Positions 1 through 35,849 of a DNA stretch of 35,849 bases are shown here, piece after piece. How positions within the stretch are numbered: position 1 is the stretch's first letter; each line of letters starts with the position of its first letter. This DNA is from Candidatus Tepidiaquacellales bacterium OLB5 (lineage in GTDB: Bacteria; Bacteroidota; Ignavibacteria; Tepidaquicellales; OLB5): NCBI GenBank assembly GCA_001567545.1, contig LLZO01000203.1:1-35849 (forward strand), written 5' to 3'. Under the pieces are notes generated by a model. It did not search any database, was not told the DNA's origin, and saw nothing but the letters and a program-made list of their open reading frames with translations. The position numbers and the translations under genes were made by a program.

Positions 1-505
1 GGTCAGTATAAATTATTTATTGGAATAAATACTGACTGTTAAAAGTACTGAAAGTAAAAATATATTTCATATTTATAATATATTAATTTTATTTTGTAAT
101 ATATTATATATTAATATTTACATTCAATGTGTTTTATTTTAGAAAAATTAATTATAAATATGATTCAGAATCATTTTAATTACAGCACTTTATCCGTTAC
201 AGAACAGTAAGAACATTTGAAAATTAAAGTAAGAATATATATTCCTGCATATAGTATGATTTGAAGTGATTTTTTCTGTTCCGGTAGGTGAGTTTTCTGA
301 TTTATTTCTGTATTTTAATCCGTTTTCAAATTTTTAAATTTATTTTAAAAGGAAACTTATAGAAATTTATAAATAATCACAGTAAGTAATATTTAGTTAA
401 TTATCATATTTATTAGTGATTTTCGTCATATTTTTACCCTGTGCGAATTTATTATATTTACAAAATTTTAAATTAGGAATATTTTCATTTTTAATGGAGG
501 GTTTT
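1..505. other. AT-rich intergenic region before the radical SAM gene
   Basis: No convincing gene lies here. An open frame extends the radical SAM gene upstream to 416, but the Shine-Dalgarno and homology-like start favour 506. The only clear structure is at the left edge: GTCAGTA (2-8) pairs with TACTGAC (30-36), and inside it TTTATT (16-21) pairs with AATAAA (24-29). This could be the terminator of a gene to the left, but it has no strong T-tract. The rest is very AT-rich, and I could not place a confident promoter. Confidence 0.6.
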
Positions 506-1735
506 ATGAACAGGTTAAATCACCTGGAGTATTACCGTTTGCCGTGGAATCTGGCAGATAATATTATTTCATGGCTTGAACCGACAGCAAAATGCAACCT
601 GTCATGCCTGGGCTGTTACCGTAAAAATGAAGTGAACAGCCACAAAACCCTGCATGAAATAAAGGAAGAGCTTAATGTATTGATGCATTACCGCAAAACC
701 GACAGTGTATCAATTGCAGGCGGTGAACCATTGCTGCATCCGCAAATAACAGAAATTGTAAAAATGGTTGCAGATTTTGGCTGCAAGCCTATTGTAAACA
801 CTAACGGAATTGCACTCACTAAAGAACTTCTTCATGATTTAAAAAAAGCAGGAGTTTTTGGCTTCACTTTTCATATAGACAGCAAACAAAACCGCCCGGG
901 CTGGAAGGATGCCGATGAAGTGGAGCTGAATGAGCTTCGTTATAAATTTGCAAGAATGCTGGCAGACGAGGGGGGTATTTCGTGTTCATTTAATGCAACT
1001 ATATATGAAGATACATTGAAAGATGTTCCAGACCTGTTAAAATGGGCTAATAAACACATAGATATTGTTAATGTTATGGTATTTATCCTTTACCGCGCTG
1101 TTAATAATGATATTGTAGATTATTACCTGGGTCCTAAAAAAATTGATATGAGCACTCTTGTGTATAATGAAGATGTTCCTGACCGTACAGATATTATTGC
1201 AGATGAGCTGGTCGAAGTGATCAGGAAAACCTATCCTGATTTTAACCCGTGTGCATACCTAAACGGAAGCGAACAGGCGGATTCATTTAAATGGCTGCTG
1301 ACAGGAAGAGTTGGTACCAAAGACAGGATTTTCGGTTATATGGGCAGTAAGGCAATGGAAATTGTCCAGGGAGCTCACCATTTGTATACCGGGAAATACC
1401 TCTCATACACACGCCCTAAGATGAATGGCAAAGGAAGATCAATGATGCTGCTTGGTTTAATTGATAAAAAATTGCGCCGCACATTTTTTAGATATATCAA
1501 AAATCCTTTCAGGATTTTTAAAAAGCTGTACCTGCAGACAGTAATGATAATTCAGCCGGTAGATACACTTGAAGACGGCAGGCAGAGCATGTGTGACGGC
1601 TGTCCCGATATTACTGTATGGAACGGTAAGCTGGTATATTCATGCAGGATGGAAGAGCAGCTTAGGTATGGTCATAACCTGAAAACGTATCCAAAAGATA
1701 TTGCAAAACAGCTGGAATTGCTGGAAGATAAGTAG
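506..1735 (+). CDS. Radical SAM protein with C-terminal cysteine cluster
   Basis: This is a 409-residue radical S-adenosylmethionine enzyme. The [4Fe-4S] cluster motif CxxxCxxC is seen as CNLSCLGC (Cys30, Cys34, Cys37), followed by the SAM-binding AGGEPLLHP segment. That establishes the fold; the substrate cannot be read. The last 60 residues hold more cysteines (MCDGCP, then SCRMEEQ), which resembles the auxiliary cluster region of SPASM/twitch-type enzymes, but this is only inferred. The start is placed at 506 because GGAGG lies 6 bases upstream (496-500). The frame is open back to 416, but the extra 30 residues are hydrophobic and uncharacteristic. It is flanked by long AT-rich gaps and appears to be a single-gene unit. 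Confidence 0.85.
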   Translation: MNRLNHLEYYRLPWNLADNIISWLEPTAKCNLSCLGCYRKNEVNSHKTLHEIKEELNVLMHYRKTDSVSIAGGEPLLHPQITEIVKMVADFGCKPIVNTNGIALTKELLHDLKKAGVFGFTFHIDSKQNRPGWKDADEVELNELRYKFARMLADEGGISCSFNATIYEDTLKDVPDLLKWANKHIDIVNVMVFILYRAVNNDIVDYYLGPKKIDMSTLVYNEDVPDRTDIIADELVEVIRKTYPDFNPCAYLNGSEQADSFKWLLTGRVGTKDRIFGYMGSKAMEIVQGAHHLYTGKYLSYTRPKMNGKGRSMMLLGLIDKKLRRTFFRYIKNPFRIFKKLYLQTVMIIQPVDTLEDGRQSMCDGCPDITVWNGKLVYSCRMEEQLRYGHNLKTYPKDIAKQLELLEDK

Positions 1736-2041
1736 AATATTGATTTTAGCATATGTTATCAGGAAAATCAATTTATTTTGTTTTCCGGATTATACCAGAA
1801 TTTATTAGGACCAAATTTACAATTTACTATTTTGTAAATTGGTTTTAATTTTATACTGAAACTTAAAGTATTTGATACAGCCTGACCCTTACATTATAAG
1901 TTTAACGAAAAAGAATAAGTTAATTTATTCAAAATTAATTTTTATATTGCATTGCAGGATACTGCAGAGTGAAGTGTATCATAAATTTTTTAATTTATTA
2001 ACTAATCAAAAAAAAAATTTGCATCGGAACCAATCAGCAAA
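1736..2041. other. Intergenic region with a weak inverted repeat
   Basis: No gene is seen. At about 1812-1841 the sequence AATTTACAA is repeated in inverted orientation as TTGTAAATT a few bases later, which may act as a weak transcription stop for the radical SAM gene. The second half is AT-rich and probably holds the promoter of the hydrolase gene at 2042, but I cannot place it. Confidence 0.4.
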
Positions 2042-3025
2042 ATGACACATAATTTAAAGCTAACAATCATTATTATTATTTTTTTACTGCAGGGTGTTTA
2101 TACTTTTTGTCAGAATATTCAGGCAAATGTTTATAAACAGGACAGCATTATTGTTATTGGAAAAGACACTTCAAAAGGTTTCTTCCATGATTACATTCTC
2201 TTCATTCCCAAAGGCACTCAACAGAACAAAAAAACATTCCTGCTTGTAGAGCCCAACAATACAGGCAAATTATCTGACAGTATGGAAATTCATAAAAAAT
2301 ATGCAATTCACCTTGCATCGGTCAGTTCTGTTGGAAATAATATTTCTACTGAATTGAAAATCCCTTTGCTGGTCCCTGTATTTCCAAGACCTGCCTCTAA
2401 ACAGCTGACTTATACTCACGCTTTGGACAGAGATGTAATATTGGAAAATTCTGCCGGGCTTAAACGGCTTGACCTGCAGCTTCTTGAGATGATAAAAGAT
2501 TCTAAAAATGTTTTAAAAGACCTAAATATTGAAGTTGAAGAAAAATTTATTATGAGCGGTTTCTCGGCTTCAGGTACTTTTATTAATCGTTTTTCATTTA
2601 TACACCCTGATAAAATTCATGCATTGGCTATTGGCGGATTTAACGGGGAGCTTATGTTCCCGCAGGATGATTTAAACGGAATTCAATTAAAATATCCGAT
2701 AGGCACCGCCGATTTTGAAGAATTATTCGGGAAAAAATTTGACCTAAGTTCTTACAAATCCATTCCGCAGTTTATATATATGGGTGAGTTGGACGATAAT
2801 GATGCTGTTCAGTATGATGATGCTTATAATGAAGAAGAACGTAAAATTATCAATGAAAATATAGGGGAAACCGTACAAAAAAGATATTTGGAGTGTCAAA
2901 AAGTATATCAGCAGTCAAGCATAAACGCCGTTTTCAGAACATATGAAAATGTTGGACACTGGACAACATCAATGATGAATTTGGAAGTAATAAAATTTTT
3001 CGACGGTCAAATAAATGGAAAATAA
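2042..3025 (+). CDS. Secreted alpha/beta-hydrolase-like protein
   Basis: The 327-residue protein starts with a clear signal peptide (a Lys near the start, then a long Ile/Leu run ending near YTFCQ, about residue 24), so it should act in the periplasm or outside. The middle contains IMSGFSASGTF, which sits where the nucleophile elbow of an alpha/beta hydrolase is expected. The exact motif is G-x-S-x-S followed by Gly, not the usual GxSxG. An Asp-rich segment follows (MGELDDNDAVQYDD), and a late YENVGHWT could supply the catalytic His. This arrangement resembles esterase or dienelactone-hydrolase-like lipoproteins of Bacteroidota. The substrate is unknown. The gene stands alone. Confidence 0.6.
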   Translation: MTHNLKLTIIIIIFLLQGVYTFCQNIQANVYKQDSIIVIGKDTSKGFFHDYILFIPKGTQQNKKTFLLVEPNNTGKLSDSMEIHKKYAIHLASVSSVGNNISTELKIPLLVPVFPRPASKQLTYTHALDRDVILENSAGLKRLDLQLLEMIKDSKNVLKDLNIEVEEKFIMSGFSASGTFINRFSFIHPDKIHALAIGGFNGELMFPQDDLNGIQLKYPIGTADFEELFGKKFDLSSYKSIPQFIYMGELDDNDAVQYDDAYNEEERKIINENIGETVQKRYLECQKVYQQSSINAVFRTYENVGHWTTSMMNLEVIKFFDGQINGK

Positions 3026-3120
3026 CAATACCTGCCGGTAATAAATACAAAATTGATAAAAATACTCTTATTTACATAAATTTTTATTAAATATTAGTTT
3101 AATTTAAATTTAGCTTTAAA

Positions 3121-3151
3121 TTGTTATATATTTAAAGTATTGTTATATTTG
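3121..3151 (+). promoter_or_regulatory. Bacteroidota-type promoter for the 87-residue gene
   Basis: TTG at 3121-3123 and TATATTTG at 3144-3151 match the -33 (TTG) and -7 (TAnnTTTG) elements of the primary sigma factor of Bacteroidota, with a 20-bp spacer. The start codon at 3182 is about 30 bases downstream of the -7 element, a reasonable leader length. Confidence 0.6.
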
Positions 3152-3181
3152 CCTTAACAATAATTAATCAATTAAGGTAAA

Positions 3182-3445
3182 ATGGAAAGATTTCTTGTAG
3201 AATCTCCTCATACAGCAGAAGACTGCTCTAACGTTTTGACCCAGGTTTTAAACCTTGGTTATATCACGCATTATAACTGGGGATGTAAAGCCGGTGTTCA
3301 CACCGGCTGGGCTATTGTTGAAAGTGACAGTGAAACAGAAGCATTGCTTACTGTCCCGTCATTTATCAGGCATCAGGCAAAAGTAACCCGGCTGAATGTT
3401 TACACACCGGAAGATTTTAAGGGAACTCATAAAAAGCAACTTTGA
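3182..3445 (+). CDS. Small conserved-looking protein of unknown function
   Basis: An 87-residue soluble protein starting MERFLVESPHTAEDC. It has no signal peptide and no membrane segment. It contains a Cys/His/Trp-rich stretch (HYNWGCKAGVHTGWA), then an acidic helix and PSFIRHQAKVTRL. The layout (a short beta strand, a helix with Cys, then more strands) resembles small ferredoxin-like-fold proteins such as the DUF3303/DUF4242 group, but I cannot assign it. Cys15, Cys35 and the nearby His residues could bind a metal, which is a guess. It has its own well-formed promoter at 3121-3151 and no close partner genes, so it is probably an independently regulated single gene. Confidence 0.6.
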   Translation: MERFLVESPHTAEDCSNVLTQVLNLGYITHYNWGCKAGVHTGWAIVESDSETEALLTVPSFIRHQAKVTRLNVYTPEDFKGTHKKQL

Positions 3446-3669
3446 AATACTAAAAAGATATAAATTTTTAATCAGCAAATAATTACCGGGGATCCTTTAT
3501 AATTTATTCTGAAGCTGCTTTAGTTATTAAAGTTCATACATATCTAATATAGAATTTCCTGTTCTATTTATTCTGTCCTATATTACGAAGTATTTAAATT
3601 GTGCTATCATGTTATTTAACAATCAGCAGCCATAATATATTATTTTCATAAACAGAAAAATCTATTTAT

Positions 3670-5091
3670 ATGCCAAATAAATCAATAGACGATCTTAGAA
3701 AAGTTGTAGTACTTCATGATCTGCCTGAAGATATAATAAATTGGATCTATGAAAAATCGGAGTATATCGAAATTGAAGAAGGAGTTCTTTTCTATAAAAA
3801 GGATGAGCCTGCAGAACATTTATGGCTAATACCTGAAGGAAGATTCGATTTTTATATGGATGTAAACGGGCAGGAAGTTCTGTATTATAATTTCCAGAAT
3901 GATAACGTAACAGGCGGTGTAGGAGGTTTGCTGCCATATTCCAGAATGAAAGTATCCCCGGGTAATGCATACACTGTAGCATTTACCAAAGTATTTAAGC
4001 TTCATAAAAAATATTTTGATGAACTTGCACAAGTAAGTCCTGAACTGAATAACAGGCTTATAAGCTATATGACAGAAAGAGCGAGGGCATTTGCAACAAT
4101 AAAGCTGCAGCAGGAAAAAGTAAGCGCACTTGGAAAGCTTGCAGCCGGTATTGCCCATGAAATGAATAACCCTGCATCAGCTATAAACAGGATAGCCGCT
4201 GAACTTACTAAAAGACTGAAAGATAATTACGACTTAACCGGAAAACTTCTGCAGTTTAATATTAGTCCGGAATTGATAAGTAAGATCAATGCATTGGTTC
4301 AGGCAAAGGAAAAAACAACAGAAAAAAAACTGAGTATGTCAGAAAAAATGAATCGGGAGGATGAAATTGAAAGCTGGCTTCAGAAAAATGTTAAAGGTGG
4401 CAGTGAAATTACCGGAGATACTTTTGTTGATGCCGGTATTACTGTTGAAGATCTTGCAGTAATTAAAAATGATGTTGGTGAAGAAGAGTTTATTCATATA
4501 CTTTACTGGGTTGAAAATTTACTAATTTCACAGAGGATACTGTTTGACTTGCACGAATCTTCGTCAAGAATATCGCACCTTGTAAGCGCAATCAAAAGCC
4601 ATGTGCACATGGACCAGACAAATGAGCTTACATGCACGGATATTCACCGCGATATTGAAAATACTCTTACCCTCATGGGGTATAAGATTAGAGAAAAGAA
4701 TATTACAATTAAAAAAATATTCGCTGAGAATTTACCTGAAGTTCCTGTATATATAGGGGAAATGAACCAGGTATGGACAAATATAATAGATAATGCTATA
4801 TACGCGATGCAAAAAGGCGGGGAGCTTACCATCGAAACATTTTATGATTCGAAGAATGTTTGTGTAAAAATCTGTGATAACGGCACGGGTATACCCCCTG
4901 AAATACTCTCAAGAATTTTTGATCCTTTTTTTACAACAAAAAAAGTTGGTGAAGGCACAGGGATAGGGCTTGACCTGGTTAACAGGATTATTAAAAATCA
5001 TAACGGAGAAATTAAGGTATTTTCAAAACCGGGTAATACTGAATTTAAGATATATATCCCGGTTCAGGATACAAAAGGGGATAAAAAATGA
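3670..5091 (+). CDS. Histidine kinase with N-terminal cyclic-nucleotide-binding domain
   Basis: This 473-residue cytoplasmic sensor kinase has no membrane segment. Residues about 15-130 form a CRP-like cNMP-binding beta barrel (EYIEIEEGVLFYKKDEPAEHLWLI is typical of its start; quoted here only as residues 31-54). The dimerisation/phosphoacceptor region has the H-box AAGIAHEMNNPASAINR with His163. After a helical insert, the ATPase domain shows the N-box (NQVWTNIIDNAIYAM), the G1 box (DNGTGIPP), the F-box (FDPFFTTK) and the G2 box (GEGTGIGLDLV). It overlaps the next gene by four bases (ATGA, 5088-5091), so the two are translationally coupled and the downstream response regulator is its likely partner. 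The cNMP-like domain may bind a ligand other than cAMP; I cannot tell which. Confidence 0.9.
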   Translation: MPNKSIDDLRKVVVLHDLPEDIINWIYEKSEYIEIEEGVLFYKKDEPAEHLWLIPEGRFDFYMDVNGQEVLYYNFQNDNVTGGVGGLLPYSRMKVSPGNAYTVAFTKVFKLHKKYFDELAQVSPELNNRLISYMTERARAFATIKLQQEKVSALGKLAAGIAHEMNNPASAINRIAAELTKRLKDNYDLTGKLLQFNISPELISKINALVQAKEKTTEKKLSMSEKMNREDEIESWLQKNVKGGSEITGDTFVDAGITVEDLAVIKNDVGEEEFIHILYWVENLLISQRILFDLHESSSRISHLVSAIKSHVHMDQTNELTCTDIHRDIENTLTLMGYKIREKNITIKKIFAENLPEVPVYIGEMNQVWTNIIDNAIYAMQKGGELTIETFYDSKNVCVKICDNGTGIPPEILSRIFDPFFTTKKVGEGTGIGLDLVNRIIKNHNGEIKVFSKPGNTEFKIYIPVQDTKGDKK

Positions 5092-6746
5092 AACTACCAT
5101 TCATAATTATCGTTGATGACGATGAGCACGTTCTGCGCGCTATACAGCGGGATGTTAGAAATGAATACCGCGAAATGTACCGCGTCAGCGCAACTGACTC
5201 TGCCAATGAAGCAATAGAGCTTGTTAAAGAATTAAAACAGAAAAATGAGGCTGTCGCGCTTTTTATTTCTGACCAGCGTATGCCTGAAATGGACGGAATG
5301 ACTTATCTTGGTGTTGTAAAAGAAATTTATCCTGAAGCAAAGTCAATATTGCTTACTGCCTATTCTGATATCGAAGTAGCTATAAAAGCAATTAATGAAA
5401 TAAAGCTGGACCATTACCTGCTTAAACCATGGAATCCGCCGGAAGAAAAGCTTTATCCTGCACTTAATGAGCTTCTTTATGACTGGGCTGAAAATGTGCG
5501 TATGCCTTATGAAGGTATCAGGCTGCTGGGCTCAAGATGGTCATCAAAAAGTTATGAAGTCAAGGAATTCCTTTCACGGAATCTGATACCATATCAATGG
5601 GTGGATATTGATTCAGATGAAGAAATGAAACAGCTGGCTGTTTCTATAACAGGAGATGTTAACAAGCTGCCTGTTGTGTTATTTCCAGACGGCACTAATT
5701 TGGTAATGCCGGCAAACAGCAAAATTGCGGAAAAAGCCGGTTTGCAGACAAGCGCTAAGCTTCCGTTTTATGATATTATCATTGTTGGTGCGGGTCCGGC
5801 AGGGCTTGCAGCAGCTGTTTATGCCGCCTCGGAAGGTCTTAAAACCCTTGTGGTAGAACAGAATGCCCCGGGCGGACAGGCAGGAACAAGCTCCAGAATT
5901 GAAAATTATCTTGGGTTTCCATCCGGTATTAGCGGAATGGAGCTTGCAGGAAGGGCAACTGCCCAGGTTAAAAGATTTGGCGCAGAAATAATGAATGAAG
6001 AAATTGTTTCCATGAGGCTTGAACAGCCTTATAAAATACTTAAGCTTTGCAGCGGAACTGAAGTATCCGCCTATTCAGTTGTATTCACTTCCGGTGTATC
6101 GGTCAGGATGCTGGAAACACCTGGTGTTGAAAAATTCCTGGGAACCGGAATTTATTACGGCGCTGCTATGACAGAAGCCGCAACCTATAAAGACCAGGAT
6201 GTATGTATTCTGGGCGGAGCTAACTCAGCAGGGCAAGGCGCATTGTTTTTTGCACGGTATGCAAAAACTGTAACAATGATTGTAAGAGCAGCCTCGCTTT
6301 CCAAAGCAATGTCAAGCTATCTTGTTGAAAGGATAAATGCAGCTCCTAATATTAAAGTGTTGACTGAAACAGAAATGTGCGCTGCACAGGGCAGCGGCAT
6401 ACTTGAAAACATCACTCTTAAAAATATTCCGGACGGTAATGTTTTTAAAATGGATACTGCTGCAGTATTTATTTTTATCGGTTCTGCACCCAGAACAGAA
6501 ATGCTGAACGGAATGATCCAGACTGATGAAAAGGGCTATATACTTACCGGACCTGACCTTAAACGGATAAACAATAAAGTGGAGGGATGGGATCTTGACC
6601 GCGATCCGTTCATTCTGGAAACCAATATACCCGGGGTTTTTGCTGCCGGTGATGTAAGGGCAGGTTCCGGAAAACGCGTTGCAGCAGCTGTTGGAGAAGG
6701 ATCAGCAGCCATAAGCATGGTGCATAAATATCTTGAAACGGTTTAA
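5088..6746 (+). CDS. Response regulator fused to a thioredoxin-reductase-like flavoprotein
   Basis: This 552-residue protein has three parts. Residues 5-130 are a receiver domain with acidic residues Asp10-12, phosphoacceptor Asp62 (in SDQRMPEMDG), Thr90 and Lys113. Residues about 143-220 resemble a glutaredoxin/thioredoxin-like fold (LLGSRWSSKSYEVKEFL, then LPVVLFPDG) but carry Ser residues where CxxC would be. Residues 228-552 are a thioredoxin-reductase-like FAD/NAD(P) module with the FAD motif GAGPAG (234-239), PGGQAGTSSRIENYLGFP, the nucleotide motif GGANSAG (376-382) and GDVRAGSGKR near the end. The redox-active CxxC of true thioredoxin reductase is absent (YYGAAMTEAATYKDQDV occupies that place). 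Phosphorylation by the overlapping upstream kinase probably controls the redox module. Fused proteins of this general type are known, but their function is largely untested. Confidence 0.88.
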   Translation: MKLPFIIIVDDDEHVLRAIQRDVRNEYREMYRVSATDSANEAIELVKELKQKNEAVALFISDQRMPEMDGMTYLGVVKEIYPEAKSILLTAYSDIEVAIKAINEIKLDHYLLKPWNPPEEKLYPALNELLYDWAENVRMPYEGIRLLGSRWSSKSYEVKEFLSRNLIPYQWVDIDSDEEMKQLAVSITGDVNKLPVVLFPDGTNLVMPANSKIAEKAGLQTSAKLPFYDIIIVGAGPAGLAAAVYAASEGLKTLVVEQNAPGGQAGTSSRIENYLGFPSGISGMELAGRATAQVKRFGAEIMNEEIVSMRLEQPYKILKLCSGTEVSAYSVVFTSGVSVRMLETPGVEKFLGTGIYYGAAMTEAATYKDQDVCILGGANSAGQGALFFARYAKTVTMIVRAASLSKAMSSYLVERINAAPNIKVLTETEMCAAQGSGILENITLKNIPDGNVFKMDTAAVFIFIGSAPRTEMLNGMIQTDEKGYILTGPDLKRINNKVEGWDLDRDPFILETNIPGVFAAGDVRAGSGKRVAAAVGEGSAAISMVHKYLETV

Positions 6747-6748
6747 GG

Positions 6749-7537
6749 TTAATTTGTTTTTTTTATCTGCTGAGTAACACTATAGTAAAGCTTATCGCCT
6801 TCTTCCTTTAATGAGCGGGAAGTATTTGTTTCTTTTACAGTGTTATCATTGATCAGCCTGTTTATAAATTCAATTCTTTTATTCATCCATAAATTAGCTT
6901 TTTGCTTAAGTTCCAGGGCATCTGCATCCTTTTCCTTGGCGCCGTAATCCAGTGCATTAAGCCTTGAAGCAATTGATCTCATATTGCTTAAATAATTGCT
7001 TTTTGATTCCACACCTGCAGTATAAGCCGACCGGTATAAAGATTCAAATTTCTCTATCAGGTCACGCTGCCGGGCAGTGAATTTTTTTGTTTTATCTAAA
7101 TCAGTCTCGGTTTCAACTTTTATTTTATCCTTTGATTTTTCTTCATCTTTTGTGCCGATCACTTCTTCTCTAACAATTAAAGTATCTGTTTTAGGGATAG
7201 TATTGCTCAATTTACGCTGATTGATCTTATCAAGCATCAGCTGGGATTCGTGGTAATACTCATCATCGCCTGATACTCTTACCAGCTGAACTTCTGCAGC
7301 ACTGAAAAGGCTGTCACCAAATGCCTGCAGTCCCTGAATATATGCTATCTTTGACTGCGCAAGCCTGAAATCCTTTTCACCTGCATCAATTTTCTGAAAT
7401 TCCGAAATTGCTTCCGGATATTGCTTCCCTTTAAGCAACTCCATTCCTTTTTCGTAATGACCTGTTTTTGCGCAGCCTGCAATACAAAGGACAAATACTA
7501 ATAAATAAATTATTCTTTTTTTAATGGTTTTCATCAT
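6749..7537 (-). CDS. Lipoprotein with TPR-like N-terminal half
   Basis: The 262-residue protein begins with a lipoprotein signal peptide whose lipobox is CIAGC (Cys22 would be lipidated). Residues about 27-110 look like one or two helical TPR-type repeats (YEKGMELLKGKQYPEAISEF, then a matching helix pair). A charged, Lys/Glu-rich linker follows, then a helical C-terminal region. This suggests an envelope-anchored scaffold or assembly factor; no enzymatic motif is seen. The gene is convergent with the flavoprotein gene, with two bases between the stop codons, so no separate terminator fits between them. Two adjacent ATG codons (7537 and 7534) make the exact start ambiguous by one residue. Confidence 0.65.
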   Translation of the reverse strand: MMKTIKKRIIYLLVFVLCIAGCAKTGHYEKGMELLKGKQYPEAISEFQKIDAGEKDFRLAQSKIAYIQGLQAFGDSLFSAAEVQLVRVSGDDEYYHESQLMLDKINQRKLSNTIPKTDTLIVREEVIGTKDEEKSKDKIKVETETDLDKTKKFTARQRDLIEKFESLYRSAYTAGVESKSNYLSNMRSIASRLNALDYGAKEKDADALELKQKANLWMNKRIEFINRLINDNTVKETNTSRSLKEEGDKLYYSVTQQIKKTN

Positions 7538-7680
7538 AGTATTATTAATTATGATTTCATCAATTATTAATAAAAACAGTGAAAAAGGCGGATAGGTTTT
7601 GTAAATTTAAATTTAATACTGAATTTATGATTTGTAAAATTTATGAATTTTGCTTAAATTTGCAGATAATCATTATTTAA

Positions 7681-7758
7681 GGAGCCGTAGTTCAGTTTGG
7701 TTAGAACGCCTGACTGTCACTCAGGAGGTCGCGAGTTCGAGTCTCGTCGGTTCCGCCA
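7681..7758 (+). tRNA. tRNA-Asp (anticodon GTC)
   Basis: A complete cloverleaf can be folded. The acceptor GGAGCCG (7681-7687) pairs with CGGTTCC (7748-7754), with one G-T pair. The anticodon stem is CCTGA (7709-7713)/TCAGG (7721-7725), with a seven-base loop and anticodon GTC at 7716-7718. The T-arm is GCGAG TTCGAGT CTCGT. Discriminator G and an encoded CCA end the gene at 7758. The 3' end, TCGGTTCCGCCAATAAA (7747-7763), is repeated exactly at 8095-8111 beyond the GIY-YIG gene, so this locus has been an insertion target. Confidence 0.97.
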
Positions 7759-7760
7759 AT

Positions 7761-7784
7761 AAACCCCGTTTTTCGGGGTTTTTT
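7761..7784 (+). terminator. Rho-independent terminator after tRNA-Asp
   Basis: AAACCCCG (7761-7768), loop TTTTT, CGGGGTTT (7774-7781), then more T. It ends only eight bases before the GIY-YIG start codon, so that gene is either expressed by read-through or is nearly silent. Confidence 0.85.
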
Positions 7785-7791
7785 GATTTTT

Positions 7792-8058
7792 ATGTCATAT
7801 TTTACATACATATTAAAAAGCAAAATTAAGGATAAATTTTATATAGGGGCTACTGATAATACTGAACGGAGAGTCATTCTTCATAATGAAGGAAAATCTA
7901 TTTCAACGAAGGCTTATATACCATGGGAATTAGTTTATTATGAAAAGTATAAAACTAAAACTGAAGCATTAAAACGGGAAAGACTACTTAAAAAAATGAA
8001 AAGTAAAAAATATATAGAGTGGTTAATCTCAAATCACGCAGGAGGTCGTCCCGATTAA
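7792..8058 (+). CDS. Small GIY-YIG nuclease domain protein
   Basis: An 88-residue single-domain GIY-YIG protein. The signature is seen as YTYIL followed by FYIGATDN, with Arg in TERRVILHN and Glu in the TEALKRERLLKKMKS helix, the expected catalytic residues. ATG at 7792 is preferred to the TTG at 7783, which lies in the terminator T-tract. Proteins of this size (UPF0213/YhbQ-like) are common in Bacteroidota. Here the last residues (AGGRPD) and the stop codon are encoded by the duplicated tRNA fragment and the first inserted palindrome, so the C-terminus was acquired through the insertion. It probably drives or drove its own spread into tRNA genes, as homing GIY-YIG enzymes do, but that is inference. 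Confidence 0.88.
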   Translation: MSYFTYILKSKIKDKFYIGATDNTERRVILHNEGKSISTKAYIPWELVYYEKYKTKTEALKRERLLKKMKSKKYIEWLISNHAGGRPD

Positions 8059-8111
8059 ATCGGGAAGTCTCAGCTTGTCCCGCCGAGGGCGGGATCGGTT
8101 CCGCCAATAAA
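8039..8111 (+). repeat. Disrupted second copy of the tRNA-Asp 3' end with two palindromes
   Basis: Ten bases of the variable region and 17 bases of the acceptor/3' end of tRNA-Asp are repeated here, separated by two 17-base palindromes that share TCCCG...CGGGA. There is no 5' half, so this cannot make a tRNA. The palindromes are of the same style as those inside the gene at 33601-34872. Confidence 0.85.
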
Positions 8112-8113
8112 AT

Positions 8114-8146
8114 AAGGCACTTAGATGGAAATCTGAGTGCCTTTTG
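8114..8146 (+). terminator. Terminator hairpin, probably the original tRNA-Asp terminator
   Basis: AAGGCACTTAGAT and ATCTGAGTGCCTT form a long stem around GGAA, followed by TT. It can also serve the convergent DUF1801 gene ending at 8204, although that gene ends some 58 bases away. Confidence 0.7.
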
Positions 8147-8203
8147 TGTTATTTGCCTGGTTTTGATTTTTTTTACAGATTTAATAAAATGAAATTCTTA
8201 TCA

Positions 8204-8629
8204 TCACTTACCCCGTTCAAAACCAAATTTTATTGCCGATTTCAGTACATTAATATTTATATCTTTCAGGGATTTGAACTTGATGCAATACCCCGTAATA
8301 CTGGCTTTGCCCAAATTTTCCCCGAATTCCGCAGCTAAGTATTTCTTATCTTCTATACCCATTATATAAACAGAAATTCCTGCTGTGTTTGCGCTGATCC
8401 CTATTTGATAAAACTCCCTTGTCCTGCCGTCAGCATATTTTATAATCTGAGTTCCGTATCCGATATTGGGGTTTGAAACTATTTTACCTTTTTCATCCTT
8501 CCCGTCTAAATACCATAACCTGCATTTTGGCATAACTCCAATAATCAGGTTATGGAGTTCCTGCATTTCACTGCGTTTAGGCTCAGGGTGGCTTGCAATA
8601 TAATTTTTGATCTGTTCCGTTAAATTCAT
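8204..8629 (-). CDS. DUF1801 domain protein
   Basis: A 141-residue soluble protein of the DUF1801 (YdhG-like) group. The family signs are the N-terminal helix ending in ELHNLIIGVMPKC, the central GYGTQIIKYADGRTREFYQIGIS, and the C-terminal pattern GKASITGYCIKFKSLKDININVLKSAI. The biochemical function of the family is not established; members often look like small stress or iron-related proteins. It is one of four members within 8.5 kb. It reads toward the tRNA insertion and has its own upstream gap of about 200 bases. Confidence 0.8.
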   Translation of the reverse strand: MNLTEQIKNYIASHPEPKRSEMQELHNLIIGVMPKCRLWYLDGKDEKGKIVSNPNIGYGTQIIKYADGRTREFYQIGISANTAGISVYIMGIEDKKYLAAEFGENLGKASITGYCIKFKSLKDININVLKSAIKFGFERGK

Positions 8630-8842
8630 AATATTATTAAACTATGGTCAGAGTATTAATTTTTCAAATCTAGTTATTATTGATCTTACTTTCTACGGGC
8701 AAATGCGTCAATCTATGCAGGTGAATGCGTAAAAATATTATAACAGGTATCAGTTAAATATATACCGGCTTAAAATGCTTTATATATTTAAAATAATATC
8801 AGTATTTTTGCAGTTAAAATAAATTGGAATAAAATATCATAT

Positions 8843-9133
8843 ATGCAATTTCTGATCATCAAAAAGCCCCGTGAAAACTTTATAAATACAATGACTGATA
8901 CAGAATCTGAAATCATGAGTTTTCATTTTGAATATCTTAAACAGAAATTAAAAGAAGGGAAGCTGGTTATGGCAGGACCGGTTACTACGGGGGATTTTGG
9001 GGTATCAATAATTGAAACAGAAACTGAAGAAGAAGCACTTGATATTATGAACAATGATCCCGCAGTTTTAGCAGGTATTATGAAACCTACAATATATCCT
9101 TACCGGGTAAGTCTTTTAAGAGGCAGAGATTAA
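8843..9133 (+). CDS. YciI-family protein
   Basis: A 96-residue dimeric alpha/beta-type protein of the YciI/YCII family. The signs are a first strand with FLIIKKPRENF, a helix with HFEYLKQKLKEGKLVMAGPV, then GDFGVSIIETETEEEALDIMNNDPAVLAGIMKPTIYPYRV. The family often carries a His-Asp pair thought to be catalytic; here His29 and Asp67 are candidates. The function is unknown. It is convergent with the arylamine acetyltransferase gene. Confidence 0.8.
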   Translation: MQFLIIKKPRENFINTMTDTESEIMSFHFEYLKQKLKEGKLVMAGPVTTGDFGVSIIETETEEEALDIMNNDPAVLAGIMKPTIYPYRVSLLRGRD

Positions 9134-9152
9134 AATAGAATTTTGTAATGTT

Positions 9153-9923
9153 TTAATCAGGTTCTTTTATAAAATTTAGTTCTATATCAAACAAATTTTT
9201 TAAATTAAACAATACTTCATCTTCGGAATTTAATATTTTTTCGTTTACAGTTCCATTTTCCCTTATTTTCAGCTTGCTGCCGCTGATAGTAATTCTGCCA
9301 TTTTCAGTAAGCTTCGAGCAAATTAAATCCTTGGTAAAATGTGATTCCGGGTTTGTTTGGTGATATATACACATGCCATAAAATTCATCCAGTCTTCGTT
9401 CCTTTTCAGTAAATATATATTCAGGTTTAAATTCATTTTTATCATTCAGCTTTTTTACAACATAATATTTCCCGTTATATTTTTCGAACTTAAAAGTTCC
9501 GCATTCATCGGTAATTTCTTTGTTGAGATCAATTTTAAGCGGGTAAAAAGAAAAATCACCAAAACCAACGTCAGTTAAATAATTTTCATTATTTAATTTA
9601 ACTATCAATGCCATATGATCAAACTCAGGTCCAAAAACCCCTTCAGCATTATAAACCCGGGCTGATACCATTTTCACTTCAAAACCTGCTTCTTTTAATA
9701 AGCCATAAAATAGACCGTTCAATTCATAACAAAAGCCCCCGCGTTTTTGCTTAACAATTTTATCAAATGTTTGCAGAAGGTCAATATTAACTTTGTAATG
9801 TATGTTCAGGTTTTCAAACGGTACATTAAGCAAATGTGCGGCCTGAAGCTTATTCAGTACATCCAGATCAGCAGTTAACTCCCCTGTATACTTTATTCTT
9901 TCCAGATAATGTTTTACGTCCAT
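9153..9923 (-). CDS. Arylamine N-acetyltransferase
   Basis: The 256-residue enzyme moves an acetyl group from acetyl-CoA to arylamines or hydrazines through a Cys-His-Asp triad. The triad is visible: Cys65 in RGGFCYELNGLF, His103 in FDHMALIV and Asp118 in LTDVGFGD. VPFENLNIHY near residue 34 is also characteristic. The length is normal for the family (about 255-280). The gene may be cotranscribed with the frameshifted DUF1801 gene and the metal exporter upstream, because all three are on the minus strand with 33- and 26-base gaps. The natural substrate in this organism is unknown. Confidence 0.93.
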   Translation of the reverse strand: MDVKHYLERIKYTGELTADLDVLNKLQAAHLLNVPFENLNIHYKVNIDLLQTFDKIVKQKRGGFCYELNGLFYGLLKEAGFEVKMVSARVYNAEGVFGPEFDHMALIVKLNNENYLTDVGFGDFSFYPLKIDLNKEITDECGTFKFEKYNGKYYVVKKLNDKNEFKPEYIFTEKERRLDEFYGMCIYHQTNPESHFTKDLICSKLTENGRITISGSKLKIRENGTVNEKILNSEDEVLFNLKNLFDIELNFIKEPD

Positions 9924-9956
9924 TAAATAATATCTAAGCTTAAGTTTTTAAATTAA

Positions 9957-10371
9957 TTACTTGCCTTTTACTGCTATCCCAATCAATTTTTCAAGCACTT
10001 TAAGGTCAACATCATCAAGCTTGTTAATATAAAGGCAGCCAACTCCGGTTTTATGTTTGCCCAGCTTTTTTAGCTCTGCAGAATATTTTTTAATATCCAG
10101 CACCAGGTGAAGAGAAAAATTAGCTTTCCTCGGAGAAAATCCCAATTTAAACCACTCAACTTCACGTCCTGTGGCGGGACTTTTTATATATCTTTTTCCC
10201 GAAGCCTATCATCGAGCTTCCCCAGATTTTTGGCTTTTCCTTCGAAGCATTCTTCATCATTTTAAGCAGCGTTAAACTATCTTTACGCTGCTGTTCACTT
10301 TTTAATGAACTTATATAATCAGTTACGCTTGAATCTGTTTGTTTGGTTTTTATTTCTGCTAATTTGCCCAT
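9957..10371 (-). pseudogene. DUF1801 gene split by a one-base frameshift
   Basis: Two adjacent reading frames encode the two halves of one DUF1801 protein. The first half (start 10371) runs to IWGSSMIGFGKK and then into nonsense (IYKKSRHRT). The other frame gives RYIKSPATGREVEWFKLGFSPRKANF and goes on to the normal end (TGVGCLYINKLDDVDLKVLEKL). The switch lies at the five-T run 10193-10197 on the plus strand, where one base too many is present. Removing one base gives a continuous protein of about 137 residues. It may be a genuine lesion or a sequencing or assembly error; the preserved second half suggests the change is recent. Confidence 0.8.
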
Positions 10372-10397
10372 TAGATTTTATGTTATTAATGAATTAA

Positions 10398-11093
10398 TTA
10401 TTTCTGTTTAAAATCAATAAGCTCTTTACCTGAACCTTTTATCAGTCCGTATGACCATTTGGTGATTACCAAAGAGCTAATTATTCCTGAAATGCTGTCG
10501 AGTGAATACAGGTTATAGAACATTCCCGCAGTTAAAGCTATTATTGCAGTTAAGCTTGTAAGCCCATCTGCAAGAACGTGAAGGTATGCTGAACGTATGT
10601 TATGATCGTGGTGCTCGTGGCCGTGATGAAGGAAAACCGCGCTGAGTAAATTTACAGCCAGACCTATAACAGCAACAAAAATTGCTTCGCCGAATTTTAT
10701 TTCAACCGGATTGAAAAACCGGTCAACTGATTCAATTGCCATAATTACTGCAATTACCAGAAGTATAATTGCGCTTGTAAAACCTGAAAGGGCAAGCAGT
10801 TTGTTCTTTTCAAACGAGCATCTTTCACTCTCGGAATACTTTCTGGCAATAATATATGCTACCCAGCTTAATCCAAGCGCAAATACATGGCTTGCCATGT
10901 GATACCCGTCTGCAAGCAGCGCCATTGAACCTGTCCAGTAACCGAAAAATATTTCAACAGCCATTGTAGCTGCCGTAAGATATACTACCCAGCGTGTGCG
11001 CTTTTCATGCTCACCTGAATGATCATCATGATCATGCTCATGGCTGTGCGGATGGTGGTGGTCGTGGTGCTTATGATGTTTATTATCGGACAT
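10398..11093 (-). CDS. DmeF-like cation diffusion facilitator, lacking the C-terminal domain
   Basis: The 231-residue membrane protein exports divalent metal ions from the cytoplasm. The first 30 residues are a His/Asp-rich metal-binding tail. About six membrane helices follow, with the metal site residues in LLADGYHMASHV and YLHVLADGLTS, and an inner His-rich loop (HHGHEHHDHN). These features fit the DmeF (Co/Ni) branch of the CDF family. CDF proteins usually end with a cytoplasmic dimerisation domain of about 80 residues; here the protein stops at KGSGKELIDFKQK, just after the last helix, and no remnant of the domain follows. The metal specificity is inferred from similarity only. Confidence 0.88.
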   Translation of the reverse strand: MSDNKHHKHHDHHHPHSHEHDHDDHSGEHEKRTRWVVYLTAATMAVEIFFGYWTGSMALLADGYHMASHVFALGLSWVAYIIARKYSESERCSFEKNKLLALSGFTSAIILLVIAVIMAIESVDRFFNPVEIKFGEAIFVAVIGLAVNLLSAVFLHHGHEHHDHNIRSAYLHVLADGLTSLTAIIALTAGMFYNLYSLDSISGIISSLVITKWSYGLIKGSGKELIDFKQK

Positions 11094-11150
11094 TTTTTAC
11101 AGTTAATATGAAAATTCATACAAAATAATTGATATTATATAAAAAAAATA

Positions 11151-11174
11151 GCCCACGACTTCAATCGTGGGTTT
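11151..11174. repeat. REP-like palindrome
   Basis: CCCACGA and TCGTGGG pair around a short CTTCAA loop, flanked by AG and TTT. It lies between two minus-strand genes and could end transcription of the DUF1801 gene at 11243. The form resembles short palindromes that are dispersed in many Bacteroidota genomes, but only one copy is present here. Confidence 0.5.
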
Positions 11175-11242
11175 AATAATGTACTGATAATGACAAACCG
11201 TTTCAAAGGTTTCACGATGGAAAAATTTTGAAGGTTTATTAA

Positions 11243-11713
11243 CTACTTCTTCTTTGACTTAGGGTTATAGTTCTTCTCATACATTTCTATCCAGTCCATA
11301 GCGCTCATCTTTTTCATTAATTCACCGATGAGCTTATACGGAATGTCATCCAGTTTTTTAAACCTAACGCAGCTTTTGCCCATATCAAGCTTTTGTTTGC
11401 TGTGTTTTGGATACTCTCCAACAAACCATTTTAACAGTTTAGGGTCGGAATAAATACCCATATGGTAAAAATTTATTGAACCTTTCTGCGATGCAATGCC
11501 CGCAAACGGCAGGGGTTCAGAGGGTTTGCAGTGGTAACCTGCGGGATAAAGCTTGTGAGGCACTACGTAACCAAGTCCGCCGTAGCTTATAGCCGGCTTA
11601 AATCCTTTTGGCAGATTTTTAACAATTATATTGTGAAGTTTTTTAAAAGCCTCGTGCCTTTCGGTTGGCACGTTTGCCAGAATTTCCTTAACTGTTTTGC
11701 CCTGTGCTTTCAT
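11243..11713 (-). CDS. DUF1801 domain protein
   Basis: A 156-residue soluble protein. The DUF1801 pattern is clear: an N-terminal helix (FKKLHNIIVKNLPKGFKPAI), then SYGGLGYVVPHKLYP, PFAGIASQKGSINFYHMGIY, and GKSCVRFKKLDDIPYKLIGELM. It ends in a Lys-rich tail. This member is more divergent from the other local copies than a recent duplicate would be, so the group probably was not made by tandem duplication. The function is unknown. Confidence 0.82.
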   Translation of the reverse strand: MKAQGKTVKEILANVPTERHEAFKKLHNIIVKNLPKGFKPAISYGGLGYVVPHKLYPAGYHCKPSEPLPFAGIASQKGSINFYHMGIYSDPKLLKWFVGEYPKHSKQKLDMGKSCVRFKKLDDIPYKLIGELMKKMSAMDWIEMYEKNYNPKSKKK

Positions 11714-11849
11714 AGTGATAGATGTATTAGTAATTGTTTGATGCCAAATATAAGCATTGGGAGTTTTTTTGGTAGGCAGTTTGGCGAAGGGTGTTATTCG
11801 TTGGAGTGAAAACCAACAAATGGGGGAAACCGCTCATATGCGATTTTCC

Positions 11850-12222
11850 TCAAACTCGCTGCATAGTCATGACTCCTTCGGTTCCACCACGACCCGGACA
11901 GGGGTCGTATATGCGGGTCATGGTCAGGATATCGCCATCTATCAAAATGAGGTACTCACCGGCTTCGGTACAGTCGCTCCCTTCTGTATCCTGAATGATC
12001 ATTTACCCGTTATTAACCAGGTATTTTCCTCTGGTTTCTATGATACCATCTGCGCCAAAATCTATTGTGTAGATGCCATCCTCTGAAATGTTCATTTCCA
12101 GGAGTGTTTTATTTCCATATTCATCAGATACGGACATTTTCCAGTTGCCAATGTGGTTTTGAGCCATCAAGCCAACCGGAAGTATGGCAATAAATGCAAA
12201 AAAAATAAACAAATACTTTCAT
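11850..12222 (-). pseudogene. Secreted lipocalin-like protein gene, inactivated
   Basis: Read from ATG at 12222, the signal peptide MKVFVYFF goes out of frame at the eight-A run 12198-12205 (plus strand). With one base removed it continues as AFIAILPVGLMAQNHIGNWKM, a good signal peptide followed by a mature domain. An in-frame TAA (12003-12005) then cuts the protein after KYLVNNG. The same frame goes on beyond the stop with clearly coding sequence (MIIQDTEGSDCTEAGEYL, ending EGVMTMQRV) to a TGA at 11850. The intact protein would be about 124 residues. The combined frameshift and stop indicate a dead gene, although either could be checked against relatives. Confidence 0.75.
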
Positions 12223-12267
12223 GATTCAATTTTTTTAAAAAGTTCTTAAAATTATAAATTTAACCCC

Positions 12268-12291
12268 GTTGTTGGTCTTATGACCAACAAC
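12268..12291. repeat. Perfect palindrome with 10-bp stem
   Basis: GTTGTTGGTC (12268-12277), loop TTAT, GACCAACAAC (12282-12291). It lies just downstream of the DHFR-like gene (minus strand) and upstream of the dead lipocalin-like gene. It has no T-tract on either side, so it may be a REP-like element or an RNA-stabilising hairpin rather than a strong terminator. Confidence 0.6.
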
Positions 12292-12297
12292 TTATCG

Positions 12298-12861
12298 TTA
12301 ATTAGTAATTGTTTCTTTTGGCTGTTCGTAATATAATATCACTCCGCCAAATTCAAACTGTTTCATACTAGTGAGCTTAAGTGTGATCTTCTCTGTTATG
12401 TTTTTAAACAGCACGAGCCCGCTGCCGGCTATAACAGGGTGGATGCAAAGCTGATACTCATCTATTAAGCCCGGCTGAGTAAGTTGTGAAATTAAGCTTG
12501 GACTCGAAACATATATATCCTTACCCGGCAGCTGCTTCAGCTCTCGGACTTCTTCTGCAAGGCTGCGGGCGGCAAGTTTTGCGCTAGCCCAGTCAACACT
12601 CTTTAGAGTACGCGAAAAAACCAGCTTCGGCACCTTATCTATTGCCGCTGCAAAATCATCCATATGCTTTTCACCTGTTGGATTTGCAAGCACATCACGC
12701 CAGTACTCCATTAGCTGGTATGTCGTTCTGCCGTACAGAATCACACCTGCCTCCTCCAGCAGCCTTGCATAATGGAAATGTATCTCATCAGCCGGAATGC
12801 CTGAGGTATGGTCGCAATATCCGTCAATTGTCATATTGAATGCTGCAATTACTTTTCTCAT
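12298..12861 (-). CDS. Dihydrofolate-reductase-like (RibD C-terminal family) protein
   Basis: A 187-residue protein of the RibD C-terminal/DHFR-like family. The signs are MRKVIAAFNMTIDGYCDHTSG at the start (shown in full here as residues 1-20 only), ILYGRTTYQLMEYWRDV, PKLVFSRTLKSVDWASAKL and DEYQLCIHPVIAGSGLVLF. Such proteins bind NADPH and reduce small heterocyclic substrates; most stand-alone copies have unknown substrates. The length is typical. It is transcribed alone on the minus strand. Confidence 0.88.
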   Translation of the reverse strand: MRKVIAAFNMTIDGYCDHTSGIPADEIHFHYARLLEEAGVILYGRTTYQLMEYWRDVLANPTGEKHMDDFAAAIDKVPKLVFSRTLKSVDWASAKLAARSLAEEVRELKQLPGKDIYVSSPSLISQLTQPGLIDEYQLCIHPVIAGSGLVLFKNITEKITLKLTSMKQFEFGGVILYYEQPKETITN

Positions 12862-12979
12862 GGGCTGCAGGTTAATTCCTGATTAAATGTATTATTATAG
12901 AAGAATCCGGTAATGTGTGCAAATATACAAATTGCGGAAAGATTTTGGTAGTCATTGATGTGATAATGGCACGCTAAAA

Positions 12980-13009
12980 AAAGCACCTGAATTCACATCC
13001 AGGTGCTTT
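12980..13009. terminator. Bidirectional terminator-like hairpin
   Basis: AAAGCACCTG (12980-12989) and CAGGTGCTTT (13000-13009) form a perfect stem. It lies between the orphan gene ending at 13054 and the DHFR-like gene starting at 12861. Its arm and loop start (GCACCTGAATTC) are repeated in the hairpin at 13539-13570 on the other side of the orphan gene. Confidence 0.7.
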
Positions 13010-13053
13010 AAAAGCGGTGTCAGGTATATACTTGACACCACAATCATATTGAT

Positions 13054-13521
13054 TTATTCATGCTGATCAATTATTTCTTTTAATTGTGAAATCAATTCGA
13101 TACGAGTTTCTAAATAAGGCGATTCTATTTTGTTTTTACTGAAGAAGTCAACTTCTAAAAACTTCAGACAATTTGGAAATAGATTTATAGCAATGGAATC
13201 AATTTTCCAATAGGGTTTATAATCAATATTGTGATATGTTAGGTGTGAAAGTGATTTGTTTATCTTCGTTATGAGTTCTTTGTTTAGTATAGTCAGGAAT
13301 GTTTCTGAAGTAAAATCTCCAACATAGATATCATCTTGTTTTTTTTTATTAAAGAACCAACTCAAGTTTCTCGCATGTGTTAGGAATGATTCCAAATGAC
13401 AGTTAACACTATTAGGATCTAGATTTTTATTATCTATTTTACTTAAAAACATATAGGTATAAACAGCCATATTAATACTATATATAACTCTTTGTGAAGC
13501 TTTTATCATATCTTTCATCAT
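13054..13521 (-). CDS. Protein of unknown function, HEPN-like in pattern
   Basis: A 155-residue, mainly helical protein without signal peptide or membrane helix. It has a segment SFLTHARNLSWFFNKKKQDD in which the Arg-Asn pair and flanking helices recall HEPN-type helical domains, but the defining Rx4-6H motif is not clear, so this remains a weak comparison. The rest is Asn/Lys/Ile-rich and more AT-biased than the adjacent katG. Two hairpins with the same arm sequence (12980-13009 and 13539-13570) bracket it. The combination of AT bias, orphan status and matching flanks suggests a recently acquired gene. I cannot assign a function. Confidence 0.55.
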   Translation of the reverse strand: MMKDMIKASQRVIYSINMAVYTYMFLSKIDNKNLDPNSVNCHLESFLTHARNLSWFFNKKKQDDIYVGDFTSETFLTILNKELITKINKSLSHLTYHNIDYKPYWKIDSIAINLFPNCLKFLEVDFFSKNKIESPYLETRIELISQLKEIIDQHE

Positions 13522-13538
13522 AGTTGAATTATTTTACA

Positions 13539-13570
13539 AAAGGCACCTGAATTCTCATTCAGATGCCTTT
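13539..13570. terminator. Terminator-like hairpin after katG
   Basis: AAAGGCACCTGAAT (13539-13552), loop TCTC, ATTCAGATGCCTTT (13557-13570), with one mismatch. It is placed to end katG transcription (minus strand, stop at 13610). It shares GCACCTGAATTC with the hairpin at 12980. Confidence 0.75.
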
Positions 13571-13609
13571 AACTTTTTCACTTTTCACTTTTGCTTTTTT
13601 ACTTAAATA

Positions 13610-16221
<2,612 letters not shown>

Positions 16222-16614
16222 TTACTTTAGCCGCACCAGCTTTCCCTTTCGTTTAACAATATTTTTATAATCCCACTGAATATCCCGCGCTTTCTTAAGC
16301 CAGCGTTTAAGTTCTGTTTTCTTTATTTGTTTAACATCTGTGTAACGTTTTTCAGCAGCTTTAAATGAGCCTTCGCTTTGCAAACCGGGTTCACTAAACG
16401 ATTGTCCGCTCCAGAACAGAAGCCTTACTGAATCCTTAAGCTTGCTGTAACCTGCAACCGGATTACCTTCTATGAACCAAACAGGGTGAGCATGCCATAC
16501 TTTATTTTCTGAGCCTTTGAGGTATTTATCAATTTCTTCAGCAAGTGTATTACAAATCTTTTTATCTGCTGCAGATTGTTTATTATTATAAGCTTTAATT
16601 TCTTTATCTAACAT
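16222..16614 (-). CDS. DUF1801 domain protein
   Basis: A 130-residue soluble protein. The DUF1801 pattern is recognised in KKICNTLAEEIDKYLKG, NKVWHAHPVWFIEGNPVAGYS, DSVRLLFWSGQSFSEPGL and the C-terminal KKTELKRWLKKARDIQWDYKNIV. This is the YdhG-like form with the HAHPVWF signature, distinct from the three other DUF1801 genes here. The function is unknown. It has no close neighbour on its strand. Confidence 0.8.
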   Translation of the reverse strand: MLDKEIKAYNNKQSAADKKICNTLAEEIDKYLKGSENKVWHAHPVWFIEGNPVAGYSKLKDSVRLLFWSGQSFSEPGLQSEGSFKAAEKRYTDVKQIKKTELKRWLKKARDIQWDYKNIVKRKGKLVRLK

Positions 16615-16856
16615 AACTTTTAATTTTAGAAAAACTTTAAATAAACGAACTAAATTCTATTAATTTATAAAAAAGTATTAATAAAAAATAGTAACTTAGG
16701 AATTTTTTCTATAAAATTAATTGCAATTAACTTGCGATTTATTCATAATATTTTATTTTGTAAATAATTATAAGTAAACACTATCTGTTTTTTAACAGTA
16801 TTCCTTAAGATCATTAAAAATCTCTCGTTACAATAATCTCAGAAATAAAATAAATA

Positions 16857-16863
16857 CAGGAGG
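16857..16863 (+). promoter_or_regulatory. Strong Shine-Dalgarno site
   Basis: CAGGAGG lies 8 bases before ATG 16872. Most genes here have weak or no such site, so this one marks the operon head for strong translation and fixes the start codon. Confidence 0.7.
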
Positions 16864-16871
16864 TTATTTCT

Positions 16872-17987
16872 ATGGAACAATTAAGCAGTAAAGAAAAACC
16901 AAAATTCGCAGTTTTAGGGGCAGGTCATGGAGGCCTGGCAATGGCAGGTCATTTGGCTTTAATGGGCTTTAAAGTAAATCTTTATAACAGAAGTGAAGAA
17001 AGATTATGGGGAATAAAAGCAACAGGAGTAATTAAACTTGACGGTGAAATTGAAGGTGACGGTATTATTAAAACCGCAACAACAGATATCGAACAGGCTT
17101 TAAATGGTGTTGATATAATTATGGTTGTTGTTCCTGCCAATGCGCACAGGTTTATGGCAGAAAAATGCGCTCCGTATTTACGTGACGGGCAGATTGTAAT
17201 ACTTCATCCCGGCAGAACATTTGGAGCGCTTGAGTTTAAACAGATTTTAAACAAAAAAAAAGTTAAGGCTAATGTGATTGTAGCTGAAGCGCAGACATTT
17301 ATTTATGCTTCAAGGGTTGTTGGACCGGGGCATGTGCATATATTCCGTGTTAAGAACTCAATCCCGATTGCATCGGTGAGAGCGCATAAAATTCCTATTG
17401 TAATAGAAAAGCTTAAACCGGCGTATAATGAATTTGTACCGGGAGATAATATTTTTAAGACAAGCTTTGATAACATAGGAGCAGTATTTCATCCTGCAAT
17501 AAGTATTTTAAATGCAGGCTGGATAGAGGATATAAACGAGTTCCAGTTTTACGTTGAGGGAATAACCCGTTCTGTTGCAAGAGTGCTTGAAGAAGTTGAT
17601 AAAGAGCGTGTGGCTGTTGCTGCAGCGCTTGGAATACGCGCTATGACCGCAAGGGAATGGCTTTACCTTGCTTACGGTGCTGCAGGCAAAGATCTCTACG
17701 AAGCTGTACATTCTAACCCGGGGTACAGGGGAATAATGGCGCCGCCAACTCTTGATATGCGGTATTTGAATGAGGATGTTCCAGAAAGTTTAGTACCGAT
17801 TTCTTCGCTGGGTAAAAAATTTAATATAGAAACACCTGCAATAAATTCACTGATCTACCTGGCTTCATCACTTAACGGGATAAACTACTTTGAAACAGGC
17901 AGAACAGTTGAAAAGCTGGGGATTGCAGATATGAGCCTCAAAGAACTGAGGCTGCTATCAATTGGGCAGGCAGATATTAAGAATTAA
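16872..17987 (+). CDS. NAD/NADP octopine/nopaline dehydrogenase family protein
   Basis: The 371-residue enzyme has an N-terminal Rossmann domain with VLGAGHGGLAMAGHLALMG (GxGxxG at about residues 16-21) and a C-terminal helical domain of the opine dehydrogenase family, with the His of AVFHPAISILNAG as the likely catalytic residue. Family members reductively join an amino acid to a 2-oxo acid, or run the reverse reaction, with NAD(P)H. The substrate here is unknown. It is the first gene of an operon with the B12-domain protein (17 bases downstream), the asparagine-synthase-like protein and a membrane protein, which suggests its amino-acid substrate is made or altered by those enzymes. It is not accompanied by a nicotianamine-synthase-like gene, so a staphylopine-type metallophore pathway is not indicated. 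Confidence 0.88.
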   Translation: MEQLSSKEKPKFAVLGAGHGGLAMAGHLALMGFKVNLYNRSEERLWGIKATGVIKLDGEIEGDGIIKTATTDIEQALNGVDIIMVVVPANAHRFMAEKCAPYLRDGQIVILHPGRTFGALEFKQILNKKKVKANVIVAEAQTFIYASRVVGPGHVHIFRVKNSIPIASVRAHKIPIVIEKLKPAYNEFVPGDNIFKTSFDNIGAVFHPAISILNAGWIEDINEFQFYVEGITRSVARVLEEVDKERVAVAAALGIRAMTAREWLYLAYGAAGKDLYEAVHSNPGYRGIMAPPTLDMRYLNEDVPESLVPISSLGKKFNIETPAINSLIYLASSLNGINYFETGRTVEKLGIADMSLKELRLLSIGQADIKN

Positions 17988-18004
17988 ATCAGGATACTAG
18001 AAAG

Positions 18005-19654
18005 ATGAAAGAAAAATTAATACTTGGCGCTGCATTAGGCAGCTGTGTACATATCGGCGGATTACATCACTTTCTTAAATTGGCGGAATCCGAAGGCTTT
18101 AAGACAATATCATTAGGTCCCGCAGTACCTGTAATCAGGTTTATAGAAGAGATAATTAAACATAAACCATTAGTAGCAGCAGTAAGCTACAGGCTTACAC
18201 CGGAAGTTGCTGCGCTTCTTTTTGAAGAACTGAAAAAAAAGGTTAAGGTAAATAACTTAACAGGAATAAAATTTATTTTCGGAGGTACCCCGCCTGCAGC
18301 TGAAGCTGCTAAAAGGTCAGGATTGTTTGAAAAGGTATTTTCAGGTACAGAATCAATTAAAGAAATTAAAGCATACCTTAGAGGAAGTGATAACAAAGAA
18401 GAAGATAATGCACAGGAAAATACACTTATTGGCAGGATAAATAAAAAATATCCTTATCCGCTGCTTAGGCATCACTTTGGCAGACCAAATGTAGAAGAAA
18501 CAATACAGGGAGCAAAGGAAATTGCTGATGCAGAAGTACTTGATGTACTTTCCCTTGGAACAGACCAGAATGCCCAGGAATTTTTCTTTAACCAGGCTGA
18601 AATGAATCCCGCAATGGATGGAGCCGGAGGCGTGCCGGTCAGAAAACCGGAACACCTGAAGGCAATATATGATGCTTCAAGGTGCGGCAACTTTCCGCTT
18701 ATGAGGTGTTACAGCGGCACAAATAATCTGCTGCAATGGGCAGAAATGAGCGTTGAAACTATCAATAATGCATGGGCTGCTATACCGCTTTGCTGGTACA
18801 GTGTTATTGACGGAAGATCTGAACGCAGCTTATACGATGCAATAACAGAAAATAAAAATGTTATGAAGTGGTATGCAGATAAAAACATACCGGTTGAGGT
18901 GAACGAGTCACACCAGTGGAGCTTAAGAGATGCACATGATTCACTGGCAGTAGTTATGAGTTATCTTGCAGCATATAATGCTAAAAAGATGGGTGTAAAG
19001 AATTATGTATCACAGTTTATGTTTAATACTCCGCCGGGCACTTACCCGGCAATGGATATTGCCAAAATGACAGCAAAGAGAATAATGCTTGAGTCTCTTG
19101 AAGATGAGAATTTTAAGGTATACCGGGAAGTTAGAGCCGGGATTGCGCATTTTTTTCCCGTGCCTGCAATCGCTAAAGGGCAGCTTGCCGCTTCAATTGC
19201 TGTGAGCCTTGCATTGCAGCCGCATATTCTTCATGTTGTTGGATTCAGTGAAGGAGATCATGCAACTTATCCGGGCGAGCTTATTGAAAGCTGCAATATT
19301 GCGCATGGCGTTCTGCATAACTGCCTGGAAGGACTTCCTGATATGAAAAATGATGCAATGGTTAAAAACCGGCGCGAAGAGCTGCTTGAAGAAGCTGCAG
19401 TTTTGCTTGAAGCATTAAATACATTCGGGATAAATGTTTCTGAAGACCCGCACGGAGATGCCAACGTTATTGCAAAGGCAATAAAATACGGATTACTTGA
19501 TGCACCTCATTTCAGGGGAAATGTGCACCTATGCGGCGAAATAACTACGAGCTTAATAGAAGGCGCCTGGTATGCTGTAGAAGAAAATTCAGGGAGAATT
19601 ATAAAAGAAAAAGAAAGAACTGATAAAATTTTAAAAGATAAAGGAAAATTATAA
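18005..19654 (+). CDS. B12-binding-domain protein with mutase-like barrel
   Basis: The 549-residue protein appears to join two domains. Residues 1-125 resemble a cobalamin-binding Rossmann domain: ALGSCVHIGGL, the AESEGFKTISLG strand, AVSYRLTPEV and FIFGGTPPA match the successive motifs. The usual DxHxxG cobalamin signature is altered to C14-V-H16-I-G-G19, so Asp is replaced by Cys while His and Gly are kept. Residues about 140-549 look like a TIM-barrel of the glutamate-mutase epsilon type (LDVLSLGTDQNAQEF, IPVEVNESHQWSL, GVKNYVSQFMFNTP, HGDANVIAKAIKYG). A carbon-skeleton rearrangement of an amino acid is therefore the best guess. The assignment of the barrel rests on pattern resemblance only. 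The gene is 17 bases after the opine-dehydrogenase-like gene. Confidence 0.65.
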   Translation: MKEKLILGAALGSCVHIGGLHHFLKLAESEGFKTISLGPAVPVIRFIEEIIKHKPLVAAVSYRLTPEVAALLFEELKKKVKVNNLTGIKFIFGGTPPAAEAAKRSGLFEKVFSGTESIKEIKAYLRGSDNKEEDNAQENTLIGRINKKYPYPLLRHHFGRPNVEETIQGAKEIADAEVLDVLSLGTDQNAQEFFFNQAEMNPAMDGAGGVPVRKPEHLKAIYDASRCGNFPLMRCYSGTNNLLQWAEMSVETINNAWAAIPLCWYSVIDGRSERSLYDAITENKNVMKWYADKNIPVEVNESHQWSLRDAHDSLAVVMSYLAAYNAKKMGVKNYVSQFMFNTPPGTYPAMDIAKMTAKRIMLESLEDENFKVYREVRAGIAHFFPVPAIAKGQLAASIAVSLALQPHILHVVGFSEGDHATYPGELIESCNIAHGVLHNCLEGLPDMKNDAMVKNRREELLEEAAVLLEALNTFGINVSEDPHGDANVIAKAIKYGLLDAPHFRGNVHLCGEITTSLIEGAWYAVEENSGRIIKEKERTDKILKDKGKL

Positions 19655-19686
19655 ATTTACTTTAAAAACAGAAAGGAACAGATAAC

Positions 19687-21168
19687 ATGTGCGGAATAAC
19701 TGCTTTATTCGGAACAAATGATCCCGTTGATATTTACAGTATGAGCGAAAAATTAAAACACAGGGGTCCTGATGATTTTGGTTACCATGCCGGCAGCGGA
19801 ATAATACTTGGTCACACCAGGCTTTCTATAATTGATCTTAAGGGAGGGAAGCAGCCAATTTATAATGAAACAGGTGATAAATGTATTATTTGCAATGGTG
19901 AGATATATAATTACAGGGAGCTTAAAAGAGAATATCTCCGGAATCACAGATTCTCAACTGATTCTGACAGCGAAGTTCTGCTTCATTTATTCGAAGAATT
20001 TGGATTTGACTGTTTGAAACTTCTCAATGGAATGTTCGCTTTTATAATAAATGATAATGGTAACATTTTTGCAGCAAGAGACAGGATAGGTATTAAACCT
20101 CTTTATTTTGGAAACAAGAACGGTGTTATGGCTTTTGCTTCTGAAATTAAATCACTGGAAGGCTATGAAGATATCAGTGAATTTCCGCCGGGATATTATT
20201 ATTCAAATATTACCGGTTTTCATCAGTATTATTCAATTGACTGTTTTGAAAATCCTTATCTTAACAATGAAGACGAAATATGCTCGCTTATAAGGGAAAA
20301 ATTGTTTATTTCTGTTAAACGAAGGCTGGTTTCCGATGTGCCGGTCGGGATTTTTTTAAGCGGGGGACTTGACAGCAGCATAATTGCAGCATTAATGAAC
20401 CCGTACGTTGACAGACTTCATACTTTTGCTGTAGGAACTGAAGGTTCTGAAGACCTGGCGGCTGCAAGAAAAGTAGCGGGATTCCTGAATTCAAAACATT
20501 ATGAATATATTTATTCAGAAAAAGAGATGAAGAAATATATTAATGATGTAATTTATTACCTGGAATCATTTGATGCGCCTCTTGTAAGAAGCGCACTGCC
20601 GAATTATTTTGTAGCCAGGGCGGCAAAAGGCAAAATTAAAGTAGTGCTTACCGGTGAAGGAGCTGATGAACTTTTCAGCGGTTATCACTATCTTAAGAAC
20701 CTTAATTGCTCAGGAGCTTTGAATGATGAGCTGTTAAGGCTTACGCGTTCTCTTCATAATGTTAATCTTCAGAGAACAGACAGGATGACTATGGCTCATT
20801 CTATAGAAGCCCGTGTTCCGTTTTTAGATCATGAATTTGTTGAATTTGCACACAGTATACCGTTAAAATTCAGGTGTGCAGGTGATAACAAGATCGAAAA
20901 ATATCTTCTGCGCAAAGCATTTAAAAACTATCTGCCGGATGAAATATTATGGAGAGATAAATTAAAATTCTCTGAAGGCTCTGGCGCGGAAGATTTATTT
21001 AACAAGATTGCTGAAACCGGCATAAGTGACAGTGAGTTTTTAAATGAAAGCTCAAAAGCTCCTCACAATATCAGGGGAAAAGATGAACTTTATTTTTACA
21101 GGATTTATAAAGAACATTTTTCGTTTTGTGAAAACAAACAGATAGCCGGTGTAACTGAAGATTTTTAG
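19687..21168 (+). CDS. Glutamine-hydrolysing asparagine-synthase-like protein
   Basis: The 493-residue enzyme has an N-terminal glutaminase domain with the catalytic Cys2 (MCGITALFG), RGPDDFG, Arg45 in HTRLSIID and the CNGEIYN loop. The C-terminal synthetase domain has the PP-loop SGGLDSS (225-231), GEGADELFSGY and RMTMAHSIEARVPFLDHEF. It uses ammonia from glutamine and ATP to amidate an acid. It is shorter than standard AsnB (about 550-620), like many pathway-specific relatives. Its position in an operon with a mutase-like and an opine-dehydrogenase-like gene suggests an unusual acid is the substrate, but plain Asn synthesis is not excluded. All catalytic motifs are intact. Confidence 0.92.
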   Translation: MCGITALFGTNDPVDIYSMSEKLKHRGPDDFGYHAGSGIILGHTRLSIIDLKGGKQPIYNETGDKCIICNGEIYNYRELKREYLRNHRFSTDSDSEVLLHLFEEFGFDCLKLLNGMFAFIINDNGNIFAARDRIGIKPLYFGNKNGVMAFASEIKSLEGYEDISEFPPGYYYSNITGFHQYYSIDCFENPYLNNEDEICSLIREKLFISVKRRLVSDVPVGIFLSGGLDSSIIAALMNPYVDRLHTFAVGTEGSEDLAAARKVAGFLNSKHYEYIYSEKEMKKYINDVIYYLESFDAPLVRSALPNYFVARAAKGKIKVVLTGEGADELFSGYHYLKNLNCSGALNDELLRLTRSLHNVNLQRTDRMTMAHSIEARVPFLDHEFVEFAHSIPLKFRCAGDNKIEKYLLRKAFKNYLPDEILWRDKLKFSEGSGAEDLFNKIAETGISDSEFLNESSKAPHNIRGKDELYFYRIYKEHFSFCENKQIAGVTEDF

Positions 21169-21180
21169 AAAGGCATAAAA

Positions 21181-21702
21181 GTGAACATATTAAGTATTGC
21201 CGCTGGTATGTTCTTTATTATGTGCGCAAGGATTGTTGATGTATCTCTTGGTACATTAAGAATGCTGAATGTTGTTAAAGGACATAAATACAGGGCAGCT
21301 GTTTATGGATTTATCGAAGTATTGATATGGATAATTGCAATGAGATTTATTATGCAAAATCTGGATAATATGTGGAATATTCTTGGATATTCAGCTGGAT
21401 TTGCTATTGGTACTGTAGCAGGCGTTTCTATTGAAAATAAATTCGGAACTGGTTACCTGCAGATTTACGTGATATCGAAATATCATACTGATAAAATTGC
21501 TGATAAATTAAGATCTCTTAAAATTGGTGTAACAATTATGCCCGGCGAAGGTGCCAGAAGCGGAGTAGCTGTAATTGTTTTAATAGCTATGGCAAAAAGA
21601 AGATCTGAAATAATCCGGACAATTGAATCTATCGATCCTAAAGCATTTATTACTGTTCAATCCGCGATTCCTTACAGAGGATTTATTCATTCACGTAAAT
21701 AA
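21181..21702 (+). CDS. UPF0316/DUF2179-type membrane protein
   Basis: The 173-residue protein has three predicted N-terminal membrane helices (residues about 4-22, 38-58 and 65-87) followed by a small cytoplasmic domain with LRSLKIGVTIMPGEGARSG and KRRSEIIRTIESIDPKAFITVQ, the DUF2179 pattern. The start is GTG at 21181, with AGAAAGG about seven bases upstream; the preceding gene ends 12 bases earlier, so it is the last gene of the operon. DUF2179 domains may bind a small ligand; function is unknown. It could export or sense the product of the pathway, a guess from position alone. Confidence 0.82.
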   Translation: MNILSIAAGMFFIMCARIVDVSLGTLRMLNVVKGHKYRAAVYGFIEVLIWIIAMRFIMQNLDNMWNILGYSAGFAIGTVAGVSIENKFGTGYLQIYVISKYHTDKIADKLRSLKIGVTIMPGEGARSGVAVIVLIAMAKRRSEIIRTIESIDPKAFITVQSAIPYRGFIHSRK

Positions 21703-21761
21703 ATAATTATTAGTTATAAATTATTAATAATTATTAAAATACTTTTTTTCTCCTGAATATA

Positions 21762-21776
21762 TTCCATAATATGGAA
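21762..21776. promoter_or_regulatory. Palindrome upstream of yceI (possible operator)
   Basis: TTCCATAATATGGAA is a perfect palindrome about a central A. It lies 67 bases before the start of the YceI gene, a normal place for a repressor or activator site. No cognate regulator is adjacent. Confidence 0.45.
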
Positions 21777-21790
21777 CTTTTTTCGAATAA

Positions 21791-21808
21791 TATGTGTTGC
21801 AACACATA
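21791..21808. promoter_or_regulatory. 18-bp palindrome upstream of yceI (possible operator)
   Basis: TATGTGTTGCAACACATA is a perfect 18-bp palindrome 35 bases before the YceI start. Its core GTTGC/GCAAC half-site letters recall the MarR-type operator found at 25590 and 33033, but the spacing differs (no 5-bp gap), so a different protein is likely. Confidence 0.5.
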
Positions 21809-21842
21809 AGGTAAACAATTCAATAAAAATTCTGGAGGAAAA

Positions 21843-22424
21843 ATGAAACGACTAACATTATCAGTTTTTGCGCTGCTTTTTTTAATAACAGTGAATTTAG
21901 CTTCGCAGACGGTCTGGAAACATGACCCGAACCACTCAAAGCTTGGATTTACTGTTACCCATTTAACAATTGCAGATGTAACAGGATACTTCACAAAATT
22001 TGATGTATCGGTTACATCAAGCCAGGCTGATTTCAGCGATGCAGTAATTGAAATGACAGCTGATATAAATTCCATTAATACGGGAATTGAAGCTCGCGAT
22101 AACCATTTAAAAACCGCAGATTTTTTTGATGCAGCAAATCACCCGACAATGACTTTTAAGAGCACATCAATTGAAAAAGCAGGTGACAGGCATTATAAGC
22201 TGAAAGGGAATCTGACTATGCATGGCGTTACAAAAGAAATTACAGTTGACCTGTATCACAGGGGAACTATACAGAATCCAATGGCTAACAATGCAGATGT
22301 TGCCGGATTGCAGATTACCGGTACTTTAAAAAGATCGGATTTTAATATCGGCTCAACATTTCCTGATTTTGCAATAAGTGATGAAGTCAGAATTAAAGCA
22401 GACGGCGAGTTTTCTAAAAAATAG
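21843..22424 (+). CDS. YceI-family periplasmic protein
   Basis: The 193-residue protein has a signal peptide (MKRLTLSVFALLFLITVNLASQ) and one YceI domain of about 170 residues. Family signs are DPNHSKLGFTVTHLTIADVTGYF (the first 20 residues of this run are diagnostic; residues 27 onward), SINTGIEARDNHLKTADFFDAANHPTMTF and GNLTMHGVTKEITVDL. YceI proteins form a lipocalin-like barrel that binds long-chain isoprenoid molecules such as polyprenyl quinones. Here the site is periplasmic. GGAGG (21834-21838) supports the start. Two palindromes upstream suggest that it is tightly regulated. It is a single-gene unit ended by the hairpin at 22448. Confidence 0.93.
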   Translation: MKRLTLSVFALLFLITVNLASQTVWKHDPNHSKLGFTVTHLTIADVTGYFTKFDVSVTSSQADFSDAVIEMTADINSINTGIEARDNHLKTADFFDAANHPTMTFKSTSIEKAGDRHYKLKGNLTMHGVTKEITVDLYHRGTIQNPMANNADVAGLQITGTLKRSDFNIGSTFPDFAISDEVRIKADGEFSKK

Positions 22425-22447
22425 TTAATTAACAGGATTCTTACCGT

Positions 22448-22478
22448 AAAAAAACCCATCCGTTTGGATGGGTTTTTT
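22448..22478. terminator. Bidirectional terminator between yceI and the DUF6600 gene
   Basis: ACCCATCC (22454-22461), loop GTTT, GGATGGGT (22466-22473), flanked by A and T tracts on both sides. It can end transcription from both converging genes. Confidence 0.9.
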
Positions 22479-22507
22479 ATTTAATTGAAATCAGTATACA
22501 ACCAGTA

Positions 22508-23818
22508 TTATTTATTCTTTTTTATCTTGTCATCACTTTTTTTATCTTTTACTTTATCGTCATTAGATTTCTTTTCCTTATCATTGCCCTTTTGTTTGTC
22601 ATCTTTCTGCTTATTATCTTTTTGCTTATCATCTTTTTGTTTATCATCATTCTTTTTCTCTTTGCCTTCTTTCTTCATCTCTTTATCTTTTTCCTTTTCT
22701 TCCTTTTTCATATCTTTTTCATTCTGCTTGTTCAATTTATCTTCTTCTTTTAAGGCATCTTTTTCATCTTTGGTAATTTTTTTAGCATCTTTGTATGATA
22801 CAAGCTTTTGAGGCTTCGTAACGGGTTCTTTTCGAGTATTTTGCTCTGTTTTAAAATCAGGTGAAAATACACTTATTTCTCCGGCAGAAGAGCCCACTTC
22901 ATCTTTTTTACCTGTTTTTTTGATCTTGATTACATCAATTTTTTTCCCGGTTTTCTTTTCAATTTCACCAACTTCAGGTCCTTTATTGATTACGGTCTTT
23001 TCCTTGATCATAATACCGTCTTTTTTTATCATTTCCTTGATCATTATTTTGTTCTTGTTCTCTACATACTGATAGCGGTATTTATACACACCCGGTTCAA
23101 TAAAATGTCTTTTTTCCACAATAGTGTACCGGTTATCATTTATTGAGTACTGGCTGATACTGTTATCTTTTATATAAGCTCCCGGGGGAACAGGTGCCCA
23201 GCCTACATGATCATCATTTTCACGCCAGTCAACCCATGCCGGAGCCCATACTTTACCGGGCAGCCAGACCCATCCAAGCTGCGGGTCTTCAGTCCACCTG
23301 CCGTAATGGCACGTCAGGTCTTCCTGCGGAGTTGATGCTTTAAAATACCAGCCTCTGTCAGTATAAATCCACTGTCCGTTATTATATGGAGTGTATTGTT
23401 TTTCGGGAGTTTCATTTATCATAGTTGCAGCAAGCTCATTAAAGGGTCTCCAAACAAAAATGTTGAACAGCTGTTCATCTGTCTGAGCGTATGCGGTTTT
23501 TATTCCAAGAATATCCAGCGCTAAGTTATAACCAGAGCTCCCTTCGTTTATAGTTGATCCGGGTTTTATATCCAGTCCAATATCTTTCGCATTTATCTCG
23601 ATCCATTCACCATGCGGGGAAAGCTCATTATAAAAATACTCATAATTAACATTCAGCAGGTCTTCATTTGTTTCGGTGAACTCATTCTTTACCTGTTCAT
23701 TTTTGCTTTCTTCCTGTTTGGTTGAAGTATCATCTTTTTTACCGCAGGAAAACATTGTGAAAATACAAAGTAAAGCTGTTAAGATTGCTGTTGTTCTGAA
23801 CATTTTTAATGTATTCAT
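22508..23818 (-). CDS. DUF6600-type lipoprotein with Lys/Asp-rich tail
   Basis: The 436-residue protein has a lipoprotein signal with lipobox MFSC (Cys25). Residues about 55-230 have the pattern of DUF6600 proteins: YFYNELSPHGEWIEI, YTPYNNGQWIYTDRGWYF, HYGRWTEDPQLGWVWLPG and WAPAWVDWRENDDHVGWAPV. These Trp/Gly/Pro-rich short repeats probably form a beta structure at the cell envelope. The last 110 residues are low-complexity, almost only Lys, Asp, Glu, Asn and Gln, including tandem KQKDD/KQKDN units, probably disordered and able to bind polyanions or peptidoglycan. The function is unknown. It is convergent with yceI. Confidence 0.8.
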   Translation of the reverse strand: MNTLKMFRTTAILTALLCIFTMFSCGKKDDTSTKQEESKNEQVKNEFTETNEDLLNVNYEYFYNELSPHGEWIEINAKDIGLDIKPGSTINEGSSGYNLALDILGIKTAYAQTDEQLFNIFVWRPFNELAATMINETPEKQYTPYNNGQWIYTDRGWYFKASTPQEDLTCHYGRWTEDPQLGWVWLPGKVWAPAWVDWRENDDHVGWAPVPPGAYIKDNSISQYSINDNRYTIVEKRHFIEPGVYKYRYQYVENKNKIMIKEMIKKDGIMIKEKTVINKGPEVGEIEKKTGKKIDVIKIKKTGKKDEVGSSAGEISVFSPDFKTEQNTRKEPVTKPQKLVSYKDAKKITKDEKDALKEEDKLNKQNEKDMKKEEKEKDKEMKKEGKEKKNDDKQKDDKQKDNKQKDDKQKGNDKEKKSNDDKVKDKKSDDKIKKNK

Positions 23819-23936
23819 GGTGTTTAATTATTAATGTTTGGAAATTATAATAACTGTAATATAAGTTACATTAATTCTGAATTTAAGTCAATTCCCGGAT
23901 TATTTGTTTTTAAAATATCATATATTTCTTTGAAAA

Positions 23937-23950
23937 TTGACTTATATCAA
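23937..23950 (+). promoter_or_regulatory. FNR/CRP-like box at the cupin promoter
   Basis: TTGAC-TTAT-ATCAA differs by one base from the FNR consensus TTGAT-N4-ATCAA. Its centre is about 41-42 bases before the transcription start predicted from the -7 element at 23973-23980, the class II activator position. Confidence 0.55.
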
Positions 23951-23972
23951 ATTATAAGCCTGAATATAATAT

Positions 23973-23980
23973 TATATTTG
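23973..23980 (+). promoter_or_regulatory. -7 promoter element (TAnnTTTG) of the cupin gene
   Basis: TATATTTG matches the Bacteroidota -7 element exactly. There is no clear TTG -33 element at the right spacing, which suits a promoter that depends on an activator. The predicted start lies about 16 bases before ATG 24001. Confidence 0.6.
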
Positions 23981-24000
23981 TACAATTAAACAATACTTAA

Positions 24001-24330
24001 ATGAACGAAATACTGAATAAAACAGATAAATACAGTTTAAACTCACTGCTTGAATTCCAGCAGGGAGCAGTGGTCAGCCGGGTACTGCTTAAGAAAAAAT
24101 CCGGTAATATAACTCTTTTTGCATTTGATGAAGGCGAAGGGTTAAGCGAGCACACCGCACCATTTGATGCATATGTTCAGGTCCTGGAAGGTGATGCTGA
24201 AATAATGATATCAGGGAATCCGTACCTGCTTTCAGCAGGCGAAGCAATTGTTATGCCGGCAGGTGAGCCCCATTCATTAAAAGCCGTTACGGCTTTTAAG
24301 ATGCTGCTGGTTATGATAAAATCGGAGTGA
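24001..24330 (+). CDS. Cupin-domain protein
   Basis: A 109-residue single-domain cupin. The first cupin motif is seen in EGLSEHTAPFDAYVQVLEG (with His and Glu/Asp for metal binding) and the second in GEAIVMPAGEPHSLKAV. Compared with the classic G(X)5HXH motif, one His is replaced (EHTAPFDA), a pattern common in small Bacteroidota cupins. It may bind a metal or small molecule; no reaction can be named. It is a single-gene unit under an FNR-like box, so I infer expression under low oxygen. The short, well-placed leader supports the start at 24001. Confidence 0.88.
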   Translation: MNEILNKTDKYSLNSLLEFQQGAVVSRVLLKKKSGNITLFAFDEGEGLSEHTAPFDAYVQVLEGDAEIMISGNPYLLSAGEAIVMPAGEPHSLKAVTAFKMLLVMIKSE

Positions 24331-24347
24331 TATAAAGTCAAAAAGAT

Positions 24348-24378
24348 ATAACCACGAATTTCACGAATTGCGCAAATT
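24348..24378. repeat. Dispersed 'AACCAC-TTTCACGAATT' repeat, copy 2
   Basis: ATAACCACGAATTTCACGAA then TTGCGCAAATT. It differs from copy 1 (16002-16033) by a few bases. Located just after the cupin gene. Confidence 0.5.
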
Positions 24379-24625
24379 GAGTTATATAAACAGTTCACTT
24401 GGTTTTTCAGAGTGGTTTCATGCTGAATACTGTGAAATAAAATATTGCAGCCACGCTATTTAGACAGTCTGTAACAAAAAACTTAATTTGCGGGGAGCGA
24501 AGCGACATTTACCCCGTTAGGGAAGCAATCTCAAAAATAAACTAATGCAGGAGCGGGAAATTTTGGTAATGTTCACCCGCTATAACAGGATAAAACACCT
24601 AACGGGAATTATTTTGCAGGAAATT

Positions 24626-24655
24626 AAAAAGCCTGTTAAAAATTTAACAGGCTTT
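24626..24655. terminator. Terminator after the DUF6132 gene
   Basis: AAAGCCTGTTAAA (24628-24640) and TTTAACAGGCTTT (24643-24655) form a perfect 13-bp stem. It lies 32 bases after the end of the DUF6132 gene and ends the minus-strand thioredoxin/DUF6132 operon. Confidence 0.85.
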
Positions 24656-24686
24656 ATTAAACGGTAAAGCTAAATATGATTCAATG

Positions 24687-24896
24687 CTATGCTGATCTTT
24701 CTTCAGTATCCTCAGACTTTTTCTTAGCCGGCAATGCCAGTACTATCCCTGATACCAAACCGTACCCGGTTGTAATATACCAGTTTGAGCTTAGCGGACA
24801 TCCGTTTGTGCAGCCGATATAATAGTAGTATGCATATCCTATCAATGCGCCTGATAATGCGTATAATCCAAGCTTTAAAAATTTATTTTTTATCAT
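24687..24896 (-). CDS. Small DUF6132 membrane protein
   Basis: A 69-residue protein with two predicted membrane helices (about 8-27 and 40-56) joined by a loop with two cysteines, YIGCTNGCPLSSNWY. This Cys-x3-Cys loop is typical of the DUF6132 family. The helices and loop suggest a small inner-membrane protein with periplasmic or membrane-edge cysteines, but topology is not certain. It lies 77 bases downstream of the thioredoxin lipoprotein and is probably cotranscribed, so a role in thiol or sulfur handling is plausible. Length and loop agree with the family. Confidence 0.75.
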   Translation of the reverse strand: MIKNKFLKLGLYALSGALIGYAYYYYIGCTNGCPLSSNWYITTGYGLVSGIVLALPAKKKSEDTEERSA

Positions 24897-24973
24897 TTCG
24901 TTTCTTTAATTTTACTATTTTATTGCTGTCAGGTCTAAGGACCTGACAGGAGCAGCAATTTTTTCCCAATCAA

Positions 24974-25558
24974 CTAATTAACCTTTAATACTTCATTTAT
25001 TGCCTGGACAAAGCTTTCCTTTGGTAATGCGCCCATAGTCATCTGCGGTTTGCCTTCCATGGGAATAAAAAGAATAGAAGGAATGCTTCTGATGCCGAAA
25101 ACCTGGGCAAGCTCCTGCTCTTCTTCAGTATCAATTTTATAGATCTGAACTTTACCGTCATATTCTTTAGATAATTCTTCAAGAACCGGGGCAACCATTT
25201 TGCAGGGTCCGCACCAGTCAGCATAAAAATCTATTATAACAGGTTTATCACCTGTAAATTTCCATTCTTTTTCAGTTTCGTAATTAAAAACCTTTTGTTT
25301 GAACTCAGCTGCTGTTAAATGTACCATTTTAGTGCTTCCTTTTGTATTGTTTTCTTTATTGTTATTAATTTTTTCAGTGCTTGTGTTATTCGTACTGTTG
25401 TTAATGTTATTATTGTTAACAGAATTATTCTTAAATTGTTCCTTTTGAGGAGTATTATAAGTAACAGTTTTATCATCTTTTTTGCCGCATGAAACAAGTA
25501 AAGCAGCAAATATTACTGCAAGTATAATTACACCGTATATATTTATTGTTGTTTTCAT
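24974..25558 (-). CDS. Thioredoxin-like lipoprotein
   Basis: The 194-residue protein has a lipoprotein signal with lipobox LLVSC (Cys24), an Asn/Thr/Lys-rich flexible linker (residues about 35-78), and a full thioredoxin domain (about 80-194) with active site WCGPC (115-119), the Asp of IIDFYADW, the cis-Pro of IRSIPSILFIP and FVQAINEVL. It is therefore a thioredoxin tethered to the outer face of a membrane, likely working in the periplasm. A perfect MarR-type palindrome (25590-25606) lies 32 bases upstream of the start codon. It is divergent from the cytochrome operon and is probably coregulated with it, so reduction of disulfides or persulfides in the periplasm is a plausible role. Confidence 0.93.
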   Translation of the reverse strand: MKTTINIYGVIILAVIFAALLVSCGKKDDKTVTYNTPQKEQFKNNSVNNNNINNSTNNTSTEKINNNKENNTKGSTKMVHLTAAEFKQKVFNYETEKEWKFTGDKPVIIDFYADWCGPCKMVAPVLEELSKEYDGKVQIYKIDTEEEQELAQVFGIRSIPSILFIPMEGKPQMTMGALPKESFVQAINEVLKVN

Positions 25559-25589
25559 ATAAAAATATAAATAAATTAGCCCTTTTATT

Positions 25590-25606
25590 AGTTGCTAATA
25601 GCAACT
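25590..25606. promoter_or_regulatory. MarR-type operator, site 1
   Basis: AGTTGCTAATAGCAACT, perfect about a central A. It is identical to site 4 at 33033-33049. It lies just upstream of the thioredoxin lipoprotein gene, in the position of its promoter or start. Confidence 0.8.
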
Positions 25607-25651
25607 TAATATAAAAAGTTCCAATAATCAAGTCCACTATTTACCTATATA

Positions 25652-25668
25652 AGTTGCCATAAGCAACT
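25652..25668. promoter_or_regulatory. MarR-type operator, site 2
   Basis: AGTTGCCATAAGCAACT. Both six-base half-sites (AGTTGC/GCAACT) are perfect; only the five-base centre differs. It is centred 62 bases from site 1 and lies between the two divergent promoters. Confidence 0.72.
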
Positions 25669-25729
25669 AAACGATAAAAATCATATTTTTTTGTGAAACA
25701 GGTCATATTTTATCGCCGGCCTTGCCTGT

Positions 25730-25737
25730 TATTTTTG
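25730..25737 (+). promoter_or_regulatory. -7 promoter element of the cytochrome operon
   Basis: TATTTTTG fits TAnnTTTG. Operator site 3 begins three bases later, so it would cover the transcription start. A -33 TTG at the usual spacing is not evident. Confidence 0.5.
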
Positions 25738-25740
25738 TAT

Positions 25741-25757
25741 AGTTGCTAATGGCAATT
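25741..25757. promoter_or_regulatory. MarR-type operator, site 3
   Basis: AGTTGCTAATGGCAATT, with two differences from the perfect site. It directly follows a -7 element and precedes ATG 25762 by four bases, so a bound repressor would block initiation of the FadL-cytochrome operon. Confidence 0.72.
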
Positions 25758-25761
25758 ATAA

Positions 25762-27291
25762 ATGAAAATAATAAAAAAGACGAAAAATATGAAGAAAATT
25801 ACAGGGTTCTTACTTCTATCCATCATTTTGATATCCGGTTTATATTCCCAAAACGGCACCAGATTAATAGGTTTTGATGCCAAAACAACAGGCAGGGGAG
25901 GAGTTTCTACCGGTTTTTTTGATAATACAAGCCTTTTAATGACTAATCCGGCAGGGATATCATTTTTAAAGGAAAATATGCTTGAAGCAGATTTTTCCAT
26001 GATGCTGCCAAAGCTTAAATTCACAAATTCAATAAATAATGCAGTAGGAAATTCTAATTCATACCCGCTTCCTTCACTTGGCGTAACATATACTCCCAAA
26101 AAATCAAAATTAACACTTGGTCTTGGTTTCTTTACAAATGGCGGTATGGGTTCAGATTTTAAGTTAAATCACCAGTTATTTAAGGATCAAAACGGAAATT
26201 ACATTCAGCAGGAATATTTTTCAAAATTTGCTGTTATGCAGGGCGGACCTTCACTATCATATAAATTCAGTAAAAATTTCTCTGCAGGATTTTCAGCTCA
26301 CGTATATTACAGCATGATGGACTTCCGTATGCCTTACAGTCTTTCACCCAATGAGCTTAAAGGTGTAGTAAACCCTCAAACAGGTATGACGTTTGGGCAG
26401 ATGTTCTCTGCTCCCCAGAGCCAGGGCGGTTTGGGATACAGCGAAGTAACTGCATATGCAAATATGAGCGATCTTACAGCTTTCGGTTTCGGCGGAAAAA
26501 TCGGGCTGGCATACAAAATTAATGAAATGTTCTCCCTTGGATTAAGCTATACGCTTCCGGTTGATCTTACTTACAAGAACGGAAAAGCTGATATGGATAT
26601 GACATACCAGATGAACGATGCTTTCGGCAGAGTTGTAATGGGTTACATGACAAACTATCCCGGAATTACACAACAGCAGGCAATGGACTCAGCTATGAAT
26701 GCATTTTCACAGATGGGAATTGATCTTTCACTCGGAGCAAAAGCATCATATGATCTTGAAAACAAGCTTTCAATGCCGCAGCAGATATCATTCGGTTTTT
26801 CATATGCTGCACCTAATAAAAAATTCCGTTTCGGTATGGATTTTGAATGGCTGAACTGGAAGAAAGCATTTGAAAAAATGGAGCTTAGTATGACAGGAGG
26901 ACAAAATGCCAACATAAACAGAATGATGGGCAACACTGGTTCATTTTCGCTTAATTTTCCGCTGGAATGGAAAGACTCATATATAATACACGCCGGCGGC
27001 GAATATGATTTCTCAAAATTATTCACTTTCCGTTTAGGATATACCTACGGAACAAATCCGGTACCTGAAGAAACAGTATTCCCCGTTTTCCCTGCTATAG
27101 TAGAAAATCATGTAATGGCAGGAGGATCACTTAACTTTTCACCAAAGTTTGCTGTAAACTTTGCATATGAAATGGCTTTGAATAAAGAGCTTACAGCATC
27201 AAATCCAAGTACAATTGCATCAGAATATAACAACAGCACGTCATCACTTCAGACAATGCTGTTCCATTTATCGTTGACTTGGAAGTATTAA
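25762..27291 (+). CDS. OmpP1/FadL-family outer-membrane protein
   Basis: The 509-residue outer-membrane beta barrel has a signal peptide ending near LISGLYSQ and the diagnostic N-terminal hatch region: AKTTGRGGVSTGFFDNTSLL followed by NPAGISFL. Many amphipathic strands follow, and the protein ends with LSLTWKY, an aromatic-terminated final strand as expected. FadL proteins let hydrophobic or poorly soluble small molecules cross the outer membrane. At the head of a multiheme/sulfur operon its cargo might be a sulfur compound, which is inference. ATG 25789 (MKKITGFLLLS) is an alternative start and may be better, since 25762 is close to the predicted transcription start. Confidence 0.92.
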   Translation: MKIIKKTKNMKKITGFLLLSIILISGLYSQNGTRLIGFDAKTTGRGGVSTGFFDNTSLLMTNPAGISFLKENMLEADFSMMLPKLKFTNSINNAVGNSNSYPLPSLGVTYTPKKSKLTLGLGFFTNGGMGSDFKLNHQLFKDQNGNYIQQEYFSKFAVMQGGPSLSYKFSKNFSAGFSAHVYYSMMDFRMPYSLSPNELKGVVNPQTGMTFGQMFSAPQSQGGLGYSEVTAYANMSDLTAFGFGGKIGLAYKINEMFSLGLSYTLPVDLTYKNGKADMDMTYQMNDAFGRVVMGYMTNYPGITQQQAMDSAMNAFSQMGIDLSLGAKASYDLENKLSMPQQISFGFSYAAPNKKFRFGMDFEWLNWKKAFEKMELSMTGGQNANINRMMGNTGSFSLNFPLEWKDSYIIHAGGEYDFSKLFTFRLGYTYGTNPVPEETVFPVFPAIVENHVMAGGSLNFSPKFAVNFAYEMALNKELTASNPSTIASEYNNSTSSLQTMLFHLSLTWKY

Positions 27292-27346
27292 GATCAGTAA
27301 TTCTGTAATCATATAAAAAAATAAAACAGAGTCGAAATAAGTTTGT

Positions 27347-28789
27347 ATGAAAAAGATAATTTTTAAAACTAAGCACTATTTGTTAATATATTTTGGATTA
27401 GCATTGATTACGGTATTTGCTGCAAGCTCTTGCAATAAAGATACGCGCTCTGACAGCAATACTGTGCCAAAACCGGTAAATCCGCTTGAAGGAAAAGTGC
27501 TTCCGCACCTTGATCACAGTGCTTATTTTAAAGATACCATTTTAACACCTCAGGAAGTAACGCGCAGATGTCTGGAATGTCATCCCAACAGCGCTATGGA
27601 AGTAATGAAAACCCCGCACTGGACATGGATAAGCGGTGATGTTGAAAGGAACGGGAAAAATATCCCAATAGGTAAAAGGAACCAGATAAATAACTTCTGT
27701 ATCAGCATTGTTGGAAACTGGAATTCCTGCACTTCATGTCATGCAGGCTACGGGTGGGAAGATATGAGCTACGACTTTTCAAAAGAAGAAAATGTTGATT
27801 GCCTGGTATGCCATGACGGTTCAGGTACTTATTCAAAAACCAAACTTGGTATGCCTGATAAAAATGTTGACCTGCGTTTGGTTGCAGGAAGCGTACACCG
27901 CCCCGCACGTGAGAATTGCGGTATTTGCCATTTCAGCGGCGGCGGCGGTATGGGTGTAAAGCACGGTGACCTGGATGAATCGCTTATCAATGCAAACAAG
28001 GAGCTGGATTTCCACATGGGTAAGCTGAATTTCCAGTGTGTTGACTGCCATACTACAAAAAATCATAAGATTGCAGGTAAAGTAAATACTACATATACTG
28101 AAAAAACAAATGCAGTAAGATTTAATTGTGAAAAATGTCATACGGATCAGCCGCATAAAGAGCCCAGGCTGAATAAACATACATCAAGGATAGCATGTCA
28201 GACATGTCATATACCTGAGTTCGCAAAAAAACTCCCGACAAAAATGATTTGGGACTGGTCAAAAGCAGGTGATTCAACAAGGATAGACAGCCCGCATGAA
28301 TACCTTAAGATAAAAGGTGAATTCCAATATGAAGAAGGAGTTATACCAACATATGCCTGGTTTAACGGAAAAATGGATAGATATATCAAGGGGGATAAAC
28401 TTGATGACGAACCTGAACACTTTATGAACAGACCATTAGGCTCACGTGATGATAAGAATGCAAAAATCTGGCCATTTAAAGTACATCATACTGTTCAGCC
28501 TTATGATGAAGTAAACAATATTCTTATTCCACCCATAACCAGCGGTGAGGGAGGGTTCTGGACGAAATTTGACTGGGCATATGCGCTTGAAACAGGCGCA
28601 AAGCTGAACAATCTGCCTTACAGCGGAAAGTACGGTTTCACAAAAACCAAAATGTACTGGCCTATAACTCACATGGTTACAACAGGCAAAAATGCTCTTG
28701 CCTGTGTTGACTGCCACTCCAAAGGTGGAAGGCTGAACTGGGCAGAACTGGGCTATAAACACGACCCGTTACAGGGACCGGGAAAATAA
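27347..28789 (+). CDS. Octaheme c-type cytochrome, tetrathionate reductase family
   Basis: The 480-residue periplasmic lipoprotein (lipobox AASSC, Cys29) has exactly eight CxxCH haem sites: CLECH (75), CTSCH (127), CLVCH (151), CGICH (190), CVDCH (230), CEKCH (260), CQTCH (283) and CVDCH near the C-terminus. The count, the length, and the large gap between haem seven and haem eight match octaheme tetrathionate reductase (OTR), whose known member reduces tetrathionate and also nitrite and hydroxylamine in vitro. The physiological substrate in this group is unsettled. It is 55 bases after the FadL gene and is followed by two sulfur transporters and a membrane cytochrome that could feed it quinol electrons. 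Confidence 0.9.
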   Translation: MKKIIFKTKHYLLIYFGLALITVFAASSCNKDTRSDSNTVPKPVNPLEGKVLPHLDHSAYFKDTILTPQEVTRRCLECHPNSAMEVMKTPHWTWISGDVERNGKNIPIGKRNQINNFCISIVGNWNSCTSCHAGYGWEDMSYDFSKEENVDCLVCHDGSGTYSKTKLGMPDKNVDLRLVAGSVHRPARENCGICHFSGGGGMGVKHGDLDESLINANKELDFHMGKLNFQCVDCHTTKNHKIAGKVNTTYTEKTNAVRFNCEKCHTDQPHKEPRLNKHTSRIACQTCHIPEFAKKLPTKMIWDWSKAGDSTRIDSPHEYLKIKGEFQYEEGVIPTYAWFNGKMDRYIKGDKLDDEPEHFMNRPLGSRDDKNAKIWPFKVHHTVQPYDEVNNILIPPITSGEGGFWTKFDWAYALETGAKLNNLPYSGKYGFTKTKMYWPITHMVTTGKNALACVDCHSKGGRLNWAELGYKHDPLQGPGK

Positions 28790-28810
28790 ATTATTTAATA
28801 TATAAGTAAC

Positions 28811-29344
28811 ATGAAAATCAAACCAAAACCATATAAGAATCCATACTTTGCAGGAGCATTACTGGGTGTAGTATTATTCAGCGCTTATGCACTGACTCAC
28901 AGCGGCCTGGGAGCTTCTGGCGCTATCAGCCGCATACATGTTGCCATTACAAAATTATTCTGGCAGCAGCATGTTGATATGGTGAGCACATTTGCTTTAA
29001 TGGGAGCAGGGGATACCAATGCCCTGGATCATGCCAGTGTATTTCTGTTAATTGGCACTTTTGCAGGCGGAATGATCTCTGCACTTATCAACGGAAGACT
29101 GAAGCTTGAAATTTTTAAAGGTCCGCAGATTTCAAATGTTCAGCGGCTTATTTTTGCGCTGATAGGCGGCTTGATAATGGGTTATGGCGCAAGGTTTGCA
29201 CGCGGCTGCACATCAGGGCAGGCACTTTCAGGCGGCGCTGTACTTTCACTTGGAAGCTGGGCTTTTATGTTCAGTGTGTTTATCGGCGGCTATGCTGTTG
29301 CTTACTTTGTACGCCGCCTGTGGGCTGAACCAAATTTAAAATAA
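28811..29344 (+). CDS. YeeE/YedE-family sulfur transporter, first protein
   Basis: The 177-residue inner-membrane protein has about four helices. The family signature is seen in GGLIMGYGARFARGCTSGQAL, where Cys133 lies in the RGCTSG turn (the last residues of a longer conserved run, starting near residue 119). YeeE/YedE (DUF395) proteins move thiosulfate or related reduced-sulfur species through a relay of conserved cysteines. In many genomes the transporter is split in two short proteins; here this protein and the next, which starts 13 bases downstream, form such a pair. An N-terminal helix precedes a periplasmic loop of about 35 residues. Direction of transport cannot be read. Confidence 0.9.
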   Translation: MKIKPKPYKNPYFAGALLGVVLFSAYALTHSGLGASGAISRIHVAITKLFWQQHVDMVSTFALMGAGDTNALDHASVFLLIGTFAGGMISALINGRLKLEIFKGPQISNVQRLIFALIGGLIMGYGARFARGCTSGQALSGGAVLSLGSWAFMFSVFIGGYAVAYFVRRLWAEPNLK

Positions 29345-29357
29345 GAAAAAATTTAAT

Positions 29358-30554
29358 ATGTTACCTATAGATGTAATTGCAGTTCTCGGAAAATTCGGCG
29401 GGTATGCCGTATTTGTTGCTATTGGCATGGGATTTGGCGCTGCTTTGGAAATTGCCGGTTTCGGTGACTCACGCCGGCTTGCTGCACAGTTCTATTTAAA
29501 AGATATGACAGTTTTGAAAACTATGTTTACAGGAATTGTGGTTGCAGCGGTTTTAATATTTCTGTCATCAGCTCTGGGTTTTCTGGATTTTTCACAAATA
29601 TCGGTTACCCAAACTTTTTTATGGCCGGGAATTATTGGCGGCCTGATAATGGGTGTTGGATTTATAGTAGGCGGTTACTGCCCCGGAACTTCAGTTGTTT
29701 CAGCAGCAAGCCTTAAGATAGACGGACTTTTCTTTCTGGCCGGCACTATTCTTGGAGCCGGAATTTTCGGTGAATCACTTCCTGCTTTCACTGATTTCTG
29801 GAATTCATCATTTACTGAACGGTATCTGCTTTCAGACTGGCTTGGATGGTCAATAGGCGCAACATTATTTGCAGTTGTGCTTATGGCAATAATGATGTTT
29901 TACGGAGCCGAAAAAACCGAGGAGTTCTTCAGGATTAAAAAAACCGGCGGTAAATGGTCTTGGAAAATATCAAAACGCTCATACCTTGCGGGTGCTGCTG
30001 TTTTGGTTGTTACAGCAGCTTTAGTCTGGACTATCGGCCAGCCTGACCCGGTTCGTAAATGGAGCCTGATGGAAGGCAAATACGGCGGGCAGCTTGCTGC
30101 ACGGGATGTTTTCATTCACCCTCTTGAATATGTTAAAACATTCAATGAAGCATCAATAAAGCTTGTTACTCTTGATCTGCGTGCTGAGGAAGAATTCAGA
30201 AAATTCCATATAACAGGCTCTGAAAATGTTAAGCCTGAAGATGTGCTGAATCCTGAATTTATTTCGCCGCTGACGCAGCTTCCGGCACAGGGAGTAGTAA
30301 TCCTGATTGCAGATAATGAAGCAGTATCTGTGCAGGCATGGAAATACCTGAAAGTACAGGGCGTGAACAATGTTTATATTCTTGATAATGGACTGCATGA
30401 CTGGAATAAGCTTTTTGAAGGCAAAACCATTTCCGGAAAATCCATAAATATATCATCTCCGCCTTCTGAGGTATTGAAGTTATTTCCAAAGGATGCATAT
30501 GCACCCAAGATAAAAATAAGTACTAAAAAGCGTTCGGGCGGACTTTGCAGTTAA
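29358..30554 (+). CDS. YeeE/YedE-family sulfur transporter fused to a degenerate rhodanese domain
   Basis: The 398-residue protein has an N-terminal YeeE/YedE membrane part (residues 1-185) with GGYCPGTSVVSAASLKIDG, giving Cys108 as the conserved relay cysteine. After one more membrane helix (208-226) it carries a rhodanese-like domain (about 245-353): VTLDLRAEEEFRKFHITGSEN is recognisable. The catalytic loop that should hold Cys reads IADNEAVS, so the domain cannot form the usual persulfide. The extreme C-terminus, KKRSGGLCS, has a lone Cys397 that might act as a movable thiol. It pairs with the preceding transporter half and precedes the cytochrome. A role in passing or sensing sulfur is inferred. 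Confidence 0.88.
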   Translation: MLPIDVIAVLGKFGGYAVFVAIGMGFGAALEIAGFGDSRRLAAQFYLKDMTVLKTMFTGIVVAAVLIFLSSALGFLDFSQISVTQTFLWPGIIGGLIMGVGFIVGGYCPGTSVVSAASLKIDGLFFLAGTILGAGIFGESLPAFTDFWNSSFTERYLLSDWLGWSIGATLFAVVLMAIMMFYGAEKTEEFFRIKKTGGKWSWKISKRSYLAGAAVLVVTAALVWTIGQPDPVRKWSLMEGKYGGQLAARDVFIHPLEYVKTFNEASIKLVTLDLRAEEEFRKFHITGSENVKPEDVLNPEFISPLTQLPAQGVVILIADNEAVSVQAWKYLKVQGVNNVYILDNGLHDWNKLFEGKTISGKSINISSPPSEVLKLFPKDAYAPKIKISTKKRSGGLCS

Positions 30555-30574
30555 AACACAAAATATTTGATCGT

Positions 30575-32474
30575 ATGAAATTATTATCTGCAGTTTTTAA
30601 ATTAACGGCTATTATAATTATATTTGGTTCAGCTGCAAACACAGCAACGGCACAGATACTTAAAGGAAACACTTTTAACAATACAGAGTGCATGCAGTGC
30701 CATGAAAAACATGTACCTTCTGACATGTATAATAAATCAGTTCACAGCACATTAATGTGCACAGCCTGCCATGAAAAAAGACGATGCAAAACCGGTTGAT
30801 AAGCAGTTTGCCGGAAAGAATAAATGCATAGTATCATTTAAACAAACTAACTGCGCAAGCTGTCACAGCCAGGTTGCCAAAGATCACGAAACAAGCGTAC
30901 ACAACTCTGCCAGGCTGCCTGTTAACTGTTCAAAGTGCCATGCTGATATTCATAAGATCACTTCTATTAAAAATAATAAAACAGCATCGGCAAAGCTTTG
31001 CAGCAGCTGCCATGAAAAAGAAACTGTTTATTTTAAATCGGTTCATTTTAAAGCGCTGGAAAGCGGAAGCAAAGATGCGCCTACCTGTACAGACTGTCAT
31101 AACAAGCATGCGATAGATAAAATAGATAATGTTTCAAACGGAAGGATTTTTCATACACAGGCATGCATGAAATGCCACGCAGATACAGAGATGATGAAAC
31201 GCAACAGCGTTACCACCATTGCTCCAAAATCTTATTTTGAAAGCTACCACGGCAAGAATATCAGGCTTGGATATCCCGAAAAAGTAGCAGGCTGCGCAGA
31301 TTGCCACAGCTCCCACAGCATACTTCCGGAAAAAGACTCAAACTCAACAGTTAACTCTGTAAACCTGATAAATACCTGCAATCAGTGCCATAAAGATGCC
31401 AGTGACGGTTTTGCAAAGTTTATTGCACATGCCGAGCCTAATAACAGGGAAAAATTCCCCGGCCTTTTCTGGATCACCGTATTTATGAATTTATTGCTTG
31501 CAGGAACATTCCTTTTCTTCTGGATGCACTCATTATTGTGGACATTCAGGGGTTTTGCAGAAAAGAAACAAAAAAGGAATGCCGAAGATTTTTCCGGCAA
31601 AGATAAACCTCCTGCTTCAGAGGTGATAATAAAACGTAAAGTATACAGGCGGTTCAAGCCGGTGCATATAACATTGCACCTGTTTGTTGTGACCAGTTTT
31701 CTTGCTCTTGCTTTAACCGGCCTTCCTCTTAAGTTCAATTATACTTCATGGGGAAAAACTCTTATGGATTACCTGGGAGGCATTGGTTCTGCCGGTTTAA
31801 TACACCGCATAGGCGCTGTTATAACATTCGGGTATTTCCTTGTAACACTTGGGATGAGTATCCGTTTCCTGTTCTCCAAAAAACATTCCAAGCAGCCATT
31901 CTTAAAACGGCTGTTTGGTCCTGATTCACTTTTCATCAACAAAAAAGATATTGCTGACATCAAGGCTATGTTCAAATGGTTCTTCTTCCGCGGACCTAAG
32001 CCATCATTTGAAAGGTGGACATACTGGGAAAAGTTTGACTTTCTGGCAGTGTTCTGGGGAGTTGCAATAATTGGCTCAAGCGGACTTGTACTCTGGTTCC
32101 CTGAATTTTTCAGCTATTTCCTGCCTGGTTGGATCTTCAACATGGCTACAATAATCCATTCCGATGAAGCGCTGCTGGCTGTTGGTTTTATTTTTACAGT
32201 TCACTTTTTTAACACGCACCTGCGCGCGGAAAAATTCCCTATGGATTTTGTTATCTTCAACGGGCAGGTTACTGAAAGAGAAATGGTACATGAGAGAGGC
32301 CAGCAGTGGAAACGTTATCAGGAAGAAGGCATCACAGAAAAATTTGAGGTTAAAAAACCTACACCGCTTGGTTGGGATATAACATTACGTTTGTTCGGGT
32401 TACTGGCTGTATTTACAGGTACGGTACTGGCAGTATTGATATTTTACTCTGTAATTACATTAGGGCTGCATTAA
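30575..32474 (+). CDS. Nine-haem cytochrome c fused to membrane cytochrome b, with a frameshift
   Basis: The coding sequence is in two frames. The first (from ATG 30575) has a signal peptide (LTAIIIIFGSAANTATAQ) and two haem sites, CMQCH and CTACH, then goes out of frame. The second (from 30771) has seven more: CASCH, CSKCH, CSSCH, CTDCH, CMKCH, CADCH and CNQCH. It then has about five membrane helices with conserved His residues (HITLHLF, HRIGAVITF, IIHSDEALLAVGF, VHFFNTHLR), a di-haem cytochrome b. The join is at the six-A run 30774-30779; removing one A gives an intact protein of about 632 residues. The second frame alone has no signal peptide, so the haem part could not be secreted. The protein probably oxidises quinol and passes electrons to the octaheme reductase. 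Confidence 0.85.
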
Positions 32475-32538
32475 TTGTTCCTTTATATATTTCTTTTGTA
32501 AAGATGCAGTTTATTGAAAAATTAAACAATTATCATTA

Positions 32539-32555
32539 AGTTGCCTGTAACAACA
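32539..32555. promoter_or_regulatory. Degenerate MarR-type operator before marR (possible autoregulation)
   Basis: AGTTGCCTGTAACAACA has one perfect half-site and four of six bases of the other, at the correct spacing. It ends nine bases before ATG 32565. It is weaker than sites 1-4 and may be chance. Confidence 0.4.
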
Positions 32556-32564
32556 TTAAAATAT

Positions 32565-32984
32565 ATGAATAAAGGAATTGTTGAGCTGATTTTTGAGCTT
32601 AAATTCACATGCCAGGCAAAAGAAGAAAGTATAAGGGAAGAGCTGAAGCTGTCGCCATCTGAATACCGCGGACTGCTTTCTATAAATCCGGGGGAAGTTA
32701 AGTCATGCATGCAGATGTCCAGTATGATGGGACTTTCCAAATCACGCGGCAGCAGGGTTATAGATAAACTAATCGAACATGGATTCCTTAAAGAAGCAAA
32801 GGGTGATGACGATAAACGCATATATAATGTAATGCTTACGCCAAAAGGACAGAACGCAATTAAACGCATTAATGCGGTTATGAGCGAGTGTGAAAGGGCG
32901 ATATTGAAGAATGTGCCCCAGGATGAACTTCATAATTTCACAAAAACCCTGCATAAGATCTCGGATATAATCAGCCCGGATTAA
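32565..32984 (+). CDS. MarR-family transcriptional regulator
   Basis: The 139-residue winged-helix regulator has the recognition region SCMQMSSMMGLSKSRGSRVIDKLIEHGFL and a beta wing with KGDDDKRIYNVMLTPKG (each named here by its first 20 residues at most: residues about 47-66 and 79-95). ATG 32565 is preferred to the TTG at 32541. It has three cysteines (16, 48, 109). Cys16, in the first helix, is near the place of the reactive cysteine of OhrR, a MarR relative that senses organic peroxides and represses an OsmC-family gene. Here too an OsmC-family gene lies immediately downstream, preceded by a perfect palindrome of the type MarR proteins bind. It is the likely repressor of all sites in this region. 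Confidence 0.88.
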   Translation: MNKGIVELIFELKFTCQAKEESIREELKLSPSEYRGLLSINPGEVKSCMQMSSMMGLSKSRGSRVIDKLIEHGFLKEAKGDDDKRIYNVMLTPKGQNAIKRINAVMSECERAILKNVPQDELHNFTKTLHKISDIISPD

Positions 32985-33032
32985 ATATTAAACTTTGTAA
33001 AAACATGCTTTATAGGAATATCTGTATTTTTT

Positions 33033-33049
33033 AGTTGCTAATAGCAACT
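33033..33049. promoter_or_regulatory. MarR-type operator, site 4
   Basis: AGTTGCTAATAGCAACT, identical to site 1 which is 7.4 kb away. It covers the TTG of the -33 element of the osmC promoter, so binding would exclude RNA polymerase. Confidence 0.82.
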
Positions 33050-33065
33050 ATATTCCGTATATTTG
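33035..33065 (+). promoter_or_regulatory. Promoter of the OsmC-family gene
   Basis: TTG (33035-33037) and TATATTTG (33058-33065) with a 20-bp spacer match the Bacteroidota -33/-7 elements exactly. The leader to ATG 33101 is about 30 bases, with GAAAGG some ten bases before the start. Confidence 0.68.
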
Positions 33066-33100
33066 TACTGCTGAATTTTAATACTGAAAGGAATAAAAAA

Positions 33101-33505
33101 ATGAAAATGGAAGTCTTCTTTGATGAAGGTAAAAAAGTAAATATCCGTTATAACGGAATGGTAATTAAAACAGACCAGCCTGTTGAAGCTGGTGGAGAAG
33201 GTTCAGCCCCGGCTCCGTTTGATCTTTTCCTTGCATCAATCGGCACTTGTGCGGGAATTTACGTTAAATCATTCTGTATGCAGCGGGGAATTCCCACAGA
33301 TGATATAAAAATATATCAATCAATGGAATATGATAATACAAAAGGATTGATCAATAAAATAAATCTCGATATTGAACTGCCGGAAACATTCCCTGGGAAA
33401 TACAAAGATGCAGTTATTAAAGTTGCTAATTTATGCGCTGTTAAAAAGCATCTGCAAAATCCGCCTGAAATTGTTGTAAATGCAAATATCGGCGAGCCGG
33501 TTTAA
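33101..33505 (+). CDS. OsmC-family protein
   Basis: The 134-residue protein belongs to the OsmC/Ohr superfamily, thiol-dependent enzymes that reduce organic hydroperoxides or act on related sulfur species. The two redox cysteines are in place: Cys50 in FLASIGTCAGIYVKSFC and Cys112 in VANLCAVKKHL. Cys59 is extra. It resembles the YhfA-like branch more than classical Ohr. It has no signal peptide, so it acts in the cytoplasm. ATG 33101 is preferred; an upstream open frame to 33035 would run through the operator and promoter. It follows marR by 116 bases and has its own promoter with a perfect MarR-type site. A terminator follows at 33533. Confidence 0.9.
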   Translation: MKMEVFFDEGKKVNIRYNGMVIKTDQPVEAGGEGSAPAPFDLFLASIGTCAGIYVKSFCMQRGIPTDDIKIYQSMEYDNTKGLINKINLDIELPETFPGKYKDAVIKVANLCAVKKHLQNPPEIVVNANIGEPV

Positions 33506-33532
33506 ACAACTGATTTTTCTTTTTATATTTTT

Positions 33533-33557
33533 AAACCGCCTGAGGGCGGTTTTTTTT
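33533..33557 (+). terminator. Terminator after the OsmC-family gene
   Basis: AAACCGCC (33533-33540), loop TGAG, GGCGGTTT (33545-33552), followed by a T-tract. Confidence 0.9.
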
Positions 33558-33600
33558 ATTTATTCATTTTTATTCTTTTAATCTTATACTATCTTATTTG

Positions 33601-34872
33601 ATGGTAATAAGGCTGGTAAATAAATTTTCGGTAATATTTCTGTTTTCTGCAGCAGTATTTTCACAGGATAACTGCCGGCTTATGACGTATAACCTGCTGA
33701 ATTATCCGGATATTGATACTATTATAAGAAACCCCCATTTCAGAAATGTAATTAAGTATTCAAATCCGGATATACTTGTTGTGCAGGAAATGACAAGCCA
33801 GGCGGGAATGAACGGGTTTTTAAGCAATGTAATGAACGCTTACGGTAATATTTACTCTATGGGAACATTTATTGACGGACCAGATACTGATAACGGTATC
33901 TTTTTTAAAACTGTAAAATACCGTTTCATAAGCAATACCCGGATAAGAACTGCCTTGAGGGATATTAATGAATTTAAGATAATTCATTTGAGCTATCCCG
34001 GCGATACATTAAGAATATTCAGTGTACATTTAAAGGCAAGCAGCGGAGCTGCAAATGAAAATCTCAGGGCAGCAGAAGTTGACAGCCTCAGAAAATTTAC
34101 CGCATCAATTCCGCCTGATAAATTTTATATAGTTTGCGGTGATTTTAATATTTACGGCGACTATGAACCGGCTTACAACAAGCTTAAACAAATACTGCCC
34201 CATAATAACGGTCATTTTGTTGATGCTGTTAATTTGCCCGGTGTATGGAACCAGTTTCAGTACAGGTTTTTCCATACTCAGTCGCCAAGAACAAGGGCTT
34301 TTGGCGGCGGCTCAACAGGGGGAATGGATGACAGGTTCGATATGATACTTTTTTCACCCGGTATTTTTAATGCCGGCAGAATTGCATATAACCCCGGCAC
34401 AATGACAGCATTCGGGAATGACGGCAATCATTATAATGACTCAATAAACCGAAGACCCAATACTGCCGTACCTGATTCCATTGCAGATGCAATTCATTAT
34501 TCCAGTGATCATTTGCCGGTTTATGCCGCAATTACTTTCGGAAATGTGATTGGAATTTCGGGTAACCAGAACGGAATCCCCGGAAACTTTGACCTTTCAC
34601 AGAACTATCCGAATCCATTCAACCCAGTAACAAAAATTAAGTTTTATGTTCCGGAAACTGTAGAGACGACCCGGCGGATCGTCTCACTTAGAATTTACGA
34701 TGTATTAGGTAAAGAAATTACTGTACTTGTTAACGAAGCTTTAATACCCGGAAGCCATGAGGTAGTTTGGTCCGCCGCAGGCGGAGCATCAAACTATCCA
34801 AGCGGCGTATATTTATATACATTAACAGCAGGGAATTTCAGGCAAACCAGAAAAATGATCTTAGTAAGATAA
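33601..34872 (+). CDS. Secreted endonuclease/exonuclease/phosphatase-fold protein with type IX sorting domain
   Basis: The 423-residue exported protein has a signal peptide ending at AAVFSQ. Residues about 25-315 are an EEP-fold metal-dependent phosphoesterase: MTYNLLNYPD, VVQEMTS, FSVHLKASSG, VCGDFNIYGD (catalytic Asp/Asn), DDRFDMILFSP and SSDHLPVYA (catalytic Asp-His). Such enzymes cut nucleic acids or phosphate esters outside the cell. The last 85 residues are a type IX secretion sorting domain: SQNYPNPFNPVTKIKFYVPE, IYDVLGKEITVLVNEAL, SGVYLYTLTAGNF. Two palindromic DNA elements (34660-34685 and 34771-34785) add VETTRRI and AGGA in frame within it. The start is ATG 33601, not the adjacent TTG. 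Confidence 0.92.
   Translation: MVIRLVNKFSVIFLFSAAVFSQDNCRLMTYNLLNYPDIDTIIRNPHFRNVIKYSNPDILVVQEMTSQAGMNGFLSNVMNAYGNIYSMGTFIDGPDTDNGIFFKTVKYRFISNTRIRTALRDINEFKIIHLSYPGDTLRIFSVHLKASSGAANENLRAAEVDSLRKFTASIPPDKFYIVCGDFNIYGDYEPAYNKLKQILPHNNGHFVDAVNLPGVWNQFQYRFFHTQSPRTRAFGGGSTGGMDDRFDMILFSPGIFNAGRIAYNPGTMTAFGNDGNHYNDSINRRPNTAVPDSIADAIHYSSDHLPVYAAITFGNVIGISGNQNGIPGNFDLSQNYPNPFNPVTKIKFYVPETVETTRRIVSLRIYDVLGKEITVLVNEALIPGSHEVVWSAAGGASNYPSGVYLYTLTAGNFRQTRKMILVR
34660..34685. repeat. Palindromic element inserted in frame, copy A
   Basis: GAGACGA (34663-34669) and TCGTCTC (34679-34685) pair, with further CC/GG pairs inside after one mismatch. It encodes VETTRRI between KFYVPE and VSLRIYDVLG, where relatives run directly from strand to strand. 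Similar GTAGAGACG-type palindromes are dispersed in other genomes (general knowledge). Confidence 0.7.
34771..34785. repeat. Palindromic element inserted in frame, copy B
   Basis: TCCGCC-GCA-GGCGGA. It gives the extra AAGGA in VVWSAAGGASNYPSGVY, compared with the usual W-x-A-SNLPSGVY pattern. It resembles the TCCCGCC-GAG-GGCGGGA palindrome in the tRNA-Asp insertion (8078-8094). Confidence 0.65.
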
Positions 34873-34904
34873 AAAAAGCCTGCAAGTAAAAAGCAGGCTT
34901 TTTT
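34872..34904 (+). terminator. Terminator after the EEP-fold gene
   Basis: AAAAAAGCCTGC (34872-34883) pairs with GCAGGCTTTTTT (34893-34904). Confidence 0.92.
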
Positions 34905-35228
34905 CAATTGAGGAAAAGAAAAAGGAAAACTAAACAGTATAGTACAGAAACTTTTAAGTTTTATTAAATACAGTTGAAAATATTCTGACCTTTACAAATA
35001 ATAAATATTAACAGTTAAAAACTAATGATGCTTAGTTAAAAATATTTACAGAATCAAAATAGCTGCGAGCAAAGCAAGTTTGGGGAATGAAAATTTGAAA
35101 TGCAAGTGCAAATGTAGGATAAAAGGAAAATAATTGTAGGAAATAGATTACATATTAAAGCTGATAAAACAATATTTTAACGTAAATTCTTGTTCAGTTT
35201 TCTTAAATTTTGCTAGTAAATTCTTTTT
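34905..35228. other. Intergenic region, nothing recognised
   Basis: About 320 AT-rich bases between two converging genes. I see no coding frame, no strong hairpin other than the terminator at its left edge, and no RNA gene. Confidence 0.6.
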
Positions 35229-35849
35229 TCAATAATATTCATATACATACCTGATCAGCCTGTCCTTTTTATCATTGATATCATATTTAACAATATCTGA
35301 AAGTATACCTTTTTCATCGTAACCGTATGTACTGTGGCTTTCTTTTTCGTTTTCACCCCTGAACTTTATTTCTTCGGTAATTTTTTCTCCGGAATATTTA
35401 TATACAAATTTACCGTTTACTTCACTGAAGCGGTTATACCATATTTTTTCAGAAATATTCCCTTCATTATCATACATTATACTTAGTCTGCCTGTTATAC
35501 TTCCGCCGGGTTCAACGCCGGCTGATTCTGTTAACCTGCCGGAACCGTCATACGTGTATGACTCCATACTTACAGCTTTGCCGTCTTCATTATATTTTGT
35601 ATAGGATATTCTTCTGCCTGAAACATCATATTTGTATGATTCTTTTTCTGTTATATTACCGGATGTATTATATACTTCACGTTTAGTCAGATTCCCTGTT
35701 TTATCATAGCTGAATTTAACCTGGTTAATGAATTTTGTTACATATTCATGTTCTTTCCTGTTGGGTCCCTGGTAAGCAAGCAGCTCTTTCTGTGTAACCA
35801 TGCTTAACTGGCTCCACCAGTACCGCGGACTCGAAGGATCTGTTTCATC
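35229..35849 (-). CDS. YD-repeat/RHS-like protein, N-terminus beyond the window
   Basis: At least 206 residues are coded here. The frame stays open to the window end, adding DETDPSSPRYWWSQLS before the first Met at 35801, so that Met is probably internal and the gene continues to the right. The visible part is made of about seven repeats of roughly 22 residues with a YD-type core: FSYDKTGNLTKREVYNTSGN, YKYDVSGRRISYTKYNEDGK, YTYDGSGRLTESAG, IMYDNEGNISEKIWYN and YGYDEKGILSDIVKYD. Such repeats form the elongated beta shell of RHS/teneurin-like or related secreted proteins. Whether a toxin or only a repeat protein is involved cannot be told from this end, which is the C-terminus and shows no toxin domain. 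Confidence 0.75.
   Translation of the reverse strand, partial: DETDPSSPRYWWSQLSMVTQKELLAYQGPNRKEHEYVTKFINQVKFSYDKTGNLTKREVYNTSGNITEKESYKYDVSGRRISYTKYNEDGKAVSMESYTYDGSGRLTESAGVEPGGSITGRLSIMYDNEGNISEKIWYNRFSEVNGKFVYKYSGEKITEEIKFRGENEKESHSTYGYDEKGILSDIVKYDINDKKDRLIRYVYEYY

Follow-up and report, generated by a model that had tools for sequence, protein, structure and literature searches.

A 348-bp unit carrying one small GIY-YIG nuclease gene at the tRNA-Asp gene of Candidatus Tepidiaquacellales bacterium OLB5 is probably, at a likelihood we put at about two in three, a homing-like selfish element targeting tRNA genes. This reading is drawn from the arrangement of sequence at this locus and at its relatives in several phyla. 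Each nuclease clade holds to one tRNA type and usually to one break site (X) within it, and the position of X decides which end of the tRNA gene is found twice.

A nuclease gene between an intact and a broken tRNA-Asp

The window is the whole stretch of DNA that was analysed, 35,849 nucleotides of contig LLZO01000203.1, and the parts of the unit are given in Table 1. Beyond the nuclease gene, the 10-mer CAGGAGGTCG of the tRNA (7722–7731) is found again at 8039–8048, in a match that extends to 15 nt with 14/15 identical (7717–7731 and 8034–8048), and the 17-mer TCGGTTCCGCCAATAAA (7747–7763) is found again at 8095–8111. The distance between the two 17-mers sets the unit length of 348 bp. A preliminary description had seen a tRNA-Asp with a GIY-YIG insertion bounded by a split repeat of its own 3′ end, with segments of 10 and 17 bases repeated past the nuclease, and the repeats, the open reading frame (ORF) and its PF01541 match all agree with it. 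Its second copy split by two 17-base palindromes is also there, but the AGTCTC piece between them (8066–8071) had been missed. The C-terminal end of the nuclease ORF runs through tRNA-copy and palindrome sequence and, as described, the stop codon TAA (8056–8058) falls inside palindrome 1 (8049–8065).

Table 1. Parts of the tRNA-Asp locus in the window
Feature	Position	Strand	Remarks
Intact tRNA-Asp(GTC)	7681..7758	+	ARAGORN; Rfam 68.9 bits
Terminator-like hairpin after intact tRNA-Asp	7761..7781	+	
GIY-YIG nuclease ORF, 88 aa	7792..8058	+	ATG 7792; stop TAA 8056–8058
Partial tRNA copy, piece 1	8034..8048	+	Anticodon-loop 3′ side to variable region
Palindrome 1, TCCCGATTAAATCGGGA	8049..8065	+	Replaces tRNA bases CGAGTTCG at break site X
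Partial tRNA copy, piece 2	8066..8071	+	AGTCTC, T-arm 3′ strand
Second insertion	8072..8094	+	AGCTTG plus palindrome 2, TCCCGCCGAGGGCGGGA (8078–8094)
Partial tRNA copy, piece 3	8095..8111	+	Acceptor 3′ strand plus CCAATAAA
Second terminator-like hairpin	8114..8143	+	Probably displaced terminator of tRNA-Asp

The position of palindrome 1 is common to five related loci (L024, L025, L054–L056), while the palindrome 2 insertion belongs to the window lineage only and is the later of the two, as L024 and L025 are without it. In L024, the copy 3′ of the nuclease gene has a further palindrome, CCCCGATAAAATCGGGG, nested within the first, as if palindromes had inserted into palindromes. Our terminator search returned two hairpins where 0.3 were expected. 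The unit encodes no integrase, the GIY-YIG gene being its sole sizeable ORF, and a search for group I intron RNA around the nuclease gene gave none, with the tRNA as the only Rfam match above threshold.

The nuclease is a catalytic domain alone

Residues 3–74 of the ORF form the GIY-YIG catalytic domain (PF01541, E = 9e-15), and the catalytic positions Y6, Y17, G19, R27 and E63 are invariant among 24 relatives. Against two relatives, the Asp-type ORF has a dN of 0.12 and a dS of at least 1.3 or saturated, and is under purifying selection. The best sequence matches among solved structures are UPF0213 proteins (1zg2, E = 2e-14) and SLX1 (E = 1e-6), the latter a structure-specific nuclease; to our knowledge, UPF0213/YhbQ-YazA and SLX1 are host genes for which no insertion into tRNA genes is known. 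We found no separate DNA-binding domain in the 88-aa ORF. Known homing endonucleases have such a domain, which gives them long-site specificity, and a nuclease of a single catalytic domain is a point against the homing-like reading.

The arrangement recurs at other tRNA genes

The 3.27-Mb OLB5 genome holds eight GIY-YIG relatives, five of them at tRNA genes or fragments. The expected recurrence of the arrangement at other tRNA genes is seen repeatedly, here and in related genomes. For example, in the tRNA-Pro unit a 17-nt palindrome takes the place of the anticodon arm, likewise 17 nt, in the second copy. At tRNA-Ser, one contig terminates within the unit, and the start of another holds part of a broken tRNA-Ser together with an additional nuclease gene. 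The tRNA-Ile(TAT) locus has the mirror order (5′ half with a palindrome as its anticodon arm, nuclease, repeated leader, intact tRNA) and additionally one more broken 3′ copy. Broken copies that have no nuclease adjoin tRNA-Val, tRNA-Ile(GAT), tRNA-Glu and apparently tRNA-Leu(GAG). Perfect TCCCG-N7-CGGGA palindromes number 20 in the genome, of which five lie within nuclease-bearing units; ten others were inspected, and several are inside or adjoining tRNA copies.

In the 14 genomes of the window's family with matches, a tRNA or tRNA fragment lies within 400 nt of 48 out of 67 GIY-YIG matches. By a generous estimate, proximity to a tRNA would arise by chance for 1.3% of matches, and finding an intact tRNA at 38 or more matches has a probability of about 2e-53. 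Across the whole survey an intact tRNA is present within 1 kb of 103 of 142 GIY-YIG matches, on the same strand in 103/103. Named hosts are Ignavibacteria, Neomarinimicrobiota, several Patescibacteria and many Bacteroidota (Flavobacterium, Algibacter, Terrimonas, Leeuwenhoekiella, Christiangramia and Tenacibaculum included); their counts and frequencies are no census, because the named genomes were picked by similarity to the Asp-type nuclease. A palindrome-led search of 296 Bacteroidota genomes, free of this nuclease bias, found palindrome-bearing tRNA copies in 26 of them, and none with the reversed pattern as control. We read 42 of these places, part of which overlap: an intact tRNA lies within 900 nt in 32, and a nuclease within 600 nt in 21. 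The earlier suggestion of a nuclease-only selfish unit of about 350 bases that spares its tRNA is supported.

The break site decides which end is duplicated

Anatomy was tested in 89 nuclease/tRNA pairs from the window's family and the named genomes, a tRNA copy being sought only beyond the nuclease gene, on the side away from the intact tRNA, at a chained score of at least 17. A second partial copy is present in 70 of the 89 pairs, against one of 89 shuffled regions, and 19 pairs are without a clear one. The break can be resolved in 63 copies; in 49 of these it holds a palindrome, defined as an inverted repeat stronger than those in 95% of sequences shuffled from the bases of the break. Towards the nuclease, the tRNA remnant next to the palindrome has a median length of 14 nt.

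X recurs by tRNA type. Written as the tRNA positions on either side of the break, it is 51/60 for Asp, 56/62 for Phe, 13/17 for Leu(GAG), 32/44 or 45/51 for Asn and, in Ignavibacteria, 21/33 for Met(CAT); for Arg it is 22/23, a clean insertion of CCTGCCTGCCGGCAGGCAGG with nothing lost. Where X is in the 3′ part of the tRNA, the nuclease follows the tRNA (tRNA, nuclease, 3′ copy; 23 against 3), and where it is in the 5′ part, the nuclease precedes it (5′ copy, nuclease, tRNA; 21 against 2), the mirror layout being as common as the 3′ layout. The break site decides the layout (Fisher p = 1.1e-8). Since the position of the nuclease depends on the side of X, all extra DNA sits at X when compared with an unoccupied gene; what the unit duplicates is the tRNA gene's shorter half, together with its terminator or leader.

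Nuclease clades follow tRNA type

In a tree of 152 GIY-YIG domains (79 columns), in which many deep forks lack resolution, tRNA type changes 47 times, against 103.9 times with shuffled labels, and none of 200 shuffles was as low. The types Arg, Leu(CAA), Leu(GAG), Asp, Phe, Pro and Met form clades, that of Arg covering four Arg isoacceptors. Vertical inheritance accounts for part of this clustering.

These data bear on a neutral history, in which a tRNA end was duplicated in tandem, a GIY-YIG gene came to lie in the gap and palindromes accumulated, with no active element involved. Nuclease-less tandem copies do exist, and redundant copies may gather insertions. However, the copies extend about 14 nt beyond the palindrome on the nuclease side, the layout tracks X, the nuclease tree tracks tRNA type and the nuclease ORF is under purifying selection, which leaves such a history improbable.

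GIY-YIG genes that have no tRNA beside them (n = 18; members include L005, L006, L035, L046, L176–L178, L181 and L184) form a separate, well-supported clade. Palindromes stand on both flanks in 7/18 of them (single-side control 18%), a moderate enrichment; members are often flanked by REP-like palindromes such as ATTCCCGCTTTCGCGGGAAT.

Unoccupied, decayed and nuclease-less sites

Empty tRNA-Asp sites in which CCAATAAA runs directly into the 8114-type hairpin had been suggested as a check, and one exists in G004, a genome of the same genus (L136/L187). In G006 and G009 (L135, L140) there is likewise no unit, and a single terminator stands between tRNA-Asp and the gene that the window has at 8843. 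A decayed unit in G012 retains 11 nuclease codons ahead of the broken copy. G004 has both a solo palindrome-bearing copy, adjoining the window's 262-aa neighbour gene, and a solo unbroken tRNA-Asp 3′ half with the 8114 hairpin (L148/L186; G004:C260, 3394–3444), and its tRNA-Asp site has a complex history. The proposal that the 8114 hairpin is the original terminator fits its place after the intact tRNA-Asp in L136 and fits less well with its place beside the solo half, so that an original host terminator is likely and not proven. In two further places, tRNA-Asp (L250, G013) or the broken copy (L249, G004:C420) appears inverted relative to its neighbours when compared with the window.

The solo half L148/L186 looks as though some larger integrated element had left a copy of its attachment site there, and islands of this kind probably exist at tRNA-Asp in relatives. 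Could the window unit itself be the remnant of an integrase-type island at a tRNA 3′ end, with its direct repeat of that end as an attB/attR pair? The unit measures 348 bp and has no integrase, its repeat contains a palindrome, the design is common to many tRNA types, and the mirror 5′ layouts with duplicated leaders contradict such an origin, which we regard as very improbable.

Occupancy of tRNA-Asp is patchy and does not fit simple descent. The closest relatives by rpoB (G013 and G014 at 97%, G003 and G006 at 96%) have tRNA-Asp without the unit, whereas G008 (rpoB 95%) and G001 (another genus, rpoB 89%) carry it with nucleases of 78% and 79% amino acid identity. G007, of the same genus (rpoB 94%), carries a unit whose nuclease is merely 52% identical. 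The nearly complete genome G006 has a nuclease at three of 43 tRNA genes and a broken copy at five, and its occupied tRNAs largely differ from those of the window's genome.

Repeats without the gene in unrelated positions had been named in the preliminary description as evidence against it, and this applies in part: nuclease-less copies do exist, but most are beside an intact tRNA. After tRNA-Gln(CTG) in G006 (L245), at least five nearly identical 111-bp units stand in tandem with no nuclease gene, each the 3′ part of tRNA-Gln in which TCCCGACACTCTGTGTCGGGA stands in for the anticodon arm; this array is a recent amplification. The nuclease-less broken copy L137 is visibly a deletion derivative. 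It is evident from such copies that a tRNA-copy/palindrome unit does not need a nuclease in cis to multiply, a point against the homing-like reading. At tRNA-Leu(CAA) in L031, L028 and L044, the GIY-YIG genes adjoin long arrays of degenerate tRNA-Leu copies, apparently layered old insertions. Three copies that bear a palindrome were taken by ARAGORN for tRNAs: L071 ('Glu'), L104 ('Gly') and L198 ('Ala').

A homing-like model

Two arrangements were observed, in both of which the tRNA remains whole with the unit inserted at X. The 3′ layout has a replacement tRNA 3′ half and terminator, the GIY-YIG gene, about 14 bp of tRNA, the palindrome and the displaced native 3′ half; the mirror layout has the palindrome, about 14 bp of tRNA, the GIY-YIG gene and a replacement leader with 5′ half. 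We postulate that the nuclease would cut unoccupied tRNA alleles at X, where the motifs would be common features of tRNA genes (T-loop, anticodon arm, D-loop), and that the host would repair the cut by recombination with a unit-bearing locus, by which the unit is copied into the cut gene. Of the two sides, the one closer to X would be duplicated because it requires the shortest replacement. In the model, the 3′ half of the window's tRNA-Asp from about 7732 is the end supplied by the unit. The palindrome could block cutting of the second site that the unit carries, or could be recognised as a hairpin, as constant palindromes, nesting and nuclease-less arrays suggest. Tandem arrays and nuclease-less units may have arisen by recombination between the repeated halves and by internal deletions. 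Counting against this homing-like reading, the intact tRNA keeps X, so that one would expect the host to be cut by its own unit. The 19 pairs that have no clear second copy, and the share of vertical inheritance in the tRNA clustering, weigh on the same side.

Two further roles were considered. The idea of a tRNA half resistant to cleavage and brought in with the unit is not supported, as the unit-free G006 has a tRNA-Asp identical to that of the window; tRNA halves are too conserved to trace the origin of the replacement end. A general role of the partial copy in tRNA-like processing of the nuclease mRNA was rejected, because the T-arm of the Asp-type copy is destroyed.

A different account gives the palindromes the leading part, as mobile REP-like hairpins on which an SLX1/UPF0213-like nuclease acts. 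Genes for tRNAs would be struck because their single strands form hairpins, and the broken copy would be a working end, not a blocked site. Several observations point this way. First, the break carries a palindrome and not arbitrary DNA, and in Ile(TAT) and Pro 17-nt anticodon arms are swapped for 17-nt palindromes. Second, there are the nested palindrome in L024, the lineage-specific palindrome 2 and the palindrome retained by nuclease-less units. Lastly, the tRNA-less clade has members with palindromes on both flanks (7/18), and the nuclease profile matches SLX1 (E = 1e-6). Yet nuclease clades are specific to tRNA type and usually to X, as expected of sequence-led homing, palindrome sequences vary between clades, and we know of no hairpin movement by an enzyme of the GIY-YIG family; we consider this account possible but doubtful. 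It would make the units a new class of mobile element, in which the palindrome in the broken copy is a hairpin-recognised working end, a one-domain GIY-YIG enzyme moves both its own units and nuclease-less ones of about 110–220 bp in tRNA genes (such as those at tRNA-Gln in G006), and the sister clade does likewise with intergenic palindromes, a proposal that we put forward tentatively and think unlikely.

Relation to known systems

Taking up the homing-like reading again, the window nuclease shares with free-standing GIY-YIG homing endonucleases a catalytic motif with conserved Tyr, Arg and Glu, a gene located at its putative target tRNA-Asp, and the existence of nuclease-free tRNA-Asp alleles. 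REP/REPIN systems are short palindromes tied to the RAYT transposase (Y1), with enzyme-less copies; our units are alike in pairing short palindromes with one small enzyme and in having enzyme-less copies, but they have GIY-YIG in place of a Y1 transposase and their palindromes lie inside tRNA copies.

The closest analogue with experimental study behind it is SegB, a free-standing GIY-YIG homing endonuclease from T-even phages (PMC13096335; Brok-Volchanskaya 2008, cited in PMC2988022). SegB cuts inside tRNA genes with a motif, RAWTSGAAC, that is complementary to the T-loop, and in T6 a tRNA/segB segment is amplified in tandem through its action (PMC13096335). The likeness lies in the GIY-YIG fold, the place beside tRNA genes and the T-loop motif, where our nuclease would likewise cut; palindrome 1 deletes exactly the T-loop whose complement is the SegB motif. 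In contrast to SegB, which is phage-borne with a wide, partly nonspecific cleavage pattern, the window unit is chromosomal, and window-type nucleases have about 88 aa, consist of the catalytic domain only, are clade-bound to one tRNA type and come with a palindrome-broken second tRNA copy. Our search for a phage or plasmid carrier found none in viral contigs, one distant match in plasmids and one in phages, the only relative of the window nuclease among 50,697 phage records.

In design, the closest analogue is the fungal mobile ORF (mORF), which duplicates and replaces gene ends and so makes gene hybrids (Allomyces atp6; Glomus atp6, atp9, cox2 and nad3; PMC3630166). There, as in the window unit, an endonuclease ORF has a new end for the gene on one side and the native end, pushed away, on the other. 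The mORFs occupy mitochondrial protein genes, always at the C-terminal end, and their displaced end has no palindrome, whereas window-type units occupy bacterial tRNA genes at either end.

Implications

This widespread family of tRNA-gene units looks undescribed in the open-access literature, where we found SegB and mORF analogues only; an earlier description may exist elsewhere. If our reading is true, a large share of the small genes annotated in Bacteroidota and their relatives as 'GIY-YIG nuclease family protein' would be tRNA-gene parasites, and the units, at about 350 bp with one 88-aa gene, would rank with the smallest known mobile units that are autonomous. They would also follow a rule for entering an essential gene without breaking it, namely to replace the nearer end. 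Broken tRNA copies could mislead automatic tRNA annotation, and false genes may exist in these phyla. The system makes it testable how a minimal nuclease finds its tRNA site and why palindromes mark that site.

Follow-up and report, generated by a model that had tools for sequence, protein, structure and literature searches.

What brings an opine-dehydrogenase-like, a B12-mutase-like and an asparagine-synthase-like gene into one operon, and what could their products make together? The question is raised by the window, the whole stretch of 35,849 nucleotides analyzed here from Candidatus Tepidiaquacellales bacterium OLB5, in which these three genes are followed by one for a UPF0316 membrane protein:

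16858..16864, + strand: Shine-Dalgarno sequence AGGAGGT of gene 1 (anti-Shine-Dalgarno match scan)
16872..17987, + strand: gene 1, predicted opine dehydrogenase (ODH), 371 aa (PF02317, PDB 1bg6, residue mapping, PMC10787698)
18005..19654, + strand: gene 2, fused adenosylcobalamin (AdoCbl) mutase-like protein, 549 aa (B12-domain searches, hhalign, residue map)
19687..21168, + strand: gene 3, putative AsnB-type amide synthetase (AsnS), 493 aa (NF006949, PDB 1ct9, residue map)
21181..21702, + strand: gene 4, UPF0316 membrane protein, 173 aa, GTG start (DUF5698+DUF2179, presence/absence)

A mobile four-gene unit

The open reading frame (ORF) coordinates give intergenic distances of 17, 32, and 12 bases. 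Among the 26 window starts checked, that of gene 1 has the longest anti-Shine-Dalgarno match (AGGAGGT), and most of the others lack one altogether. The operon and its leading ribosome-binding site, both described in a first-pass annotation, are thus borne out, the operon by co-inheritance as well. Matches of at least 4 bases precede 7 of the 26 starts, and the cassette genes account for 4 of these 7. A DUF1801-like gene flanks the operon on one side and a YceI gene on the other (window positions 16222 to 22424). Elsewhere in the window (27347 to 32474), a run of ORFs has several Cys-rich, CxxCH-like stretches near the starts and apparently encodes multiheme cytochromes. The window genome carries one cobalamin riboswitch.

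Searched with a gene 2 profile, 391 genomes of the class yield 11 strong members, a twelfth match (G538) being a B12 domain alone; a gene 1 profile picks out the identical set of 11 genomes. Gene 1 directly precedes gene 2 in all 11, including G601, whose contig holds only the end of gene 1, and an AsnS-like gene comes third, in the same order, wherever the contig extends past gene 2. The genes, which the first-pass annotation had allowed might lie apart in most relatives, are kept together as neighbors. Under independent genome draws, the shared set of 11 would have a chance of ~1e-21, a figure that overstates significance because the genomes are not independent. Even sampling across the phylum (287 genomes) yielded four PF02317 genes, each of them a cassette member. 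The closest relative is an Ignavibacteria metagenome-assembled genome (L013), whose gene 2 is 91% identical to that of the window; it was the single match when genome contigs were searched with gene 2, and the same search of a plasmid collection gave none.

Within the genus (13 genomes), all four genes occur together in 3 genomes and are missing together in 10, UPF0316 being found in the same 3 that have the operon. Two congeneric relatives (G271 and G376; loci L088 and L090) show a clean empty site, where KatG, the DUF1801-like gene, a 186-aa gene, and YceI are present with nothing between, meaning that the operon site is a presence/absence polymorphism. Gene trees join genus g211 of family f4 with genus g162 of family f54 (support of 1.0 for gene 2 and 0.96 for gene 1), in contradiction to taxonomy and indicative of horizontal transfer. 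Co-occurrence, empty sites, and conflicting gene trees together indicate that the cassette behaves as one block in acquisition, loss, and transfer alike. The four genes are a genuine unit, mobile between bacterial families.

Retained and replaced residues in the dehydrogenase and the mutase-like protein

Gene 1 matches Octopine_DH (PF02317, E=9.5e-45), together with a Rossmann domain, and its best solved relative is CENDH/ArODH (PDB 1bg6, E=1.2e-71), with which the cassette ODHs share the fold, the catalytic His-Asp dyad, and the active-site Trp. Equivalents of ArODH H202, D297, and W258 are present in 12/12 cassette ODHs (His207, Asp302, and Trp263 in the window). The pair Arg111 and Gly198 in ArODH numbering, Arg115 and Gly203 in the window, is likewise found in all 12, versus 0 of 10 outsiders (octopine-DH-family proteins from plasmids), and every cassette ODH has Arg at ArODH position 35 (Arg40 in the window). 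According to PMC10787698, a double mutation at positions 111 and 198 switches preference between L-Phe and L-Asp, and Arg35 is an indicator of NADPH use in opine dehydrogenases. The hot-spring mODHs described there share Arg111 and Gly198 for acidic amino acids, and most of them share Arg35. Gene 1 is a predicted opine dehydrogenase for acidic amino acids, and Arg35 suggests NADPH as its cofactor. Unlike the ArODH/CENDH type, the cassette ODH is locked in an operon with a B12 mutase-like gene and an amide ligase gene.

Opine dehydrogenases are reversible, so the cassette might instead be catabolic, with the ODH oxidatively splitting a scavenged opine and the mutase and AsnS processing the released acidic amino acid. 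Glutamate mutase, too, is usually catabolic, and mutE of Escherichia coli adjoins methylaspartate ammonia-lyase genes. However, the flanking genes that were read included none for an ammonia-lyase, an uptake transporter, or a TonB receptor, amide ligation at the expense of ATP is typical of biosynthesis, and Arg35 suggests NADPH, all of which makes a catabolic role quite unlikely.

Glutamate mutase converts glutamate to 3-methylaspartate. Like this enzyme (MutS/MutE, PF06368), gene 2 has a B12-binding domain (approximately residues 1 to 130) and a full MutE-like TIM barrel (approximately residues 150 to 545); unlike it, gene 2 encodes both parts as a single chain that begins with the B12 domain. 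The B12-binding match (E=1.4e-6) lies under the Pfam cut-off in the window copy and over it in six relatives. The window barrel has no Pfam match, and in sequence searches of Pfam, NCBIfam, and PDB only one relative reached PF06368, below the cut-off (E=1.6e-4). Profile-profile comparison by hhalign recovered the relationship to MutE over the full-length barrel (94%, E of ~1e-7, 350 columns), with unrelated cassette profiles scoring <1% against MutE; the MutE profile comprised 11 sequences, a single MutE sequence being too weak. An AlphaFold model of gene 2, built from the window and L013 copies only, was too poor (pLDDT of 34) and was discarded.

The His and Gly of the B12 motif DxHxxG are present in 13/13 copies, the axial His being His16 in the window; the Asp is Cys in the Ignavibacteria-side copies and is kept in two Bacteroidia copies. 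An equivalent of MutE Glu330, which we take to be the adenosyl-binding residue, is also found in all 13. The substrate-binding arginine claw of MutE (R66, R100, and R149; PMC10947579), in contrast, is replaced by His, Gln, and Tyr, respectively, each in 13/13 copies, and among other active-site positions E171 is mostly Ala, Y181 is Asp, and K326 is replaced. Replacement this uniform points to a changed substrate rather than decay, and with the claw gone we reject gene 2 as a glutamate mutase. Nor was an ammonia-lyase partner, as known for glutamate mutase, seen beside gene 2. The first-pass label "B12-mutase-like" thus fits the B12 domain and the full MutE-like barrel without extending to glutamate mutase itself, and the residue pattern argues for a B12-mutase-like enzyme with an altered substrate pocket. 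Given the altered claw, the substrate could even be something other than an amino acid. A search for canonical MutE across the phylum gave weak matches only, presumably to other B12 mutases.

A variable ligase and an optional membrane protein

Gene 3 has Asn_synthase and GATase domains, matches PDB 1ct9 (E=9.6e-96), and scores as an ordinary asparagine synthase B (AS-B) at 568 bits against NF006949 (cut-off, 499). Like AS-B (1ct9), beta-lactam synthetase, and CarA, the cassette ligases have a PP-loop and an aspartate/AMP site: D351, R387, E348, and K449 (AS-B numbering; residue roles in PMC6748925 and PMC13060819) are present in 10/10 cassette AsnS proteins, the equivalent of E348 sitting in SGEGSDE and being Glu in all copies. 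The glutaminase residues Cys1, R49, N74, and D98 are kept in the window copy, its genus, and L037, and compared with 1ct9 the window copy is fully AsnB-like. Unlike AS-B, the copies of six relatives have lost Cys1, R49, D98, and part of the glutaminase domain while keeping the aspartate site. Since their glutaminase is lost, these enzymes cannot be glutamine-dependent amidases. The amidation that the earlier reading had assigned to AsnS is therefore plausible for the window copy, in which both sites are intact, and does not carry over in that form to most relatives.

Glutaminase-intact and glutaminase-dead AsnS proteins form separate clades in the gene tree. Between the window and the glutaminase-dead cassettes, gene 3 is only 36 to 40% identical versus 62 to 70% for genes 1 and 2, and we read the cassette as a conserved two-enzyme core (genes 1 and 2) with what appears to be a variable ligation step. 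Could the genes simply travel together without sharing a pathway, with AsnS serving as an extra asparagine synthetase and gene 2 encoding a B12-binding protein that is not an enzyme? All AsnB catalytic residues are present in the window AsnS, and most gene 2 copies lack the Asp of DxHxxG, as such an arrangement would allow. However, the window AsnS is far closer to other cassette AsnS proteins (1e-72 to 1e-173) than to in-genome AsnB-like paralogues (1e-39 or weaker), six relatives keep AsnS in place despite glutaminase loss, and in gene 2 the axial His, the adenosyl Glu, and a uniform set of pocket residues are retained. We consider shared travel without a shared pathway improbable.

In place of AsnS, two loci in Bacteroidia have an ATP-grasp protein close to the mutase relative. 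A Bacteroidia polysaccharide-type cluster (L040:6062-17018) encodes a mutase relative and an ODH-like protein together with a DegT aminotransferase, WbqC, two ATP-grasp proteins, and a 523-aa protein that matches nothing in Pfam.

Another explanation is that the cassette makes an amino-acid-derived decoration of surface polysaccharide, which the ligase would couple to an amino sugar or a sugar acid. Polysaccharide export clusters of two Bacteroidia genomes indeed contain the mutase relative together with an ODH and an ATP-grasp ligase, among genes for Wzc/Wzz-type proteins, glycosyltransferases, DegT aminotransferase, and Poly_export or WbqC, and a ligase that varies by lineage beside a conserved ODH and mutase would suit such a role. 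Yet the flanking ORFs read for Ignavibacteria-class cassettes revealed no recognizable cluster of this kind, and the aspartate pocket of AsnS is kept in all cassette copies, leaving a polysaccharide decoration unlikely.

Gene 4 consists of DUF5698 and DUF2179, that is, UPF0316, and is a cassette member in this genus only. In genome G148, a MarC-family membrane protein is encoded one base after gene 3 (L014:6306-6908), in the place of UPF0316 in the window; in most relatives, no membrane protein was seen beside the cassette. The membrane protein to which the earlier reading had assigned export or sensing is thus not conserved, and its role is not established; any function for UPF0316 is a guess.

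A proposed biosynthetic pathway

What, then, might the cassette make? Most likely, judging from residue patterns and gene content, it is a horizontally acquired biosynthetic unit for an N-carboxyalkylated, skeleton-rearranged, and amidated acidic amino acid. Sequential use of the enzymes on one molecule is likely because they travel together and because the residues retained in all three indicate acidic amino acids. The general scheme, in which opine formation on an acidic amino acid, B12-dependent rearrangement, and carboxylate amidation belong to one pathway, may be correct with a probability of roughly 0.5. Counting against it are the Cys in place of the DxHxxG Asp on the Ignavibacteria side, the altered claw with its possible non-amino-acid substrate, the lack of an exporter beside the cassette in most lineages, and the ordinary AS-B score of the window AsnS.

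Under this scheme, the product of gene 1 would use NADPH to join an acidic, glutamate- or aspartate-like L-amino acid reductively to a small 2-oxo acid, for instance pyruvate, and so form an N-(1-carboxyalkyl) amino acid. Gene 2 would then rearrange a carbon skeleton by means of a 5'-deoxyadenosyl radical, as in glutamate mutase, acting on a substrate other than free glutamate and most simply on the N-substituted product of the first step. Gene 3 would adenylate an aspartate-like side-chain carboxylate and convert it to the amide, with glutamine-derived ammonia as the nitrogen source in this genus and another donor where the glutaminase is dead. In genomes that encode it, UPF0316 (in one relative, MarC) might export or sense the product.

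The first-pass annotation had placed the joining step last, after rearrangement and amidation. Its linking of the three enzymes agrees with their co-travel and with the residues for acidic amino acids, but that order is not established, and a joining step at the start would be no less compatible with the gene order and with the altered pocket of the mutase. The simplest order would be that of the genes, N-carboxyalkylation, radical rearrangement, and amidation; that both this exact order and the product are as proposed is nonetheless rather unlikely. More tentatively than the general scheme, gene 2 may be the first of a family of AdoCbl mutases that rearrange opines to N-carboxyalkyl-3-methylaspartate-type compounds. 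It is a long shot that the glutaminase-dead ligases form a beta-lactam by ring closure between the secondary amine and the activated side-chain carboxylate, a route unrelated to known ones.

Canonical-type MutE and B12-binding genes adjoin asparagine synthetase A on a Methylobacter plasmid (L110:1895-6254) and a Streptomyces plasmid (L112:468-3152). This pairing may yield methylasparagine-like compounds and suggests a precedent for combining a mutase with amidation.

Like the opine metallophore operons of the staphylopine and pseudopaline type, the cassette would use an opine dehydrogenase as the joining enzyme; unlike them, it has a B12 mutase-like gene and AsnS, and no dedicated receptor was seen. 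In gene content the cassette does not look like a nicotianamine-type metallophore operon, as no nicotianamine-synthase-like gene was seen among the flanking ORFs read, in agreement with the mismatch noted in the first-pass annotation.

No description of the opine/B12-mutase/AsnB combination was found in the open-access literature, subscription literature lying outside the scope of the search. The residue patterns make two predictions: gene 1 should act on an acidic amino acid and pyruvate, and gene 2 should use adenosylcobalamin with a substrate other than glutamate. If the proposal is true, opine formation, B12 radical rearrangement, and AsnB-type amidation would be joined in one compact, transferable gene set. 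The cassette would also place acidic-amino-acid opine dehydrogenases, so far characterized from metagenome sequence, in a possible natural context.
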